From Devosia epidermidihirudinis (GTDB taxonomy: Bacteria > Pseudomonadota > Alphaproteobacteria > Rhizobiales > Devosiaceae): a DNA stretch of 64,000 bases. Shown piece by piece: positions 1-64,000 of the stretch (position 1 is the stretch's first letter; each line of letters opens with the position of its first letter). Under the pieces are notes generated by a model. The model did not search any database. It was not told where the DNA came from and worked only from the letters and a program-made list of their open reading frames with translations. The translations under genes and the position numbers were made by a program. The stretch spans positions 62,001 to 126,000 of the forward strand of contig NZ_LANJ01000001.1 of assembly GCF_000971295.1 (NCBI RefSeq), read 5' to 3'.

Positions 1-724
1 GCATCACCTGAGGCACGATGGCGTAGCGCACGCGCTCCAACCAGTTGGCTCCCACCGACCGCAGCCCCTCTTCGGGCTTCATGTCGGCATTCTCGACCAC
101 TTCAAAGAACAGCTTGCCGAGAGCGCCAATGGTGTGGAGCGAAATGGCGGCAATGGCTGCAATGGGTCCGATGGACAAAACGGCGGTCAACAGACCCGCC
201 ACGACGATTTCGGGGAAGGCGCGCATCACTTCCATGGCGCGGCGCATGAACCAGCGCACGGCACCGGCGCCCACCAGATTGGTCGCCGCAAAGAAGCACA
301 GCAGGAACGCCAGGCCACCGCCGATAATGGTCGAGACGATGGCGATGTTGACCGTTACGGCCAGCTGATAGATGAAATTGGGGATGTAGAGGCTGTCGGT
401 GATGTAGTGCCGATCAGATGTGTAGTCGAATTTCAGCGAGCCATCATAATAGGGCGACTCGATATCGAACATGGCGCGGAAGATCTCGAGCGGATCACGC
501 GGCACGAAGTTCTTGAGGAAATCGAACATATACGGGATGCGCTCGAAGAACTTTCCCGAGTTCGCCGCATTGGCATAATTCATCGCCGCAAGAAGCGCGA
601 TCAGCACCAGCGCCACGCTGATCAGCGAATAGACCCGCCGTGTCATCACCTGACTGCGATAGTGCCGCAGCAGAGTCTGGTTGGCTGGGGAGAGACTATT
701 GGGCGAATGGGCAATATCAGCCAT
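1..724 (-). CDS. phnE: Phosphonate ABC transporter permease PhnE (partial, 3' end outside window)
   Basis: Inner-membrane permease of the PhnCDE phosphonate importer. It reads from an ATG at 724 leftwards with no stop before the window edge, giving about 241 residues of the N-terminal and central part. There is a hydrophobic segment near residues 33-48, a periplasmic stretch with many aromatic residues, then several membrane segments. Near the left edge is the EGLRSVGANWLERVR stretch, the permease coupling loop that contacts the ATPase PhnC. It lies downstream of phnC and phnD on the same strand, separated from phnD by a 333-base gap full of palindromes. The C-terminal membrane helices, and any second permease gene (phnE2, common in rhizobia), would be beyond position 1. 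Confidence 0.93.
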   Translation of the reverse strand, partial: MADIAHSPNSLSPANQTLLRHYRSQVMTRRVYSLISVALVLIALLAAMNYANAANSGKFFERIPYMFDFLKNFVPRDPLEIFRAMFDIESPYYDGSLKFDYTSDRHYITDSLYIPNFIYQLAVTVNIAIVSTIIGGGLAFLLCFFAATNLVGAGAVRWFMRRAMEVMRAFPEIVVAGLLTAVLSIGPIAAIAAISLHTIGALGKLFFEVVENADMKPEEGLRSVGANWLERVRYAIVPQVM

Positions 725-754
725 GGGCAAGGGCTTTCCATACGCTCGGTGTCA

Positions 755-1029
755 CCCCGGCCTTGAGCCGGGGCCCATCCTGAGGTGCTTGAGCGAGTAA
801 GTTGCAAACTCATCCGTTCCTTCGTCATTGCCCGGCTTGTCCGGGCAATCCATTCTTCACCAGCGGCGGTGACATGGATTACCCGGACAAGCCGGGTAAT
901 GACGGTGGCAGGCTACGAATGCGCCAAATCCAAACAGTTCTTCCAAGCAGCAAAGTCAGGGAGGGGGGCGGTTGGCCCGAACATCGGGGCTCTCGCCCCC
1001 TCCCAACCTCCCCCGTCAAGGGGGAGGTG
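755..1029. repeat. phnD-phnE gap: hairpin plus long palindromic repeat
   Basis: The 333-base gap between phnE and phnD (725-1057) has no supported gene. It holds a GC hairpin (755-761 with 767-773) and a long inverted repeat with arms 823-853 and 874-904. The arms match at 29 of 31 bases around a 20-base loop, with cores CCCGGCTTGTCCGGG and CCCGGACAAGCCGGG. A third palindrome, CCTCCCCCGTCAAGGGGGAGG, lies at about 1009-1029. The layout resembles REP/RPE-type intergenic repeats. Lying between the binding-protein gene and the permease gene, the hairpins could lower permease expression or protect phnD mRNA (inference). Confidence 0.75.
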
Positions 1030-1057
1030 CCGCTCTGTGATTGTGGACGGATCCGGC

Positions 1058-1966
1058 TTAGCCGCCGATGATCGACTTACGAGCGTCGATGATGGTCTGG
1101 TACAGGGCCTGACCGGCTGGAACGAAATCGACATAGCCGCCAGCGGTGAAGCTGTCGAAGCACTCGAAATCAGCCTTTGGCAGGCCGACGAAGAACTCGG
1201 TGACCTTGGCCTTGAGTTCTGGCGAGAGCTTGTTGGAAACCATCAGCGGGCCGTTCGGGATGATTGGCGACTGCCAGACTTCAACCAGATCGTCCATGTC
1301 GAGCAGGCCCTTGTCGACCATGATGCGCAGGTTGCCGGAGGTGTAGCCTTCCGAGAATTCACCCTGGCCCGAACCGAACGTGGTGCCGACGTCCCAGGTG
1401 CCGTCGAGGACGCCCAGAACGAGGTTTTCGTGGCCACCGCCGAAACCGGTTTCGCTGTAGAATTCAGCGATTGGCGCGCCGATATCGGTTGGCAGCGCCA
1501 CGTTTGGAACGAGGTAGCCCGAGGTGGAGTCAGGATCGGCAAAGCCGAGCTTCTTGCCCTTGGTCGAAGCCAGATCGGTGATGCCCGAGTCAGCGCGTGC
1601 AACCATGATGGTGTGGTAGCCGGTCGAGCCGTCAGCCTGCTTGGTGGTCAGCACTGGATCAACTGCATTGGGGTCGGCAATGTAAATCTTGGCATAGGAC
1701 GATGCGCCCATGATGGCGATGTCGATGGTGCCGCCGAGCAGACCCTGGATGATGCCGTTATAGTCTGGCGATGGGAAGAACTGGACTTCGGACACGCCTG
1801 TTGCGGCCTTCAGAGGCTCGGCAACGCATTCGGAACGACGGATCTGGTCGGCTTCGTTTTCACCGCCATCAAGGCCGATACGCAGGACATTGGCGTCCTG
1901 AGCAAAAGCAGCGGTCGACATAGTCAGGGCCACAGAGGCCAGCAGGATTTTACGGATCGCGGACAT
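1058..1966 (-). CDS. phnD: Phosphonate ABC transporter substrate-binding protein PhnD
   Basis: Periplasmic receptor that binds phosphonates (and possibly phosphate esters) and hands them to PhnE. It is 302 residues, near the usual family length. A classic signal peptide occupies residues 1-22, with cleavage predicted after AFA. The mature part has the PhnD/TauT-type fold signature, with blocks such as GLLGGTIDIAIMGASSYA, followed by an ADSGITDLASTKGKKLGFAD region that lines the ligand cleft in this family. The ATG at 1966 follows a GGAAG ribosome-binding site. The start is 61 bases after the phnC stop, so the two are co-transcribed. Confidence 0.95.
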   Translation of the reverse strand: MSAIRKILLASVALTMSTAAFAQDANVLRIGLDGGENEADQIRRSECVAEPLKAATGVSEVQFFPSPDYNGIIQGLLGGTIDIAIMGASSYAKIYIADPNAVDPVLTTKQADGSTGYHTIMVARADSGITDLASTKGKKLGFADPDSTSGYLVPNVALPTDIGAPIAEFYSETGFGGGHENLVLGVLDGTWDVGTTFGSGQGEFSEGYTSGNLRIMVDKGLLDMDDLVEVWQSPIIPNGPLMVSNKLSPELKAKVTEFFVGLPKADFECFDSFTAGGYVDFVPAGQALYQTIIDARKSIIGG

Positions 1967-2027
1967 GGATATCTTCCTTTGGTGACGCGGTGTGTCGGCA
2001 TACCGGCTGCCCGGCAGCGGAACTTCG

Positions 2028-2846
2028 TTACGGCGCAGCGGTTGCGCTTGAGGTCTTGATGGCGAGCGGCGCGATGGAGGTTGATGTCATCGCTTCCGAG
2101 AAGGCTTCCTTGAGCCCGTCGGCGCCATAAATCGTGCGGGCCACATCGGTGGTCAGCTCGTCGGGGGTACCGTCAAACACCACCTTGCCCGCCGCCATGC
2201 CCACGATGCGCTCACAGTAAGCGCGCGCGGTATCGAGCGTGTGCAGATTGGTGATGACGGTAATGCCTTCGGCGTTGATGTCGCGCAGGCTGTCCATGAC
2301 GATCTGCGCATTGCGCGGGTCAAGGCTGGCGATCGGCTCATCGGCGAGGATAACTTTGGGCCCCTGCATCAGGGCGCGGGCGATGGCAACGCGCTGCTGC
2401 TGACCACCCGAAAGGGTCTGCGCCCACTGCATCGCGGTTGCCGCGATATCGAGGCGCTCCAGCGCCTTGAGGGCTTCGAGTTGCTCGGCGGGCGAAAACA
2501 CCTGAAGCAGATTGAGAACTGGGTTGCGACCATTGAGGCGACCCAGCATCACATTCGTCAGAACATCGAGGCGCGGCACGAGATTGAATTGCTGGAAGAT
2601 CATGGCGCAATCGCGCTGCCAGCTGCGCAGGTTCTTGCCGCGCAATTCCGACGTCTTGACGCCGTTATATTCGATATGGCCGGATGAGACGTCGGCCAGG
2701 CGGTTGATCATGCGCAGCAGGGTGGATTTTCCGGCGCCCGAGCGACCGATAATACCGACCATCTGGCCCTGCGGAATTTCAAGGTTCACGTCGCTGACGG
2801 CAGTCTTGTCACCGAAGCGTCGCGAAACATGAGAAATCTTGAGCAT
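2028..2846 (-). CDS. phnC: Phosphonate ABC transporter ATP-binding protein PhnC
   Basis: Cytoplasmic ATPase that powers phosphonate import with PhnD and PhnE. The 272-residue protein has a Walker [10 protein letters not shown] (residues 34-42), an LSGGQQQR signature, Walker [14 protein letters not shown], and an H-loop in the VITNLHTLD stretch. The start is placed at the ATG at 2846, three bases inside a possible TTG. It is the first gene of a phnCDE unit. A candidate Pho box lies 68 bases upstream, so phosphate starvation probably drives this unit separately from the phnG-L operon. Confidence 0.95.
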
Positions 2847-2913
2847 CAAGCCGCCCTCGCCGTTGAACTGCGGCAGACCTAGGGCGGGGACATAACGTCA
2901 GCATGTAAGTTTG

Positions 2914-2931
2914 GTGACGGTTGCATGACTA
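2914..2931 (-). promoter_or_regulatory. Candidate Pho box upstream of phnC
   Basis: On the minus strand the bases read TAGTCAT-GCAA-CCGTCAC. Each 7-mer matches the alphaproteobacterial PhoB half-site CTGTCAT at 5 of 7 positions or in its common CTGTCAC form, with the expected 4-base spacer (11-base period). It points toward phnC. A Pho box here fits the known control of phn genes by phosphate starvation. The match is by eye only. Confidence 0.6.
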
Positions 2932-2980
2932 TGCACCGCGCGAGTGTGGTCGGATGTCGCGGCACACACCGAACAGATCC

Positions 2981-3102
2981 CCTCTCCCCTGAGGGGAGAG
3001 GGCTAGGGTGAGGGGTTCAGACGTGGGAGCTTATCCAGATCAGCCGCACCACTGAACCCCTCACCCGCCGCTATGCGGCGACCTCTCCCCTCAGGGGAGA
3101 GG
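2981..3102. repeat. Palindromic intergenic repeat between the acetyltransferase gene and phnC
   Basis: The left arm 2981-3020 starts with the palindrome CCTCTCCCCTGAGGGGAGAGG and continues with a segment ending GGTGAGGGGTTCAG. The right arm 3052-3102 starts CTGAACCCCTCACC and ends with a second copy of the same palindrome. The two arms can pair into one large hairpin. The element sits 4 bases after the acetyltransferase stop codon, so it may also terminate or process the phnG-L transcript. Confidence 0.75.
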
Positions 3103-3105
3103 TGG

Positions 3106-3720
3106 TCAGCCCTCATACTTCTCCAAAAACGCCTCAATCCCGAGCGCCTTGAAATCCGGCAGCGCCTTGTGCAGCCGCTGGTGATCCCAGTCCCACCACG
3201 CCATAGCATCGAGCCTTGACGCCACATCATCGCTGAACCGCTGCTTGATCGTCCGCGCCGGCACACCGACGGCGATGGCAAAATCCGCCACATCCTTGGT
3301 CACCACCGCATTGGAGCCGATGATCGCCCCATTGCCGATTTTCACCCCCGGCATCACCACCGCGCCATGCCCGATCCAGGTGTCATGCCCAATGGTGATG
3401 CCCTGCGATGCACGCCAGTCGAAGAACTCTTCGTCATCCTCTTCGCCCTCGAAATACCAGGCCGAGCGATAGGTGAAATGATGCAGCGACGCCCGCTCCA
3501 TCGGATGCATCGAGGCGTAGATCCGCACATGGCTGGCGATATTGGCGAACTTGCCGATCTCAGCATAGGCGATCTGGGTGTTCTCGACGCAATAAGAGTA
3601 GTCACCCATGCTTGAGCGGGCCACATGGCTGCCCGCCCCCACTTCGGTATAGCGCCCCAGCACCGAGTCAGAGACCTGCGCTGTCGGGTGGATATAGGGC
3701 GTATCGCTCAGTCTGGTCAT
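3106..3720 (-). CDS. Phosphonate-metabolism hexapeptide-repeat acetyltransferase
   Basis: A 204-residue left-handed beta-helix acyltransferase of the XAT/DapH type. It resembles the transferase-hexapeptide proteins that occur inside C-P lyase operons (the phn_thr-fam group). Hexapeptide turns are visible at both ends (VLGRYTEVGAGSHV; later IGHDTWIGHGAVVMPGV and IGNGAIIGSNAVV), with the SMHPMER loop between. Its ATG overlaps the phnL stop in an ATGA, so it is the last gene of the phnG-L operon. By position it may replace PhnO (aminoalkylphosphonate N-acetyltransferase), which has a different fold (GNAT). The substrate is not shown by the sequence. Confidence 0.85.
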   Translation of the reverse strand: MTRLSDTPYIHPTAQVSDSVLGRYTEVGAGSHVARSSMGDYSYCVENTQIAYAEIGKFANIASHVRIYASMHPMERASLHHFTYRSAWYFEGEEDDEEFFDWRASQGITIGHDTWIGHGAVVMPGVKIGNGAIIGSNAVVTKDVADFAIAVGVPARTIKQRFSDDVASRLDAMAWWDWDHQRLHKALPDFKALGIEAFLEKYEG

Positions 3721-4418
3721 GCTGCCACCTTGGGTGCAAATGCGGTGACGTCGACGATGCGGTCGGCCACCTGATTGCGCACATCCTCATCATGGAAAAT
3801 ACCCAGCAGCGCCACGCCCGCCGCCTTCTTCTCGGCGATCATCGCCACCACAACCGCCCGATTGGTCGCGTCGAGCGATGCCGTCGGCTCGTCCAGCAAC
3901 AACACCGGATGATGGGTGATGAACCCGCGCGCGATGTTCACGCGCTGCTGCTCACCGCCCGAAAACGTCGCTGGCGGCAGGCTCCACAGCCGCTCCGGCA
4001 GATTGAGCCGCGCCAGCAGATCGCGTGCGATCCCCTGCGCCTCAGTCTTGTCGACACCCCGGATTACCAGCGGCTCAGCCACCACATCGAGCGCCGACAC
4101 GCGTGGCACCGTGCGCAGGAACTGGCTGACATAGCCAATGCTGTCCCGCCGCAGTGTCAGCACCGTGCGCGGATCAGCCGTGGCGAGGTCGACAATCGCG
4201 CCATGATGCAACAGCTCGATGGCCCCGGCATCAACGCCGTAATTGCCGTAGACCATCTTGAGGATCGAGCTCTTGCCCGCCCCCGATGGTCCACCCAGCA
4301 CAACGCATTCGCCCGGCGCGACGTCGAAATTGACATTGTCCACCACCGGCAGGATCACCCCATCGCGCAGATGCATGGTGAAGGTCTTGGAGAGATTTTT
4401 GACGGAAAGAGCGGTCAT
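3717..4418 (-). CDS. phnL: C-P lyase complex ABC-type ATPase PhnL
   Basis: ABC-family ATPase associated with the C-P lyase core, needed for forming alpha-D-ribose 1-methylphosphonate 5-triphosphate or for complex cycling. It is not a transport component. It has 233 residues, with Walker A GPSGAGKSS near residues 42-50, signature FSGGEQQR and Walker B VLLLDEPTASLD. The PhnL hallmarks VSQFLRTVPRVSALDVV and GIFHDEDVRN are clear. The ATG at 4418 has an AGGTG site 5 bases upstream. A GTG at 4424 overlapping the phnK stop is less likely. Confidence 0.95.
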   Translation of the reverse strand: MTALSVKNLSKTFTMHLRDGVILPVVDNVNFDVAPGECVVLGGPSGAGKSSILKMVYGNYGVDAGAIELLHHGAIVDLATADPRTVLTLRRDSIGYVSQFLRTVPRVSALDVVAEPLVIRGVDKTEAQGIARDLLARLNLPERLWSLPPATFSGGEQQRVNIARGFITHHPVLLLDEPTASLDATNRAVVVAMIAEKKAAGVALLGIFHDEDVRNQVADRIVDVTAFAPKVAA

Positions 4419-4420
4419 AA

Positions 4421-5194
4421 TCACACCTGCAAAATCGAGCTGACCAGCAGCTGCGTATAGGGTTCGCGCGGATCGTCGAGCACGCGGTCGGTGAGGCCTG
4501 CCTCGATGACGCGGCCGTCCTTCATCACCATCATGCGGTGGCTGAGCAGACGGGCCACGGCGAGATCGTGCGTCACGACGATGGCCGCCAGCCCCAACTC
4601 ACCCACCAGCCCGCGCAACAGATCGAGCAGACGCGCCTGCACCGACACGTCGAGACCGCCGGTTGGCTCATCCATGAACACCAGCCGTGGGCCAGTCACG
4701 AGATTGCGCGCAATCTGCAGGCGCTGGCGCATGCCGCCCGAGAACGAGCGCGGCTGATCGTCGACGCGGTCCGCCGCAATCTCCACCCGACCGAGCCAGT
4801 CGAGCGCAGTTTCGCGAATATGGCCGTAATTTCGATCGCCCACCGCCATCAGTCGCTCGCCGACATTGGCGCCGGCCGACACCGTCATGCGCAGCCCGTC
4901 CGCCGGGTTCTGGTGCACAAAGCCCCAGTCCGTCCGCACGAGAAAGCGTCGTTCGGCTTCGCTCAGCTCATAGATATTGCGCCATTGTTCGTCGCGCATG
5001 CGGTAGAGCGTCCGGCCCGAGCTGGGTTCCAGCGTGGCTGACAGGGAGTTCAGCAACGTCGTCTTGCCCGAACCGGATTCCCCCACAATGGCCAGCACTT
5101 CGCCGGGCCAAAGCTCGAAATTCACATCCGCACAGCCAAGTCGGCTGCCGTAATATTTGGTCAGGTTCTCAACGCGGAGAAGGGGTTCAGTCAT
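4421..5194 (-). CDS. phnK: C-P lyase complex ABC-type ATPase PhnK
   Basis: ABC-family ATPase that docks on the PhnGHIJ core of C-P lyase and resembles the ATPases of peptide importers. It has 257 residues, with Walker A GESGSGKTT (38-46), signature FSGGMRQR and Walker B LVFMDEPTGGLD. An AGGAG site lies 7 bases before the ATG. It is separated from phnJ by a 258-base gap of repeats, so the strict spacing of the operon is broken here. The gene continues directly into phnL. Confidence 0.95.
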   Translation of the reverse strand: MTEPLLRVENLTKYYGSRLGCADVNFELWPGEVLAIVGESGSGKTTLLNSLSATLEPSSGRTLYRMRDEQWRNIYELSEAERRFLVRTDWGFVHQNPADGLRMTVSAGANVGERLMAVGDRNYGHIRETALDWLGRVEIAADRVDDQPRSFSGGMRQRLQIARNLVTGPRLVFMDEPTGGLDVSVQARLLDLLRGLVGELGLAAIVVTHDLAVARLLSHRMMVMKDGRVIEAGLTDRVLDDPREPYTQLLVSSILQV

Positions 5195-5217
5195 TGGTGA
5201 TCTCCTGGGCCTTGAGA

Positions 5218-5303
5218 GACCTCATGGTGAGCTTGTCGAACCACGAGGTCGGGAACGCCGATCCTGCCACGCCCTCGTCCTTCGACGGGCTCAGGATGAG
5301 GTC
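5218..5303. repeat. Palindromic repeat, family A copy 1 (phnJ-phnK gap)
   Basis: The inverted arms are 5218-5250 (GACCTCATGGTGAGCTTG onward) and 5271-5303 (ending GGCTCAGGATGAGGTC). They can pair along their whole length with a few mismatches. A second copy with nearly the same bases and orientation lies at 6497-6587. It resembles a common alphaproteobacterial intergenic repeat. Confidence 0.8.
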
Positions 5304-5320
5304 TACTGAGAAGCGAGCGG

Positions 5321-5468
5321 TCATTCCGCCGCCTCCAAACCCAGTCACACCGTCCCGGCAATCCATGCGATCTCCCGGCCTCCCATGGACCACCGGGACC
5401 GGCCCGGTGGTGACGAAAGAGCGGCGCGTATTGTGTGTTTGAAAACGGCTCATCATTCCGCCGCCTCC
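5321..5468. repeat. Palindromic insert flanked by a 16-base direct repeat at the phnJ 3' end
   Basis: The 16-mer TCATTCCGCCGCCTCC occurs at 5321-5336 and again at 5453-5468. The second copy is the true end of phnJ (codons GGAA side to stop, encoding EAAE-stop on the minus strand); the first is a detached duplicate. Between them lies an imperfect palindrome (5351-5417). Its right arm resembles the repeat at 823-904 in layout (TTCGTCA..CCGGG..CCGG..TCCATG). This looks like a repeat element inserted with duplication of the phnJ tail, or a slipped duplication. Confidence 0.6.
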
Positions 5469-6331
5469 TGAGGTGTACCCAACACCCCAACATGCCCGGC
5501 TTCACGCCGTTCTTCGCAATTGTCGGTGTCCGAGCAGACATACATATGCCCGCCCCGGTCATCCAAAATGACCTCGTCGAGATAGACCTGTTCGGCGCCA
5601 CAGAGCGCGCAGGGCTCCTCGAAGTGCTGGATCTCGAAGGGATGATCCTCGAAATCCAGGCTCACCACTTCGGTATGCGGAGGCACGGCATAGATGCGGT
5701 GCTCACGCCCTGCTCCGAACAGTTGCAGCGCTTCGCTCATATGCATTTTGGGATTGTCGAACTTTGGCGTCGGGCTAGGGTCCATCACATAACGACCCTC
5801 GACCTTGACCGGATAGGCATAGGTCGTGGCGATGCGGCCATGGCGCGCAATGTCCTCATAGAGCTTGACGTGCATCAGCCCATATTCCTCGAGCGCATGC
5901 ATTTTGCGCGTCTCGGTTTCGCGCGGCTCGAGGAAACGCAGCGGCTCGGGGATCGGCACCTGATAGACAAGGATCTGCCCCCGCCCCAGCGGCTTTTCCG
6001 GAATGCGGTGGCGGGTCTGGATGATCGTCGCGTCCGCCGTGTGCGTGGTGGTTTCCACCTGCGCGACCTTGGCGAAGAACGCCCGGATGCTGACCGCATT
6101 GGTCGTGTCGTCAGCGCCCTGATCGATCACTTTGAGCACGTCCTGCGGCCCGATAATCGACGCCGTCACCTGCACCCCGCCCGTGCCCCAGCCGTAAGGC
6201 ATCGGCATTTCGCGGGACGAAAACGGCACCTGATATCCGGGGATGGCGATGGCCTTGAGAATAGCCCGCCGGATCATCCGCTTGGTCTGCTCATCAAGAT
6301 AGGCAAAGTTATATTGGGCGACGGCGTTCAT
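5453..6331 (-). CDS. phnJ: C-P lyase catalytic subunit PhnJ (radical SAM)
   Basis: Alpha-D-ribose 1-methylphosphonate 5-phosphate C-P lyase, the S-adenosylmethionine-dependent radical enzyme that cleaves the carbon-phosphorus bond and releases methane from methylphosphonate. With the start at the ATG at 6331 the protein has 292 residues. Its key residues then fall on the E. coli numbers: the glycyl radical site G32 in IPGYQ, and the 4Fe-4S/thiyl cysteines C241, C244, C266 and C272 in the unusual CX2CX21CX5C motif. An AAGGAG site lies 9 bases before this ATG; a GTG at 6340 is therefore not used. Repeat-filled gaps flank the gene on both sides. Confidence 0.97.
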   Translation of the reverse strand: MNAVAQYNFAYLDEQTKRMIRRAILKAIAIPGYQVPFSSREMPMPYGWGTGGVQVTASIIGPQDVLKVIDQGADDTTNAVSIRAFFAKVAQVETTTHTADATIIQTRHRIPEKPLGRGQILVYQVPIPEPLRFLEPRETETRKMHALEEYGLMHVKLYEDIARHGRIATTYAYPVKVEGRYVMDPSPTPKFDNPKMHMSEALQLFGAGREHRIYAVPPHTEVVSLDFEDHPFEIQHFEEPCALCGAEQVYLDEVILDDRGGHMYVCSDTDNCEERREAGHVGVLGTPQEAAE

Positions 6332-6353
6332 TCTGCGCACTCCTTGCTTTCTT

Positions 6354-6479
6354 CACCTCTCCCTTTGGGGGAGAGGTCGACCGTCTTCGGGCGGGTGAGG
6401 GGGCCTTTTCTGGATGCGGTGCGAGGGGAAGGCCCCCTCACCCGGCCTGCAGCCGGCCTCTCCCCCAAAGGGAGAGGTG
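6354..6479. repeat. Palindromic intergenic repeat upstream of phnJ
   Basis: The left arm 6354-6410 begins CACCTCTCCCTTTGGGGGAG and the right arm 6427-6479 ends CTCCCCCAAAGGGAGAGGTG. The inner parts pair GGGTGAGGGGGCCTT with AAGGCCCCCTCACCC. It forms a very large potential hairpin just 23 bases before the phnJ start codon. It resembles the 2981-3102 element in plan but has different end palindromes. Confidence 0.75.
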
Positions 6480-6496
6480 GAGTGGTGTTCCCCAAA

Positions 6497-6587
6497 GACC
6501 TCATGGTGAGCCTGTCGAACCACGAGGTCGGGTGAGTGGAGGGTGGCGTGCCACGCCCTCGTCCTTCGACGAGCTCAGGATGAGGTC
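6497..6587. repeat. Palindromic repeat, family A copy 2 (phnI-phnJ gap)
   Basis: The arms are 6497-6529 and 6555-6587, nearly identical to the copy at 5218-5303 (for example CCTCATGGTGAGC and CTCAGGATGAGGTCTACTG are shared). It starts 21 bases downstream of the phnI stop codon. Two copies of one repeat within 1.3 kb flank phnJ in direct orientation and could support deletion or duplication of phnJ by recombination (inference). Confidence 0.8.
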
Positions 6588-6608
6588 TACTGTGAGAAAA
6601 ACTTGCCC

Positions 6609-7706
6609 TCACTCCGCCGCCTCCTTCACTGCCACCGCTTCATGTTCCGCCCGCATGCGCCGGATCAGGTCCAGCTCGGCCTGGAAGTCCACATAGTGCG
6701 GCAGCTTGAGGTGCTCGACGAAGCCCGTCGCCTGCACGTTGTCGGAGTGGGAAATGACGAATTCCTCGTCCTGCGCCGGGGCGGTGATGTCTTCACCGAA
6801 CTCCTTGGCGCGCAGCGCCCGATCGACCAGTGACATGGCCATTGCCTTGCGCTCGGCCTGACCGAACACCAATCCGTAGCCGCGGGTAAACTGCGGTGGC
6901 ACCTTGGCCGATCCCTTGAACTGGTTGACCATCTGGCATTCGGTGACGCGAATGCGGCCCAGGTTCACGGCAAAGCCCAGCTCGGGCACGTCGAACTCCA
7001 CCGCGACTTCACCGATACGAATTTCGCCAACGAAGGGGTGGCTGCGGCCATAGCCGCGCTGGGTCGAATAGCCCAGCGCCAACAGGAACCCTTCATCGCC
7101 ACGCGCCAGCGCCTGCAGGCGTAGGTCGCGGTCGAGCGGGAAGTCCAGCGGCTCACGCGTCAAATCTCCGACTTCGCGGTCTTCCGTTGGATCGGCCGTG
7201 CCGAAATCAGGCTCGATCAGCCCTTCATGCGCCAGCAGATCGGTGACGCGTGGAGAACGGCTTGGCTCTTCACTCCGCGTGATCGGCTCGGGCACGTCGC
7301 CCGACACAATCGAGGGATCGAGCAGGCGGTGCGTATAGTCGAAGGTTGGCCCCAGCATCTGCCCGCCGGGCAGGTCCTTGAACGTCGCCGAAATGCGACG
7401 CTCGATCAGCATTTCGCCCGTTTCAACCGGGTGCGAATAGCCAAAGCGCGGCAGCGTCGTGCGATAGGCGCGGACGAGAAAGATCGCCTCGATCAAGTCG
7501 CCCCGCGCCTGCACCAGCGCCAGCGCGGCCAGTTCCTTGTCATAGAGCGAGCCTTCGCCCATGGCGCGATCAACCGCCAGGCCGAGCTGCTCGACGATCT
7601 GGTCGATGCGCAGCGCCGGCACCGAGCGATCGCCACGGCGACGATCGGCGAGCAAGGCATGGGCATTGGCAATGGCGGCTTCACCGCCCTTTACAGCTAC
7701 ATACAT
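6609..7706 (-). CDS. phnI: C-P lyase core subunit PhnI
   Basis: Core subunit of the PhnGHIJ complex. Known PhnI is a purine nucleosidase that, with PhnG and PhnH, transfers phosphonate to the ribose of ATP, releasing adenine. The start is set at the ATG at 7706 because the protein then begins MYVAVKGGEAAIANAHAL, the conserved PhnI N-terminus. It has 365 residues, the usual length. Further family blocks are SLYDKELAALALVQARGD and DEEFVISHSDNVQATGF. The phnH stop lies one base upstream, so translation is coupled. Confidence 0.96.
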   Translation of the reverse strand: MYVAVKGGEAAIANAHALLADRRRGDRSVPALRIDQIVEQLGLAVDRAMGEGSLYDKELAALALVQARGDLIEAIFLVRAYRTTLPRFGYSHPVETGEMLIERRISATFKDLPGGQMLGPTFDYTHRLLDPSIVSGDVPEPITRSEEPSRSPRVTDLLAHEGLIEPDFGTADPTEDREVGDLTREPLDFPLDRDLRLQALARGDEGFLLALGYSTQRGYGRSHPFVGEIRIGEVAVEFDVPELGFAVNLGRIRVTECQMVNQFKGSAKVPPQFTRGYGLVFGQAERKAMAMSLVDRALRAKEFGEDITAPAQDEEFVISHSDNVQATGFVEHLKLPHYVDFQAELDLIRRMRAEHEAVAVKEAAE

Positions 7707-7707
7707 C

Positions 7708-8304
7708 TCAGTGTCCTTCCGCAATCCGCGTCGTGCGCGGCAGGCCGAGCACTGCGCCATCGGCAACCAGCAGCAGATCGATCCCACGCGGGAACAGCTC
7801 GCGATTGTCGGCCCATTGCCCGATGAAATCCTCGGGCAGACCCAGAGGGCTAATATGGCCGTGATCCCTGATCCCCGGACCACGCGTGATCAGCTCATCA
7901 CCGCCGCTCAACGCGGGCACGGCCAGCACGATGGTGGTGGAACGATCGGGATATTCCTGCGTGCCCAGATTGAACTGGCCCAGCTCAGGCAGTTCGGCAG
8001 CACTGGTCGCAAAAGCCAACATGGCCCGTGCGGGTTCACGCACAATCGGCGCGCCGGTGTGGAAGGCCACAAAGGCTTCGACATCACTATGGCGCAGAGA
8101 GTCCGACAGCCAAATCGGGCTGTCCTGATCGCACAACGTTAACAGTGTGCTAACCAACTCGGCGGTCAGGGCACCATGTGCTAACGCCGATTTGGTGAAA
8201 TTCTGGACGGTTCCGGGATTGGCCAGAGCGTCCATGATGGTGCGGAAACCCGCCTGCGATTGCAGCACGGGGTCGGCAAAACCGCCTTCAAGACCGATAT
8301 CCAT
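7708..8304 (-). CDS. phnH: C-P lyase core subunit PhnH
   Basis: Core subunit of C-P lyase, a homodimer at the centre of the PhnGHIJ complex, needed for formation of ribose 1-phosphonate triphosphate. It has 198 residues from the ATG at 8304, starting MDIGLEGGFADPVLQSQ. This matches the family start, in which the phrase F(R)xIMDALANPG follows near residue 25. The phnG stop is 2 bases upstream and phnI begins 1 base downstream, so the three genes are tightly coupled. Confidence 0.95.
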   Translation of the reverse strand: MDIGLEGGFADPVLQSQAGFRTIMDALANPGTVQNFTKSALAHGALTAELVSTLLTLCDQDSPIWLSDSLRHSDVEAFVAFHTGAPIVREPARAMLAFATSAAELPELGQFNLGTQEYPDRSTTIVLAVPALSGGDELITRGPGIRDHGHISPLGLPEDFIGQWADNRELFPRGIDLLLVADGAVLGLPRTTRIAEGH

Positions 8305-8306
8305 GT

Positions 8307-8762
8307 TCAGTTGTCTCCCCGGACCATGGTGAAGAAGTCGACCTTGGTGGCCGCTGCCTCGTCGCGCAGTTTCTGGTCTGCCTTGACCGCAAGTGTCCGC
8401 AATGGTTGGATAATTTCGGCTTCGACCGATGCCGCATCGCGCTGCCACAAGGCATCGATCACGGCGATGATCTCGGCCTTGCCCAGATCGCGGCCCAGGC
8501 AATACCCGTGCCCCACTTCCCCGGTTACAATGCGCACGCTGGCGCGGCTGACACTGGCTTCACCCAGATTGAACGCCGCCCCGCCGCCACCGGCGCGACC
8601 GCGCACCATGACCAGCCCCACTTCGGGGCCACGCACCTTGGTATGCTCGGGCTTGTCGGCCCAGGCGTCCCACAGAGCGGCCAGCGCCAGCGTGGGCGCA
8701 GCGGCCAGAGCGTCGAGCGCCGCCTTTCTGGCCGAATTATCGATGGACGATGCTGTTTGCAT
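8307..8762 (-). CDS. phnG: C-P lyase core subunit PhnG
   Basis: First gene of the phnGHIJKL operon. PhnG is the small subunit that joins PhnI in the core complex. It has 151 residues, with the conserved GLVMVRGRAGGGGAAFNLGE segment in the middle and the GEVGHGYCLGRD segment that follows. The start ATG at 8762 is 12 bases downstream of the PhnF operator on the transcribed strand, and a Pho box lies behind that. The gene therefore has short-range control from both phosphate state and PhnF. Confidence 0.94.
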   Translation of the reverse strand: MQTASSIDNSARKAALDALAAAPTLALAALWDAWADKPEHTKVRGPEVGLVMVRGRAGGGGAAFNLGEASVSRASVRIVTGEVGHGYCLGRDLGKAEIIAVIDALWQRDAASVEAEIIQPLRTLAVKADQKLRDEAAATKVDFFTMVRGDN

Positions 8763-8774
8763 GCTTGCCTCAAT

Positions 8775-8794
8775 TTGTCTAATACACTAGACAA
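8775..8794. promoter_or_regulatory. PhnF operator (inverted repeat) in the phnF-phnG gap
   Basis: TTGTCTA-ATACAC-TAGACAA is a perfect 7-base inverted repeat with a 6-base spacer. It lies 12 bases from the phnG start codon and 44 from phnF. Inverted repeats of this kind are typical for GntR/HutC-family repressors, and PhnF is the divergent neighbour. Binding here would block phnG-L and possibly phnF. This is inferred from position and symmetry. Confidence 0.75.
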
Positions 8795-8827
8795 CTACTG
8801 TCCTGAATCCGGTCCTACGCTCCCTGT

Positions 8828-8845
8828 GTGAAAATGCAATGACAG
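8828..8845 (-). promoter_or_regulatory. Candidate Pho box of the phnG-L operon
   Basis: On the minus strand the bases read CTGTCAT-TGCA-TTTTCAC. The first half-site is a perfect CTGTCAT, the second matches 5 of 7 of CTGTCAC, and the spacer is 4 bases. It points toward phnG and overlaps the phnF start codon, so activation of phnG-L by PhoB could interfere with phnF expression (inference). Confidence 0.65.
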
Positions 8846-9564
8846 TCGCAAAAGATGATCTGGGTGGCGTCGCGCTCTGGCGCCGGATTGCTGATGCCAT
8901 CCGCCTCGACATTGTCGGCGGCAAGCTCGCCACGGGTGATCGCCTGCCCACCGAAGCCGTTCTGGCAGAACGCTTTTCTGCCAATCGCCACACCGTGCGC
9001 CGCGCTCTCGCCGTGTTGTCGGATGAAGGCGTGGTGGGCGCCGAACAAGGTCGCGGCACCTTTGTGCGCAGCGCCAAACGGCTGAGTTACCCCATTGGCA
9101 AACGCACGAGATTCACCGAGGGCCTCGCCGGGCAAGCCAATACAATTTCAAGCCGAACGCTTAGCAGCCGACTCGAAAACGCCAGCGCGGTTGTCGCCAA
9201 GGCGCTGGGCCTCAAGACGGGTTCCAAGGTGATCCGCAACGACAGCGTCTCACTGGCCGACGGCGTGCCGCTGTCGCGAGCGACCACCTGGTTGCCCTAT
9301 CGCCGCTTCCCCGATTTTGTTGATCGCATCGCGCAATTGCACCGCATGACGGCGGTGTTCGCCAGCTATGGCATCGCCGACTACGCCCGCGCCTCAACCC
9401 GCATTTCCGCCCGCCACGCCGATGTGGAAGAGACCAAACTGCTGGGCCTGTCGCCGGGAGCAATCCTTTTGGTGTCGGAGTCGGTCGACGTCGATAGCGC
9501 AGGCGAACCAATATCTTACGCGCTGAGCCGCTTTCCGGCTGAGCGGATGGAGCTGGTGGTTTAA
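8839..9564 (+). CDS. phnF: Phosphonate metabolism transcriptional regulator PhnF (GntR/HutC family)
   Basis: Repressor of the phn genes. It has 241 residues: an N-terminal winged helix-turn-helix (about residues 10-75, with LPTEAVLAERFSANRHTVRRAL as its core) and a C-terminal UTRA ligand-binding domain (about 95-235). It is divergent from phnG and shares a 76-base control region containing an inverted-repeat operator. No Shine-Dalgarno sequence is evident before the ATG at 8839, and an earlier ATG at 8834 is closed by a stop at once, so translation may be weak. It converges on phnN across a palindromic repeat. Confidence 0.92.
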   Translation: MTVAKDDLGGVALWRRIADAIRLDIVGGKLATGDRLPTEAVLAERFSANRHTVRRALAVLSDEGVVGAEQGRGTFVRSAKRLSYPIGKRTRFTEGLAGQANTISSRTLSSRLENASAVVAKALGLKTGSKVIRNDSVSLADGVPLSRATTWLPYRRFPDFVDRIAQLHRMTAVFASYGIADYARASTRISARHADVEETKLLGLSPGAILLVSESVDVDSAGEPISYALSRFPAERMELVV

Positions 9565-9570
9565 AGAGGA

Positions 9571-9686
9571 TACCCCCACCTAGCCTCCCCCTGATAGGGG
9601 GAGGAATCTGGCTGGTGAGTTTGACGAGATCTCCCCCAAAACTGAGTCTGTCCCTCCCCCTATCAGGGGGAGGCTAGGAGGGGGTA
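9571..9686. repeat. Palindromic repeat between convergent phnF and phnN
   Basis: The left arm 9571-9604 (TACCCCCACCTAGCCTCCCC onward) pairs with the right arm 9653-9686, which ends AGGCTAGGAGGGGGTA. Each arm also contains a small palindrome, CCCCCTGATAGGGGG or CCCCCTATCAGGGGG. Set between convergent genes, it could act as a bidirectional transcription stop, although neither side has a strong T-run. Confidence 0.7.
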
Positions 9687-9700
9687 CTCCGATCCCACAA

Positions 9701-10264
9701 TCAAACCCGCTCGACCAGCCCAGCCGCATCCTGCAACAACCGCACAAACTGCGTCCCGGCCACTTCAAGCGACCCGGAATTATCGATCCGTACCGTGCTC
9801 GTCGGCAGCCGATCCACCACACTGCGCGACAGGCGCAACTGGATCGAATCTGCCGTCTCCCGCCCGCGATTGGCCAGCCGCTTGGCGATGACTTCGATGT
9901 CGGCCGTCACCGCCACGACCACTGCATTGGGATATCGCTGCAGCAGCCCCGGGATTTGGGCGCGCGACAAATTGGCCACCACCACCCTGCCCGCCGCCAG
10001 ATCATTTTCCAGCCCGATCGGCAGACCATAGCGCAAGCCATGGGCATCCCAACTCAGCGCAAAAGCGCCGTCACGCTCTGCCGCCGCGAAGGCAATTGTG
10101 TCCATGCTATCATGATCTTCGCTGCCGCCATCGGCGGCGCGGGTCACCACGCGGCGCACGAAGACGACGCGGCCAGAAGCTTCGAGCCGGTCCCGAGCAA
10201 AGCCGATCAAACTGTCCTTGCCGGCCCCGCTAGGGCCGACAACGGCGACGAATGTTCCGCTCAT
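9701..10264 (-). CDS. phnN: Ribose 1,5-bisphosphate phosphokinase PhnN
   Basis: Converts ribose 1,5-bisphosphate from phosphonate breakdown to PRPP. It has 187 residues from the ATG at 10264, which overlaps the phnM stop in ATGA. An earlier ATG would run into phnM. It has a guanylate-kinase-like P-loop, GPSGAGKDS, near residues 10-18. An RVVTRAA segment follows in the nucleotide/acceptor region, then the FALSWDAHGLRYGLP block typical of PhnN. It is co-transcribed with phnM. Confidence 0.93.
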   Translation of the reverse strand: MSGTFVAVVGPSGAGKDSLIGFARDRLEASGRVVFVRRVVTRAADGGSEDHDSMDTIAFAAAERDGAFALSWDAHGLRYGLPIGLENDLAAGRVVVANLSRAQIPGLLQRYPNAVVVAVTADIEVIAKRLANRGRETADSIQLRLSRSVVDRLPTSTVRIDNSGSLEVAGTQFVRLLQDAAGLVERV

Positions 10265-11409
10265 ATGACGCGGCGGCCCTGACGCCATACGGTCAGCACG
10301 ATTGGGATACCGTCTTCGACGCGCACATGCACAAAGTCCGCGCGCTTGCCGATGGCGATCTCGCCACGGTCGTTGAAACCACCAGCTTCTGCCGGGCGCT
10401 TGGTGACCAGCTGGATCGCCTTGGCGAGGCTGTAGCCATCGACCGTTTCGGTCAGCGAAAACGCCGATTGCAGCATCGAGAACGGGATATAGTCGGACGA
10501 CAGAATATCGAGCAGATCGGCCTCGGCCAGCGCCCGCGCCGACACATTGCCCGAATGCGACCCACCGCGCACAACGTTCGGCCCGCCCATCAAAATGGCC
10601 ATACCGGCCTGGCGCGATGCCTTGGCCGCCTCAACGGTCGTGGGGAACTCTGCGACGTCAATGCCCAGGGCTTCCGCCTCTTCCACATGTGCGCGCGTCG
10701 CGTCGTCGTGGCTGGCGAGCACAATGCCGAGATCCTTGCAGGCATCAGCAATCGCCCGGCGATAGGGGCCCGCATAGGCCTGAGACTCGGCGTTACGGCG
10801 CTGCGAGAACTCCTCCAGTGCGGCATCGCTCATCTTGAGCTTGCCCTGATAGTAGATCTTGTAGGCGTCCATGTTGGCGAACTGACGCTGGCCGGGGGCG
10901 TGGTCCATCAGCGAGGCAAGCCGCACCTGAGGATCGTTCTTGATGGCCATGAAGGATTCAAGGCAATCGGGCGCAGACACTTCACAGCGCAGGTGTATGT
11001 GGTGCTCGGCACGCAGGCGACCGGCCTTGCTGCCCGCCGCAATCGCGTCGGCCAGAATGCGCATTTCGGTCGCGCCCATATCGGCATGTTCGTCGAGCCC
11101 GACGCGGATGGCGTCCAGCACCGTGGTGATGCCCGACGCCGCGATCTGCGCGTCATGGGCCTGAACGGCCGCAACCGGGTTCCAGCGAACCTTGGGGCGC
11201 GGGGCATAGTGGGTTTCGAGGTGATCTGTGTGCAGCTCGACAAGGCCGGGGATCAGGTAATCGCCATCCAGATCAACACCCGTGCGGCTAGGCGTGCCGA
11301 TATCGGTGATCATGCCGCCATCGACGCGAACCGAGCCCTCCAGCACCTCATTGGCCAAAACAATCTTGGCATTGGTGAGGACGAGGTCTCCGAGGGCAAC
11401 GGTGTTCAT
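10261..11409 (-). CDS. phnM: Alpha-D-ribose 1-methylphosphonate 5-triphosphate diphosphatase PhnM
   Basis: Amidohydrolase-superfamily enzyme that removes pyrophosphate from the ribose 1-alkylphosphonate 5-triphosphate, giving the substrate of PhnJ. It has 382 residues. The metal-binding start of the barrel is visible as HTDHLETH (H60, H63, H67), with a later DHAPGQRQF block, a SHDDAT block and GGPNVVRGGSHSGN near the C-terminal third. The ATG at 11409 has only a weak ribosome-binding site. phnM and phnN form a unit apart from phnG-L, transcribed toward phnF. Confidence 0.95.
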   Translation of the reverse strand: MNTVALGDLVLTNAKIVLANEVLEGSVRVDGGMITDIGTPSRTGVDLDGDYLIPGLVELHTDHLETHYAPRPKVRWNPVAAVQAHDAQIAASGITTVLDAIRVGLDEHADMGATEMRILADAIAAGSKAGRLRAEHHIHLRCEVSAPDCLESFMAIKNDPQVRLASLMDHAPGQRQFANMDAYKIYYQGKLKMSDAALEEFSQRRNAESQAYAGPYRRAIADACKDLGIVLASHDDATRAHVEEAEALGIDVAEFPTTVEAAKASRQAGMAILMGGPNVVRGGSHSGNVSARALAEADLLDILSSDYIPFSMLQSAFSLTETVDGYSLAKAIQLVTKRPAEAGGFNDRGEIAIGKRADFVHVRVEDGIPIVLTVWRQGRRVI

Positions 11410-11459
11410 GAGAGAGGCCGATCTAGCAAAGTGTGGGCTGAAACTGTTTGCCCTGCGCT

Positions 11460-11477
11460 AGACCAGTTTCGTGACAT
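11460..11477 (-). promoter_or_regulatory. Weak candidate Pho box upstream of phnM
   Basis: On the minus strand the bases read ATGTCAC-GAAA-CTGGTCT, 51 bases before phnM. The first half matches the PhoB half-site at 5 of 7 positions and the second is poor. The spacing of 4 bases is right. GGTCTAG also resembles half of the PhnF operator. Low confidence. Confidence 0.3.
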
Positions 11478-11506
11478 TCTGGCGACGAGTCGAGCCCGAA
11501 CGAAAA

Positions 11507-11531
11507 CGACCCGCGAAATGATCGCGGGTCG
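11507..11531 (-). terminator. Rho-independent terminator of the MFS gene
   Basis: A 10-base stem CGACCCGCGA / TCGCGGGTCG with a 5-base loop sits 9 bases past the stop of the minus-strand MFS gene and is followed on that strand by TTTTCG. Confidence 0.75.
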
Positions 11532-11540
11532 CAGTTCAAA

Positions 11541-12764
11541 TCAGGCTGCCTTGAGCTTCTGGCGGCGCCCCTTGCCGATATCAGGCAGGAAGATCGTCAA
11601 CAGGCCCAGCAGCGGCAGGTAGGAGCAGATCTGGTAGACGAACTCGATGCTCGTATGGTCGGCGACAATGCCCAGCACTGCCGCGCCAATGCCGCCGATA
11701 CCGAAGGCGAAACCAAAGAACAGCCCGGCAATCATGCCAACGCGACCCGGCACCAGTTCCTGCGCAAACACCACGATCGCCGAGAAAGCCGAGGCCAGGA
11801 TCACGCCAATGATGAAGGTCAGCACAATGGTCCAGGTGTAATCGGCATAAGGCAGCGCCAGCGTGAAGGGCAGCGCGCCGAGGATCGACAGCCAGATCAC
11901 GAACTTGGTGCCAAACCAGTCCACCACCGGACCGCCAGCGACCGTACCGATGGCCACCGCCCCCAGGAACACGAATAGCAGAATTTGAGCGTCCTGCACC
12001 GACACGTCGAACCGGTCGATCATGTAGAATGTGTAGTAGCTCGAAAGGCTCGACATATAGATATATTTCGAGAACACCAGCAGTGCGAGAACCGTGATGG
12101 CCTTGATGACCGTGGCACGCGGGAAGGTCACTGCGGCGGCCGCAGCTATGCGGGACGCATTGGCGACGCGGTGACGATTATACCAGTTGCCGACCTGCCA
12201 AAGAATGACCATGCCCAGCAGCGCCGCCGCCGAGAACCAGGCAACGCTTTCCTGACCGCGCGGCAACACGATGAACGCGGCCAGCAGCGGACCAATGGCT
12301 GAGCCGAAATTGCCGCCCACCTGAAACAGCGACTGCGCCAGACCATGTCGTCCGCCCGACGCCAACCGCGCCACGCGCGAGGATTCCGGATGGAACACCG
12401 CCGAGCCCAGCCCCACCACACCAGCGCCAACCAGCAACATCCAGTAGGAATGCGCATAGGCCAGGATGAGGAGGCCGATCAGCGTGCAGCCCATGCCCAC
12501 AGACAGCGAATAGGGCAGCGGGCGCTTGTCGGTATAGATGCCGATCAGCGGCTGCAGCAGCGATGCGGTGACCTGAAAGACTAATCCAAGAAAACCGATC
12601 TGGGTGAAGTCCAGCCCATAACCTTCCTTGATCATCGGATAGAGCGCGGGAATAAGCGACTGCATGGTGTCGTTGAGAAGATGGCAGAAACTTACCGCCA
12701 TGATCACGGCAAAGGCCGTTTGTTCCGCTGATTGCCGTTCTTCGGCCACTGCACTGTTCGTCAC
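11541..12764 (-). CDS. MFS transporter, fosmidomycin-resistance (Fsr) type
   Basis: Twelve-helix major facilitator efflux protein, 407 residues. It has the Fsr-family look: the start AEQTAFAVIMAVSFCHLLND, then a PALYPMIKEGYGLDF segment and the GSAVFHPESSRVAR motif, with a second half from about residue 215. The GTG at 12764 is chosen because a GGAG lies 7 bases before it and because the longer frame would overlap the divergent AraC gene. Known members export fosmidomycin or related phosphonate-like or toxic compounds. The natural substrate here is not known. It is divergent from an AraC regulator 81 bases away, its likely controller. Confidence 0.88.
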   Translation of the reverse strand: MTNSAVAEERQSAEQTAFAVIMAVSFCHLLNDTMQSLIPALYPMIKEGYGLDFTQIGFLGLVFQVTASLLQPLIGIYTDKRPLPYSLSVGMGCTLIGLLILAYAHSYWMLLVGAGVVGLGSAVFHPESSRVARLASGGRHGLAQSLFQVGGNFGSAIGPLLAAFIVLPRGQESVAWFSAAALLGMVILWQVGNWYNRHRVANASRIAAAAAVTFPRATVIKAITVLALLVFSKYIYMSSLSSYYTFYMIDRFDVSVQDAQILLFVFLGAVAIGTVAGGPVVDWFGTKFVIWLSILGALPFTLALPYADYTWTIVLTFIIGVILASAFSAIVVFAQELVPGRVGMIAGLFFGFAFGIGGIGAAVLGIVADHTSIEFVYQICSYLPLLGLLTIFLPDIGKGRRQKLKAA

Positions 12765-12845
12765 GATAACGCTCCATTTTGGCGCATTCTCGATAGACCA
12801 ATTGCCGACGCCCCGCATTCGTGCTCTGGTCCATTTCTTTCGCAA

Positions 12846-13676
12846 GTGGGCCAAACCTTGCCAACAGGGTCAAGAAACGATCAGTCGCCGGAAACCCGGC
12901 TGCATCTATCGCGGCTGGGGCTGATCGAGTCCTCGTCCGGGCTTGTCTATGCGCTGCCATCCGATTACCCGCCTGGGCACTTCATCGACACGCACTGCCA
13001 TTCGCGCGCGCAATTGCTTTATCCCCGCACCGGCGTGGTGCTGGTCACCTCGACTTTGGGTCGGTGGATGGTGCCCGCCGAGCACGCGCTCTGGATCCCG
13101 CCACAGATCGACCATTCGGTCGAAATGCTGGGCGAGGTGCACATGCTCTCGATCTACGTCTTGCCCGATGCCCTGCCCAACATGGCCGAAACGGTACGTG
13201 TCGTTGCCCTGACGGATTTGACGCGCGCACTCATGGTCGAGGCCGTTGCCCTGCCGCAAAACAGCGCCAGCGAAGGCCGCGCAGGTCTCGTCATGCATCT
13301 GCTGCTCGACGAAGTGGCGACCCTACCCGAGCTGCCGCTCGGCCTGCCCTTCCCGTCCGATCCGCGCCTGTCATCGCTGTGCCGCCGCTTTATCGAAAGC
13401 CCGTCGCCGCATCTGGTCATCGACGACTGGGCGGAGAGCCTCGCCATGAGCCGCCGCGCCTTCACCCGCGCCTTCCGCCGTGAAACCGGTGTAAGCTTAT
13501 CGCTTTGGCGCCAGCAAGCGTGTCTGCTTAACGCCATGCCTCGTCTGGCAGCAGGCGAACAGGTCACCAGTGTCGCCCTGGACCTCGGTTACGACAGCGT
13601 CGCCGCCTTCACCACGATGTTCAAGCGCATGCTCGGAACCCCGCCGAAACAGTACTTCCAGCGGACTGCTGGATAG
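12846..13676 (+). CDS. AraC-family transcriptional regulator (cupin plus HTH)
   Basis: About 277 residues. It has an N-terminal cupin sensor (HCHSRAQLLYPRTGVVLVTS, then the LWIPPQIDHSVEML strand region) and a C-terminal AraC double helix-turn-helix ending DSVAAFTTMFKRMLGTPPKQ. The start is uncertain. The GTG at 12846 leaves a clean 81-base gap to the divergent MFS gene. An ATG at 12732 in the same frame would overlap that gene and adds residues unlike the family. It probably regulates the Fsr-like exporter, as is usual for such pairs. Confidence 0.85.
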   Translation: MGQTLPTGSRNDQSPETRLHLSRLGLIESSSGLVYALPSDYPPGHFIDTHCHSRAQLLYPRTGVVLVTSTLGRWMVPAEHALWIPPQIDHSVEMLGEVHMLSIYVLPDALPNMAETVRVVALTDLTRALMVEAVALPQNSASEGRAGLVMHLLLDEVATLPELPLGLPFPSDPRLSSLCRRFIESPSPHLVIDDWAESLAMSRRAFTRAFRRETGVSLSLWRQQACLLNAMPRLAAGEQVTSVALDLGYDSVAAFTTMFKRMLGTPPKQYFQRTAG

Positions 13677-13688
13677 TCCATTCAGGCG

Positions 13689-14444
13689 CTACTTTGCAGG
13701 CGCGCGCCAGTATGGATCTCCCAGCGCGGTACCAAGCGTGGTGCCAACTTCCATCAGCGCCTCAATGATCTCATTCCGCATTCCAGCTGGCGTCGAAATC
13801 ATAAAACTGAGCGCCAGCCCGATCGTGTCTCCGCCGGCAGGCTTGATAGCGATGCCGATAGCATCGACACCGCGCTGAGCCATATCGCGCAGGTCTGCAA
13901 ACCGTCTCTGACGCGCCTCGACCAACTCAGCGATCAAACTCTCCTTTGGCATATCGTAGAACGGGTCGGCGCATGTCGCGCGCTCGGGCAAAAGCTCCGC
14001 CAGTTCGTGATCGGTCAGGCGAGCGAGGATGGCTTTGCCGATTGCCACGGAGTAGGCGGGCACCGCGGAACCCTCCGGCACGATGAACCGGATGGGGCTC
14101 GTTCCTTCGCGCAACCGCAGAATCACCGTGTCAATTCCACGATTGATGGCGATGTAGGCACTCGCCGGAAAGCGCGCGACGAGCGCCTTGATGGCCGCAT
14201 CGATCCGGTCCACCGGCAACACACCGAACTTGTACAGCGACCCGATGCGCAGCATTTCCGGGCCAGGCCGGTAGCGCCGATCCGTGGTCCGCTCAAGGTA
14301 GCCAGATTGCTCTAACTCACTCATGAGGCGGGAAACACTGCTCTTTGGCAGGGACAATTTCTGCGCCAGTTCGGTCACGCCCAGCTCGGGCTGGGACTGT
14401 TCGAAAGTGGACAGAATGGCGAGGGCGTTACTCAATGATGACAT
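13689..14444 (-). CDS. IclR-family transcriptional regulator
   Basis: It has 251 residues. An N-terminal winged helix-turn-helix (about residues 4-70, with LGVTELAQKLSLPKSSVSRL) precedes an IclR effector-binding domain (about 80-245, with SVAIGKAILARLTDHELAELLP). It is divergent from the dctP-dctQ-dctM-enolase operon and separated from it by 135 bases, so it most likely controls that operon in answer to the imported sugar acid. The operator could not be identified with confidence in the gap. Confidence 0.9.
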   Translation of the reverse strand: MSSLSNALAILSTFEQSQPELGVTELAQKLSLPKSSVSRLMSELEQSGYLERTTDRRYRPGPEMLRIGSLYKFGVLPVDRIDAAIKALVARFPASAYIAINRGIDTVILRLREGTSPIRFIVPEGSAVPAYSVAIGKAILARLTDHELAELLPERATCADPFYDMPKESLIAELVEARQRRFADLRDMAQRGVDAIGIAIKPAGGDTIGLALSFMISTPAGMRNEIIEALMEVGTTLGTALGDPYWRAPAK

Positions 14445-14579
14445 GTTCCATATATAGCAACTAGTATCACTACCAGCAACTTCTATTTACAACGGTCGGG
14501 AGCTGCTGCTATCGATCGGGCAATGGGGCGCCAGTGAGGACACGGATAGGCGCTGCATTTGAGTGAGAGGGAGAGCGTA

Positions 14580-15587
14580 GTGACGCAGTCTAAATTCAAT
14601 CGGCGCCAGTTCGGCGCTATCGCAGCTGCCGGCCTTGCCACCGGCGTGTTTATGCCGAGCATTGCCCGCGCCCAGAGCACGAAGGCCCTTCGCCTCGCTC
14701 TGCATACGCAGATCGATTCCGAGCAGAACATTGCCGCCATGGCCTTCGCCGAAAAGGTGAAGGACTACTCTAAGGGCACCCTCGATGTTCAGGTTCTGCC
14801 CGCAGCCCAGATGGGTGGTCAGCGCGAGATCATCGAGTCTGTCTCGATCGGCGTGCTCGAAATGGGCTTTGGTGAATCCGGCATCTATTCCAGTTATGTG
14901 AGCCAGTTTGGCATTCTGGCCCTGCCCTACATGTACAAGGACTTTGACCAGTGGCAGCGCGTCGTTGACGGCCCTGTCGGCCAGGACCTCGGCGCCCGGC
15001 TTGAAGCCGCGGCCAATGTGCGCGTCGTCAATATGCTGATGGGCGGCTACCGCAGCACATTCCTGCGCACAAAGGCGATCAACGCTCCGGATGACTTCCA
15101 CGGCGTCAAAATCCGCCTGCCTGAGGCACCGGCCTTTGTGAAGACCTTCGCAGCTCTTGGCGCGACCCCAACCCCAATTCCGGCACCGGAAATGTATTCC
15201 GCGCTGCAGACTGGTGTGGTTGACGCCATGGAAGGCTCGCTCGAAACCGGCTTCACCTACAAGATCTACGAAGTGTGCAAGCACCTCTCGTTGACGCGCC
15301 ACATCCTCAATGACGGCTCGTTCGTCATCAACACTGATTTCTTCGCCAGCCTCAGCGCTGATGAGCAGGACGCGATTACGCGCGCTGGCATCGACAGCGC
15401 CACCGAGCAGCGCGCCGCGCACTTCGCCCGCACTGATATGTGGTTGAAGCGCCTCGTTGAAGAAGGCGGCGTTGAGGTGAACGAACCCGATCTGGCCCCG
15501 TTCATGGAAAAGCTCTCCTCCCTGCAGGACAGCTTTGCCGCAGAGGCCAATGCCACCGACGTTCTGGCACAGATCCGCGCCGCCTAA
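14580..15587 (+). CDS. TRAP transporter substrate-binding protein (DctP family), Tat-exported
   Basis: Periplasmic binding protein of a tripartite ATP-independent transporter, 335 residues. The GTG at 14580 is preceded by GGGAG. A TTG at 14559 in frame is less likely. The N-terminus carries a twin-arginine signal, NRRQFGAIAAAGLATGVF, with cleavage near ARAQS, so export is probably by the Tat path as in many DctP proteins. The DctP fold is supported by GQREIIESVSIGVLEMGFGE and the substrate-arginine region KIRLPEAPAFVKTFAALGA. Its companion enolase gene suggests a sugar-acid ligand. Confidence 0.92.
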   Translation: MTQSKFNRRQFGAIAAAGLATGVFMPSIARAQSTKALRLALHTQIDSEQNIAAMAFAEKVKDYSKGTLDVQVLPAAQMGGQREIIESVSIGVLEMGFGESGIYSSYVSQFGILALPYMYKDFDQWQRVVDGPVGQDLGARLEAAANVRVVNMLMGGYRSTFLRTKAINAPDDFHGVKIRLPEAPAFVKTFAALGATPTPIPAPEMYSALQTGVVDAMEGSLETGFTYKIYEVCKHLSLTRHILNDGSFVINTDFFASLSADEQDAITRAGIDSATEQRAAHFARTDMWLKRLVEEGGVEVNEPDLAPFMEKLSSLQDSFAAEANATDVLAQIRAA

Positions 15588-15593
15588 GGCGCT

Positions 15594-15623
15594 GGCGGCC
15601 GGCGCGCTTGTGTGCCGGCCGCC
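15594..15623 (+). other. Intercistronic hairpin between dctP and dctQ
   Basis: A perfect 10-base stem GGCGGCCGGC / GCCGGCCGCC with a 10-base loop lies 7 bases after the dctP stop. There is no T-run, so it is more likely an mRNA-stabilising or attenuating structure than a terminator. Such hairpins commonly set a high ratio of binding protein to permease. Confidence 0.7.
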
Positions 15624-15641
15624 TCCCAGCGGAGAAACTTC

Positions 15642-16118
15642 ATGCAAATGCTAAAAAGCCTGACAGGCGCCCTTATGGCCGTCTGCAAGGTCACCATGTT
15701 CGCAGCATTCGTCGCCATGATGGTGCTGACCCTGTTTCAGGTGGTCAACCGATACTGGTTTGGCCTGCCCATATTCTGGACTGAAGAACTGATTGTTTTC
15801 CTGTTGGTCTGGTCGGCCATGCTGGGGCTGCCGGTGCAGCTCTGGGAGCATCAGGACATCGTCGTTGATTTTCTGAACCTGCCCAACGAGACCCTCGAAA
15901 AGGTCAAGCAGTGGTCCGCGACCATCGCCTCCATTGTGTTTTGCGCGGTGCTGGCCTGGACCGGTTGGCAGTTCGCCATACGCGGCTGGGCAGTTATTTC
16001 GCCCACGCTTTCGATCTCTCGGTTCTGGTTTTTCCTGCCGATTTCCCTATGCGCCGCCTTGTCGATCCTGGCCCTCGCCCTTCGCGACAAAGCTCCGAGC
16101 GCCGGAGGTTTTGACTGA
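15642..16118 (+). CDS. TRAP transporter small permease (DctQ family)
   Basis: Four-helix membrane subunit, 158 residues, which joins the large permease to form the proton/sodium-driven importer. The start is the ATG at 15642 with GGAG 8 bases upstream. A GTG at 15612 lies inside the hairpin. Family signs are FQVVNRYWFGLPIFWTEEL near residue 35 and the repeated membrane segments. The last base of its stop overlaps the ATG of dctM. Confidence 0.9.
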   Translation: MQMLKSLTGALMAVCKVTMFAAFVAMMVLTLFQVVNRYWFGLPIFWTEELIVFLLVWSAMLGLPVQLWEHQDIVVDFLNLPNETLEKVKQWSATIASIVFCAVLAWTGWQFAIRGWAVISPTLSISRFWFFLPISLCAALSILALALRDKAPSAGGFD

Positions 16119-17392
16119 TGGTTATCACTCTCGTTGTGGCGCTGATCCTCCTGATCTGCCTTGGCATGCCCATCGCGTTCTCGATGGGGCTGGCAGCGGT
16201 TATCGCCCTAGCCTTCGACGGCTCAGTACCCCTGATGGTGCTGCCGCAGAAGATGTATTCATCGCTGGATAGCTTTCCGCTGTTGGCGATCCCATTGTTC
16301 ATTCTGGCGGGCTCGCTGATGAACATTAGCGGCATCACAGACAAGCTGGTGCTGCTGTCGCGCTCTTTGGTCGGCCACATGCGCGGCGGCCTCGGTCAGG
16401 TGACCGTGCTGACCAGCGTGCTGTTCTCCACCATCTCGGGTTCGGCGGCCGCTTCGGCTGCTGCCGTAGGATCGATGATGATCCCACAGATGAAAGAAGA
16501 CGGATATCGCGCCGAAGACGCCGCTGTGATCACCGCAGCGTCGGCAATTCTGGGGCCGGTCATTCCCCCAAGCGTCGTCATGGTCATTTATGGCTCGATG
16601 ACGGGACTGTCGATCGGCACCCTGTTTCTGGCCGGTGTCGGCCCCGGCCTGCTGATTGCTGCCATCCTGATGGTTGGCGTCTACATTCTGGGCTCCCGTG
16701 CAGGCATCCGCACCTATCCGCGCGCCAAGCTTGTCGAAATCTTCCAGGCGCTCATCAAGGCCATCCCGGCACTGATTATGCCCGCCATTATTGTCGGCGG
16801 CATCATCTCGGGCATTTTCACCACTACCGAAGCAGGCGTGATCGCCGTCGCCTATGCGGCTGTCTACGCGATGATCGTCAAGCGCGCACCGCTTTCGCTG
16901 ATCGTCTCGAACGTATCGTAGGCAGCCACGGTCTCTTCCAGCATTCTGGTGATCCTTGGCGGTGCGGCCCTGTTCGGCTGGATCGTCGCACGCGAGGGCA
17001 TTCCGGTGATGATTGCGGCATGGCTACAGTCGGTTACGGGTGAGCCGCTGATTGCCCTCACGCTGATCCTAGTCGTGCTTTTGATCGTGGGTATCTTCAT
17101 CGAGCCGATCCCGGCCATGATCATGCTCGTGCCGGTGCTGCAGCCCATCGCCAATGCCTACGGTTTCGAGCCTTATCACTTCGCCATGGTCGTAACCTTC
17201 GGCCTGTTGCTTGGCTCGCTGACCCCACCCGTTGCGGTCCTGGTGCTCATCACCTGCAAGATCGCCAATGTGCCGGTTAACCGCGCCAATGGCCCCCTCA
17301 TCCCCATGTTCGGCGTTCTCGTCGCCGTGCTGTTCGTCATGGCCTATGTGCCATTCATTTCCCTCGCTTTCCCGATGATGTTCGGCGGCTAA
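16118..17392 (+). pseudogene. TRAP transporter large permease (DctM family) interrupted by in-frame TAG
   Basis: Would be the 12-helix large permease of the TRAP importer (about 424 residues). The first 267 codons (16118-16918) encode a normal DctM N-terminal part, including GSAAASAAAVGSMMIPQMKE. An amber codon then stops the frame at 16919-16921. The same frame carries on without any shift to 17392 with normal DctM sequence (AATVSSSILVILGGAALFGW onward, then IFIEPIPAMIMLVPVLQPI). One base change (for example GAG or CAG to TAG) explains this. The neighbours are intact, so it is either a recent null mutation, a sequence error, or readthrough. Internal restart near 16949 would give only a C-terminal fragment. 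Confidence 0.85.
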
Positions 17393-17409
17393 GCCCAAGA
17401 GAATAGATT

Positions 17410-18597
17410 ATGAGCAAGATTACCGAAGTCGATGTCATCCCCTTCACCTTCGAAGTCGACGACCTGTCGCTCGGCAACAGCAAGGCCATGGGCGTCTCCA
17501 ACATGGTCTACGAAAAGGGCAGCAAGTTCCGCGTCATGCGTTACGCCATCGCCATCCGGACCGATGATGGTCTAGAGGGTCGCTATGTCACCCATTGGGT
17601 CGGCACACAGTCCGCACTGGGCCAGTCCATTATGTTGGCGCCAACCCTGTTGGGCCGCGATCCGGAACACCGCGAGTCCATCTATGATGATCTCAAGCGC
17701 GAAGCCCGTGCCTATGACCATATGGGTCACGGCCCGCTCGATATCGCCCTGTGGGATCTCTATGGCCGTAAATATGATGCGTCCATTTCCAGCATGCTCG
17801 GCGGCTACCGCACGCGCCTGCCGACCTACGCGAGCACCCACCATGGTCAGGACGTCCCTGGCGGCCTCGACACCATCGAAGCGTTTGCGGACTTTGCTGT
17901 TGAGTGCCAGGAACGTGGCATGCCCGGGTTCAAGATCCACGGCTGGCACGATGGCAACAAAAAGCGTGAAGCGGCCGTGATCGGCGCGGTGCGCAAGGCC
18001 GTCGGCGCGGACATGGAAATCATGGTCGATCCGGGTTGCGAGCTGCGCACTTATGCCGACGCCCTTTATGTCGGCCGCGCCTGCGATGACAATGAATGCC
18101 TCTGGTATGAAGACCCCTACCGCGATTCAAGCGTGTCGGTGATCGGCCAGAAGATGCTGCGCGAAAACCTCAAAACGCCACTGCTGGTGTCCGAGCATAT
18201 TCGTGGTCCCGAGCAGAAGGCCGCCTTTGCGCTGGCTGGTGGTTGCGACATGATCCACACCGATCCCGAATATGATCTTGGCATTACCGGCACGATGAAG
18301 ATCGCGCACTTCGCCGAAGCCATTGGCATGGATCTGCAGGTCCACGCCTGCGGTCCCGCACACCGCGCCTGCGTCTCGGCGATGCGCAACACCCATTTCT
18401 ATGAAATGGCGCTGATCGGCCCCGGCATGCCAAACCTCGTGCCGCCCGTCTACAAGTGCGGCTACGACGACCAGCTCACGGGCCTTGATGCCAACGGCAC
18501 CGTTCCCGTGCCAACGGGCCCCGGCCTTGGCGTGGATTATGACTGGGACTACGTCCTCGGCAACAAGTTGTCGATCCATGAATTCCGCCTGACCTAA
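17410..18597 (+). CDS. Enolase-superfamily sugar-acid dehydratase (mandelate racemase type)
   Basis: It has 395 residues with the capping domain at the N-terminus and a (beta/alpha)7 barrel. Visible likely catalytic residues are K175 and H177 in FKIHGW, metal ligands D207 (MVDPG), E234 (WYEDP) and E262, and the H312 region VHACG with D285 upstream. These are consistent with an acid-sugar dehydratase. The exact substrate cannot be told from the sequence. Tartrate, gluconate-like or longer aldonic acids are all possible. It sits 17 bases after dctM and is the last gene of the TRAP operon, so its substrate is probably what the transporter brings in. Confidence 0.85.
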   Translation: MSKITEVDVIPFTFEVDDLSLGNSKAMGVSNMVYEKGSKFRVMRYAIAIRTDDGLEGRYVTHWVGTQSALGQSIMLAPTLLGRDPEHRESIYDDLKREARAYDHMGHGPLDIALWDLYGRKYDASISSMLGGYRTRLPTYASTHHGQDVPGGLDTIEAFADFAVECQERGMPGFKIHGWHDGNKKREAAVIGAVRKAVGADMEIMVDPGCELRTYADALYVGRACDDNECLWYEDPYRDSSVSVIGQKMLRENLKTPLLVSEHIRGPEQKAAFALAGGCDMIHTDPEYDLGITGTMKIAHFAEAIGMDLQVHACGPAHRACVSAMRNTHFYEMALIGPGMPNLVPPVYKCGYDDQLTGLDANGTVPVPTGPGLGVDYDWDYVLGNKLSIHEFRLT

Positions 18598-18606
18598 GCC
18601 AAACAA

Positions 18607-18636
18607 AACGGCCGCCATCGTGAGATGGCGGCCGTT
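18607..18636. terminator. Bidirectional terminator between the enolase and YidB-like genes
   Basis: A perfect 13-base stem AACGGCCGCCATC / GATGGCGGCCGTT with loop GTGA. The plus strand continues GTCTTT and the minus strand TTTTGTTT, so it can end both converging transcripts. Confidence 0.85.
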
Positions 18637-18659
18637 GTCTTTAGGCGTGTCTGGTGAGC

Positions 18660-19145
18660 TTACTGCCCGACCATCCGCTTTTGTACATCCTCGTCACTCT
18701 CCGGAAACCGCCCATCCGGCGTCAAACGGTCGACGGCGTTGGGGATAGAGACGGAGAGACGTTCCAGAAGGTCGTCATATTGCAGACCGCTTTTCTGGGC
18801 GACGTCTAGAAGGGTGTCGCGGCCAATGGCGTTCTCGACCTGAGACCGGGACAGGCCTTGCGTTGGGACGCCCGGGGTAATCCAGGAGTCAGCCTGTTCC
18901 TTGTGGCCAGTGTCCCGGAAAGTCGCCAGCAGATCATTGAGACCACCGGTCAGCGACTCACCGATACTCCCGGCGGTTCGGCCAACAATATTGCCTGCCT
19001 CACCGAGCGCATTGCCGGCATTTCCGGCTGGGTTGGACCCGCCAGCCGAGCCCAGCGCCTGGCTGATCTTGTCACGGTTCTGATAGCCGGCTACGGCGAC
19101 AAGACCGAGCAGAGCCAGCAGGGATGGCATTCCACGATTAGCCAT
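18660..19145 (-). CDS. YidB-family protein (formerly DUF937)
   Basis: A 161-residue protein beginning with a hydrophobic segment (GMPSLLALLGLVAVAGYQ), then a Gly/Ala/Asn-rich linker, and a C-terminal YidB-like helical domain with WITPGVPTQGLSRSQVENAIG. That last stretch matches the W-hx-tG-x-Q-LS-xxQ-v-xxAlG style of the family. A GAGGAGAT site precedes the ATG. The function of the family is unknown. Its place next to a GlsB/YeaQ gene fits an envelope or stress role, but that is inference. Confidence 0.8.
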   Translation of the reverse strand: MANRGMPSLLALLGLVAVAGYQNRDKISQALGSAGGSNPAGNAGNALGEAGNIVGRTAGSIGESLTGGLNDLLATFRDTGHKEQADSWITPGVPTQGLSRSQVENAIGRDTLLDVAQKSGLQYDDLLERLSVSIPNAVDRLTPDGRFPESDEDVQKRMVGQ

Positions 19146-19166
19146 TTTAGATCTCCTCGCGAACGA

Positions 19167-19421
19167 TTAAGCGCGGCGGCGGCTGATGAAGCCCCAGACG
19201 ATCAGGATGATGATGGCGCCGACGATTGCGCCGATAAACCCTGCGCCTTCGCCTGCCTGATACCAACCCAAAGCCTGACCAAGGTAGGACGCGACGAACG
19301 CGCCGACGATGCCCAGGATCGTCGTCATGATGAAGCCAGATGGCTCATTGCGACCGGGCACGATGAACTTTGCCACGACGCCAGCGACGAAACCGATAAT
19401 GATTGTCCAGATAATTCCCAC
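19167..19421 (-). CDS. GlsB/YeaQ/YmgE family small membrane protein
   Basis: An 84-residue, three-helix, Gly-rich membrane protein (transglycosylase-associated family) with the family's IIIGFVAGVVAKFIVPG start and GIVGAFVASYLGQALGW core. The start is a GTG at 19421 with an AGGAGG site 5 bases ahead. It is transcribed with the YidB-like gene, 21 bases upstream of it. Members are usually induced by osmotic or acid stress. No regulator site was seen. Confidence 0.88.
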   Translation of the reverse strand: MGIIWTIIIGFVAGVVAKFIVPGRNEPSGFIMTTILGIVGAFVASYLGQALGWYQAGEGAGFIGAIVGAIIILIVWGFISRRRA

Positions 19422-19529
19422 AATGCCCTCCTAGGTTTGTGGGCATTAAACGCGAGACCGAAGCGATTAGTTGCGCACCCAAAGATAAAGTTCTGACGGA
19501 GACTTAGGGACAACTGGAGAGGAGGACGA

Positions 19530-19555
19530 TGCGCCCCACCCGTTGGCGGGGCGCA
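19530..19555 (-). terminator. Possible terminator hairpin after the MATE gene
   Basis: The stem TGCGCCCC / GGGGCGCA with a 10-base loop lies 8 bases past the MATE stop codon on the minus strand. There is no T-run, so termination is not certain. Confidence 0.45.
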
Positions 19556-19562
19556 CCATGAT

Positions 19563-20936
19563 TTAGGCCCGAGGGGTCGCCAGCGCAGGGCGCATACGCA
19601 ACCACAGAAGGATGGTCAGCGCCAGCATCAGGAGATCGGCGATCGGTGCCGCAATCCAGATGCCGGTTTCCCCCCACGCCAGCGGCAAGAGCAGCGTCAT
19701 CGGAATGGCGAAGAGATAGGTCCGCCCCAATGACAATACCGCCGCCTGCCCCACGCGGCCGACAGCCTGCACATAACTGGCAGCCATCATGACCGGGCCA
19801 AAGGCAAAATACGCCGCCACGTAGAGTGGAACGATCCGCGCTACTTCGGCCCCGACTAGAGCATCAGAGACGAACATGCCACCGAGGCCATCGCGGAACC
19901 CGATCATCAGCACTTGCACCAGCACGCCATAGGCTGCACTGACACCCAGCGCCAGATGCAGCGTCTTGGTGGCGCGCTCGGACTGGCCCGCACCCATTGT
20001 GTTACCGACAATGGCCTGCAGCGCCAGACTCATGCCCATTAAGGGCAGGAAGGCGAAGGTCATCAAGCGGGTCACCACGCCATACGCGGCAATGGTCACG
20101 TCGTGCTGCGGCAGATGCAGTTGCTGCAAGGCGAACAGCACCGCGGCAGAACCCAACGAGATACCGATGAAGTTCAGGCTCCGGGGCACGCCCAAGGACA
20201 GCATTTCGCCCCAACCGTGGAAGGCTTGTACGCCGACCATAGGCAGAACGGATTTCCCGGCCAACCGATAGGCAAAGATGGCGCCGAGCGCGATCACCTG
20301 CGCCAAAGCCGTGCCCCAGGCAGAACCCGCAACACCGAAGCCCATCGCGCCAATCAACAGCGCGTTGAGCGCGATATTGGCCAAGGTCACGAGCACGCCG
20401 GCGATGGCCATGAAAGCCACACGACCTTCGGTGCGCAAGGCATCAGACTGCACGCTCAAAAGGAAACTGACCGGTGCCGTCACGAACGAAATGGCGAGAA
20501 AGGTCCAGCCCATACCGGCTAGGTGCTCATTGCCGCCCGCGACCCAGTTTATCGCCGCGCTGCCGCCTAGAAAGAACAGCAGCATGGCGATCGCGGAGGC
20601 GGCCAATGCAAGGCCCTGCCCGGCGGCAAAGATAGACTTGGCACCAGCCATGTCTCGTGCGCCCAGGCGACGGCCGAGAATGCTGGCCATGCCAATGCCC
20701 ACCATGGTCGAGGCGGCAATCAGCAGCATAGAGATGGGAAACACCAGCGTCACCGCGCTCAGCGCATCAGGACCAACGAAGGCCCCAAGCAACATGGCAT
20801 CGGCCACGGTCAGCATGCCATTGACCATGGTCACCATGATGATGGGCAGACTGGTTCGGATAAAAACGGATCGGATCGATCCGCGCAAAAAGGGATTGGT
20901 CGGCACAGAATCCGACCCGGAATGGGCACTCATCAA
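19563..20936 (-). CDS. MATE-family multidrug/metabolite efflux transporter
   Basis: A 457-residue, twelve-helix antiporter with two MatE halves (about residues 25-190 and 250-420). The first half carries LPIIMVTMVNGMLTVADAML and the second shows NFIGISLGSAAVLFALQQL. A GGGAG site lies before the ATG at 20936. It stands alone between the GlsB gene and the sugar-operon end. The substrate is unknown; family members export cationic drugs or metabolites using Na+ or H+. Confidence 0.9.
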   Translation of the reverse strand: MMSAHSGSDSVPTNPFLRGSIRSVFIRTSLPIIMVTMVNGMLTVADAMLLGAFVGPDALSAVTLVFPISMLLIAASTMVGIGMASILGRRLGARDMAGAKSIFAAGQGLALAASAIAMLLFFLGGSAAINWVAGGNEHLAGMGWTFLAISFVTAPVSFLLSVQSDALRTEGRVAFMAIAGVLVTLANIALNALLIGAMGFGVAGSAWGTALAQVIALGAIFAYRLAGKSVLPMVGVQAFHGWGEMLSLGVPRSLNFIGISLGSAAVLFALQQLHLPQHDVTIAAYGVVTRLMTFAFLPLMGMSLALQAIVGNTMGAGQSERATKTLHLALGVSAAYGVLVQVLMIGFRDGLGGMFVSDALVGAEVARIVPLYVAAYFAFGPVMMAASYVQAVGRVGQAAVLSLGRTYLFAIPMTLLLPLAWGETGIWIAAPIADLLMLALTILLWLRMRPALATPRA

Positions 20937-21142
20937 AATCTCCCGTCACGGGCAAGCTGGATATTTTGATGGGGCTCGCATTGCCATCGCTCCAACTGCC
21001 GCAAGGGGGATGGCGATCAGCTCACTCTCTCAGGCAGGACTTCACCACTGACGTTACCGTCATGCGAGCGGCCGGCTCCTGCTACCGGAGCGCGGTCATA
21101 TTGCTCTCATGCGGTTACTGTCAAGATATGGCGGTCCGCATT

Positions 21143-22597
21143 TTACTGATTGGCTCCAACTCCGCCGACGCAGACATACTTGCTGTCGAGATAGTCCTCG
21201 ATGCCGTACTTCGAGCCTTCACGCCCCATGCCGGATTGTTTGACGCCGCCGAACGGCGCGACTTCGGTTGTCACGAGCCCCTCATTGATCCCGACAATGC
21301 CATAGTCCAAGGCCTCCGAGACGCGCACCGACCGGCCGAGATCGGCCGTGTAGAAATAGGCGGCAAGGCCATAGTCCGTATCATTGGCCAGCGCGATGGC
21401 CTCCGCCTCAGTCGAGAAGCGGAACAACGCGGCGACCGGCCCGAAGATTTCCTCGCGCGCCAGGTCCATCTTGGCATTGGCGTCGCCGATAATGGTTGGC
21501 GCATAAAAGGTGCGGCCCAGTTCATGCAGCTTGCCGCCGACGACGACGCGTCCGCCTTTGCTCACCGCATCGTCGACCATGGCGCCGACCTTCTTGATGG
21601 CGCCAGCGTCAATCAATGGCCCCTGCGTCACGCCTTCTGTCTGACCGTTGCCAACGACGAGGCCGTTGACGGCTGCGGTCAGCTTTTCGAGGAACCGATC
21701 ATAGACGCCGTCCTGCACATAGAAGCGGTTCACGCAGACGCAGGTTTGCCCGCTATTGCGGAACTTGCCTTCCATCGCGCCCTGCACTGCCCGATCCAGA
21801 TCTGCATCGTCGAAGACGATAAAGGGCGCATTGCCGCCCAGTTCCATCGACACGCGCTTGAGCGTGGGCGCGCATTGCGCCACCAGCTTGCGACCGACAC
21901 CGGTCGAGCCGGTAAAGGTAATCTTGCGCACCAAGGGGTTGGAGGTCAGTTCCTGACCCACCGCAATCGCATCGCCCGTGATGACGTTGACCACGCCATC
22001 GGGAAACCCGGCCTCCTGACAGAGCACGCCCCAAGCGAGCCCGGATAGGGGCGTTTGTGGTGCGGGCTTGGCGACCACCGTGCAGCCAGCAGCCAGCGCT
22101 GGTCCGAGCTTGCGCGCCAACATAGACGACGGAAAGTTCCACGGTGTAATCGCGCCCACCACGCCCACGGGCTGATGCTGAACCGCGATCCGGCGGTCGC
22201 GCCATGGCGATGGGATGGTGTCGCCGTAAACCCGACGCGCTTCCTCAGCGAACCACAGGATGTAAGCTGCGCTGGCGCCAATCTCGGCCCGCGCTTCAGC
22301 CAGTGGCTTACCCTGCTCGCTGGTCAGCAACACGGCCAGTTCTTCGCGGTTTTCCAACAAAAGATCGTGTAGACGCCGCATCATCGTCGCGCGCTCAGCG
22401 GCCGTCGTTTTGCGATAACTCAGAAACGCCTTCTGCGCCGCCTCTATAGCGCGCCGCGTCTCAGCGGTTCCGCCTTCTGGCACCGCGCCAACCTGCTCGC
22501 CCGTTGCCGGATTAAACACGGCTCGAACTGCTCCGCTGTCCGCCTTGACCCAGGCTCCACCGATGAACAGGGCATCACGATTGAAACGAGAGGTCAT
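21143..22597 (-). CDS. NAD(P)-dependent aldehyde dehydrogenase, succinate-semialdehyde/ketoglutarate-semialdehyde type
   Basis: A 484-residue ALDH-superfamily enzyme. Visible are the cofactor-binding TPWNFP segment, the FTGSTGVGR Rossmann turn, the general-base glutamate in MELGGNAPF, and the nucleophile cysteine near residue 290 in NSGQTCVC. Length and sequence style are close to GabD/SSADH and to alpha-ketoglutaric-semialdehyde dehydrogenases. As the distal gene of a sugar operon with a galactonate-type dehydratase, it may oxidise an aldehyde from sugar-acid breakdown, but GABA or lactaldehyde roles are also possible. Confidence 0.9.
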   Translation of the reverse strand: MTSRFNRDALFIGGAWVKADSGAVRAVFNPATGEQVGAVPEGGTAETRRAIEAAQKAFLSYRKTTAAERATMMRRLHDLLLENREELAVLLTSEQGKPLAEARAEIGASAAYILWFAEEARRVYGDTIPSPWRDRRIAVQHQPVGVVGAITPWNFPSSMLARKLGPALAAGCTVVAKPAPQTPLSGLAWGVLCQEAGFPDGVVNVITGDAIAVGQELTSNPLVRKITFTGSTGVGRKLVAQCAPTLKRVSMELGGNAPFIVFDDADLDRAVQGAMEGKFRNSGQTCVCVNRFYVQDGVYDRFLEKLTAAVNGLVVGNGQTEGVTQGPLIDAGAIKKVGAMVDDAVSKGGRVVVGGKLHELGRTFYAPTIIGDANAKMDLAREEIFGPVAALFRFSTEAEAIALANDTDYGLAAYFYTADLGRSVRVSEALDYGIVGINEGLVTTEVAPFGGVKQSGMGREGSKYGIEDYLDSKYVCVGGVGANQ

Positions 22598-22656
22598 AGC
22601 CAGCCTTTCTGCTTGATGGCGCAGGTGCGTGAAAACGCATCTCTACCATCAGCGGA

Positions 22657-23412
22657 TCAGGCCGTCTTGCGCAACTCCGCAGTGTGCCGCAGCAGATCAG
22701 ACGAGGCGATTTCGATCAGCGCACGCATGCGTTCGCTGGCGATTTCGGGCTGGCGCAGGCGGATGGCCTCGAGCACATCCCCGTGAGCATCGAGGGTGGT
22801 CACATAGCTCTGGGAAACCGAAGTGGTCAGCCGGAACGAATTGGCCAGCGATTGGCCGATCAGGCTGACGAGCCCGGCGAAGATCGGGTTGTGACTCGCC
22901 CGCAGGATCGAGGCGTGGAACGCTACGTCGGCCTCGGCGCAGGCGGCGAGATCGGTGGTTGGCGCTGCGCACATGGCATCATAGGCCTCCTCGATCAAAG
23001 CGAGGTCCTTGGCCGTAGCGCGCATGGCGGCAAGCCTGGCGGCGGCAGGCTCGATGGCTTGGCGGGCTTCGATCAGGCCACGCACAAAGTCTGGATCAAA
23101 GTCGATGCCATTCATCCATTCGAGAACGTCGGGGTCGAGCCGGTTCCAGTTAGAGGCCTCCTGAACGCGGGTGCCGGCGCGTTGGCGCGACACGATCATG
23201 CCCTTGGCGGCCAGCATCTTGATAGCTTCACGCATCGCAGTGCGGCTAACGCCAAACTCTTCGCAGAGCTGGGCTTCGGTCGGCAGAACGACATTCTGCT
23301 TGTAGTGACCCGACAAAATCCGCCGCCCCAGAACGCCCAATACGCGTTCTCGAACAAAGGAAGCAGGTCCAGTGGTAGACTTGCTATCAGGCACGGCAGT
23401 ATTCACGGACAT
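22657..23412 (-). CDS. GntR-family transcriptional regulator (FadR/FCD subfamily)
   Basis: It has 251 residues: an N-terminal winged helix-turn-helix (about residues 20-85, core EEFGVSRTAMREAIKMLAA) and a C-terminal FCD all-helical ligand domain with metal-type histidines (FHASILRASHNP). It lies inside the galactoside operon between the SDR and the aldehyde dehydrogenase. It probably represses this operon, with a sugar acid such as galactonate as inducer, as is typical for DgoR-like FadR proteins. Candidate operators are the inverted repeats at 31654-31703 and 33841-33859. Confidence 0.9.
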   Translation of the reverse strand: MSVNTAVPDSKSTTGPASFVRERVLGVLGRRILSGHYKQNVVLPTEAQLCEEFGVSRTAMREAIKMLAAKGMIVSRQRAGTRVQEASNWNRLDPDVLEWMNGIDFDPDFVRGLIEARQAIEPAAARLAAMRATAKDLALIEEAYDAMCAAPTTDLAACAEADVAFHASILRASHNPIFAGLVSLIGQSLANSFRLTTSVSQSYVTTLDAHGDVLEAIRLRQPEIASERMRALIEIASSDLLRHTAELRKTA

Positions 23413-23477
23413 GAATTTATCCAGGTTGAGGACTTGTTTGCTAGCACACTTATGACGCTAAAGCACCGGCCTCAGAT

Positions 23478-24254
23478 TCAGTCGTGGTAGAGCGCAGAGC
23501 GACCACCATCGATCATGATGGTTTCTGCGTTGATGAATGGTGCCTCGTCGGAAGCAAGGAAAATGGCGGTGTTGGCGACCTCCTCGGGGCGACCGATGCG
23601 ACGGGGTGGATGGAGCGTCTCCGCGCGCAGCTTTTCGGCTGCAGGATCGGGGAACGTGTTCCAGTACGCTTCGGCAATCGGGGTCATGATATAGCCCGGC
23701 GCAATCGCATTCACGCGCACGCCCTGCGCAGCATATTCAATCGCCAGCGCCCGCGTCAGCCCGATCAAGGCATGCTTTGCCACCGGATAGGGGAAGGTGT
23801 GCGGAATGATCTTGAACGAGTGGGTCGAGGCGATGTTGACGATGCTGCCACCGCCCTGTTCCAGCATATGCGGCAGCACAGCCCGCGCACAGCTCCAGGC
23901 GGCCTCCAGATCAAGCTTGAAGCAGCGCTCCCATTCCTCCTCCGGCATGGCCAGAGGTTCATGGAAAACATTGGCACCGGCATTGTTGACGAGAATGTCG
24001 ATGCCACCTAGCAGCTCAATGGTCTTGGCGTGCAGCTGCTCGACCGCCGCCTTGTCCGTCACGTCGGTCGGCACGCTATGGGCCACGCCGCCATTGGCAC
24101 GGATATCGGCAGCGACCTTATCGCCCGTCACCGCGTTCTTTTCAGCCACGATCACCGCAGCGCCCTCGCGGGCAAAGGCGCGGGCGATGGCTTCGCCGAT
24201 CCCCTGCCCTGCGCCGGTTACAATCGCGCGTTTGCCCTTGAGGCGGTCCGTCAT
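23478..24254 (-). CDS. Short-chain dehydrogenase/reductase (probable sugar dehydrogenase)
   Basis: A 258-residue classical SDR. The cofactor loop is TGAGQGIG (residues 13-20), followed by LVNNAG, then the catalytic triad S143, Y156 and K160 (YPVAK), and an ending with MIDGGRSALYHD. It lies 4 bases after the dehydratase gene in the galactoside operon. The best fit is oxidation of galactose (or a related sugar such as fucose or arabinose) to its lactone, the step before the galactonate-type dehydratase. The substrate is inferred from position only. Confidence 0.88.
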   Translation of the reverse strand: MTDRLKGKRAIVTGAGQGIGEAIARAFAREGAAVIVAEKNAVTGDKVAADIRANGGVAHSVPTDVTDKAAVEQLHAKTIELLGGIDILVNNAGANVFHEPLAMPEEEWERCFKLDLEAAWSCARAVLPHMLEQGGGSIVNIASTHSFKIIPHTFPYPVAKHALIGLTRALAIEYAAQGVRVNAIAPGYIMTPIAEAYWNTFPDPAAEKLRAETLHPPRRIGRPEEVANTAIFLASDEAPFINAETIMIDGGRSALYHD

Positions 24255-24258
24255 TGCT

Positions 24259-25431
24259 CTACCAATCCACTATCGTGCCGTCGGGCATCACTGCGTTGCG
24301 CGGATGAAGAATATCAGGCTTGAACGGGTGCGCCTCGATCACCTTTTCATCCACTTCGATGCCAAGGCCCGGTGCTGTCGGCAGGTCCCAGCGGCCCGGC
24401 TTGCGGTCGATCGGCCACTGCACGACATCGCCATACCAGGCCACCGCGCCGGACATTTCTTCCTGAATGATAACATTGGGCGTCGACAGACCGAAGTGCA
24501 GCGCCGCAACGCCAGCAATCGGGCCGAGCGGGTTGTGCGGCGCCAGTCCAATGCCAGCCGTCTCGGCCATAGCCGCGATTTTCTTGGCCTCGCCCAAACC
24601 GCCCGTATGGCAGATATCGGGCTGGGCAATGTGGAAGGCGCGCTGGCGCAAGGCGGGCTCGAACTCACGGCGACCGATCAGCCGCTCGCCAGACGCCACG
24701 GGGATGGGCGACACCTGCGTGATGGCGATATGGCCCGCCAGATCCTCGGGCGGCACGGGTTCTTCAACGAACATGATATCAGCGTCGACCATCGCCTCGA
24801 TGTAAGGAATGGCGGCTGCAACCGAGGCCGGGCGACCATGGAAATCGACCATGATGTCGATATCGGGCCCAACCGCGCTGCGCAGATCGCCCAACATGCG
24901 ACCAACCCGTTCGGCGTCACGCGCCGGGGTCAGATAGTGGGTATAGGGAATGCAAACGACCTTGATCGCGTCATAGCCAAGGCCAACGACATGACGACCA
25001 TGATCGACCAGCGACGTCGTCGTCTCGGACTCGTACACGGCACGCATGTCACCGAGGCCCAGATGGGTGTAGGTGCGTAGATACTCGCGCACATTGCCGC
25101 CCAGCAGGCGCCAGACCGGCACGCCCAGATCCTTGCCCAGAATATCCCACAGCGCCATTTCGATGCCGCTGATCGCCGACATGCCGATCACACCCATGCG
25201 CCAGAAGCCATGCTTGGTCATGATCTGGAAGCACTGCTCAATATTGCGCGGGTCCTGCCCGATCAGCATCGGCTCCAGATCCTGCAACGCACCGATAACG
25301 GCGCGGGTCTTGAACTCAAGCGTGGCTTCGCCCCAGCCGACGAGGCCGGGCACGTCCGTTTCAACACGCACGAAAACCCAGTTTCGCATCTCGGCGTTAC
25401 ACACGCGCGCGGTGATCGAGGTAATCTTCAC
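24259..25431 (-). CDS. D-galactonate dehydratase-like enolase-superfamily enzyme
   Basis: It has 390 residues. Metal ligands and active-site groups visible are D196 with H198 in MVDFHGR, the glutamate pair 223-224 in FVEEP, E249 in SGER, and H299 in APHNPLGP. This D-x-H plus HNPLGP set is typical of the D-galactonate/gluconate dehydratase group, which makes 2-keto-3-deoxy aldonates. Its ATG overlaps the end of the ABC ATPase gene. In context it would act on galactonate from alpha-galactoside breakdown. The following kinase and aldolase are not in this window. Confidence 0.85.
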   Translation of the reverse strand: MKITSITARVCNAEMRNWVFVRVETDVPGLVGWGEATLEFKTRAVIGALQDLEPMLIGQDPRNIEQCFQIMTKHGFWRMGVIGMSAISGIEMALWDILGKDLGVPVWRLLGGNVREYLRTYTHLGLGDMRAVYESETTTSLVDHGRHVVGLGYDAIKVVCIPYTHYLTPARDAERVGRMLGDLRSAVGPDIDIMVDFHGRPASVAAAIPYIEAMVDADIMFVEEPVPPEDLAGHIAITQVSPIPVASGERLIGRREFEPALRQRAFHIAQPDICHTGGLGEAKKIAAMAETAGIGLAPHNPLGPIAGVAALHFGLSTPNVIIQEEMSGAVAWYGDVVQWPIDRKPGRWDLPTAPGLGIEVDEKVIEAHPFKPDILHPRNAVMPDGTIVDW

Positions 25432-26483
25432 AGGCCGCTCTCCGAGATACTGGCAACTGATGGAATGGGGGGAACGGCCGGGCTATCTATGCCGGCCAGA
25501 TTGAGTTCGTCGGCGAAATGGCAGCGCACGCTGCGGTCACCCACAGTGCGCAGGTCCGGCACTGTGGCGCGGCAAATGTCCTGCGCATAGGGGCAGCGTG
25601 GATGAAAATGACACCCTGACGGAGGGTTAGCCGCGCTTGGCACTTCGCCGACCGCCGCGCGCTTGGTGCCGCTCTTGTGCGCGCCAATGCGTGGGACGCT
25701 GGCGATCAGCGCCTCTGAATAGGGATGCAGGGGGCGCTGGAACATGGCCTTGGTCGGACCCGTCTCCACCACGCGACCGAGATACATTACCACCGTCGTG
25801 TCGGTGAAATGGTTCACCACGCCCAGGTCGTGGGCAACAAACAAGTAGGTCAGCTGCCGTTCGGCCTGCAGGTCCTTCATTAGGTTAAGCGTCTGGGCCT
25901 GAATGGACACGTCGAGCGCCGAGATGGGCTCGTCCGCCACCACGAGGCGTGGATTGAGCGCCAATGCCCGGGCAATGACGACGCGCTGGCGCTGGCCACC
26001 CGACAAAGCATGGGGATAGCGCCGCATATAGCGCGTCGACAGGCCCACCTGCTCAAGCAATTGCGCCACACGATCTTCCAGCGCCTTGCCTTTGAGCACG
26101 CGATTGATCAGCAGCGGTTCGCCGATCAGATCGAGCAGTGTCATACGCGGGTTCAGCGATGAGTTCGGGTCCTGAAAGATCATCTGCATGTTGAGCCGCG
26201 TCTTGTGGCGCACATACTTGTCGGCTTTGACGAGATCAACCTGCCCCAGTTCGGGATCATTGAAGATGATCTCGCCGGCATCAGCCTGCAGACCACCCAT
26301 AATGGTGTGGCCCATGGTGGATTTGCCGCAACCGCTCTCGCCCACCAGCCCTACAGTCGATCCGGCAGGCACGGTGAACGACACATCGTCGAGTGCCCGG
26401 ACCTCGCCGGTCGTCTTGCCGAAAATGCCGCTGGACAGCGAGAAGCTCTTTTTGACGCCACGAACTTCGAGAAGTGCGGTCAT
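25428..26483 (-). CDS. ABC transporter ATP-binding protein (OppF/DppF type), alpha-galactoside importer
   Basis: A 351-residue peptide/sugar importer ATPase. It has Walker A GESGCGKST near residue 53, an LSGGQRQR signature, Walker B LVVADEPISALD, and the C-terminal oligopeptide-transporter extension with CXFHPRCPYAQ-type cysteines (iron-sulfur-like motif). It pairs with the neighbouring ATPase, overlapping it by 4 bases. The peptide-type importer sits directly after an alpha-galactosidase, as in the Sinorhizobium meliloti agp system, so the substrate is probably melibiose or raffinose rather than peptides. Confidence 0.92.
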   Translation of the reverse strand: MTALLEVRGVKKSFSLSSGIFGKTTGEVRALDDVSFTVPAGSTVGLVGESGCGKSTMGHTIMGGLQADAGEIIFNDPELGQVDLVKADKYVRHKTRLNMQMIFQDPNSSLNPRMTLLDLIGEPLLINRVLKGKALEDRVAQLLEQVGLSTRYMRRYPHALSGGQRQRVVIARALALNPRLVVADEPISALDVSIQAQTLNLMKDLQAERQLTYLFVAHDLGVVNHFTDTTVVMYLGRVVETGPTKAMFQRPLHPYSEALIASVPRIGAHKSGTKRAAVGEVPSAANPPSGCHFHPRCPYAQDICRATVPDLRTVGDRSVRCHFADELNLAGIDSPAVPPIPSVASISESGL

Positions 26484-27496
26484 GCTGCAGCTCCTGCAAA
26501 TTGAGGATCAGCAAGGAAGCACCGCGCCACATGACCCGCGCTGCTTTCATAGAGCCCGGGCAGCTTCTGATCGCACAGGCCGGCCATGAACTTGGTGCAG
26601 CGGGTATGGAAGGGGCAACCGGACGGCATCTGGTCAGGCGTCGGCACCATGCCCTGAATGGCATTGAGCCGGGTCGACGCGCTGTCCGTCAGCTTGGGGA
26701 TCGAGTCCAACAGGGCCTGGGTATAGGGGTGCTGCGGCGCGCTGAGCACTTCCGCCACCGGACCGCGCTCGACGATATAGCCGAGATACATCACCACCAC
26801 TTCGTCGGCGATTTCAGAGGCCACCGCGAGATCGTGGGTGATGAACATCATCGCCATATCCATCTCCCCCTGCAGCTGGCGCAGCAGATCGAGAATCTGG
26901 CTTTCCGTGGTCACGTCGAGCGCCGTCGTCGGCTCGTCGGCGATCAACAGCTTTGGCCCGCAGCTCAGCGCCAGCGCAATCATCACGCGCTGCCGCATCC
27001 CGCCCGAGAGCTGGTGGGGATAGCGATCAACGATGATCTCGGGGCTTGGCAGGCGAACCTTTCGCAGCATTTCAATGGCGTGCTCGCGCGCTTCGCGCCG
27101 ATTGGGGAAGCGCTGATGCGCCATCAACATTTCGATGATCTGCTCGCCCACCGTAAACAGCGGGTCAAACGAGGTCATCGGCTCCTGAAAGATCATCGCG
27201 ATCTCGGGGCCACGCAGCTTGCGCATGGCTTCCGAGGTCGGCTTGAGCTTGGTGATATCAACCGGCTTGTCGCCCCCGTGATAGCGAATGCTACCCGAGG
27301 CGATATAGCCCGGCTTGCGCACGAGATTGAGCAGGCACTGCCCGGTCACGGACTTGCCGCACCCACTCTCCCCCAGCACGGCAACAGTGCCGCCCTTGGG
27401 GATGGAGAAGTCGATGCCGTTGACGGCCCGCACCACACCACCTTCGGTGCGGAATTCGGTGACGAGGCCTTCGATTTCGATCAGCGGTTCAGACAT
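26480..27496 (-). CDS. ABC transporter ATP-binding protein (OppD/DppD type), alpha-galactoside importer
   Basis: A 338-residue ATPase, first of the pair. It has Walker A GESGCGKSV near residue 40, an LSGGMRQR signature, Walker B LLIADEPTTALD and the C-terminal CPFHTRCTKF cysteine motif of the OppD/F group. The start is the ATG at 27496 (MSEPLIEIEG); upstream in-frame codons run into the permease gene. It works with the second ATPase as a heterodimer under the two permeases. Confidence 0.92.
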   Translation of the reverse strand: MSEPLIEIEGLVTEFRTEGGVVRAVNGIDFSIPKGGTVAVLGESGCGKSVTGQCLLNLVRKPGYIASGSIRYHGGDKPVDITKLKPTSEAMRKLRGPEIAMIFQEPMTSFDPLFTVGEQIIEMLMAHQRFPNRREAREHAIEMLRKVRLPSPEIIVDRYPHQLSGGMRQRVMIALALSCGPKLLIADEPTTALDVTTESQILDLLRQLQGEMDMAMMFITHDLAVASEIADEVVVMYLGYIVERGPVAEVLSAPQHPYTQALLDSIPKLTDSASTRLNAIQGMVPTPDQMPSGCPFHTRCTKFMAGLCDQKLPGLYESSAGHVARCFLADPQFAGAAA

Positions 27497-27507
27497 GTTT
27501 CGCCCCG

Positions 27508-28644
27508 TCATCTGGAGAAGGGATCGGCTGCATCGCGCATGCCGTCGCCAACGAAGTTGAAGGAGATGATGGTGAGCACCACAAAGATTGCCGGGATCAG
27601 CAGCCATGGCAGCTCGATAATCACCTGAACGCTCTGAGCTTCATTGAGCAGCAGGCCCCAGCTGGTCATCGGCGGCTTGATGCCGAGCCCGAGGAAGCTC
27701 AGTGCTGTCTCGCCCAAAATCATCGAGGGGATGGTCAGCGTTGCGATCACCAGCACGTGGCTCATCGTGGATGGCAGCAGATGCTTGACCATGACGCGGG
27801 CCGTGGAGGCGTTGGAGTACTTGGCGGCCCGAACGAAGTCCGATGTTTTAAGCGAAAGCACCATGGCGCGCACCTGGCGAGCCAGACTGCCCCAGGTCAG
27901 CACCGACAGCACGATAGAGATGGCAAAATAGACCTGTGCTGAGCTCCACGTTGGCGGGATCAGCGCCGCCAGAGCCAGCCAGAGCGGGATCTGCGGGAAC
28001 GCCATGGTCATCTCGATGACGCGCTGCACCACATTGTCGAACCAGCCACCGAAATAGCCAGTAATCAGGCCCATGCTGACGCCAATCAGCAGCGACAGCG
28101 CCACGCCTACCAGGCCGACAGTCAGCGACACCTGCGCGCCATAGAGAATGCGGCTGAACACATCGCGGCCCTTGGTATCGGTGCCGAAGATGAACAGCTT
28201 ACCGGGCGCTTCGACACCAAACAGGCGGATGTCGGACTTGATGAGCCCCAGGATCGAGTACGGCTGGCCCTTCACGAATAGCTGCAACGGATACTTCTGC
28301 TCGGGCACGATGGTCGTGACCTGCTGGAATGTCTTGGGGTCCAGCGTGCGCTTGAGGCCATAGACGAACGGCACCGGATGGAAGGCACCGGTTTCATCGA
28401 AGAAGTTGAGGCCGTGCGGCGCCTGCCGGGCAAACTGGCCATGGGTTTCGCGATCCCCATAGGGCGCGATGAAACCAGCCAGCAGAGCCGACAGATACAT
28501 GATGACCAGAATGATCAGCCCGACAACGGCCAGCTTGTTGCGCAGGAATTTGCGCCAGGTCAGCTGGCGAACCGACAACACCGTGGTGCGCTCGGCCTTG
28601 GCCGCGGGCGCGGCGGAAATGGCGTCTGCTGCAATATCAGTCAT
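27508..28644 (-). CDS. ABC transporter permease (OppC/DppC type), alpha-galactoside importer
   Basis: A 378-residue membrane protein with an N-terminal OppC_N segment (RKFLRNKLAVVGLIILVIMY near residue 30), a long periplasmic loop (about residues 65-160, longer than usual) and five C-terminal helices. The coupling motif SDFVRAAKYSNAS is followed by HLLPSTMSHVL. The ATG overlaps the upstream permease end by 8 bases. The extra loop is shared by many sugar-type members of this group. Confidence 0.92.
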   Translation of the reverse strand: MTDIAADAISAAPAAKAERTTVLSVRQLTWRKFLRNKLAVVGLIILVIMYLSALLAGFIAPYGDRETHGQFARQAPHGLNFFDETGAFHPVPFVYGLKRTLDPKTFQQVTTIVPEQKYPLQLFVKGQPYSILGLIKSDIRLFGVEAPGKLFIFGTDTKGRDVFSRILYGAQVSLTVGLVGVALSLLIGVSMGLITGYFGGWFDNVVQRVIEMTMAFPQIPLWLALAALIPPTWSSAQVYFAISIVLSVLTWGSLARQVRAMVLSLKTSDFVRAAKYSNASTARVMVKHLLPSTMSHVLVIATLTIPSMILGETALSFLGLGIKPPMTSWGLLLNEAQSVQVIIELPWLLIPAIFVVLTIISFNFVGDGMRDAADPFSR

Positions 28645-29629
28645 AGCGCACCCTTGGGTCGAGCCAGGCCAGCATCACGTCGGAGATGAGGTTACCCACC
28701 ATCACGGTGACGGCGATCAGCACCAGAATGGCGCCGGCGAGGTACATGTCTTGCTGGATGGTGGCCTGCAGATAGGTGGTCTGGATGGTCGGCAGGTTGA
28801 GCACGATCGAGGTGATGGCAAAGCCATTGATCAGGAAGCTCAGCACCTGCCCAAATAGGGTCACCAGCGGATGCAGCGCATTGCGAAACACATGCTTCCA
28901 GATCACCACCTTTTCAGGCAGGCCCTTGGCGCGCAGCGTCATCACATAGGGCTTGCCCAGCTCTTCGAGCATGTTGTTGCGGGTCACGCGCATAATGAAG
29001 GCGGTGCCGGTGAACGCCACGGCTGTCACGCTGAGCCATGCGTGGGACAGGAAATCCAATGCCTTGGCCAGTGAGAACGGCTGGTTGACATATTGCATGG
29101 AGTTCAGCCCCAGCAGCACGTCGCCGGTCGCAAGGAAAGCGAAGACGAGGAAGATCAGCGCCAGAAGGAAGTCGGGCAGCCCGATACCGATGAAGGCGAA
29201 GGCCGTCAGCCCGATATCGCCAGGCGAATACTGGTGGGTGGCCGAATAGACACCCAGTGGAATGCCAATGCCCCAGGACACGATGAACGCCATGGCCGAC
29301 ACGACCAGCGTTGCTGGCAGGCGTTCCATGATGATGGTGCTGACCGGACGAAGGTCTGAGAACGAAATGCCCAGATCGCCCCGGAAGAAATTGACCACCC
29401 AGGTGAAGAACTGCTCGTAGAGCGGCCGATTGAGGCCGAACTGCTCGCGCAGCATGTCCTGTTGCGCCACGATGCCGGTATTGCCCTGCGCAGCCTGGCG
29501 CAAAACATACTGGCTGACGAAGTCGCTCGCCGGAAGTTTCATGATGATGAAGCCAACGACCATGATCATCAGCAAGGTCGGCACCATGATCAGCAGGCGC
29601 TTGGCAATGTATATGGGCATCGCAGCCAT
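28637..29629 (-). CDS. ABC transporter permease (OppB/DppB type), alpha-galactoside importer
   Basis: A 330-residue, six-helix permease with the N-terminal IAKRLLIMVPTLLMIMVVGF helix and the coupling motif KPYVMTLRAKGLPEKVVIWKH cut in two by the EAA loop. Either the first ATG at 29629 or the fourth codon ATG may start it. Both lie just past a strong hairpin separating it from the binding-protein gene. It pairs with the DppC-like permease. Confidence 0.91.
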   Translation of the reverse strand: MAAMPIYIAKRLLIMVPTLLMIMVVGFIIMKLPASDFVSQYVLRQAAQGNTGIVAQQDMLREQFGLNRPLYEQFFTWVVNFFRGDLGISFSDLRPVSTIIMERLPATLVVSAMAFIVSWGIGIPLGVYSATHQYSPGDIGLTAFAFIGIGLPDFLLALIFLVFAFLATGDVLLGLNSMQYVNQPFSLAKALDFLSHAWLSVTAVAFTGTAFIMRVTRNNMLEELGKPYVMTLRAKGLPEKVVIWKHVFRNALHPLVTLFGQVLSFLINGFAITSIVLNLPTIQTTYLQATIQQDMYLAGAILVLIAVTVMVGNLISDVMLAWLDPRVRYD

Positions 29630-29641
29630 CCCTGATTAAGT

Positions 29642-29671
29642 GCCGGTGCCTGCTGACGCGCAGGCACCGGC
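29642..29671 (-). other. Intercistronic hairpin between binding-protein and permease genes
   Basis: A perfect 12-base stem GCCGGTGCCTGC / GCAGGCACCGGC with a 6-base loop lies 9 bases past the binding-protein stop and 12 before the permease start. There is no T-run. It probably protects the upstream mRNA or limits readthrough into the permeases. Confidence 0.75.
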
Positions 29672-29680
29672 GGGAGAGTT

Positions 29681-31591
29681 TTACTTGGTGAAGTAGAACT
29701 GCTCTGGGTCTGCAGTTGCCGGGAAGCCGAAGTCGTGGCTGCCGATCATGCCGGTATCAGGCACGTTGTGCAGCTTGTTGGACACCAGTACCGGGCTTGG
29801 ATGCTCGCCGATGGTCCCGAGAGTGATCGGGCCGTCTTCGAGATAGATGCGGTAAGCATCGAGCAGTGCCGCGTCGCGCGCCGCAGGATCGACCTGCTCG
29901 GTGGCGAACTCATAGGCGTTCTGCAGCTTTTCCAGCATCGAGCCTGGACGTGGGGCCGTGCCCTCGGTGCCACCGCTCTGGAAGTAGCGGGAGATGCTGA
30001 TACCGCCCATCGACCATTCGCGAGCTTCCACTGGCGCCCACACGGTTGGTGCGGACATCAAGCCCCACCCTGCCGCGCTTGGCCAGGCACGCATCATCAT
30101 GTCGCCGCTTTCAGCGCGGGTCGTCAGTGCGCTGTTGTCGATCGGGTTGAGGATGGTGTCGATGCCGATGGCATCCCAGTCTTCCTTGACCAGATCCATC
30201 ACGGCGATGGTCTGGGGATCGGAGGCAGTCATGTCCACGATCAGCTGCAGCTTGGTCCCATCGGGACGATCACGCCAGCCGTCACCATCCTTGTCGACCA
30301 CGCCCAGCTCATCGAGCAGGCTCTTGGCCAGTTCAGGATCGTAGTCGATGTATTGGTTCGACCACTGCTGATAGACTTCCTGACCTTCAGCCGAGCGGAA
30401 TTCCGGGCTTTCCGGGCTCATCGAGAACTGGCGCGGCTTGGCCAGACCAAAAGTCACAACATCATTGTACTTGTTGCGATCCATGGCCTGCGACAGGGCG
30501 ATACGGAAGTTCTGTTCGTAGAACAGATCAACGATACCCGCGTCCTTGTGATCATACGTGATCATCAGCCATGGCCAGGCGAAGTCGCCGCGGCTCCACA
30601 TCTTGATGGTGTAGTCGCCCGCTTCCTGATTTTGCATCAGCAGCGAAACGTCGGAGAGGTTGAACTCGCGCGCCTGGAAGTCGATCTTGCCAGCCATGCC
30701 GTTGAGCAGAACCGACTGGCGCGCGCTGTCAGCGGTCGCAATCGAGGTGTCGATAGTGTCGATGTACGGCAGCTGATGCCCTTCGGGATCGACCTTCCAG
30801 TAGTAGGGGTTACGCTGCGCGACGATACGCTGACCAGCGGTGTATTCGGTCACAACCCAGCCCGCCAGGGTCGGCATGCCAACCTGCTGCAGACGCGAGG
30901 TCGCGTTGTAGCGAGCCATGAGCTCGGTCGTATCCTTGACCTCGGAATACTTGGGGTGGAACTGCTTGAGGTAGTGCGCTGGCACCAGCCACTGCGCGCT
31001 GTTGTAGTGACCGCGCGACGCGAGCTCCATGAACAGCGGGTTTGGCGCTGCGAAGGTCAGCTTGACGGCATAGTCGTCGAGCTTTTCGACCGACATCGGC
31101 TTGTCGGCGACCACGGTGCCCGATGGCAGGCCAACCGGGATGGATTCATCGAGCACCATGTCGTTCCAGAAGAACATGAAATCATCGGCGCTGAACGTCT
31201 CGCCGTCCGACCACTTCATGCCCTCGCGGAAGTTCATGGTGATTTCGGTGTAGGCGTCGTTCCAGGTCCAGCTTTCCAACACGTTCGGGCGCACGCCCGA
31301 CACGTCGCGTTCATAGCGGGCAAATGGCTCGACCATGATCAGCTGGCGCAGCCAGTCGAGTTCGTCGCGCGAGATATTGTGCAGCGTGCCGCCATACTGG
31401 CCGATGCTTTCCACAGGTGGCACCACCAGTGGATCAAGCGGCAGGCGCTCGGCGATAGGTGGCAGACCAGCCACGCCATCCAGCACAGGCGCCTGGCTGT
31501 AATTCTGGGCAAACGCTGCCGTCGACGTCAGCAGCGCAGCAGTAAACATAAGAGCCGTGAAAGCGCGATTGCGCCCCAACCTTGCGGTCAT
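29681..31591 (-). CDS. ABC transporter substrate-binding protein (SBP_5 family), AgpA-like
   Basis: A 636-residue periplasmic receptor of the dipeptide/oligopeptide class. It has a signal peptide in residues 1-29 (cleavage near AAFAQN), then a long mature domain with the SBP_5 blocks MNFREGMKWSDGETFSADDF and a tail with many aromatic residues. A GGGAGG site precedes the ATG. Its place between the alpha-galactosidase and the permeases matches the S. meliloti agpA arrangement, where an oligopeptide-type receptor binds melibiose and raffinose. The galactoside ligand is therefore likely, but not shown by residues alone. Confidence 0.9.
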   Translation of the reverse strand: MTARLGRNRAFTALMFTAALLTSTAAFAQNYSQAPVLDGVAGLPPIAERLPLDPLVVPPVESIGQYGGTLHNISRDELDWLRQLIMVEPFARYERDVSGVRPNVLESWTWNDAYTEITMNFREGMKWSDGETFSADDFMFFWNDMVLDESIPVGLPSGTVVADKPMSVEKLDDYAVKLTFAAPNPLFMELASRGHYNSAQWLVPAHYLKQFHPKYSEVKDTTELMARYNATSRLQQVGMPTLAGWVVTEYTAGQRIVAQRNPYYWKVDPEGHQLPYIDTIDTSIATADSARQSVLLNGMAGKIDFQAREFNLSDVSLLMQNQEAGDYTIKMWSRGDFAWPWLMITYDHKDAGIVDLFYEQNFRIALSQAMDRNKYNDVVTFGLAKPRQFSMSPESPEFRSAEGQEVYQQWSNQYIDYDPELAKSLLDELGVVDKDGDGWRDRPDGTKLQLIVDMTASDPQTIAVMDLVKEDWDAIGIDTILNPIDNSALTTRAESGDMMMRAWPSAAGWGLMSAPTVWAPVEAREWSMGGISISRYFQSGGTEGTAPRPGSMLEKLQNAYEFATEQVDPAARDAALLDAYRIYLEDGPITLGTIGEHPSPVLVSNKLHNVPDTGMIGSHDFGFPATADPEQFYFTK

Positions 31592-31653
31592 AGTTTCCTC
31601 CCTTTTGAGATCGCGGACCCCTCCTCAGGCGTCCGCGAATAGATGATTGCTAA

Positions 31654-31703
31654 AATATGTAGGATATAATGTCTACATGAAAGCCAGATATATCCTACAT
31701 ATT
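31654..31703. promoter_or_regulatory. Operator cluster upstream of the alpha-galactoside transporter genes
   Basis: AATATGTAGGATATA (31654-31668) is repeated as the exact inverse TATATCCTACATATT at 31689-31703, with 20 bases between. A third half-site CTACAT at 31673-31678 forms another inverted pair with ATGTAG at 31657. The sites lie 63-112 bases before the binding-protein start. They are candidate binding sites for the GntR regulator of this operon. Confidence 0.65.
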
Positions 31704-33793
31704 CACACGCGTGTGAAACGCAGAATCTGGCTCTGAAGGTTCTTGATGGTTGGGATCAGGCCAATTTCGGCCCAGGCACGCCCAGTCCGCACCACGTCCG
31801 AGCCTTCAACCGCGTAGAGCGCTTCAGGATCGAGTCCGGCAATGCGGATCGCCGGATTGGCACCCAGTCGCGCGCTGTGAACGCGGAACACAAAGAGCAC
31901 AGCTTCGGCTTTGTCGCGCGCGACATAAGCAAATGCGCTGACGGCATGGTGATGCGCCGAACGCAGGCGATAGAGGTCGCCACCCGCCACCAGATGGCGG
32001 ATTTCCTTGAAGCGCGCCAGATGGCCAGCAGCCACCGAACACTCCTCATCGCTCCAATCGAGCAGATTGCCACCGACACCGAGGGCACCGGCCATGCTGA
32101 CATGGAAACGGAAATCGAGCGGATATTCGTGGCGCTCTTCGTCAGTCGCCCAGCCGGCCATGGTGTTGGCCGGGAACAGCTGGCTGTAGCCTTCCTGGAT
32201 CAGCAGGCGCGCCGCCGGAACGGTATTGTCGCTGGTCCAGCTCTGTTCGGTCAGCGCCATCATGCCGAGATCGACACGGCCGCCACCGCTACAGCAGTTT
32301 TCCCAGATCACGTTCGGATGGCGCGCACGCAGCTCGCCCCAGACGCGATAGAGCCCCTCGACATAACGCACCCAGATTTCACGCGCATCGCGCTCGTGGG
32401 TTGGCCAGCCAGCCTCGCTGGCCGATCGATTCATGTCCCATTTGATGAAGTCGATCGGGTTCTCGGTCAGCAGGCGATCGAAGATGTCGATCAGATAATC
32501 CTGCACATCGACGCGACCCATATTGAGGATCGACTGATTGCGCATCAGCGAGCGCTCGCGCCCCTCATAATGCAGCACCCAGTCGGGATGCGCGCGATAG
32601 AGATCGGAGTCCGGATTGACCATTTCTGGCTCGATCCAGAGACCGAACTGCATGCCACGTTCCTTCACCGCATCGATCAGCGGCGTCAGGCCCTTGGGGA
32701 ACTTAACCTCGTCGGGCCACCAGTCGCCAAGGCCCGCCTTGTCGGTGTTGCGGCCATGGAACCAGCCGTCATCCATGACAAAAAGCTCAACGCCCATCTT
32801 GGCGGCCTTGTCGGCCAGCGCCGTCTGGCCTTCCTGGTCCACGTCAAACAGCGTCGCGTACCAGGAGTTATAGACAATCGGCGCCACAAAATTCGGCCGT
32901 GGCGACAGGTCCTGACGGATCAGATCGTGATAGGCGCGGCTCATCGCACCAAAGCCATTTGCCGAATAGCCATAGACCACGCGCGGCGCATCAAACGCCT
33001 CGCCAGACTGCAGGTCCCAGGCGAAATCATGATCGTTCAGACCGAGGTGAATGATACCGCGATCATCGCGCGTGCGCTCAGCGATCAACCGCCAGTTGCC
33101 GCTCCACTGCAGCGTACCGAACCAGACTTCACCCGCCTCTTCGCTCGCTGCCAGCCCCGGCTCATTGCGATCGACGGCGAAGTACGGCACGCCACCATGC
33201 GAGGTGATGACGCGACGGCTATCGCGCTGAATGGTGCCAAAGCCCATCGGGTCGCGGTTCATGCGGAACTCGTCGCCCCAGCGGCCGCTGAGGTGATTGA
33301 TGGCAAATTCGCCACCAACAGGCAGGTTGAACGCACCGGTGAACACGCGGGTCAGTTTCACCTCGCGCTCGCCATCGTTGATCACCGACAAGGCGCGGGT
33401 GAACAGGCCACGCTGGTCCAGCGTGCCATAAGTCAACACCACGCGCAGGTTCAGATCAGCATCGCGCAGCGTAATCGCCAGCGTGTTGTCGCCGACCTCC
33501 GCCGACTCAAATCGCAGTACCAGGCCGCGCAGATGACCACCCGCAATGGTCGCGTCGAGCGTGCGCTCATCCGAGGCGCTGGCCTCGCCGGTCGTCACTT
33601 CCTGTGCCGTCAGCTGCAGCACATGGTCAGCGGAAAAATGTTTGGCTCGCTCGGCCGCAGGATAGTCCGAGAGACGTGGAAGCTTGCGCCCCCAATAGGT
33701 GTGCACCAGCACGCCACCCGCCTCGACGCCCATCGCATAAGCAGCATCACCGCTTTCGAGTACCCAATAATTGCCGCTTGCCTGAATGCCCAT
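31703..33793 (-). CDS. Alpha-galactosidase, glycoside hydrolase family 36
   Basis: Hydrolyses terminal alpha-1,6-galactose from melibiose or raffinose-type sugars. It has 696 residues from the ATG at 33793, which has GGAGG 5 bases ahead. Earlier ATG/TTG codons are less well placed. It has an N-terminal beta-sandwich, a barrel, and a C-terminal domain. The nucleophile is D453 in FIKWDMNR and the acid/base D522 in WTSDNT, with the CCSGGGR loop between, all typical of GH36. No signal peptide is seen, so it is cytoplasmic and acts on imported sugars. It heads the transporter operon but has its own candidate promoter. Confidence 0.95.
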   Translation of the reverse strand: MGIQASGNYWVLESGDAAYAMGVEAGGVLVHTYWGRKLPRLSDYPAAERAKHFSADHVLQLTAQEVTTGEASASDERTLDATIAGGHLRGLVLRFESAEVGDNTLAITLRDADLNLRVVLTYGTLDQRGLFTRALSVINDGEREVKLTRVFTGAFNLPVGGEFAINHLSGRWGDEFRMNRDPMGFGTIQRDSRRVITSHGGVPYFAVDRNEPGLAASEEAGEVWFGTLQWSGNWRLIAERTRDDRGIIHLGLNDHDFAWDLQSGEAFDAPRVVYGYSANGFGAMSRAYHDLIRQDLSPRPNFVAPIVYNSWYATLFDVDQEGQTALADKAAKMGVELFVMDDGWFHGRNTDKAGLGDWWPDEVKFPKGLTPLIDAVKERGMQFGLWIEPEMVNPDSDLYRAHPDWVLHYEGRERSLMRNQSILNMGRVDVQDYLIDIFDRLLTENPIDFIKWDMNRSASEAGWPTHERDAREIWVRYVEGLYRVWGELRARHPNVIWENCCSGGGRVDLGMMALTEQSWTSDNTVPAARLLIQEGYSQLFPANTMAGWATDEERHEYPLDFRFHVSMAGALGVGGNLLDWSDEECSVAAGHLARFKEIRHLVAGGDLYRLRSAHHHAVSAFAYVARDKAEAVLFVFRVHSARLGANPAIRIAGLDPEALYAVEGSDVVRTGRAWAEIGLIPTIKNLQSQILRFTRV

Positions 33794-33840
33794 TCCATCC
33801 TCCATGGTGGCCAATTCGCACCGCCGCCAGTGGCTTGCGG

Positions 33841-33886
33841 TGTCAAAATATGTATGACAATTAGATTTCTATTATCGTATAGTCAA
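33841..33886 (-). promoter_or_regulatory. Candidate promoter and operator of the alpha-galactosidase gene
   Basis: On the minus strand TTGACT (33886-33881) is 17 bases from TAATTG (33863-33858), a fair sigma70-type pair. Just past it lies the inverted repeat TGTCA-9-TGACA (33841-33859), which contains AATATGTA, also present in the operator cluster at 31654. Together these suggest a repressed promoter. Confidence 0.5.
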
Positions 33887-33926
33887 CGGGCACTTTGCCA
33901 CGCTGTGGAAGACGGGGAGTTCCGCG

Positions 33927-34817
33927 ATGGATGAGTTACTGGTGCTCGATGACGGCATCGCGCGCGTGGAAATCCACCCGAGCATGGGCGGCTCCGTGGG
34001 CCGTTACGACTACGTCTCGCATGGCGCGGTGATCCCAGTTTTCGATGTGTCGCCCAATGCCGGGCGCACCGACGCCTTTGCGTTGGGCTGCCAAGTCATG
34101 ATACCTTTCGCCAACCGCATTTCTGGCGGCGGCTTCTGGCACGATGGGCAATTCCACCCCCTCGCGCCCAACAATCCCAGTGATCAATACCCCAATCACG
34201 GAAACGGCTTTCAGTCCGCCTGGGTCGTGGAAGAGCACACGCCAGGCAGCGCAACCCTCGCCCTCAAGTCCGAGGGGCCCGGCCCGTTCCGATACGACGC
34301 CCAGCTTACCTACACGCTCAGGGCTGGTGCACTGTCCATGCGCCTCATCGTCACCAACCGCGCCGATATCAGCCTGCCCTATGGCGTCGGTTTCCACCCC
34401 TGGTTCACTCGCACGCCGAGGGCCACCCTCACCTTCTCAGCCGATGGCTGCTGGACTGAGCACAGAGACCACCTCCCCGACAGTTTCCTGCCACTCGACG
34501 GCCCGGCCGCTTTCGACTTCCGCCAGACAAGCGCCCTCCCCGAGAGATGGATCAACATGGCTTTCACGGGCTGGGACCAAGCAGCCCGCCTCGACTGGCC
34601 AGAGCACGCCCTTGGCGTCACGCTCACCGCCTGCACGCCCCTCTCCACGCTCATGGTCTACTCCCCATCAAATGAGAGCAGCGCGGTCTGCATCGAGCCG
34701 GTGAGCCATAGCGTAGACGCCCACAATCGCACCGAGCCCGGCACCGCCCCACCGCAAGTGCTCGCGCCCGGGCAGACCTTGACTGCCTCTGCCACCATCA
34801 CGCCCCAACCAATCTGA
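33927..34817 (+). CDS. Aldose 1-epimerase (galactose mutarotase) family protein
   Basis: A 296-residue beta-sandwich protein. It interconverts alpha and beta anomers of galactose or related sugars. Seen are NRISGGGF near residue 60, the NHGNGFQSAWVV histidine motif (catalytic H near residue 91), LPYGVGFHPWFTR with the second histidine near residue 155, and a late glutamate region ESSAVCIEPVSH. It is divergent from the alpha-galactosidase and co-transcribed with an SDR 11 bases downstream. Mutarotation would feed beta-galactose to the dehydrogenase. Confidence 0.9.
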   Translation: MDELLVLDDGIARVEIHPSMGGSVGRYDYVSHGAVIPVFDVSPNAGRTDAFALGCQVMIPFANRISGGGFWHDGQFHPLAPNNPSDQYPNHGNGFQSAWVVEEHTPGSATLALKSEGPGPFRYDAQLTYTLRAGALSMRLIVTNRADISLPYGVGFHPWFTRTPRATLTFSADGCWTEHRDHLPDSFLPLDGPAAFDFRQTSALPERWINMAFTGWDQAARLDWPEHALGVTLTACTPLSTLMVYSPSNESSAVCIEPVSHSVDAHNRTEPGTAPPQVLAPGQTLTASATITPQPI

Positions 34818-34828
34818 GAGACAAGAAA

Positions 34829-35593
34829 ATGGACCTCGGGCTCAAAGGCAAAACCGTTGTGGTCACCGGCGCGTCCTCGGGGATCGGCCGCGCGACCGCC
34901 CTCACCTTCGCCGCAGAGGGCGCGCGCGTCGCGATCACCTATAGTGGATCGAAAGATCGTGCCGATGCCGTAGTCGAGACCATCGCTGCGGCAGGTGGCG
35001 AGGCCCTCGCTGTCCACCTTGATCTGGCTGACGCCAAAACTATCGACAGCGCGTTCGCAGAGGCCCGCACCCGCCTCGGCCCCATCGACGTGCTCATTGC
35101 CAACGCAGTCGCCCAGCCAGAGTGGCGCAGCTTTACGGACACCCCGCTTGATGAGTGGCTAAACGACGTCACCATCAACCTCGAGGGCACCATTCGCACC
35201 ATAGCCGTCGCCCTGCCCGATCTTCGTGCCAATGCGGGCCGCCTGGTGATCATTTCCAGCGGTAGCGCAAGTGAAGGCCTGCCCAATGGCACCGCGTATC
35301 TAACGGCAAAGACTGCGCTGGAAGGCTTTGCCCGCTCTTTGGCATGGGAAGTCGGCAAGGACGGCCTGCTGGTCAACACCGTCGCGCCCGGTGTCACCCT
35401 CACACATCCCGCTGTCGGTGACGGCCAGCTGAAACGTGACGCCCTCGCGGCTAAGATTCCAAGCGGGAAGCTTTCGCAGCCGGAGGACGTCGCCGGACTG
35501 ATCCTGTTCCTCGGCTCATTCGCCAACACTAATATGACCGGCGAAATCATGCGCGAAGGCTCATCGAACGGGCGTTCATCCCACATCGGCTAA
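34829..35593 (+). CDS. Short-chain dehydrogenase/reductase
   Basis: A 254-residue SDR with TGASSGIG (residues 13-20), S143/S144, Y157 and K161 in place. The usual NNAG motif is changed to IANAVAQ, a departure worth noting. It lacks the glycine after alanine, which can affect cofactor-site stability. Paired with the mutarotase-like gene, it may be a sugar dehydrogenase or a 3-oxoacyl reductase-like enzyme acting on galactose or another sugar. Stop codon and terminator follow directly. Confidence 0.85.
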   Translation: MDLGLKGKTVVVTGASSGIGRATALTFAAEGARVAITYSGSKDRADAVVETIAAAGGEALAVHLDLADAKTIDSAFAEARTRLGPIDVLIANAVAQPEWRSFTDTPLDEWLNDVTINLEGTIRTIAVALPDLRANAGRLVIISSGSASEGLPNGTAYLTAKTALEGFARSLAWEVGKDGLLVNTVAPGVTLTHPAVGDGQLKRDALAAKIPSGKLSQPEDVAGLILFLGSFANTNMTGEIMREGSSNGRSSHIG

Positions 35594-35605
35594 GCCCAAA
35601 ACAAA

Positions 35606-35632
35606 ACGGGCGCCAGATTGACTGGCGCCCGT
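35606..35632. terminator. Terminator between convergent SDR and RND pump genes
   Basis: A perfect 11-base stem ACGGGCGCCAG / CTGGCGCCCGT with loop ATTGA. The minus strand continues TTTTGTTTTG, ideal for ending the RND transcript. It also closes the SDR transcript on the plus strand. Confidence 0.85.
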
Positions 35633-35637
35633 GGGGA

Positions 35638-38600
35638 TTATTGCGCTGGAACCTTGTTTTCCAGTTCGTCTTCGTGGGCGTGTTCCACCGCGTCGGGGCT
35701 CTTGGGCATGAACCGGCGGGTGAAGGCACTGAACGTATCGAGGTAGGTCAGCAACACCGGCACCACCAACAGGGTCAGTGCCGTCGAGCTGATCAGACCG
35801 CCGATCACCGCGTGGGCCATCGGAGCGTTCTGGCCGCTACCTTCATGCAGGCTGAGCGCCAGCGGCAGCATGCCGAAAATCATGGCCAGGGTGGTCATGA
35901 TGATCGGGCGGAAACGGGTCACACCCGCTTCAACCAGAGCCTCGTAGAGGTTCATGCCGGCACGTACGTGCTGGTTGGCATTGTCCACGAGCAGAATGGC
36001 GTTCTTCACCACCAGACCCATCAGCATGATGAAGCCGATTGCCGAGAACATATTCAGCGTGGAGCCACCAACCAACAGCCCCACCATCACGCCGATCAGG
36101 GCGAGCGGGAGCGAGCCCATGATGGCGATTGGCTGCAGGAAGCTGCCGAACTGGCTTGCCAGCACGAGGTAGATGAAGATGACGGCGAGCAGCAGAGCCG
36201 AACCGATGGCACCCATCGTGTCAGCAATCTGCTCGACTTCACCGCCAAACGAGGTGCGGTAGCCGATTGGCAGGTCGAGCTTGTCGACCGCCTGTTGTAG
36301 CTGGGCCGTCACCGAGCCAAGCTCGATGCCTTCGAGATAGGCCTCGACGGTCACGCCGCGCTGCAGATCCTTGCGGTTGATGGTTGCCGGACCCGTGCTC
36401 TGGATCACGTCAGCCACCTGCGACAGCGTCACCATGCCATTGGACCCGCTGGCGCCCGACTGGGCGATCGGCAGGTTGCCGATGGCGTCGATGTCATTGC
36501 GCAGCTCAGCTGGCAGACGCACCACGACCTTGTAGATCTGGCCATTTGGCGCAGTCCAGTCGGCCACTTCGTCGCCGGCGATCAATGGCCCAAGTGTTGC
36601 CGCGACCTGCCCAAGGGACACGCCGAGATTGTCGGCAAGGTCGCGATTGACCGTAATGCCAACCACAGGCTGAGCCTCGTCGAGGCTCGACTTGATGTCG
36701 ATCAGGCCGTTGATCTGCTTGAGCTCGCCCACCAGCTGGTCCGCGAGGGTATCCAGCACGGTGAAGCTATCGCCATAGATGGTGATCGAAACAGGCGCGC
36801 TGGAACCACCGATACCCGATGCAGACGACACCACGAACTTGGCGCCGGGGACGGCAACCAGAGCCTGGCGGATCTGCGGCATCAGTTGAACTGGCGTGAT
36901 GTCACGATGTTCCTTGTCCACCAGCGTCACCGTCATCGAGCCCGTATTGGCACCGGCTGAGGAGATGCTGCCGCCAACTGTCGAGTAGGTGGTTTCAACC
37001 ACTGGCAGCTTGCGGATGATGGCTTCGGCCTGACGGAGCTTCGCGCCGGTATATTCCTTGCTCGAACCAGCTGGGGTTTCCACCGAAACGGTGAAGTTGC
37101 CATTGTCGGTGGATGGAATGAATTCCACACCAACACGCGGGAACAGCATGATTGCGCCGACAAAGGACATGACCGCGATCAGCAGCACCGACTTGCGATA
37201 CTTCAGGCCCCAGCGGATCAGATGGCGATAGCCTTCACTGATCCACTCAAACAGGCGGTCAAACTGCGCCACGAGCCGCCCGATTGGGCCGCGCTTGGCG
37301 TTTGGATGCGATGCCGGATCGTACCACACGCTCGACATCATCGGATCGAGAGTGAAGGCAACGAACAACGAGATCAGCACTGCCACCGAAACGGTCACGC
37401 CGAACTGCAGGAAGAACCGCCCCATAATGCCGTCCATGAAGGCAACGGGGAGGAACACGGCTACGATGGAAAGCGTCGTCGCCATCACGGCGAGGCCGAT
37501 TTCATTAGTGCCGTCAAACGCCGCCTGCCGGTGGGACTTGCCCATATGCAGGTGTCGCGTGATGTTTTCACGCACCACGATGGCGTCGTCGATCAGGATA
37601 CCCACCGCCAGCGACAGTGCCAGCAGCGTCATCATGTTGAGGGTAAATCCAAGCACGCTCAGCGCCACCATCGTACCGATGATGGAGATGGGCAGGGTCA
37701 GACCGGTAATGATGGTCGAGCGCCAGGAGTTGAGGAACAGGAAGACGATGATCACCGCCAGGGCGGCGCCTTCGATCAGCATGTTCTGCACGGCGTGGAA
37801 CGAGTCCTCCACCGGCTTGGCATTGTCCACCACGACCTCGATTTTGACGGTGCCTTCCGGGAGTTCCTTGGTCAGCAGGTCGTTGATGGTCTTGCGGATG
37901 GATTCAGCGACGCCAACGGTATTGGCGCCCTGCGTCTTGAGGATATCGACGGCCAGCGCGCGCTCGCCATTGAGAATGGCAAGGCTGGACGCTTCGCCGG
38001 TACCGTCTTCGATCGTCGCCACGTCGCGCAGGGTGACCGGCTGGCCGCCCTGATTGCCGACGATGACGTCATAGAAGGCCTGTTCGTCGACGAGACGACC
38101 CAGAACCTGGATGGACTGAACGATGCTGCCCTGGGTGATCGAACCGGCGGCGAGATCCTTGTTGGCAGCCTGCAGCGCCGAGATGACGGCATTGGGGCTG
38201 ATGTTGAAGGCGGTCAGGCGGTCAGGGTCGATCAGAATGTTGAGCTGGCGCGGCACGCCACCAACGACGGAGGCGCTACCAACACCGGTGATGTTGGAGA
38301 GGCGCTTGACGATGATGTCCTGCGTCAGTGCAGTCAGATCGCGATCCGACAGCGTATCGGAGCTCACAGCGAGCGAGAGGATCGGCAAGGCGCTCGGGTC
38401 AAACCGCAGCACCTGCGGATCGTTGGCGCCGCTTGGCAAGCGAGCCTTGACCGGGTCGATCTTGTCGCGAACGTCCTGCGCCTTTTCCTGCGAATTGGCT
38501 TCCAGGTCGAAGATCATGATGATCAGCGCCTGGCCGGCCTGGGCGGTGGACTGGATGGTGTCGAGGCCGGCGATGGTGTTGACGGCATCTTCGATGGGTT

Positions 38601-38793
38601 TGACGATGTCGGCCTCAACGGCCTCGGGCGATGCGCCCGGATAGCTGACGACCACCGCCACGACGGGGAAGTCGACGGCCGGCATCTGCTCAATCGGCAG
38701 ACGCTGATAGGAGTAAACGCCAAACACCATGATCGCCACCATGATCATGGTGGCGAAAACCGGGTGATTGACGCTGATACGGGTTAGAAACAT
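35638..38793 (-). CDS. RND multidrug efflux pump inner-membrane transporter (AcrB/MexB-like)
   Basis: A 1051-residue, twelve-helix resistance-nodulation-division transporter. It has the N-terminal ISVNHPVFATMIMVAIMVFG helix, two large periplasmic loops, the proton-relay aspartate pair in the helix-4 GILIDDAIVVREN motif, and a C-terminal block (GFIMLMGLVVKNAILLVDNA). Together with the membrane-fusion protein upstream it would form a drug or lipid exporter. No outer-membrane channel gene is nearby, so a TolC-type channel elsewhere is expected. The gene is last in the regulator-adaptor-pump operon. Confidence 0.94.
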   Translation of the reverse strand: MFLTRISVNHPVFATMIMVAIMVFGVYSYQRLPIEQMPAVDFPVVAVVVSYPGASPEAVEADIVKPIEDAVNTIAGLDTIQSTAQAGQALIIMIFDLEANSQEKAQDVRDKIDPVKARLPSGANDPQVLRFDPSALPILSLAVSSDTLSDRDLTALTQDIIVKRLSNITGVGSASVVGGVPRQLNILIDPDRLTAFNISPNAVISALQAANKDLAAGSITQGSIVQSIQVLGRLVDEQAFYDVIVGNQGGQPVTLRDVATIEDGTGEASSLAILNGERALAVDILKTQGANTVGVAESIRKTINDLLTKELPEGTVKIEVVVDNAKPVEDSFHAVQNMLIEGAALAVIIVFLFLNSWRSTIITGLTLPISIIGTMVALSVLGFTLNMMTLLALSLAVGILIDDAIVVRENITRHLHMGKSHRQAAFDGTNEIGLAVMATTLSIVAVFLPVAFMDGIMGRFFLQFGVTVSVAVLISLFVAFTLDPMMSSVWYDPASHPNAKRGPIGRLVAQFDRLFEWISEGYRHLIRWGLKYRKSVLLIAVMSFVGAIMLFPRVGVEFIPSTDNGNFTVSVETPAGSSKEYTGAKLRQAEAIIRKLPVVETTYSTVGGSISSAGANTGSMTVTLVDKEHRDITPVQLMPQIRQALVAVPGAKFVVSSASGIGGSSAPVSITIYGDSFTVLDTLADQLVGELKQINGLIDIKSSLDEAQPVVGITVNRDLADNLGVSLGQVAATLGPLIAGDEVADWTAPNGQIYKVVVRLPAELRNDIDAIGNLPIAQSGASGSNGMVTLSQVADVIQSTGPATINRKDLQRGVTVEAYLEGIELGSVTAQLQQAVDKLDLPIGYRTSFGGEVEQIADTMGAIGSALLLAVIFIYLVLASQFGSFLQPIAIMGSLPLALIGVMVGLLVGGSTLNMFSAIGFIMLMGLVVKNAILLVDNANQHVRAGMNLYEALVEAGVTRFRPIIMTTLAMIFGMLPLALSLHEGSGQNAPMAHAVIGGLISSTALTLLVVPVLLTYLDTFSAFTRRFMPKSPDAVEHAHEDELENKVPAQ

Positions 38794-38796
38794 CGA

Positions 38797-39993
38797 TCAG
38801 CCCTCAACGATTTCGTAGGCTTGACCAACGGACAGCTCGGTGAGCGGGGCGGTGACAACACTGTCGCCAATGGTGAGGCCGGTGACTTCGACCAGACGGC
38901 CGCGATCCCAGGCATCGCCAACTTCCACGGCCTGACGGATCAGAGTGCCGTTCGAGAGCTTGAGCACATAGTTGCCATCAGCATCTTCACGGATCGCGGC
39001 CAGGGGCACGGCAATCGCGTCAGCCTGTTCGGCAACGGTGATTTCACCCGTAGCGAACATACCGCCACGCAGACGACCCTGCCCGTTTTCGAGAGCAATA
39101 TAGATCGGCACGGTGCGAGTACCCGAAAGGGCAACAGGGTTCACGCGGGTGACGCTGCCGGTGAAGGTCTGATTATCGAGGCCATTGACCGTCACAGCCA
39201 CGGACTGACCAGGGGTGACAAGCGCGCTGGAGTTGACCGAAGCCGAAGCCTGGAACTCCATCTCGAAGAGATTGACGATGGTGAACAGTGGCGTACCGGC
39301 ATTGATGGTCTGGCCGGGTTCAACGGAGCGCTCGGACACAGTACCATCGAGGGGCGACACCACAGTGGCGTTGCTCAGCGCCAGTTCGGCGGCCTGAACG
39401 CCGCTTTCAAGCGCCGCCAGATTGGCTTCGAGTGCGGCCGTGGACGAACGGGCCTGTTCAAGCGTTGAGGGGCTTGCAAGACCCTGGCGAGCCAGTTCCT
39501 GCGTGCGCTCAAGTGCCTGCTGCGCGGACAGGAGCTGGGCGCGAGTGCCGTCAGCGGTTGCGCGCTGCTGGTTCACCTGGAATTCGAGATTGGCACGATC
39601 GATTTCGGCCAGCACGGAGCCTGCCGCAACGGTATCGCCGGGACGAACGGCGACGCTGAGCACACGACCAGATGCCTGCGAAGCAACAGCCGACTGACGC
39701 GCAGGAACGAGCGTACCCGTAACCTTTGCGGTTTGACGCAAGGTCGCTGGCGCGATTTCCGAGATTTCGGTCTTGAGCAGCTGGCGGACGACTTCCGTGT
39801 TCGCCGCTTCCTCAGTGGGTTCTTCCGCTGGGGGACGGGTCAGCACGAAGGCTGCAATGCCGAAGACGACAACGCCCAGCACCACCCATGGCATGATCCT
39901 GCGGCGAGGCTTCAACCCCTCCGCAACGCGGCGTGCGTTGTCCTTCTCGCGCTTGCTTTGCGCCCAATCCGGTTTTTCGTGTGCTTCGGTCAT
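38797..39993 (-). CDS. RND efflux membrane-fusion (periplasmic adaptor) protein
   Basis: A 398-residue adaptor anchored by one N-terminal helix (RIMPWVVLGVVVFGIAAFVL, about residues 32-52). It has a lipoyl-like hairpin split by a coiled coil (about 110-190) and a beta-barrel domain. It starts with the ATG at 39993, whose ATGA overlaps the regulator stop. It ends 3 bases before the pump gene, so the two are translated together. It bridges the RND pump to the outer membrane. Confidence 0.92.
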   Translation of the reverse strand: MTEAHEKPDWAQSKREKDNARRVAEGLKPRRRIMPWVVLGVVVFGIAAFVLTRPPAEEPTEEAANTEVVRQLLKTEISEIAPATLRQTAKVTGTLVPARQSAVASQASGRVLSVAVRPGDTVAAGSVLAEIDRANLEFQVNQQRATADGTRAQLLSAQQALERTQELARQGLASPSTLEQARSSTAALEANLAALESGVQAAELALSNATVVSPLDGTVSERSVEPGQTINAGTPLFTIVNLFEMEFQASASVNSSALVTPGQSVAVTVNGLDNQTFTGSVTRVNPVALSGTRTVPIYIALENGQGRLRGGMFATGEITVAEQADAIAVPLAAIREDADGNYVLKLSNGTLIRQAVEVGDAWDRGRLVEVTGLTIGDSVVTAPLTELSVGQAYEIVEG

Positions 39994-40457
39994 TCTACGT
40001 CCTTGTGGGGCGCCTTGTCTTCGCGCAGGGCTACAGCCCAATTCTGAAGTATCTCGGCAGATTTCTCATAAAAATTAGATAGGTCACCAATGCGTTGGAG
40101 TGCCTCCGGGGCGACTCCCTCCATCGGCACAATGCACTCGGCGATTACGCGAGCATGACGGTGAAACTGCTCAGCCATCTGCTCCAACATGGTAAAGTAC
40201 GGAGATTCAGATAATTCGTAGTAATCCTGCCGGTCTCCCGCATGGCTAGTCAGCCGCAAAATACTACGCTTGGCAAGTTCACGGGCATTGGTGCTGACGC
40301 TGGCGCGGCTCACCTGTAGCCGTTCACTGATCTCGTGCAGGCTCATCTCGCGCCCTTCGACCAGCAACAGGCCAAAAATGCGCCCGGCAATGCGTGCGCC
40401 GCCCCCCTCTTGGGAGAGCAAGCCCATCTGTTCGATAAAACGCTCGATAGCCGTCAT
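39990..40457 (-). CDS. GbsR/MarR-type transcriptional regulator
   Basis: A 155-residue winged-helix protein with the GbsR-like N-terminus FIEQMGLLSQEGGGARIAGR and an HTH around LHEISERLQVSRASVSTNAR (about residues 40-60), followed by a helical dimerisation tail. It is first in the operon with the adaptor and the RND pump. The inverted repeat at 40483-40496 is directly after its -10 box, so autorepression lifted by drugs or lipids is likely. Confidence 0.9.
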   Translation of the reverse strand: MTAIERFIEQMGLLSQEGGGARIAGRIFGLLLVEGREMSLHEISERLQVSRASVSTNARELAKRSILRLTSHAGDRQDYYELSESPYFTMLEQMAEQFHRHARVIAECIVPMEGVAPEALQRIGDLSNFYEKSAEILQNWAVALREDKAPHKDVE

Positions 40458-40482
40458 CCGACATCAGCCCTATTCAGATCGA

Positions 40483-40508
40483 TCAGTCCATACTGAACGC
40501 TCATTATA
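40483..40508 (-). promoter_or_regulatory. Promoter -10 box and operator of the RND operon
   Basis: On the minus strand a perfect TATAAT (40508-40503) is followed 6 bases on by the palindrome TCAGT-ATGG-ACTGA (40496-40483). The position of the repeat near +1 is typical for self-repressing MarR/GbsR proteins. The -35 box is poor. Confidence 0.65.
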
Positions 40509-40934
40509 AAGTAAACCAGACGCGACGCCGGGTACGTCTGCGCCTGACGCAAGGCTCGGTATTGGGCCAAGCTCGTCCGACCATCAGCCAAGACCGCATT
40601 GAAACACTCGCAAATAAATGGCCAGACAAACCGCAAATCCCCGCCTACGCAGAGACTAGGGTTTGCCACCACCGCCCCCACCAAAAAGCACCAACGAACT
40701 TACTGCCAAGACGATGATAATGTGAACATTTTCGCTGCAGGCCCACGCTTTGGCCATGATTGCGGATTATGGTCTCATTTGCTTCGCGCAATAATGCCCA
40801 TCAGGCTCATTGCACTGCGAGACTTGCAAACAAATATCAGCAGGCCGAAGCTCCCTCCCTAAAGACCGCTCTGCGCCGCCGATATGACGAGCAGCCAGCG
40901 CTGTTCCTCACCTCAAGTCCAGAAAAGCGGCTCC
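40509..40934. other. Non-coding gap between the RND operon and the Na/Pi-type gene
   Basis: About 425 bases with no reading frame that shows a recognisable protein. The two divergent promoters must lie here. Apart from the TATAAT at its left edge I see no clear operator, Pho box, repeat or RNA fold. Confidence 0.5.
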
Positions 40935-42575
40935 ATGTCCTCGACCATCCTATTGATTGACCTATTAGGCGCTGCTGCGCTGTTGCTTTGGGGCCTACGC
41001 ATGCTCAAAGCCGGGATCAATCACGCCTTTGGCCCGCAATTGCGGAGGTTCCTGTCGTTGGGCACCCGCAATCGCTTCGCGGCCTTTGGCACTGGGTTCG
41101 TCACCACATTGGGCCTGCAGAGCAGCACGGCCATGGCAATTATGGTCAGCTCGTTCGTGGCGCAGGGCATGGTCACGCCGGTGATGGCGCAGGCGGTTAT
41201 GTTGGGTGCCAATGTCGGCACCAGTGTCGTGACGCAGGTTCTGGCCTTCGACCTCGGCTGGCTTGCGCCTGCCGCCATTCTCGTCGGTGTCATTGCCTCC
41301 GGCCGCCAACACCGGCGCACCCGCGGCATTGGCGAAGCCGTATTGGGTGCCGGCCTCATGCTTTTGTCACTCAAGCTGATGTCCGAAGCCACATTGCCAA
41401 TGCGCGATTCAGAGGCCCTCGCCGCCTTCTTCGCTCTCCTCGGCGATGCCCCCATCATTGCTATTCTATTGTCTGCGGCACTGGCGGCTGCTTCGGCCTC
41501 CAGCCTGGCGGTTGTTCTGCTGGTGATGTCGCTCGCCGCCGCCGGTGGCATTGATGCGCAATTGTGCCTGCTGCTTGTTGCCGGTGCCAATCTGGGTGGC
41601 GCTCTGCCTCCGGTACTGGCGGCCAGCGCCGAAGGCCCAGCGGCGCGGCGCGTTGCCGTCACCAACCTCGTGGTGCGCGGGCTCGGGGCGGTCATCCTGA
41701 TGTTCGCCATCGGCTGGATCGTGCCGCTCACCAGTGGCTATACCAATCTCGGCCGCCTCGTGGTCGACGCCCATGTGGGCTTCAACATCGCGCTGGCGGC
41801 GATCTTCCTGCCGCTCATCGGCCCGCTGACCCGCACACTGGCGCGCGTTCTGCCCGACAAGGCCATTGAGGGCGAATATGGGCCACGCCATCTCGATGAA
41901 GCCGCACTCGCCGATCCACCGGCCGCGCTGGCCGCCGCGACGCGGGAAACGCTCCGCATTGGTGACGTGGTGGAGAACATGCTCGAGGTCAGCCTCGGCG
42001 CACTCAAGACCAATGACGAAATGCTATGCCAGAGCATCTTCCCGCTCGATGACAAGGTCGATGCCCTCGAGGGCGCGGTGAAGCTTTACCTCGCTCGCAT
42101 CGATCGCACCAAAATGGACGACGCCGAGACACTGCAGGCAAATGCCATCCTAGACTATGCGATCAACCTCGAGCATGTCGGCGACATCATCGAGCGCAGC
42201 CTTTCGCGCATGACCCTCAAGAAAATCGAGAAGCAATTGCTGTTCTCCGAGGAAGGCATGCAGGAGTTGGAGGAGCTCTATCTCGACTCCATCGACAATC
42301 TTCAGCTCGCCCAGGGCGTGTTCCTCAGCCGCGACAAGCGCATGGCGCGGCGACTGATGGAGAGCAAGGTGTCGATCCGGCACAAGGAGAAAATCTCATC
42401 CAGCAGCCACATGGCGCGCCTGCAGGATGGCCAGATTGCAACGCTTCAGACGACCGAAATCCACCTCGATATCCTGCGTGATCTCAAACGGATCAACGCC
42501 CATCTGGTCTCGGTCGCCTATCCTATTCTGGAAGAGGCCGGGATGCTGCGGGAGAGCCGGCTCAGGAAAACCTGA
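40935..42575 (+). CDS. Na/Pi-cotransporter family protein with PhoU-like C-terminal domain
   Basis: A 546-residue membrane protein. It has two Na/Pi_cotrans repeats, each with the QSS-type loop (first: GLQSSTAMAIMVSSFVAQGM near residue 55; second region near residue 180-260), and a cytoplasmic C-terminal PhoU-like helical domain from about residue 335. Known relatives (YjbB) export or exchange phosphate. The start ATG at 40935 has only a weak ribosome-binding site; an ATG at 40884 in frame is possible. A role in phosphate balance beside the distant phn locus is plausible but unproven. Confidence 0.9.
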   Translation: MSSTILLIDLLGAAALLLWGLRMLKAGINHAFGPQLRRFLSLGTRNRFAAFGTGFVTTLGLQSSTAMAIMVSSFVAQGMVTPVMAQAVMLGANVGTSVVTQVLAFDLGWLAPAAILVGVIASGRQHRRTRGIGEAVLGAGLMLLSLKLMSEATLPMRDSEALAAFFALLGDAPIIAILLSAALAAASASSLAVVLLVMSLAAAGGIDAQLCLLLVAGANLGGALPPVLAASAEGPAARRVAVTNLVVRGLGAVILMFAIGWIVPLTSGYTNLGRLVVDAHVGFNIALAAIFLPLIGPLTRTLARVLPDKAIEGEYGPRHLDEAALADPPAALAAATRETLRIGDVVENMLEVSLGALKTNDEMLCQSIFPLDDKVDALEGAVKLYLARIDRTKMDDAETLQANAILDYAINLEHVGDIIERSLSRMTLKKIEKQLLFSEEGMQELEELYLDSIDNLQLAQGVFLSRDKRMARRLMESKVSIRHKEKISSSSHMARLQDGQIATLQTTEIHLDILRDLKRINAHLVSVAYPILEEAGMLRESRLRKT

Positions 42576-42580
42576 GCCGC

Positions 42581-42889
42581 TTAGCGGCGGCGCGAGAACA
42601 CGCGGTCCGCAATGGCAGTGTTGCGCCCAGCGGCCATGCCGGGGATCAGCAGCGCATCAATGAGCCACCACAGGCCCACCACGAACCACAGGAAGCCAAG
42701 CACACCAAAAGAGACGAACGTCAGCAGCAGCACCACAGCTGAGAAGGCAAACATCAGGAAGCCACTCAGCGGGCGGCCAAGATAAAACCGGTGCGCACCG
42801 ACATAGCCCAGGAAAAACCAGAGCACATAGGCCACAACCAGCGACTTCTTTTCGATGTCATACTGGGCAGATACGCGATCATAGGTCAT
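42581..42889 (-). CDS. TM2-domain membrane protein
   Basis: A 102-residue protein with two to three hydrophobic segments and the TM2 signature: a VVAYVLWFFLGYVGAHRFYLG stretch (residues split at the GxxGAHRFYxG core) followed by GLWWLIDALLIPG. The start ATG at 42889 has GAGGGA 6 bases ahead. It converges on the Na/Pi gene with only 5 bases between, where CCGCTTAGCGG forms a tiny palindrome over its stop codon. The function of the family in bacteria is not known. Confidence 0.85.
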   Translation of the reverse strand: MTYDRVSAQYDIEKKSLVVAYVLWFFLGYVGAHRFYLGRPLSGFLMFAFSAVVLLLTFVSFGVLGFLWFVVGLWWLIDALLIPGMAAGRNTAIADRVFSRRR

Positions 42890-43044
42890 GGATTGTCCCT
42901 CGTTCATGGCCACAAAATGGGAATAAATGTCCCCCGTTCAAGACCTTGCCGCAAGATGTCGGCATTGGAGGAAGTCGAAACGAGCGGACGACCCGATGGA
43001 GGATTGCGAGGGATGGCCGTCCCGCTCGACACGCCGAGGCTGCC

Positions 43045-43551
43045 CTAGAGCTTTACCTTGGCATTGTCCCCCATTTCAGGGGCTGCCCCGGTAACAGCTG
43101 CCACCAGCATTTTCGCGCCGGCAACGACTGCGTTGGGGCTATCCCAGAGTTCACCGTCCTCGGGGGTCACGGTGATCAAACGGATCGTTGGATCGTTGGC
43201 GTCTTCCCACCACACTTTGTCCCAGTCGGACCAAAGCTCGGCGATCTTGGCTCGGTCATTGGACAGCGCCGCTTCACCAGCGATCACAGCATATTTATGA
43301 CCGCCACTATCGACCCACGCGAGGGACACAGTGGGGAATTCTTCGAGCTGACCGTTCTTTGCGCCAGACACGTCAACGAGGAAGTATATTACTCCCTCAT
43401 CGCGCCGCACACGGGCGGAAAGCGGGCGACTCCGCTGCTGATGACCGTCCCAGGTCGTGAACATGCAGATGTCGATCTTCTTGGCCAGTTCCCAGATCCG
43501 ATCAACGACTTCGGCGCGTGGGGCTGGATTATCGTCGGAACGTTCTTTCAT
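43045..43551 (-). CDS. Pyridoxamine 5'-phosphate oxidase-like protein (general stress protein 26 type)
   Basis: A 168-residue split-barrel flavin-binding protein. It starts with MKERSDDNP at 43551, then a helix (VVDRIWELAKKIDICMFTTW), then a beta-barrel with RPLSARV, IYFLVDV and the LITVTPEDGELWDSPN ending typical of GSP26 proteins. Cofactor is FMN or F420-like; the physiological role is unknown. The next upstream 157 bases hold no gene. Confidence 0.82.
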   Translation of the reverse strand: MKERSDDNPAPRAEVVDRIWELAKKIDICMFTTWDGHQQRSRPLSARVRRDEGVIYFLVDVSGAKNGQLEEFPTVSLAWVDSGGHKYAVIAGEAALSNDRAKIAELWSDWDKVWWEDANDPTIRLITVTPEDGELWDSPNAVVAGAKMLVAAVTGAAPEMGDNAKVKL

Positions 43552-43708
43552 GACACACCATTGTTGGTTGCATGAACAGAACGGGCCACGGCAGCATAAG
43601 TTGCCAATGGCGAGAAGTGGCGTGTACCATTCACGCTGGGGATTCTTGGATAAGTGTTGCCTTGCCTGAAACGGGATTGGCACCAATCGTTAGACGAGGC
43701 GAATAAGT

Positions 43709-44230
43709 ATGAATGCTTTTCTCAAGGTGCTCGGAGCAGGTCTGATGTTTCAGGCCGCTGCGCTTGGTGCATCCCCGGCGTCTGCCGGTGAAGCCGAGCT
43801 GGCTTTGCTGAGCTCTTACATCGGCAACTGGCAGGGCCAGGGCGCTCTGGTCGGTGGCGACAAGAATGAGCCCTTCCGCTGCCGTCTGGCCGTTGCCAAG
43901 GGCAACCAGACCAAAGTCACCTATACCGGCCGGTGCAGTCTCGTCAGCGCAAACCTGTCGATCAGCGGCACCATCGCGTTCAACGACAATGCCAAGCAGT
44001 ACGAAGCAGCCATGAGTTCGAACGCCGGATTTACCGGCCTCGCCATCGGCAAGCTACAGGGTCAGAAGATTACCTTCGACCTGCGCGAACAGCAGCGCGA
44101 CCGCTCCGGCAGCGATGTGCGTATCGGCTCCCAGATTCTGCTCGTGGACGGCAAGATCACCGTGAACTTTGAAGTCGAATTCAACAATTCGGGGGATGTC
44201 CTTCACGCTTCGGTTCCATTTGCCCGGTAG
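43709..44230 (+). CDS. Secreted protein of unknown function
   Basis: A 173-residue protein with a clear signal peptide (residues 1-26, cleavage after PASA in SPASAGEAE). The mature part begins LLSSYIGNWQGQGALVGGD, with two cysteines (in FRCRLAV and GRCSLV) that may form a disulfide, and beta-rich lipocalin-like spacing (GxW start, then repeated strands). I do not recognise the family with certainty. It stands alone, 103 bases before an ABC exporter gene on the same strand, so it may or may not be co-transcribed. Confidence 0.75.
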   Translation: MNAFLKVLGAGLMFQAAALGASPASAGEAELALLSSYIGNWQGQGALVGGDKNEPFRCRLAVAKGNQTKVTYTGRCSLVSANLSISGTIAFNDNAKQYEAAMSSNAGFTGLAIGKLQGQKITFDLREQQRDRSGSDVRIGSQILLVDGKITVNFEVEFNNSGDVLHASVPFAR

Positions 44231-44333
44231 CCATCCATAATACGCTGGCGCCAGTCGCATAATCGTAGCGGTTGGCGCCGTTCCGGCTAACGCAATGACA
44301 ACCATTGCACGACGTATGATGGCATGAGGTCAC

Positions 44334-45056
44334 ATGGATTTGCTTCCCCAGGACTATGACGGCGACACTATCGTCGACGCCGTGGACGTGACGTACAGTC
44401 TGGAAGTGGGTTCGCGGCCCCTGCATATTCTCAAGGGCGTATCGCTCCGCGTTGAACCTGCGCAAGTCGTTGCAATCGTTGGCCCTTCAGGCAGCGGGAA
44501 GACCTCGCTGCTGATGCTTCTGGCAGGCCTTGAACGCGCCACGACCGGTCAAATCATCGTGCGTGGACAGAACCTGTCCCATCTCGGCGAAGACGATCTG
44601 GCCCGTTTCCGGCGCAAATCGCTCGGTATCGTCTTCCAAAGCTTCCATCTTATCCCCTCCCTCACCGCGCTTGATAATGTAGCGCTGGCGTTGGAGATCG
44701 CGTCGCCTGAACTGTCCATGAAAGAAACACGCGCTGCGGCCACAGAAGCCTTGATTTCCGTGGGTTTGGGCCAGCGCCTTGACCATCGCCCCACCGCTTT
44801 GTCGGGTGGCGAGCAGCAGCGCGTGGGCCTTGCCCGCGCTATGGTGACCAATCCGCCCCTGCTTCTGGCCGATGAGCCGACAGGCAATCTCGATCAGGAA
44901 ACCGGCGCTCTGGTGGTCGATCTGATGTTTGACCTGGCCCGTCAGCGTGGCACTGCCGTGGTTCTGATCACCCATGATCCGGGCCTTGCCGCCCGCGCCG
45001 ACCGGGTTTTGACCATGACCCAGGGTGAATTGACTGAAACCGTGGCGGTAGGCTGA
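44334..45056 (+). CDS. ABC transporter ATP-binding protein (LolD/YbbA type)
   Basis: A 240-residue ATPase of the MacB/LolD class. It has Walker [10 protein letters not shown] near residue 49, an LSGGEQQR signature and Walker [13 protein letters not shown]. The class drives extraction of lipids or peptides from the membrane rather than import. Its last base overlaps the first base of the permease start (TGATG), so the two form one unit. The lack of a TesA neighbour differs from the E. coli ybbA locus. Confidence 0.92.
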
Positions 45057-47602
45057 TGCGCGCCGCCTGGGCGACGATCCGCATTGGCCTTCTGGATCTG
45101 CGCGGCGACATTCGCCGCTTCGTACTGCTTGTTGTATGCCTCGCCGTCGGCACGGCGCTGATTGCGGGCGTCAGCTCGGTCGGCGCCAGCGTCGCCAGGG
45201 CAATTGATGCCAGCGCAGCGGAATTGATGGGCGGCGACCTTGAACTCTCCCGCGCGGACCGTCCCGCGACCGCGGACGAGCTCAAAGACATGGCGGCGCT
45301 TGGTACCGTTGCATCAGTGTTCGACACCAACCTGCGCGCCCAATCCGACACCGCCGACGCTTTCGTCGATCTGGCGGTGGCCGGAGACACCTATCCACTG
45401 GTGGGTGCCGTGCAAAGCACAGGCGTTCCGCCGGGCGAAAAGATCAATGATTTCCTCGCCGTAAAGGACGACGTTCCCGGCGCGCTCGTTGACGCGCTCA
45501 TGCTCGACCAATTGGGTATCGGCGTTGGCGACACCTTCCAGCTTGGCGGCACGACTTTTGAGGCGCGGGGCACGCTGGTGAGGCTGCCGGACGCAGCTGT
45601 GCGTGGCTTCCGTCTTGGCCTTACGACACTGATTTCCGTCGAGGGCTTTTCGGGCATTTCCGACCGAACCTCGCCACTGCCCGGCCTTGGCAGCTGGTTC
45701 CGCTACAAGATCCTGCTCGATGACGGCGACGCCGATAGCGTCAAAGCTCAGCTTGAGGAAACCTATGGCGCGATGGGCTGGACCATCCGCTCCGCCCGCG
45801 ATGGCCTCGGGCCGATGGTGCGCTATTACGATCTCTTTATGCGCTTCCTGGTCATTGTGGGCCTCGGTTCGCTGCTCATTGGCGGCGTCAGCGTCTGGGC
45901 CAGCATGCAGGCCTACATCACCGAGCGGGCCAATGTGATCGCCGTGCTGCGCAGCATGGGCTCGGATCGCGGGCGCGTCATGCTGCACTTCTTCTCGCAG
46001 GTGGCCATGCTGGCCGCGATTGGCGTCGGCATCGGGCTCGTGGTGGGCGGCAGCGTCGCCTACCTCATCCTGCCACTGGTGGGCAAAGCCGTTGGTATTG
46101 GCCTCGCGCCCGCCGTGCACTTGCAGCCGCTGCTGATCGCGGCCGCTGCGGGCTTCGTCACTGCCTTTGGCTTTGCCTATCTACCGCTGCAGCAGGCGCA
46201 GACCATTCGCCCCGTTCACCTTTTCCGCTCCAAGGGCCTGTCAGCCCCGCCGATGGACTGGAAGAGCCTCCTCACCTCGTGGCAGGTGCTCCCGCTTCTT
46301 CTCGCTTTGGCAGCGTTCCTGTTGCTTGCTTATGCGATGACCGGAGATTGGTTGCTGGTGCTGGCCTTTGCTGGTGCTAGCGCTCTGGCTGTGCTGGTGT
46401 TCCGCGGCTTTATCGGCGTAGCCCAGTGGGCCCTGCGCCACTTGCCGGAACCACCAAACCGCATCCTGCGCCATGCCTTGCGCTCGATTTCCAGCACAGG
46501 CTCCAATGCCACGTCTGTGGTCGTTGCCGCCGGTATGGCCCTTGCTATGCTGATTGTCGTGCTCGTGTTGCAGGGCAATCTGCGGCAGGAATTCCTCGGA
46601 GCATCATCATTTGACGTACCCACACTTGTGGCGTCGGACCTGTTCCCGGACGAAGTCGACACGCTCGCCAGCATGTCAGGCCCCGGCACCAACATCACCC
46701 AATTCATCGCGACACCGATGCTGCGCGGCGCGCTGACCGAGATCAACGGCGTGCCCGTGGCCGATGTGCGCACGCACGGTCCCGAAGCAACGTTCCTGTT
46801 GTCGGGCGAAGTCCCCCTCACCTATCGTCAAGTGATGCCCGCATCGTCCAAGTTGGTCTCGGGCAAATGGTGGCCAGCGGACTACGACGGCCCCGGACTT
46901 GTCTCTTTGCACCAGAGCCTGCGCTACGGCCTCGGCGTCAATCTCGGCGATACGCTGAGCTTTTCGATCTTCGGCGATACCGTCACCGTAGAGATCGCCA
47001 GCTTCCGCGATTATTCGTGGCAAGGCGGTATTGATTTCCTCGCCACCTTCTCGCCAGCCGTGCTTGAGCAGTATCCAACGACGCTGTTCGCAGCAGTCAC
47101 CGCCGCGCCCGGCGCTGAAAAGACCGTCGAGCGCGAGCTTGCGGTCGCCCTGCCCGACATTCGCTTCATCGCCATTGGCGACACGCTCAAGCAGATCACC
47201 GATGCGCTGCACCAACTCTCCTTTGCGGCAACGCTGGTCGGCGGCCTCGCCGTCGGTAATGGCCTTCTGGTGCTGGTGGGCAGCCTGGCGACCGGGCGTC
47301 GTCAGCGCGAAGCTGATACCGTCATCGGCAAGGTGCTGGGCACGACGCGGTTTGAGCTGCTCGCCACATCATTTGTGCAGTATTTCATCCTGGCCATTCT
47401 GGCCGCCATTCCGGCGGCAGCGCTCGGGGTTGGCGTTGCCTGGCTGGTCGGTCAGGCAATGCTCGACGTAGGCTTCAGCCTCGATGTCGATGCGCTGGTC
47501 GTGGTTTTGGTGACTGCAACCATCATGACTGCCCTGCTCGGCGCGACGACCATTCTGCGCGCCGCTTCGGCTCGTCCGGCACGCCTACTCCGCGACCTCT
47601 AA
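45056..47602 (+). CDS. FtsX-like ABC transporter permease (YbbP type)
   Basis: An 848-residue permease with two FtsX domains (about residues 250-390 and 710-840), an N-terminal MacB periplasmic-core-like region (residues 25-240), and about ten membrane segments. The first is FVLLVVCLAVGTALIAGVSS. Domain plan and length match YbbP-like members, thought to move lipids or hydrophobic substrates out of the inner membrane. Partner of the upstream ATPase. A strong hairpin follows its stop. Confidence 0.9.
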   Translation: MRAAWATIRIGLLDLRGDIRRFVLLVVCLAVGTALIAGVSSVGASVARAIDASAAELMGGDLELSRADRPATADELKDMAALGTVASVFDTNLRAQSDTADAFVDLAVAGDTYPLVGAVQSTGVPPGEKINDFLAVKDDVPGALVDALMLDQLGIGVGDTFQLGGTTFEARGTLVRLPDAAVRGFRLGLTTLISVEGFSGISDRTSPLPGLGSWFRYKILLDDGDADSVKAQLEETYGAMGWTIRSARDGLGPMVRYYDLFMRFLVIVGLGSLLIGGVSVWASMQAYITERANVIAVLRSMGSDRGRVMLHFFSQVAMLAAIGVGIGLVVGGSVAYLILPLVGKAVGIGLAPAVHLQPLLIAAAAGFVTAFGFAYLPLQQAQTIRPVHLFRSKGLSAPPMDWKSLLTSWQVLPLLLALAAFLLLAYAMTGDWLLVLAFAGASALAVLVFRGFIGVAQWALRHLPEPPNRILRHALRSISSTGSNATSVVVAAGMALAMLIVVLVLQGNLRQEFLGASSFDVPTLVASDLFPDEVDTLASMSGPGTNITQFIATPMLRGALTEINGVPVADVRTHGPEATFLLSGEVPLTYRQVMPASSKLVSGKWWPADYDGPGLVSLHQSLRYGLGVNLGDTLSFSIFGDTVTVEIASFRDYSWQGGIDFLATFSPAVLEQYPTTLFAAVTAAPGAEKTVERELAVALPDIRFIAIGDTLKQITDALHQLSFAATLVGGLAVGNGLLVLVGSLATGRRQREADTVIGKVLGTTRFELLATSFVQYFILAILAAIPAAALGVGVAWLVGQAMLDVGFSLDVDALVVVLVTATIMTALLGATTILRAASARPARLLRDL

Positions 47603-47610
47603 AAAGACTT

Positions 47611-47636
47611 ATGCCCGCTCCAACTGGAGCGGGCAT
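47611..47636. terminator. Terminator between the YbbP-like gene and the YdcZ pair
   Basis: An 11-base stem ATGCCCGCTCC / GGAGCGGGCAT with loop AACT. The plus strand continues ACTTGTTT and the minus strand AAGTCTTTTT, so it serves both converging units. Confidence 0.85.
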
Positions 47637-47647
47637 ACTTGTTTGCA

Positions 47648-48067
47648 TCAACGGCGCTGCGCCAAGGCCATGCCGCCAAGAATCAACAACACGCCCAGCG
47701 CGCTCGCCCAGAGTGTCGTGGGCACGGACCGGAGCAGATCGAGAGCCACGCCCGACACCATCTGACCGCCAATGACCAGCATGGCAGTATTGACCGCGCC
47801 AATGCGGGCAATGAGCCAACTCCCGGCGGCGACAAAAACGACGCCAATCGGGCCGCCAATATAGGCGTGCCAGGGCGCGTCCCCTGCTCCGGCCGGGATC
47901 AACCCGCCGATGATCAAGCCAAGCACAGTCAGCAGCGCAAAGCCAACAATGTGGTTCCAGAATGAGGCGATCAGCGGCGACGTCGAAATCGCTAAACGGC
48001 CATTGAGCTGCCGGCTAAGGCCAACGAGAAGACCGGCGAGGAGTGCAAACAGAATTGGGGCGATCAT
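47648..48067 (-). CDS. DMT-family YdcZ-like small transporter, subunit 2
   Basis: A 139-residue, four- to five-helix protein of the YdcZ (DUF606) family: start MIAPILFALLAGLLVGLSRQ, then FWNHIVGFALL and the SWLIARIGAVNTAMLVIGGQ block. It overlaps the preceding YdcZ-like gene by 4 bases (ATGA). Two half-size DMT proteins in tandem suggest a heterodimer, a known arrangement in this superfamily. The substrate is unknown. Confidence 0.85.
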   Translation of the reverse strand: MIAPILFALLAGLLVGLSRQLNGRLAISTSPLIASFWNHIVGFALLTVLGLIIGGLIPAGAGDAPWHAYIGGPIGVVFVAAGSWLIARIGAVNTAMLVIGGQMVSGVALDLLRSVPTTLWASALGVLLILGGMALAQRR

Positions 48068-48552
48068 GCTCCAGCTCCCATGCCAACGAGAATGATCAGC
48101 GCGCTACCCGCGACCACCAGCCCCAACGCTCCAAAATCCTTGGGCAACAGCTTGCGCTTGGGCAGGCCGAACAGCCCCCAGAGATCGGCTGCAAGGCTGA
48201 ACACCACCTGCCCGGCAAGACCGAGCGCCAACGTACCGGCCAGACCGAGCGGGGTGTTGACCGTAGTTGAGGTCAGCATCACCGTGATCGCACCCGACAG
48301 ACCGCCGAGATAGGCCCAGAGCGGCGCTCTCGGTTTGGTGTCGCTCGCCTTGGGCCGACGGCGCCACAGCACGGCCAGCAGCACAGCGGCGGCAACAGTG
48401 CCGGTGCCATGTGCAGCCCACGACGAAAACAGCGGGCTGGCATAGCGGCCCAGTTCGCCATTGAAAAAGACCATGAGGGTCAGCAAGCCGCCCGTGCCAA
48501 AGGCCGCGAGCAGATGCAGCGGGTTGGGGCGCTGCGTTTCGGTGTTGGACAT
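48064..48552 (-). CDS. DMT-family YdcZ-like small transporter, subunit 1
   Basis: A 162-residue YdcZ-family protein that starts MSNTETQRPNPLHLLAAFGT at 48552. Later in it come FSSWAAHGTGTVAAAVLL and AYLGGLSGAITVMLTSTTVN. It matches its downstream partner in layout. Residue patterns at equal positions (F-S/N-S/H-W-AH / F-W-NH-IVG) show the two are ancient duplicates. The insert of basic residues (WRRRPKASDTKPR) likely faces the cytoplasm. Confidence 0.83.
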   Translation of the reverse strand: MSNTETQRPNPLHLLAAFGTGGLLTLMVFFNGELGRYASPLFSSWAAHGTGTVAAAVLLAVLWRRRPKASDTKPRAPLWAYLGGLSGAITVMLTSTTVNTPLGLAGTLALGLAGQVVFSLAADLWGLFGLPKRKLLPKDFGALGLVVAGSALIILVGMGAGA

Positions 48553-48733
48553 GTCGATCGATCCGAATCGGGAGAAGGCGCTCAAACTAGACGCTCCCAC
48601 CACCACGCGGCGAGCGCCAGAAAGCCACAGATCGGTCCGACAACAAGCAGCCATCCGGCAGCGTTCCGTGAGCACCAAACTCCCAAGCCAGCGTTTTGGA
48701 GCATGATTTTTTGCGGCGCGCGTATCGGACAAT

Positions 48734-49726
48734 ATGGCGGTTTCTCGACTCCCGACGGCCCCATACCCTACTAATTTGATCGACTTAACGACGCGTATTG
48801 CACCGTGTGATCCGCGCCCCTTCTGCGTGGATCAAGTTTTGGCCGAAGCCTCCTCCAATATCGTTGATTTTCAGGCTCTTCCGCTGGAGGATCGCCCGGT
48901 CGAGCGCCCCGCTGCGGGTCTCCAGCGCGTGCTTCGCGAGGGCAGCGTGTGGCTGCTCGCGGGCCTGTTGGCGGCCTATGCCGTCTGGGGCATCGCCACC
49001 AATTCCGCCATGCGCTGGGATTCCATCGCGCGCTTTCTGACAGCGCCGATCATTCTGCAGGGCTTGCTCACCACCATCGTGATCGCCGCGGCCGCCGCAG
49101 TCGTTGGGCTGGCGGGTGGCCTTGTCATTGCACTGATGCGCATGTCGTCCAATCCGCTGATCCGCACACTGGCCATCGGCTATCTCGGCCTGTTCCGCGC
49201 CGTGCCGCTGCTGGTGCAAATTCTGATTTGGTACAATTTGGGAACGTTCCTCCCGCAGCTGGGCATTGGCATTCCATTCACCGGAATTGGGCTTTACGGC
49301 GATACCAACGTTATCCTTAGCCCCTTTGTCGCCTGCCTCGTTGCGCTCGCGCTCAATCAGGCAGCCTATATGGGCGAGATCATTCGTGGCGGCCTGCTTT
49401 CCGTGCAGCAGGGCCAGATCGAGGCAGCGATTGCTTTGGGCATGACCCGCGCCAAGGCCTTCCGCCGTGTCGTTGCTCCACAAGCCGCCAAGTCCATCAT
49501 TCCCCCGCTCGGCAATGATCTGATCAATCTGCTCAAGGCCACTTCTCTGGTGTCGGTCGTCGGCGTTGGCGATCTGATGACCCGCGCGCAGGGCATCTAC
49601 GCCAGCAATTACCAGGTCATCCCGCTGCTGATCGTGGCGAGCATTTGGTATCTGCTACTGACCATCGTCATCACGCTGGCGCAAGGCCTGCTCGAACGCC
49701 GCTTTGCTGCAGGAGTGGCACGATGA
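48734..49726 (+). CDS. Polar-amino-acid-type ABC transporter permease
   Basis: A 330-residue permease of the His/Glu/Gln family. After about 70 residues of N-terminal extension come five or six helices, including [20 protein letters not shown] and the coupling loop [17 protein letters not shown] near residue 230. The start is uncertain because the first 60 residues are not conserved in style and no ribosome-binding site is clear; a GTG at 48827 is an alternative. It is the first gene of a permease-ATPase-receptor-monooxygenase operon. Confidence 0.88.
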
Positions 49727-50538
49727 ACTTTGCAACACCCGAATTCCGCAACGCTTCCGCCGTGCCCGCCCTGATCCGCGTCCGAAACGTGTCGAAGTCC
49801 TTTGGGACAAACCGCGTGTTGGACGATGTGAGCCTGGACATCCGCAAGGGCGAGGTACGCTGCATCATCGGGCCATCCGGTTCCGGCAAAAGCACCCTGC
49901 TCCGCTGCCTCAATGCGCTGACCGATTTCGACAGCGGCGCCATCGTCCTCGATGATACCCGCATCGGCTACACTGAGCGCGGTTCGGTGCTCAAGCCATG
50001 GACCGGGCGCGAGGCCGCCAATTTCCGCCGTCGGGTCGGGCTCGTCTCGCAACACGTGAACCTGTTTTCGCATCGCACCGTGCTCGAAAACGTCATCGAA
50101 GGTCCGGTTCAGGTTCTCGGCACGTCGCGCGCCGTAGCGGTGCGCGCCGCCAGCGATCTGCTTGCCCGCGTCGGCCTTGCCGACAAACACGACAGCTATC
50201 CGAGCCAGCTTTCGGGCGGCCAGCAGCAGCGCGCGGCGATCGCCCGCGCGCTCGCCATGGACCCAAAGGTCATGCTGTTCGACGAGGCCACCAGCGCGCT
50301 CGACCCCGAGCTTGTCGCAGAAGTCCTCGGCGTCATGCAGGCTTTGGCCAGCGACGGCATGACCATGGTCGTCGTCACCCACGAAATGCGCTTTGCCGAA
50401 GAGGTGGGCGACACCGTGGCGGTGATGGAGGCCGGTCGGATCATCGAAGACGGCACCGCCAGCGACGTGTTCTCGCGCCCGCGCCACCAGCGCACCGTGG
50501 ATTTCCTCAAAGACCATTCCGGCTTCCGCACCGCCTAG
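49723..50538 (+). CDS. Polar-amino-acid-type ABC transporter ATP-binding protein
   Basis: A 271-residue importer ATPase of the GlnQ/HisP class. It has Walker [10 protein letters not shown] near residue 50, an LSGGQQQR signature and Walker [13 protein letters not shown]. The ATG at 49723 overlaps the permease stop in ATGA; an earlier in-frame ATG lies deep inside the permease gene. It belongs to the same importer as the neighbouring receptor and permease. Confidence 0.93.
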
Positions 50539-50597
50539 CCGGCAATACCAGCACCTGCATGGGGAATTGTCCCCATCTTGCCAAGAAAGCCCCTGAC

Positions 50598-51515
50598 GTG
50601 ACCAAGTTCTCGCTTATCACCAACACCCTGCGCGCTGCCGGCCTGACGCTCGCCCTGGGCACTGCTCTGTTTGCTGCCCCAGCTTTTGCTGACGCGGCAA
50701 GCGACGCTGCCCGCGCCCTGCTCCCTGCAAAGATCCGCGATGCGGGCGCGCTCAATGTTGGCGCCTCGACGGTTTACGCGCCGCACTCCTTCTTCAAAGA
50801 AGGCACCACCGATTTCACCGGCTACGAAATCGACCTGTTCAACGAAGTCAGCGCCATCCTCGGCCTTAAGCCAAACTACACCGAAGCGCCGTTCCAGCAG
50901 CTGATCGCTGGCGTGAAGTCGGGCCGTTCGGACGTCTCATTGGGCGACCTTGGTGACAACGACCTGCGCCGCCAGGAAGTCGATTTCATCGACCACACCC
51001 GCCTGACCTTCCAGCTGCTGATCGATGATGCCGAGAAGGACAATATCAAAACCGTGTTCGACCTGTGCGGTCGCGACCTCGGTATCGTTCAGGGCACCAC
51101 CAACATCATCTTCAAGGCACTGGCGCAGTGTGAAACCAAGGGCCTGAAGCCAGCCAACTTCATCGAATTCCCCGATGCAACCGCGAAAGATCAGGCCATC
51201 CAGTCCGGCCGCCTGCCGCGCGCCGACATTTCGGCCACCGCCGTCGGCCGCTACCGCGAAGCCGCGGGCCTCAACCCCGGCCAGATCCTGATCCCAGCGC
51301 CAGAACTGGGCGATCTCTACATCGGCTTCATCGTCGACAAGGGCAACACCGAGCTGGCCAACGCCATTGAAGCGGCCCTCAAGATCCTGTTCGAAAACGG
51401 TCGCTACGCGGAAATCCTGGCCACTTACAACATCTCGGATCTCAACCTCGACGCGCCCGGTGTGAACATTGGCCAGAACGCCTCCAATTGGGTTCAGCCA
51501 AAGCCAAAGAGCTAA
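50598..51515 (+). CDS. Polar-amino-acid-type ABC transporter substrate-binding protein
   Basis: A periplasmic receptor, 305 residues. The GTG at 50598 gives a clean signal peptide (TNTLRAAGLTLALGTALFA, cleavage near AFADAA). An ATG at 50559 in frame is possible but adds a charged stretch before it. The fold signature is that of the family-3 (PBPb) receptors: YAPHSFFKEG, DFTGYEIDLFNEVSAILGL and a GVKSGRSDVSLGDLGDN block. Paired with a flavin monooxygenase, the ligand may be a sulfur- or amine-containing amino-acid derivative rather than a plain amino acid. Confidence 0.9.
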   Translation: MTKFSLITNTLRAAGLTLALGTALFAAPAFADAASDAARALLPAKIRDAGALNVGASTVYAPHSFFKEGTTDFTGYEIDLFNEVSAILGLKPNYTEAPFQQLIAGVKSGRSDVSLGDLGDNDLRRQEVDFIDHTRLTFQLLIDDAEKDNIKTVFDLCGRDLGIVQGTTNIIFKALAQCETKGLKPANFIEFPDATAKDQAIQSGRLPRADISATAVGRYREAAGLNPGQILIPAPELGDLYIGFIVDKGNTELANAIEAALKILFENGRYAEILATYNISDLNLDAPGVNIGQNASNWVQPKPKS

Positions 51516-51542
51516 GCGCTCAGCTTCGCGACCACGACAACA

Positions 51543-51566
51543 GGGCGTCGGCTTCGGCCGGCGCCC
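51543..51566 (+). other. Intercistronic hairpin after the binding-protein gene
   Basis: The stem GGGCGTCGGC / GCCGGCGCCC (one G-U pair) closes on a TTCG tetraloop, a very stable form. It lies 28 bases past the receptor stop and 28 before the monooxygenase. There is no T-run, so it probably protects or partly separates the two messages. Confidence 0.7.
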
Positions 51567-51593
51567 GCTGACATTTCAATCGGTACCAAGACC

Positions 51594-52964
51594 ATGCCAA
51601 ACGCCCGCCCCGCCGACCTCGACAAGATGAACATCGCCGTCCTCGTTTCGGGTGGTGGCAATCACCAGGGCGCCTGGCGCCGCGCGGGCAGCAATATCGA
51701 AGCCGCCAACACGCCGGGGTTCTACGTCGATTTCGTCAAGGCTGCTGAGGCCGCCAAGATCGACGCAATCTTTTTTGCCGATATTCCGAGCCTGGCGCCC
51801 AAGGCGCTGGCGAGCGGCCCCGTGCTCAATGCCTTCGAGCCACTGGTGCTGACCTCCTACCTTGCGGCCCTCACCAGCCATATCGGCCTTGTCTCAAGCG
51901 TCTCGACCAGCTTTTCCGAGCCCTACACCATTGCCCGCCAGTTCGCCTCGCTCGACCGCGCCTCCGGAGGCCGTGCTGGCTGGAACATCGTGACCTCCGC
52001 CACAGGCGAAAAGAACTATGGCAGCGCCCCGCTGCCCGATCAGGATGTGCGCTACGCGCAAGCGGCCGAGTTCGTCGAAATCACCAAGCGGCTCTGGGAT
52101 AGCTGGGATGAGCAGACCCTGCGCATCAACCGCGCTACCGGTGAATTTGCCAACAATAATGACGTCCGCGCCACCGACTTCCACGGTAAGTTCTTCGACG
52201 TGGCTGGCCCTCTCAACATCCAGCGCCCACCGCAGGGATGGCCGGTGCTGTTCCAGGCCGGCGCTTCGCCGATCGGTCGCGCCTTTGCCGCTGAAACCGC
52301 CGAAGGCATTTTCACGGCGCAGCAGACGCTCGAAGACAGTCTCGATTTCGCCCACGACATGCGCGCTCGCGTCGCCGCAGCCGGGCGCGACGCTCGCCGC
52401 GTCAAAATCCTTCTCGGCATCACGCCTATCATCGGCGCCACCGAAGCCGAGGCCAAGGCCGTCGAACGCGAGCTTGGCGAGTTCATCGACATCGCGGCCT
52501 CGCGCCGCAAGCTCAACAGTTACATGCCCGGCGTCGATCTGACGCCGCTCGATCTCGACAAGCCCATTCCACGCGACATCCTGCCGGATGTTTCCGCTGT
52601 TCAGGGGCGCCAGAGCCGTTACAAGATCTTCGCGGACCTCACCCTCAACGATGGTTGGACGCTGCGCGAGCTCATCAAGCTCACTGGCCGCTCGGATGGG
52701 CACTGGACCGTCACCGGCAGCCCCGAGCAGATCGCCGACCAGATGGCCGACCGCTTCCTTGCCGACGCCTGCGACGGCTTCGTTGTCATGCCCACCTTCC
52801 ACCCCGAAGGCTCAGGCCTGTTCTTTTCCGAAGTCGTTCCAATCCTTCAGGACCGCGGCCTCTTCCGCAAAGACTACGAAGGCACCACCCTACGCTCCCA
52901 CCTCGGCCTCGATATCCCCGCCCGCGGCACATGGAGCCAAACCGAAGTACGAGCGGCGCAGTAA
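51594..52964 (+). CDS. NtaA/SnaA/DszA-type FMN-dependent monooxygenase
   Basis: A 456-residue luciferase-like (LLM) oxygenase that uses reduced FMN from a separate reductase. Typical blocks are AGWNIVTSATGEKNYG near residue 130, the LVSSVSTSFSEPYTIARQFA strand-helix before it, and GHWTVTGSPEQIADQMADRF near the end. Family members open NTA/EDTA, dibenzothiophene sulfone or S-methylated cysteine-type compounds. Because it follows an amino-acid-type importer, as in the Bacillus ytm-type sulfur cluster, sulfur-source use is the best inference. No reductase gene is nearby. Confidence 0.9.
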   Translation: MPNARPADLDKMNIAVLVSGGGNHQGAWRRAGSNIEAANTPGFYVDFVKAAEAAKIDAIFFADIPSLAPKALASGPVLNAFEPLVLTSYLAALTSHIGLVSSVSTSFSEPYTIARQFASLDRASGGRAGWNIVTSATGEKNYGSAPLPDQDVRYAQAAEFVEITKRLWDSWDEQTLRINRATGEFANNNDVRATDFHGKFFDVAGPLNIQRPPQGWPVLFQAGASPIGRAFAAETAEGIFTAQQTLEDSLDFAHDMRARVAAAGRDARRVKILLGITPIIGATEAEAKAVERELGEFIDIAASRRKLNSYMPGVDLTPLDLDKPIPRDILPDVSAVQGRQSRYKIFADLTLNDGWTLRELIKLTGRSDGHWTVTGSPEQIADQMADRFLADACDGFVVMPTFHPEGSGLFFSEVVPILQDRGLFRKDYEGTTLRSHLGLDIPARGTWSQTEVRAAQ

Positions 52965-53043
52965 TGCGCCGCTGACACCCGTGGCAAAATCAAACCCAGC
53001 CGTAATCTTACGACTTCCGATCAGGCGTCACAAATAAAGGAAA

Positions 53044-53118
53044 TGGCTGGGGTACTAGGATTCGAACCTAGGAATGCCGGTACCAAAAACCGGTGCCTTA
53101 CCGCTTGGCGATACCCCA
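53044..53118 (-). tRNA. tRNA-Gln (UUG anticodon)
   Basis: A 75-base cloverleaf on the minus strand including an encoded CCA. The acceptor TGGGGTA pairs with TACCCCA, the anticodon stem is CCGGT/ACCGG around a TTTTGGT loop giving anticodon TTG, and the T-arm contains GGTTCGAATCC. It is intact. The D-loop has GCCAAGCGGTAAGGC. Confidence 0.95.
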
Positions 53119-53289
53119 ACTGGAGCCGGTTCCTACACGGTTTAATACTGCTTCGCAACACGCTGTACGACGAACAAAAACCCATATCGCACTGCTTGAA
53201 CGAGGTCCCGCTGGCCGATATAACGCGTCGAGACGCGATTGGCGGCCTACGCTGCCTTTGCTAGGACAAAATCAGCATCGCGATCCTGA

Positions 53290-53366
53290 CGGAGTATAGC
53301 GCAGCCTGGTAGCGCACCTGCTTCGGGAGCAGGGGGTCGAGTGTTCGAATCACTCTACTCCGACCA
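53290..53366 (+). tRNA. tRNA-Pro (CGG anticodon)
   Basis: A 77-base tRNA with encoded CCA. The acceptor CGGAGTA pairs with TACTCCG, the anticodon stem is CCTGC/GCAGG around TTCGGGA giving anticodon CGG, and the T-loop is TTCGAAT. It is complete. A terminator follows 4 bases on. Confidence 0.95.
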
Positions 53367-53370
53367 ATGA

Positions 53371-53409
53371 AACCGGGTGTCTCCGAGTTTTCGGCGGCAT
53401 CCGGTTTTT
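53371..53409 (+). terminator. Terminator after tRNA-Pro
   Basis: The arms AACCGG and CCGGTT, with inner partial pairing of TGTCTCCGAG and TCGGCGGCAT, make a hairpin followed by TTTTTC. It lies just past the tRNA 3' end. Confidence 0.8.
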
Positions 53410-53430
53410 CTTATCCCGCCATGGTTGTTT

Positions 53431-53510
53431 ACTTCGAGCGTCAGCGCTCCCTGATCGTCGTTCTCGCTCGAAGTTCAATGATGAATGTAAAAACAACATA
53501 GCTTCGAGCG
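53431..53510. repeat. Inverted and repeated CTTCGAGCG boxes upstream of the sugar transferase
   Basis: ACTTCGAGCG (53431-53440) has its exact inverse CGCTCGAAGT at 53465-53474, and a third copy GCTTCGAGCG lies at 53501-53510. The set falls in the gap before the sugar transferase gene (53410-53589) and could be a regulator binding array or a hairpin in the leader. No match to a named site is known to me. Confidence 0.55.
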
Positions 53511-53589
53511 CTTATTTAGGAGAAGCTATCGACCGGAATGAACTGTTTGCATCGAGAACCACGCAGGCGAGCGCGATAGGCGCCCCCTT

Positions 53590-54318
53590 TTGGGTAGTGA
53601 TGTCCAATTGCTAGAGACGAAAGACGACGCTCCCACCACGACGCTGCACTCTGGTCTTCCACTTTTGTGGCGCAATGGAATGCCAATGCCCCCAAGGCTT
53701 GGTGCCTCGGGGCGGTACTTTGAGGCGCTCAAGCGCAGCATGGATATCGTTCTATCGACCGCTACATTGGTCGGGCTTTTCCCCGCACTGGTCATCATTG
53801 CGAGCACAGTCGCGTTTACCAGCACGGGGCCCATCTTCTTCCGTCAACCGCGCGAGGGGCTGAATGGGAAACTGTTCACGATCTACAAGTTCCGTAGCCT
53901 CTATGTCGACCGCAGTGATCTGTCGGGCCTGAGCCAGGCAGTCGATGGCGACCCCCGCGTCACTCCCGTTGGCCGCTGGTTGCGCCAAACGAGTCTCGAC
54001 GAATTGCCGCAACTGCTCAATGTCCTGAAGGGCGAGATGTCGTTGATCGGACCGCGTCCGCATGTGCCTAATATGTTGGCGGCGGGAATGCGCTATGACG
54101 AGCTCGTCCCCTACTATGATCTTCGGCTCAGCGTTCGGCCCGGACTGTCTGGTTGGGCGCAGGTCAATGACCTTCGAGGACCGACAACCGACGCAGAGCG
54201 GGCCAAATCTCGAGTTGACCACGACCTGGCCTATGTCCAGAACATGTCGTTCGGACTGGACTTAAAGATCCTGTGGCGGACAGTCTCTGACGAAATCCTG
54301 CCTTTGGGTATGCACTGA
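53590..54318 (+). CDS. Bacterial sugar transferase (polyprenyl-phosphate glycosyl-1-phosphate transferase)
   Basis: A 242-residue protein that would place the first sugar phosphate on undecaprenyl phosphate to start exopolysaccharide or O-antigen units. The family core is clear: one membrane segment (about residues 52-72, following LKRSMDIVLSTATLVGLFPA), IFFRQPREGLNGKLFTIYKF, VGRWLRQTSLDELPQLLNVL and MSLIGPRP. It is shorter than WcaJ-type proteins, lacking the extra N-terminal helices, as in WbaP/ExoY types. The TTG start at 53590 is uncertain (ATG at 53680 is the next good choice). It is isolated from other polysaccharide genes here. Confidence 0.88.
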   Translation: MGSDVQLLETKDDAPTTTLHSGLPLLWRNGMPMPPRLGASGRYFEALKRSMDIVLSTATLVGLFPALVIIASTVAFTSTGPIFFRQPREGLNGKLFTIYKFRSLYVDRSDLSGLSQAVDGDPRVTPVGRWLRQTSLDELPQLLNVLKGEMSLIGPRPHVPNMLAAGMRYDELVPYYDLRLSVRPGLSGWAQVNDLRGPTTDAERAKSRVDHDLAYVQNMSFGLDLKILWRTVSDEILPLGMH

Positions 54319-54349
54319 CCCTCCTCGAGTATATAGCCCAAAATCATTC

Positions 54350-54562
54350 ATGCGCCGTATTTCAGATCATCAACTTCATATCCTCAGCGTCGTCGCCAAA
54401 CATGAGCGTATCTGTATTGGACTGCCGGTTGACGCCGAGTGGGCACCCATTGCTGCGGAATTGCGCACGTTGGCGAAGTGGCGTTTTCTGGTGGAAGAAG
54501 CCACAGATGATGGGCCGGCCTATACTGTTTCGGCCGACGGCCAAGCCAAGCTGGATCTCTAA
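54350..54562 (+). CDS. Small hypothetical protein (70 residues)
   Basis: A 70-residue protein, mixed charge and no membrane helix: MRRISDHQLHILSVVAKHE, then PIAAELRTLAKWRFLVEEA and an ending TVSADGQAKLDL. The pattern of helix, turn and Tyr-Thr-Val-S-x-x-G resembles a small winged-helix fold (H2-H3-wing), as in some MarR/PadR-like or phage-type regulators, but I cannot assign a family. The frame is open and starts with ATG 31 bases after the sugar transferase stop. An overlapping frame at 54402-54614 is a likely shadow. Confidence 0.5.
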   Translation: MRRISDHQLHILSVVAKHERICIGLPVDAEWAPIAAELRTLAKWRFLVEEATDDGPAYTVSADGQAKLDL

Positions 54563-54681
54563 CCTCCTCGATCCAAACCGGTCCGGATGCTATTTTTCGC
54601 CCGCAACCCCTTGAGCATGGCGGGGTGTCTGGTGATTATGTCGCCCCGCTCGCAGGGCGAGCCTTAGTGTAGGAGCCAATC

Positions 54682-55992
54682 TTGAACGTCTGGGACATCG
54701 TCGGCATCGGCGCGATTCTGCTGCTGGTTGCCGCCAACGGGTTTTTCGTCGCCGCCGAGTTTTCTCTCGTCGCCGTGCGGCGCAGCCGTGTGACCCAGCT
54801 TGTTCAGGATGGTGCTGCAAATGCCAAGCCATTGCAGCACGCCGTGGAAACGCTGGACTCGCATCTGGCGGCGACCCAGCTGGGCATTACGCTGTCTTCG
54901 CTGGCTTTGGGCTGGGTGGGTGAACCCGCCCTCGCCCATCTGATCGAACCGCCACTTGTCTTCGTTCTCGGCGAATATGCGGGCCTTGCATCTCACGCCG
55001 TGGCCGTTGCCCTGGCCTTCGTGGTCATTACCATGCTGCATATCGTGGTTGGCGAACTGGCCCCGAAAAGCCTCGCCTTGCAGCGCAGCGAGGCAACGGC
55101 ATTGGCCGTGGTGCGTCCACTCAATTGGTTCCTTGTGGTTTTCCGTCCCGCCATCGTCGTGCTGAACGGCATGGGCAACATGCTGCTGCGGGCAGCGGGG
55201 CTCCGCCCCGCCTCAGGTGAAGAACAGGTCCACTCTGCTGAAGAAATCGAACTGCTGGTTGCCGAAAGCCAGAAGGCTGGTGTGGTCGACGCGTCTCAAC
55301 AAGAGGCCGTTGCCCGCATTTTCGACATCGGCAATCATGACGTACGCTCGATCATGACCCCGCGCCATGAGATCGACTGGATCGACATCCAGTCCGACGC
55401 CGATGAAATCCGCAAGTCCCTGCAGGAAAGCCACCACCGCCAGCTGGTTGTTGCCGACGGTATAGTGGACGAGCCGGTGGGTGTGGTGTCCAAGAAGGAC
55501 ATTCTCGAGCAATTGTTGGCCGGCGGCAGCATTGACGTGAATGCGGCGCTCAAGGAACCCCTCTACGTTCTGGATACCGCACGGGTGTTCCCGGTGCTGG
55601 AGAAATTCAAGGCGCAGCCGGTGCGCATCGCCCTTGTCGTAGACGAGTACGGCCAGCTGGAGGGTATTGTCACCCAGAGTGATCTGCTCAATGCCCTGGC
55701 CGGTGATCTGGCGGATGCTGATGATCCCACGGATGAAATCGGTGAAATCGACGGTGTCCTGACCGTTGATGGCAAATACCCGATCTCGGATCTGCTCAAC
55801 CACCTTGGCCTGCCCGATGGCCCGCGTTCCTATCATACCGCTGCGGGGATGGTTCTGCATCACCTCAAGCGCATACCCAATGTGGGCGACAGCTTTTTGT
55901 CCGAGGGCTTCCGGTTTGAAGTGAGCGCGCTGGATCGCCACCGCGTCGCGTCCATCCGGGTGCATCGCGAACCGACCACCCGGGAGGAATAG
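54682..55992 (+). CDS. CNNM/CBS/CorC-domain membrane protein (TlyC/hemolysin-related)
   Basis: A 436-residue protein with an N-terminal CNNM (DUF21) membrane domain (about residues 1-190, four helices, start GAILLLVAANGFFVAAEFSL). It is followed by two CBS domains (about 205-330, with MTPRHEIDWIDIQSDADEIR and FPVLEKFKAQPVRIALVVDE) and a CorC_HlyC C-terminal domain (about 345-430). A TTG start at 54682 has AGGAG 7 bases upstream. Relatives are implicated in Mg/Co ion export or resistance. The old hemolysin name does not show toxin function. Confidence 0.92.
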   Translation: MNVWDIVGIGAILLLVAANGFFVAAEFSLVAVRRSRVTQLVQDGAANAKPLQHAVETLDSHLAATQLGITLSSLALGWVGEPALAHLIEPPLVFVLGEYAGLASHAVAVALAFVVITMLHIVVGELAPKSLALQRSEATALAVVRPLNWFLVVFRPAIVVLNGMGNMLLRAAGLRPASGEEQVHSAEEIELLVAESQKAGVVDASQQEAVARIFDIGNHDVRSIMTPRHEIDWIDIQSDADEIRKSLQESHHRQLVVADGIVDEPVGVVSKKDILEQLLAGGSIDVNAALKEPLYVLDTARVFPVLEKFKAQPVRIALVVDEYGQLEGIVTQSDLLNALAGDLADADDPTDEIGEIDGVLTVDGKYPISDLLNHLGLPDGPRSYHTAAGMVLHHLKRIPNVGDSFLSEGFRFEVSALDRHRVASIRVHREPTTREE

Positions 55993-56083
55993 AACGCACC
56001 AACGGGCGCTGATCACAAAATACATTGGCGCTTGGTAGTTCTGGTCAATTGCGCTCTAGTTCGACCAGCAAGGAGAGCTCGAC

Positions 56084-56284
56084 ATGTCCATGGAACTGGC
56101 CTGGAAAGGCGCGCTGGCGTTGGTGGGATGTATTGCGGCCGCCTATATTGGCCAGGCCGTCGTCGGTGGTGGCGCAAGTGGCTGGATCGCGACCGGCGTC
56201 ATCTTGGTCGCCACCTGCGGGCCATTGCTTAAGGCACTCTACGATCGGCGGAAGGTACGCTGCTCCTGTCCACACACAAAATAA
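56084..56284 (+). CDS. Small membrane protein of unknown function (66 residues)
   Basis: Two hydrophobic segments (ELAWKGALALVGCIAAAYIG and GWIATGVILVATCGPLL), a basic tail and a C-terminal CSC. An AGGAG site lies 8 bases before the ATG, which favours real translation. No family could be named. It is 91 bases past the CorC-type gene and ends on a hairpin. Confidence 0.55.
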   Translation: MSMELAWKGALALVGCIAAAYIGQAVVGGGASGWIATGVILVATCGPLLKALYDRRKVRCSCPHTK

Positions 56285-56309
56285 GCCCCGCCGCGACAAG
56301 CGACGGGGC
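56285..56309 (+). other. Hairpin after the small membrane protein gene
   Basis: GCCCCGCCGC / GCGACGGGGC (one mismatch) around loop GACAA, directly after the stop codon. It has no T-run and could be a weak terminator or mRNA end. Confidence 0.45.
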
Positions 56310-56375
56310 CGTGTTGAGACTAGGCTTCGCCAAGGGGAGGAGCGTAGTTGACGCCCGCCTACCCTTGTAGGCGGT

Positions 56376-56684
56376 CTAGCCGAGCGTCACACTCGTTGCG
56401 TCATATTCAGTGCCCTTCATCTGCCACTTGACGGTGACTTTACTGCCCACCTTAAGGCCGGGATCCTTGAAGGTGGCTGGCAAGATATAGGTCTTGCCGT
56501 TGCCGAGGGTGATGGTGTGTTTGGTCAGATCAAACGACTTGATCGTGTCGCTGACCGACTGAGGCGTTGCAACTGCCGCAGCAGGCGCTGGCGTCACTGC
56601 TGGGGCGGCGGCGCCCGCAGCCATAGCCAGGCCTGAGGAACCCAGAACCAGTGCGATGGCAGCAGGTACGAGGAATTTGCGCAT
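56376..56684 (-). CDS. DUF1344 family secreted protein
   Basis: A 102-residue protein from the ATG at 56684 (GGAGAT 4 bases ahead). It has a signal peptide (KFLVPAAIALVLGSSGLAMA, residues 3-22), an Ala/Pro-rich linker, and a small beta domain with VSDTIKSFDLTKHTITLGNG and DATSVTL at the end, the DUF1344 pattern. It acts in the periplasm or outside. Rhizobial genomes often carry several such proteins of unknown role. The two-part form (spacer plus small barrel) fits a soluble envelope protein. Confidence 0.82.
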   Translation of the reverse strand: MRKFLVPAAIALVLGSSGLAMAAGAAAPAVTPAPAAAVATPQSVSDTIKSFDLTKHTITLGNGKTYILPATFKDPGLKVGSKVTVKWQMKGTEYDATSVTLG

Positions 56685-57034
56685 TTGTATCTCCACGAAC
56701 ATCCGGCGCTGTTGGCCAGACATATGCGATGCTTTCGGACGGCGTCGCGTCGCCACTCGCTTAGGAGTTGGCCGGCACCGTTCAAGCCCGCGTTCATAGT
56801 ATTGGGATCGCCGCATAGCCTTCTCAACTAAAGGATATTTAATTCTGAGAGACTGGAATTCCGCCCAAATGGGCGCGCTTTTGCACGGCCTGCGGCGCAA
56901 TTTTGTCAAAGGTCTGGCAACGCCTTGGCAACTTGGCGATATGGCGTGACGGCGCTGACGGCGACCTCAAAGCCGGGCTGAAATTCGGCTACGCGCCACA
57001 ATTGCCCTTCGGGCGAATTACGATGCCCGCCCCA
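56685..57034. other. Gap without supported gene
   Basis: About 350 bases upstream of the DUF1344 gene. An in-frame extension of that gene leftwards is open but lacks family residues and a ribosome-binding site, so I treat it as non-coding. No repeat, tRNA or clear promoter was recognised. Confidence 0.5.
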
Positions 57035-57346
57035 TCAAAGAGACTCAGCGACGTCTTGCCCACGCCTCTGCGCCGCCGCTGACCGGCTCAGCTTGGGAAA
57101 AGCCTTCGGCCAATAACCACCGTTATCCAGGATAACGCGAAAACGATCATCCCTGCTGGCGTGGATTGCCTCCCAGATCAGCAGCATGAAACTGCCGTCC
57201 TCTGGCGTGTGGCCCTCCGACCGGACAAGCCGCCCGTCGGGCCTATGCTGGACAATAGCGCCATGCAGTAGCCCCTGCTCGGCATACAGCACCAGCGCCG
57301 TCTCTCCCGGTCCGAGCTGTTCGATTTCAATTTCAACATACATCAT
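57035..57346 (-). CDS. Hypothetical protein (103 residues)
   Basis: A soluble protein: MYVEIEIEQLGPGETALVLY start, then GRLVRSEGHTPEDGSFMLLI in the middle, and a charged C-terminal tail (SRSAAAQRRGQDVAESL). No membrane helix, cysteine or known motif. The acidic N-terminal half and the clean open frame suggest a real gene, but its function is unknown. The start may be either of two adjacent ATG codons. Confidence 0.5.
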   Translation of the reverse strand: MMYVEIEIEQLGPGETALVLYAEQGLLHGAIVQHRPDGRLVRSEGHTPEDGSFMLLIWEAIHASRDDRFRVILDNGGYWPKAFPKLSRSAAAQRRGQDVAESL

Positions 57347-57604
57347 TGCCGTGCACCCGACTTTGCTCCGAGGCGGACGAACAAATCCTGTGCTGACAAA
57401 ACTGCAAAATAGCTAAGTGGGTCATCAGGAAATGTCCTGACTCGATAATTGCGTTGAAAACCTATCCGATTACAGCGCACCGCAACGCATTGAACAAACA
57501 GGATAATTTCTATCCAGTTTAGACTCATTACAACCTAAGCCATTGATCCATATTTGACTTTGGCGAAACCTGCGCCTAACTCGGGCCAAATACGCAGGTG
57601 CAGC

Positions 57605-58447
57605 ATGGCCGAGACAGCAGCCACATTTCCGCTTGAGCAGTTTGTTCAACCCGTGCTCGGGCTTGATGATATGTGGCTCGCCGTGGGGACGGGCATCGCG
57701 GGCTATGTGCCGCTCACCGAGGCGACCTCCCAAAATGCGCAGGCATGGATGGACGCGGTAGGGAGCTGTTCGACCGATACGCTGGATGCAAAAGCGCGAG
57801 CCGCCTATCTCGTAGGCTATGTTGCCTGGGCCTTCGCGCATTGCATTGGCGGCATGCGTCTCAACGGCCTCGGTGTACCTTCGTTGAACGTCAGTGCCTT
57901 TGCCGTGCTGCATGAGCGTTATGGCTGGGAAGAGGACGGGCTCACCGGTTTTTCTACGCGCTTCAGGACTTGCCTGCTGGCCCCGCCAAACAGCCACCGG
58001 ACAGTGCTGGATACCGATGGGGTCCGCGCGCTCATCGTCGCCGCCCATACCCCGCTGATCGAACATCTCGCCGCTCTCACCAAACTCGGGCGCAGTGCGA
58101 TGTGGCGGCTGGTCGCCGACTCTGTCGCGGCGGCCTGGCTCACCATCGGCAAAGAAATCGGTCGCGCGGCAGACGCCATGGACGACGCCGATGCTATCCT
58201 CCGGTTTGCGGGGTCTCCCCTCTCCAACAAGCAGACCGGGTTTATCGAAATCACCCTGAAGGATGACGCCGATCCAGGTCGTGTGCTGAACAGCGCATGG
58301 TTTCGCGCGCGGGGTGGGTGCTGCCGCTATTACACCAGCCCGGAGTCCGAGGGTAACTACTGCACCACCTGCGTCCTGCGGACGCCTGAATCGCGCGACC
58401 GGCGACTGGTCGACTATCTGCGCCGCATTGCGACCGAAGCCGCCTAG
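57605..58447 (+). CDS. fhuF: Siderophore-iron reductase FhuF
   Basis: A 280-residue cytoplasmic 2Fe-2S protein that reduces ferric siderophores (hydroxamate type) to free iron. The four cluster cysteines are C239, C240, C253 and C256 (GGCCRYYTSPESEGNYC, then TTC), an FhuF C-terminal hallmark, with 12 residues between the pair and the CxxC. Start ATG at 57605 is favoured over an upstream TTG-like frame start at 57554. No siderophore importer genes are in the window. Its stop overlaps that of the converging methyltransferase gene by 4 bases. Confidence 0.85.
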   Translation: MAETAATFPLEQFVQPVLGLDDMWLAVGTGIAGYVPLTEATSQNAQAWMDAVGSCSTDTLDAKARAAYLVGYVAWAFAHCIGGMRLNGLGVPSLNVSAFAVLHERYGWEEDGLTGFSTRFRTCLLAPPNSHRTVLDTDGVRALIVAAHTPLIEHLAALTKLGRSAMWRLVADSVAAAWLTIGKEIGRAADAMDDADAILRFAGSPLSNKQTGFIEITLKDDADPGRVLNSAWFRARGGCCRYYTSPESEGNYCTTCVLRTPESRDRRLVDYLRRIATEAA

Positions 58448-59118
58448 GGCTTTTTGGTCGCCAGCCAGATGTGGTGGCGTGAGCCACCCTTACTGCCACG
58501 CGCGCGCACCCGCGCCTCTTCCACGGCAAAGCCAGCCGTCGTCAGTCGGCGCGTGAACTGCTCGCTGGGATGCGCCGACCAAACAGCCAGCACGCCACCA
58601 TCGCGAAGCGCCTTCAGCGACTTGCGCAGGCCCGCCACCGTATACAGCTTGTCATTGGAGGCCCGCACCAGCCCGTCGGGGCCATTGTCCACATCGAGCA
58701 GGATGGCGTCATAGGCGTTGGGCTGCTCCAGCATATTGCCGACGTCGCCCTGCCGGATGGTCAGACGCGGGTCGGCGAGACTGTCGCCATGCACCTCTGC
58801 CATCGGCCCGCGCGCCCAGGCGATTACCTCCGGCACCAGTTCGCCCACGGTGATTTTTGCCTCAGGGGGCAAAATGGCCTGTGCCGCGCGCAGGGTGAAC
58901 CCCATGCCCAGCCCGCCGATCAGCATGTGCGGCTTCGGGCGCGTCGCAATGCGCTCCCAGCTCAGGCTTGCCAGCGCTTCTTCCGAGCCGCGCTGGCGGC
59001 TGTTCATCAGCTCATTGGTGCCAGCCATGATGGAGAATTCGCTGCCGCGCTGCATCAGGCGCAGTTCGCCTTCGCCACCGGGCACGGTTGCAGCGTCGAG
59101 GAATACCCAAGGGATCAT
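58444..59118 (-). CDS. Spermidine synthase-like methyltransferase family protein
   Basis: A 224-residue protein with a Rossmann methyltransferase-type fold of the spermidine synthase group: MLIGGLGMGFTLRAAQ (the GxGxG-like loop), then VGELVPEVIAWARGPM, an RQGDVGNML segment and the LLDVDNGPDGLVR acidic motif. The start at ATG 59118 gives MIPWVFLDAATVPGGEGELR, the normal N-terminus for this subgroup. Whether it binds decarboxylated SAM or SAM is not shown; many members are annotated only as methyltransferase-like. Confidence 0.8.
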   Translation of the reverse strand: MIPWVFLDAATVPGGEGELRLMQRGSEFSIMAGTNELMNSRQRGSEEALASLSWERIATRPKPHMLIGGLGMGFTLRAAQAILPPEAKITVGELVPEVIAWARGPMAEVHGDSLADPRLTIRQGDVGNMLEQPNAYDAILLDVDNGPDGLVRASNDKLYTVAGLRKSLKALRDGGVLAVWSAHPSEQFTRRLTTAGFAVEEARVRARGSKGGSRHHIWLATKKP

Positions 59119-59146
59119 GGCAGCGTGTTCTCTTGTTACAAAAGCA

Positions 59147-59171
59147 AAGGCCGGCCACAGGGGCCGGCCTT
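59147..59171 (-). terminator. Rho-independent terminator of bioY
   Basis: A 10-base stem AAGGCCGGCC / GGCCGGCCTT with a 5-base loop lies 20 bases past the bioY stop. On the minus strand it is followed by TTTGCTTTTG. Confidence 0.85.
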
Positions 59172-59191
59172 CAAATTCGATTGCGGATCGC

Positions 59192-59803
59192 TTAGCGCTT
59201 GCGCAGCAGCGACCATGCACCGGTAACGGTGAGGGCAGCCAGAGCCATCTTGAGGATGTCCCAGACCACAAATGGCTGGATCGCGCCGGCAAAGGCCGAG
59301 CCAACAACATTGCTCTGGTCGACCCAGCCAGCCTGACCGGACATCACCAGCAGCCAGGCAAAGCCCAGCACCAGCAGCACGGCATCGCCCAGCAGCATCG
59401 CACCGAACAGCGCCAGTGGCTTACCCGATGCGCCACGGTCGGCGGCAAAGCCGATGATCGCAGCCATGACGAGGAAGCCGATGAGGAAACCGCCGGTTGG
59501 GCCGACGAGGTAAGCCAGGCCGCCGCCGGTCGCGAAGACTGGCAGGCCGAAGGCGCCTTCGAGCAGGTAGAGCGCGACTGTCGCAACGCCGATGCGCATG
59601 CCAAAGGCCGCTGCAAGCGCTGCAATGGCGAAGCCCTGCAGGGTGACTGGAACGGGCCAGACTGGCACGTTGATCTTGGCGCAGATGGTGATGAACAGCG
59701 TGCCGAGCACGACCGTCGCGAGGTTGGACGCCAGTTTGGCAGCATCACCCTTGGGCTGGAAAATACCAAGGAGCGTGTTCGGCGTGGTCAAAGTCACTGC
59801 CAT
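59192..59803 (-). CDS. bioY: Biotin transporter BioY
   Basis: A 203-residue, six-helix S-component that binds biotin with high affinity. It has the family start ASNLATVVLGTLFITICAKI, then VPVWPVPVTLQGFAI, the conserved GLPVFATGGGLAYLVGPTGG loop and the VLGFAWLLVMSGQ helix. No bioM/bioN ATPase or permease genes are nearby, so it works alone or with a shared ECF module elsewhere. I found no clear BioR or BirA site upstream. Confidence 0.93.
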   Translation of the reverse strand: MAVTLTTPNTLLGIFQPKGDAAKLASNLATVVLGTLFITICAKINVPVWPVPVTLQGFAIAALAAAFGMRIGVATVALYLLEGAFGLPVFATGGGLAYLVGPTGGFLIGFLVMAAIIGFAADRGASGKPLALFGAMLLGDAVLLVLGFAWLLVMSGQAGWVDQSNVVGSAFAGAIQPFVVWDILKMALAALTVTGAWSLLRKR

Positions 59804-59888
59804 TTCATACCTTCCATGCTTATCTGAAACGGCATCCCTTCCGGGACACGCGTCAGTTGTACTGGCAACTTCTTAGTCTCTCGGCAAT

Positions 59889-60809
59889 GTGAGCGCAATG
59901 GTATCGCCCATCCCCACCCTCAGCTTTGACACCAGCTTTTCGTCGCAAACGGGGGTGCCCGTGTCGCTCGCTGACGGTCTGGTGCGCATCACAGCGCCAA
60001 ACGCCAGCGCCTACACCTTCACCGGCACCAACAGCTTTCTCATTGGGCATGAGCGGCTGGCGCTGGTCGATCCTGGCCCCAGCGACCCGGTCCATCTGGC
60101 GGCACTTAAAGCTGCTGTCGCTGGACGGCTGGTCGACGCGATCATCCTCACCCACACCCATCGCGACCATAGCGCACTGGCCACACAGGCCTCGGCTATC
60201 TTCAACGCACCGCTCTGGTTTGGTGGCCCGCATCGCCTGTCGCGCCCGCTGCGTCGATTCGAGCGCAACCCCCTGCGCAAATCCTGCGACTGGGACCTTG
60301 TCCCCGCCCGCACACTCGTTGATGGCGAAACGATCACAGCCGGGGACATAGCCGTCACCGTCCACACCACGCCCGGCCATTGCGCCAATCACCTGGCCTT
60401 TGGCATCGGCAACGACCTGCTCAGTGGCGATCACGTTATGGGCTGGAACTCGACACTGATTGCCGTGCCCGATGGGTCGATGGCGGACTATTTCGCCTCG
60501 CTCGACAAGGTCATCGCCCTGCCCTACGCCCGTTACATTCCGGCCCATGGCGGCGAAATCGCCGATGGCCCGGGATATGCCCGCGCCCTCAAGGCCCACC
60601 GCGAACTGCGGAATAGCCAGGTTCTGGACCAAGTGGCCAAGGGCGCGAGCACCGTGCCCGCCATTGTCAACGCGATTTACCCAACCCAGCCCCTACCGGT
60701 CCGCATGGCTGCGCGGATGACCATCACTGCCCATGTCGAATATCTGGAGGCGCTCGGCTTGCTCAAGGTGTCGCGAAGCCTATTCGGCACACGCATCGCA
60801 CCAGCCTAG
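59889..60809 (+). CDS. Metallo-beta-lactamase-fold hydrolase (LACTB2-like)
   Basis: A 306-residue metal-dependent hydrolase with the HTHRDH motif (residues 89-94), a later H-containing TTPGH (about 158-162), a LSGDHVMGW aspartate block and IPAHGGE. A C-terminal winged-helix-like tail (VRMAARMTITAHVEYLEALG) is typical of the LACTB2/endoribonuclease group. It starts with GTG at 59889 or ATG at 59898. Substrate could be RNA or an ester. It is not PhnP-like. It ends overlapping the converging DUF1499 gene by 4 bases. Confidence 0.85.
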   Translation: MSAMVSPIPTLSFDTSFSSQTGVPVSLADGLVRITAPNASAYTFTGTNSFLIGHERLALVDPGPSDPVHLAALKAAVAGRLVDAIILTHTHRDHSALATQASAIFNAPLWFGGPHRLSRPLRRFERNPLRKSCDWDLVPARTLVDGETITAGDIAVTVHTTPGHCANHLAFGIGNDLLSGDHVMGWNSTLIAVPDGSMADYFASLDKVIALPYARYIPAHGGEIADGPGYARALKAHRELRNSQVLDQVAKGASTVPAIVNAIYPTQPLPVRMAARMTITAHVEYLEALGLLKVSRSLFGTRIAPA

Positions 60810-61606
60810 TCCGTCTCGGGCTGCTCTTCGATTGGCGTATTGGCGTCTGGGTTATCGCGCATCAACCCGGTCACCGCATCGTCGAGTGCGGTCAGAAATT
60901 CCTCGACGCGCAGGCCATTGTCGCCGAAGTCGTGCAGCGCATTGAGCGAGGCCGAGCGCATGTTGACCTCGGAATCTGTGGCGTTCCCCGTCACGCGGAT
61001 CACCGCCTCTTCGCGCCACCCCACCAGCGTCACGATGCGCGCGTTGATCCGACCCGGCTCGAACTCGGCCGTTGGCTCGCGCAGCACGCGCACGTCCCAC
61101 CCACGATCCTCCACCAGCTGCCGCACCAGCCCAAACGTCTGCGTCAGTCCCAAAGGATAGTCCCGCGTCTGCACATTGGGGAACACCCGCGCGATCTGCG
61201 CGGCGCTCAGCGTTTTGGGCTGCGGCATGGACATGGTCTGTGCGTCAAACACCAGCGGCATCTCCGCCCGGTCGGTGGTGTAAATGTCGGTCACGGCGGG
61301 ATAGCGCATGGCGAGGCTGCCATACCAGACAAACGGCAGAAGCGCGACCAGCGACAGCGCCAATCCAATCAGCGCTTTGCTCCACCCCTGATCGCCGGTG
61401 AACCACAGCCGAGTCATTGCGACGAAGGCCGCGATCACGCCAAACAGCGCCACCAGTAGCGTCAGGCCCGCGACGAACATAAAGCCGTTGCTGGGCAGAA
61501 TGCCGATGCGGTGCAGCAGCACCGAAATGACCACGAGCGGAATTGCCAGCGTGCCCAACCGGCGCGCCAGAATGGCCCACTTCGATGTCCGGATCAGTAT
61601 GCGCAC
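60806..61606 (-). CDS. DUF1499 family membrane protein
   Basis: A 266-residue protein with three N-terminal membrane segments (about residues 18-38, 45-68 and 80-98). A soluble DUF1499 domain (about 135-245) follows, with the TFGLVRQLVEDRGW and DSEVNMRSASLNALHDFGDN blocks; the RSxSxxGxxDfGxN style matches the family. Members are of unknown function in the envelope. It is one base off the frame of the MBL gene end. Confidence 0.85.
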   Translation of the reverse strand: MRILIRTSKWAILARRLGTLAIPLVVISVLLHRIGILPSNGFMFVAGLTLLVALFGVIAAFVAMTRLWFTGDQGWSKALIGLALSLVALLPFVWYGSLAMRYPAVTDIYTTDRAEMPLVFDAQTMSMPQPKTLSAAQIARVFPNVQTRDYPLGLTQTFGLVRQLVEDRGWDVRVLREPTAEFEPGRINARIVTLVGWREEAVIRVTGNATDSEVNMRSASLNALHDFGDNGLRVEEFLTALDDAVTGLMRDNPDANTPIEEQPETD

Positions 61607-61694
61607 TGTACCGCCGTCAATTCATACAAATTGAACATTAGCCGCAAGGTATTGCCCGAGTTTGAAGATTTCGAGCCTTCGCCGTGCGACCCCG

Positions 61695-62825
61695 TCAGGG
61701 CGCGCCTGCGGGTCCGCACATGGCTTTGATTGCGGTCCATTCGGCTGTGGTAAACGGCGGCTCCAACCCCGTCGGGCGCATCTGGCCCAGTTTTTCCAGC
61801 GCAATGCGGCGGTCGCTGGTCAAGGGATGAGTGCTGAGCAGTGCCATGGCGCGAGCAAAGTCGTCATCCTCACCCACGCGCGCAATCAGCTCGGCCAGTC
61901 CCGCCGGGTGGAAATCCATCCGATTGGCCACTTGCGCCGCAAAAGCATCGGCCTGCCGCTCGGCATCGCGCGAGAACCGCGCATCAATGATGGTCGCCCC
62001 AAGACCTGCCGCGACGGAAATGCCGGTCAGATCTCCCAAAATGAAGCCGATCAACGCACCTGTCCCGGCCGTCGAGATCAGCTGCTCCATCCCGTGCCGA
62101 TGAGCAACGTGCCCCACTTCATGGGCCAAAACGCCAGCGAACTCGTCCTGCGTCTCCGCCAGATCGAGCAGCGCTGAGAAGAAATACACCCGTCCACCGG
62201 GTAGCGCGAAAGCATTGGGAATGTCGGATTTGACGACACTGATATCGAGCGTAAAGGGCGAGCCCGAGCCCTCCATCGCCGCATTGCCGAAGCGCGTAAT
62301 GGCGCGATTGGCGAGGCTATAGGGATCTGGATCGCAGATCTGCATACCATCGGTTAGCCCGAGCGCCGCTTCCATCTGCGTGCCCACCGTATCGCCTAGG
62401 CTTTCTTCCCAGGCCGGCGGCACCAGCCATACGAGCCGACTCGCCAGCAGCGGCACACCGATAAGATAGGCCCCAATCACCGAGGCCAGCGCCAGCGTCG
62501 CGGTGGCCGCGATGCGGACCTGCCGTCCGGTTTCCTCGCGGCGTTTTTTGGTCAATAGCGGGAGCGTCGCCAGCACCCGGGCCACGTTCTGTTGGCCCCT
62601 GACAACCACGCGCGCACCATCGGTCTGCCCATTGGCAGCCAGACGCAGCTCATCCTTGCGGCCATGAACGCTGTAGAGATCCGTCGCGTCCCAGCGTGTG
62701 ATCTCCGTACCGTTCTCGGCATCCAGAATCACCAGGGCAGCCGTATCCACGAAGGACGCATATTCCAGTCCCACCGCCCGGCTGTCAGCTACAAACCCGT
62801 CATGATAGCGCGCTGCAATGGCCAT
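61695..62825 (-). CDS. M48-family metalloprotease
   Basis: A 376-residue membrane-anchored zinc protease. It has the HEVGH motif (H235, H239), the third ligand region DAERQADAFAAQ, and one membrane helix near residues 105-130. An N-terminal cytoplasmic region of about 100 residues precedes it. Such proteases clear misfolded envelope proteins. The start at the ATG at 62825 overlaps the DUF898 stop in TGATG, so the two are made together. Confidence 0.9.
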   Translation of the reverse strand: MAIAARYHDGFVADSRAVGLEYASFVDTAALVILDAENGTEITRWDATDLYSVHGRKDELRLAANGQTDGARVVVRGQQNVARVLATLPLLTKKRREETGRQVRIAATATLALASVIGAYLIGVPLLASRLVWLVPPAWEESLGDTVGTQMEAALGLTDGMQICDPDPYSLANRAITRFGNAAMEGSGSPFTLDISVVKSDIPNAFALPGGRVYFFSALLDLAETQDEFAGVLAHEVGHVAHRHGMEQLISTAGTGALIGFILGDLTGISVAAGLGATIIDARFSRDAERQADAFAAQVANRMDFHPAGLAELIARVGEDDDFARAMALLSTHPLTSDRRIALEKLGQMRPTGLEPPFTTAEWTAIKAMCGPAGAP

Positions 62826-64000
62826 CAATACGACCCCACATTGAGGGCATCCGCCAGCCCTTCGCCGGCCAGTGCCTTGTCCTCGGCGCGTGCACGCACA
62901 TCGGTCAGGCTATCGAGACCGCTCACGCTGGCATTGCTGGCGATCAGCTTCCAATAGCCAAGCCCCAGGAAAAGCTCGCTCATCATCGTGAAGGCACCCA
63001 GCAGCAACAGATAGCCGAAGATGATTGCCGCCAGCGTGGTGAAACTTCCCTGCATATGCTGCATGAAAATCGCGAGGCTGAAGGTGCCGCCGGCAAAGGC
63101 ATCGCCCGCGAGGGCGTTCAGCACAACAAAGCCGCCAATGGCCAGCACCACATAAGCACCAATCACAGCAAAACCGAAACGGATATAGGGGCCTAGCAGG
63201 CCAAACATGCTCACCCGCACCGTCAGCGCCGCCTGCCCCAGCCGCACGGCTGAGAACATTCGCGTCAGCTCGCGCGATTGATAAAACAGCACAATCAGCC
63301 CCACCGGCACCGCCGCCGCCAACGTCGGCACGATGCCGGAGAGATTGGTGATGGTGGTGCCGACGAAACTGCTCATCGCGACGCCCGTGCCGCCGATGAC
63401 GGCGACGAGCACATAGCTGAGGTAATATGGCCCCGCGAGCTGCCTCCAGTGTCCAACAAAGGAGAATTGGCGATCACCGAACCAACTATTGGAATAGCGA
63501 TAGCGCCAGAGATTGGCGGCCATGAGCGGGTAGATCAGTCCCAGCGTTGCGATCATCGCCAGCGACCAGCCAAAGCGGCGCAGGGCATAGCCCCAAGCGC
63601 TGCCTGCCTGATCGAGCCGAATGCCGCGCCATAGCGTACGCGACAGCCGGAAGTCGCGGGCGCGATAGATGGCATAGCCCATCATGAACCAGATCAGGAT
63701 CGCCACGCCGCCATAGCCGATGACGGCAGCGTCGCTCGACAGCGTCGAGAGGTAGAAGAAGACAACATAGATCGGCAGGAAAATCGCCACCGCCATCAGG
63801 AAGCCGAGCAGCAGTTGGACCGCGTTGCCGGTATACTCCAGACAATCGCCACCGATTTCCGTATTGGACCAGTAAAAGCGCCGTTTCCAGCTGGTCAGCC
63901 AGAAACGATAGAGCCCGATAGTGGGCAACATGAAGCCATAGCCGCGCACCAAGGTGCCGCCGAGCTCGCGCCGCGTGCCCGTAAACACCACCGGCTCAGC
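62825..64000 (-). CDS. DUF898 (YjgN-like) membrane protein, partial at right edge
   Basis: At least 391 residues. The frame is open to the window edge, where codons AEPVV precede FTGTRRELGG, so its N-terminus lies outside. About seven to eight membrane helices with the family's GYGFMLPTIGLYRFWLTSWK start and RFYWSNTEIGGDCLEYTGNA block. Many such genes sit before an M48 protease, as here, which suggests joint work in the envelope. Function is not known. Confidence 0.88.
   Translation of the reverse strand, partial: AEPVVFTGTRRELGGTLVRGYGFMLPTIGLYRFWLTSWKRRFYWSNTEIGGDCLEYTGNAVQLLLGFLMAVAIFLPIYVVFFYLSTLSSDAAVIGYGGVAILIWFMMGYAIYRARDFRLSRTLWRGIRLDQAGSAWGYALRRFGWSLAMIATLGLIYPLMAANLWRYRYSNSWFGDRQFSFVGHWRQLAGPYYLSYVLVAVIGGTGVAMSSFVGTTITNLSGIVPTLAAAVPVGLIVLFYQSRELTRMFSAVRLGQAALTVRVSMFGLLGPYIRFGFAVIGAYVVLAIGGFVVLNALAGDAFAGGTFSLAIFMQHMQGSFTTLAAIIFGYLLLLGAFTMMSELFLGLGYWKLIASNASVSGLDSLTDVRARAEDKALAGEGLADALNVGSY

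Follow-up and report, generated by a model that had tools for sequence, protein, structure and literature searches.

What accounts for the large palindromes between the phn genes of Devosia epidermidihirudinis, and do they serve the operon that holds them? The window analysed here is a stretch of 64,000 nucleotides, near one end of which lies a C-P lyase (phn) locus with the following genes.

1058..1966, minus strand: phnD (TIGR03431)
2028..2849, minus strand: phnC (TIGR02315)
3106..3720, minus strand: phn-associated hexapeptide acetyltransferase-like gene, Ac (TIGR03308)
3717..4418, minus strand: phnL (TIGR02324, scanned from the 3717-4424 open reading frame)
4421..5194, minus strand: phnK (TIGR02323)
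5453..6328, minus strand: phnJ (PF06007)
6609..7706, minus strand: phnI (PF05861)
7708..8304, minus strand: phnH (TIGR03292)
8307..8762, minus strand: phnG (TIGR03293)
8839..9564, plus strand: phnF regulator gene (TIGR02325)
9701..10264, minus strand: phnN, named by place and length, with no Pfam match; it adjoins phnM in relatives too
10261..11409, minus strand: phnM, an amidohydrolase (PF07969, PF01979) named from its operon place

Palindromes in the phn gaps

The original prediction placed large inverted repeats in the phn gaps, and they are real and rightly placed. De novo search recovered six of them (those listed below that begin at 823, 2976, 5217, 6351, 6496 and 9571), four of which were also found by a stricter detector, and first-order Markov shuffles yielded no comparable palindrome in 220 kb or in 340 kb. 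Four families, designated CGTC-REP, F2, F3 and F4, are represented.

750..777, plus strand: TGTC-tagged REP singleton in the phnD-phnE gap, with an 8-bp stem (1 mismatch), a 5-nt loop and a CCA tail (consensus scanner)
823..904: CGTC-REP dimer of two inverted units with the CGTC tags outermost, each unit being CGTC, a 9-bp stem, a 5-nt loop and CCA
about 993..1030: half-element CCTCCCCC...GGGGGAGG, about 30 nt past the phnD stop, seen by eye, without statistics
2976..3107: F2 element in the gap between the acetyltransferase gene and phnC, with CCTCTCCCCTGAGGGGAGAGG at both ends and an inner GGGTGAGGGG hairpin
5217..5304: F3 element (AGACCTCATGGTGAGC...GCTCAGGATGAGGTCT) in the phnJ-phnK gap, found de novo; not in the sister genome L182
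5323..5338, minus strand: 16-bp stretch identical to the phnJ 3' end/overlapping start module and reading GGAGGCGGCGGAATGA on the minus strand
5346..5415, minus strand: CGTC-REP heterodimer (the 5351-5417 feature of the original prediction), the first unit, at 5415-5386, being intact and its partner 15 bp shorter than in L182
6351..6482: F2 element in the phnI-phnJ gap, found de novo and by the stricter detector; a related element occupies the same place in L182
6496..6588: F3 element in the phnI-phnJ gap, 20 nt past the phnI stop; not in L182
9571..9686: F4 element between the convergent phnF and phnN, with TACCCCC...GGGGGTA ends

Two singletons, the TGTC-tagged REP at 750-777 and the half-element at 993-1030, had been missing from the earlier list. 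The core patterns of the four families (up to 3 mismatches) match the window solely within 827-9675, so that for these patterns the other 54 kb are empty, as had been stated. This absence is unremarkable, because the rate in a sample of the genome (36 palindromes in 660 kb) predicts about 3 per 54 kb. An unrelated single inverted repeat lies at 31654-31703 (stricter detector).

Relation to known repeat classes

Judged by its sequence, one of the window families fits the published definition of the CGTC-tagged REPs of alpha-proteobacteria (Di Nocera et al. 2013, PMC3733652). In the sections of that account used here, these repeats are tagged at one end with an unpaired CGTC or TGTC and have a stem of 8-9 bp that starts 'almost invariably' with paired AT, a loop of 4-5 nt and a short tail, most often CCA; they are mostly HH dimers, dispersed and intergenic, between unidirectional or convergent genes. 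Four units of the window, at 750, 823, 904 and 5415, bear the unpaired tag, and all four have 5-nt loops, 8- or 9-bp stems and CCA ends, as retrieved by a scanner that was built with the 8-9-bp stem and permitted loops of 4-6 nt and the further tails CCC, CCT and TCA. The stem starts with AT in both 823-904 units and with AC in the units at 750 and 5415. The scanner found no unit of CGTC tag, 8-9-bp stem and CCA tail inside the F2, F3 and F4 elements of the window. The likeness to CGTC-REPs includes the tag, stem, loop and CCA tail of 823-904 and 750-777, the occurrence of dimers, the genome-wide spread in unidirectional and convergent gaps and the lack of a dedicated transposase. Unlike our case, Devosia and the reuse of one operon junction by unrelated families do not figure in the sections of PMC3733652 consulted.

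Two other classes were rejected. The elements resemble REPINs and their RAYT transposases, as far as PMC3116915 and PMC2817692 were drawn on, in being short, extragenic palindromes in inverted pairs and many copies, but the CGTC, F2, F3 and F4 core sequences differ from theirs, and no GTAG tag was noticed by eye. A RAYT-driven REPIN is rejected, as no Y1_Tnp (RAYT) transposase was found in the genome itself; of 61 genus genomes, only 3 have such a protein. Terminal inverted repeats, a criterion of MITEs, are present in the elements; a MITE of a DDE transposon with target-site duplication is nevertheless rejected, since no copy had 3-8 bp direct flanks (F1 26, F2 9, F3 15, F4 23) and 2-bp flank matches were at about chance level. 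The F2-type elements of some relatives (CCCCTCATCCGGC...CCTTCTCCCC) resemble the RIME repeat (rhizobial intergenic mosaic elements), of which they are candidate members. At gathering score, Rfam matched only two tRNAs in the whole window.

Spread through the host genome

Are these families peculiar to the phn locus? They had been thought confined to it, a view that does not survive a search of the 3.86-Mb genome, where the four families form at least 188 merged sites. Their cores gave 63 matches for CGTC-REP (up to 3 mismatches), at least 124 strand matches for the near-palindromic F2, 60 matches for F3 and 44 strand matches for F4, and the reversed-pattern controls of all four gave none. The phn cluster comprises 5 sites in 9 kb, a count equalled by two other 9-kb windows of the genome and reached or exceeded by 297 of 2000 uniform scatters; within its own genome, the cluster is not exceptional.

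In the own-genome sample, palindromes occupied 19 of 413 same-strand gaps, 14 of 109 convergent gaps and none of 92 divergent gaps, orientation counts that rest on a crude gene caller. Palindromes of any family found de novo were located in same-strand or convergent gaps in 33 of 36 cases, with none in divergent gaps and 3 inside or at an edge. This placement is the distribution given for REPs in section 15 of PMC3733652, among the parts used.

Closed and filled junctions in Devosia

The comparison set consisted of 40 Devosia phn regions; the close PhnJ type occurs in 44 relatives, of which G031, at a contig edge, G038, G062 and G063 were left out; L219, which has 75-76% PhnJ and a different gene order, was omitted from the Devosia counts. 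Across these genomes, the I/J, J/K, K/L and convergent F/N junctions are either closed or filled, in the latter case by repeats of unrelated families that take up 58-322 bp, the closed state of I/J, J/K and K/L being -1 to 14 bp. Filling was found at I/J in 20 of 39 regions, at J/K in 21 of 40, at K/L in 21 of 39 and at F/N in 18 of 37. No filling occurred at G/H (0/40), H/I (0/40), L/Ac (0/34), M/N (0/38) or C/D (0/33). L199 and L208 were kept in these never-filled counts; L199 at I/J and L208 at K/L, where phnI or phnK is disrupted by a frameshift, were omitted from the analyses of presence and identity changes, Shine-Dalgarno matches, junction copies and first arms.

Unrelated repeat families occupy the same junction in related species, with family labels in relatives assigned by hand. 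On one tree, a quick one with support below 80% at 14 of 37 inner branches and with junction counts that share ancestry, the minimum numbers of presence changes are 13 at I/J, 8 at J/K, 12 at K/L and 8 at F/N, and those of identity changes are 19, 18, 15 and 13, respectively. In L182, both F3 copies are absent and K/L is filled. K/L is closed in the window itself, so this junction was not chosen for study on account of being filled. In three filled I/J gaps (L191, L193, L203), no inverted repeat was detected. In other genera, strict palindromes were found at I/J in 0 of 75, at J/K in 5 of 74 and at K/L in 6 of 73 cases.

Two possible traces of insertion were discarded. A junction duplication is not a general insertion scar, as the 16-bp copy occurs, among filled junctions, at J/K of the window only; elsewhere the longest junction-copy match equals that of controls, one pair of which reached 17. 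The idea of a fixed landing pad, flanked by conserved sequence, is likewise rejected, the signal being weak and strongest at K/L before the start: when different families at one junction are compared, the 24 nt that precede the start have a mean similarity of 0.353 versus 0.324 when permuted (reached in 0 of 200 permutations).

Density relative to control loci

The original prediction that phn gaps collect elements holds genus-wide, with a palindrome density of 1.99 per 10 kb within phn across the 40 genomes versus 0.55 in the own-genome sample, but not as a property of phn only. The flanks of the same loci have 0.71 per 10 kb, the paralogous phn operon 0.00, urease 0.11 and nuo 0.05, so palindromes are 3.7 times as dense in phn as in the genome sample and 40 times as dense as in the three control operons. 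The paralogous operon, of the second PhnJ type, had 0 palindromes in 251 kb of 20 genomes (20 regions taken; G045, a 52% copy of G059 and two partial matches left out). Urease gaps do grow, with at least 50 bp of excess in 50 of 112 same-strand cells, but this growth is not counted as repeat filling, the gaps containing very few palindromes (2 in 184 kb). Of 30 relatives, 18 have a filled obg-proB junction, and therefore nothing phn-specific is required; since this junction behaves alike, phn is a rich example and not a unique one. The yraN-gshB junction, filled in the own genome too, is filled in just 6 of 25 relatives.

Hairpins and start sites

RNA folding gave z values of -8.9 at I/J and -2.8 at J/K. 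In 59 of 62 filled cases, the start of the downstream gene comes directly after a Shine-Dalgarno match of 4 nt or more, versus 32-39% at random insert places. As in the intercistronic REPs of E. coli, predicted hairpins here follow stop codons in polycistronic transcripts; translational control is reported for those REPs within 15 nt of the stop, in the portion of PMC12306157 used. In Devosia, by contrast, the first arm begins so close to the stop in only 6 of 57 inserts, and the ribosome-stalling role of E. coli REPs would therefore not suit most inserts. It is possible that the predicted hairpins tune the ratio of Phn subunits.

Discussion

How, then, did these junctions come to be filled? 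In our best reading, ordinary REP-type repeats settle where translational coupling is dispensable. We propose, with reasonable confidence, that REP-type repeats recur at particular Devosia junctions and that a filled phn junction has exchanged a coupled, overlapping stop-start for a transcribed hairpin and an independent start. REP-type palindromes dispersed through the genome would come to sit at particular operon junctions Devosia-wide, presumably by element insertion, with deletion as the route of loss. The overlapping, translationally coupled stop-start would be replaced by a transcribed, predicted hairpin with an independent start site after it, and the hairpins may affect mRNA ends or decouple translation, so that the adjoining genes would be translated more independently. 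Selection for co-expression of partners may keep G/H, H/I, L/Ac, M/N and C/D closed, and I/J, J/K and K/L would tolerate or favour insertion.

A local oddity thereby becomes a testable comparison, in which natural closed and filled alleles of one junction exist, and the same junction is filled by different repeats beside junctions that stay closed. With these alleles one can ask directly if the REP-type repeats of operons are mere passengers or serve a purpose. If the hairpins act, this would mean that selfish repeats can be co-opted by structure and not by sequence, and that tolerance varies sharply from junction to junction; should they prove inactive, the closed junctions would still point to the places where translational coupling of C-P lyase seems to matter.

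A purely neutral history, in which elements insert after stop codons wherever harmless and a dispensable, weakly constrained phn locus accumulates them without function, has somewhat less than an even chance of being correct. The genome-wide dispersal of the families, their rapid turnover between close species, the decayed CGTC partner in the window and the unexceptional cluster speak for it. However, the paralogous phn operon, accessory too, lacks palindromes and urease nearly so, and G/H and H/I, closed junctions of equal geometry, were never found filled. Insertion alone also leaves the Shine-Dalgarno matches at 59 of 62 starts unexplained, although selection on the downstream gene could explain them.

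More doubtful is the idea that the hairpins are selected insulators, by which Devosia repeatedly recruits any palindrome and splits the operon into the expression modules G-H-I, J, K and L-Ac. Different families at the same junctions, cold junctions within the same transcript, the Shine-Dalgarno match of filled gaps and the weak cross-family similarity before the start agree with it; but about half of the genomes manage without filling, sister species differ and obg-proB has the same pattern. A bolder version, which we regard as unlikely, makes I/J, J/K and K/L docking junctions that recruit any available palindromic family and swap it over evolution since the hairpin splits the transcript into these modules, which would be a sequence-independent, convergent operon insulator built from selfish repeats.

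Intrinsic terminators or attenuators are improbable. The strong predicted hairpins after stop codons suggest them, but a scan limited to loops of 3-8 nt with a required T run found 8 terminator-like sites in 1-12000 (8.4 expected by chance), none overlapping a palindrome, and a terminator at these places would deprive the later genes of the operon of transcription. The earlier proposal that phn was transferred from a repeat-rich donor is highly improbable, for beyond the local cluster nothing was found in its favour, the families pervade the host genome, the GC content is typical (0.622 for phn versus 0.609, standard deviation of 10-kb pieces 0.014) and the phn gene order is found again in relatives across the genus.

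For the F2 and F4 elements, an intrastrand triplex, as treated in the part of PMC4666352 consulted, is a candidate reading.

Palindromic repeats of the phn locus

By NCBIfam and Pfam profiles, phnD, phnC, a hexapeptide acetyltransferase-like gene, phnL, phnK, phnJ, phnI, phnH and phnG lie on the minus strand, as do phnN and phnM, which are partly named by place; phnF lies on the plus strand. The palindromes lie in the phn gaps at the positions that the original prediction gave, and none appears in shuffled sequence. The sole other strong inverted repeat in the window (31654-31703) belongs to none of the four repeat families distinguished here, which were labeled by hand. A long plus-strand ORF antisense to phnE (134-766) recurs in relatives by tblastn and is probably a mere shadow of phnE coding. 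The units at 823-904, 5415 and 750 match, by a consensus scanner, the CGTC-REP description in the available text of PMC3733652, although that description has an AT stem start and two window units begin with AC.

Sequence context and families without the CGTC-REP signature
The window: positions 62001-126000 of contig C1; 3.86-Mb genome, 47 contigs
F2: ends CCTCTCCC..GGGAGAGG, inner GGTGAGGGG
F3: ends AGACCTCAT..ATGAGGTCT
F4: ends TACCCCC..GGGGGTA

No target-site duplication flanks 26 CGTC (F1), 9 F2, 15 F3 and 23 F4 copies of the host genome. The Y1_Tnp transposase has no match in this genome and is found in 3 of 61 genus genomes.

Distribution in the host genome

The palindromes are not confined to the phn locus, as had been proposed. 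Core patterns of the four families match the host genome 63 (CGTC), at least 124 (F2, among the matches listed), 60 (F3) and 44 (F4) times, where the F2 and F4 values are both-strand counts of near-palindromic cores; reversed control patterns of the four cores give no match. Merging matches within 150 bp leaves at least 188 sites. The phn locus holds five sites in 9 kb, windows on contigs C13 and C40 also hold five each, and uniform scatter reaches five or more in 297 of 2000 runs; the phn cluster is thus unexceptional within its own genome. The lack of palindromes in the remaining 54 kb of the window is likewise unremarkable, given that approximately three would be expected there.

In a systematic 660-kb sample of the host genome, de novo palindromes occupy 19/413 same-strand, 14/109 convergent and 0/92 divergent gaps, as classified by a crude gene caller, and three others lie inside genes or at their edges. 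A few of them are probably terminators. The same gap placement, same-strand and convergent and not divergent, is described for REPs in the available text of PMC3733652.

Recurrent filling of phn junctions in Devosia

PhnJ occurs in 54 of 75 genus genomes as two types. For the close type, 40 phn regions were fetched, and 39 of these plus the window form the comparison set of 40; most share a common gene order. Junction lengths are bimodal: -1 or 58-322 bp at phnI-phnJ, -1 to 14 or 82-258 bp at phnJ-phnK and 1-2 or 81-206 bp at phnK-phnL. The longer, filled state is found in 20/39, 21/40 and 21/39 cases, respectively, and in 18/37 at the convergent phnN-phnF gap. The phnG-phnH and phnH-phnI junctions span -10 to 3 bp in all 40 genomes, phnL-acetyltransferase spans -4 or -1 bp in 34 and phnM-phnN spans -4 to 14 bp in 38, while phnC-phnD shows no excess of 50 bp among 33 genomes. 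The phnD-phnE length, measured against the ORF antisense to phnE, varies, with an excess of at least 50 bp in 20/32, and the acetyltransferase-phnC gap is long throughout (at least 129 bp), with palindromes in 16/27. Apparent frameshifts with an early in-frame stop, beyond which homology continues into the gap, were seen in phnI of genome G029 (locus L199) and phnK of G060 (L208).

Strict palindromes occupy phnI-phnJ, phnJ-phnK and phnK-phnL in 15, 17 and 11 of 40 regions, versus 19/413 gaps in the host sample. A single detector finds 76 palindromes in 381 kb of phn, 22 in 309 kb of flanks of the same loci, 36 in 660 kb of the host sample, and 0 in 251 kb of second-type phn, 2 in 184 kb of urease and 2 in 373 kb of nuo control operons. 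The palindrome density of phn across 40 Devosia genomes is 3.7 times that of the host sample, 2.8 times that of the flanks and 40 times that of the control operons, with p-values that ignore relatedness. The second phn operon, whose PhnJ is ~48% identical, is present in many Devosia genomes and carries no palindrome in the 20 regions examined (L220-L239).

The phn locus is a rich case of filling, not the sole one. Among the 30 closest relatives, the obg-proB junction, picked because it is filled in the host genome, carries F2, F3 and F4 families in 18 (11 with strict palindromes); yraN-gshB is filled in 6/25 (one strict palindrome). Among Devosia loci L280-L309, obg-proB is either 5 bp long or holds 60-250 bp of palindromic repeats from several families. 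Literature searches on Devosia palindromes, on a phn or C-P lyase operon with palindromes and on REPs at orthologous operon gaps, with most subscription journals outside their scope, listed no publication describing such recurrent filling; a search on REPs with stop codons and ribosome stalling found none either.

Possible effect on translation starts

Closed phnI-phnJ and phnJ-phnK junctions read GGAGGCGGCGGAATGA: the start codon of the downstream gene overlaps the stop codon of the upstream one, within which the Shine-Dalgarno sequence is also located. At filled junctions, the start is preceded by a Shine-Dalgarno match (4 nt or longer) in 59/62, versus 32-39% at random insert positions, and the palindrome lies a median of 24, 23 and 35 nt past the stop (phnI-phnJ, phnJ-phnK and phnK-phnL). 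The phnI-phnJ insert folds much better than shuffles (z -8.9, 0/200) and the phnJ-phnK insert moderately better (z -2.8, 1/200). Given the overlap at closed junctions and the Shine-Dalgarno matches, palindrome spacing and folding at filled ones, filling may turn a coupled start into an independent start behind a hairpin. E. coli REPs are reported, in the available text of PMC12306157, to affect translation within 15 nt of the stop, whereas the first palindrome arm falls in this range in just 6 of 57 Devosia phn inserts.

In the available text of PMC9947105, PhnG, PhnH, PhnI and PhnJ form the core complex, on which PhnK and PhnL dock as ATPases. The tight phnG-phnH-phnI arrangement fits a need for matched subunit supply, but this is a guess because PhnJ, also a core subunit, is separated.

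Turnover of the inserts and other genera

The filling families differ by species: F2, CGTC, F4 and F3 at phnI-phnJ, all four at phnJ-phnK, and F4, F2 and one CGTC-like repeat at phnK-phnL. Within one close set of loci, phnI-phnJ contains F2 (L188), is closed (L190) or contains CGTC (L192). Presence changes number at least 13 at phnI-phnJ, 8 at phnJ-phnK, 12 at phnK-phnL and 8 at phnN-phnF, counted on a quick protein tree with <80% support at 14 of 37 inner branches. The nearest relative by tree path (L182) has a CGTC pair at phnJ-phnK and F2 at phnI-phnJ, as in the window; it is devoid of both window F3 copies, which are 90% identical to each other, and its phnK-phnL junction, 2 bp in the window, is filled. 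Within the phnJ-phnK gap, between the CGTC pair and an F3 element, 5323-5338 is an exact 16-bp copy of the phnJ 3' end and overlapping start module (5453-5468).

Beyond Devosia, 75 loci were compared (the best 80 of 593, with five Devosia loci removed). Strict palindromes occur at phnJ-phnK in 5/74 and phnK-phnL in 6/73, with repeat families unlike those of Devosia, and none occurs at phnI-phnJ, phnG-phnH or phnH-phnI of the 75 loci. In these genera, phnI-phnJ is frequently opened by a small gene rather than a palindrome. Such a small ORF is present in Mesorhizobium and some other genera (L377, 1645-2061) and, by eye from the L377 translation alone, looks like a glyoxalase/VOC-type protein; similar gaps are found in L346, L352, L378, L379, L382, L408, L410 and L412.
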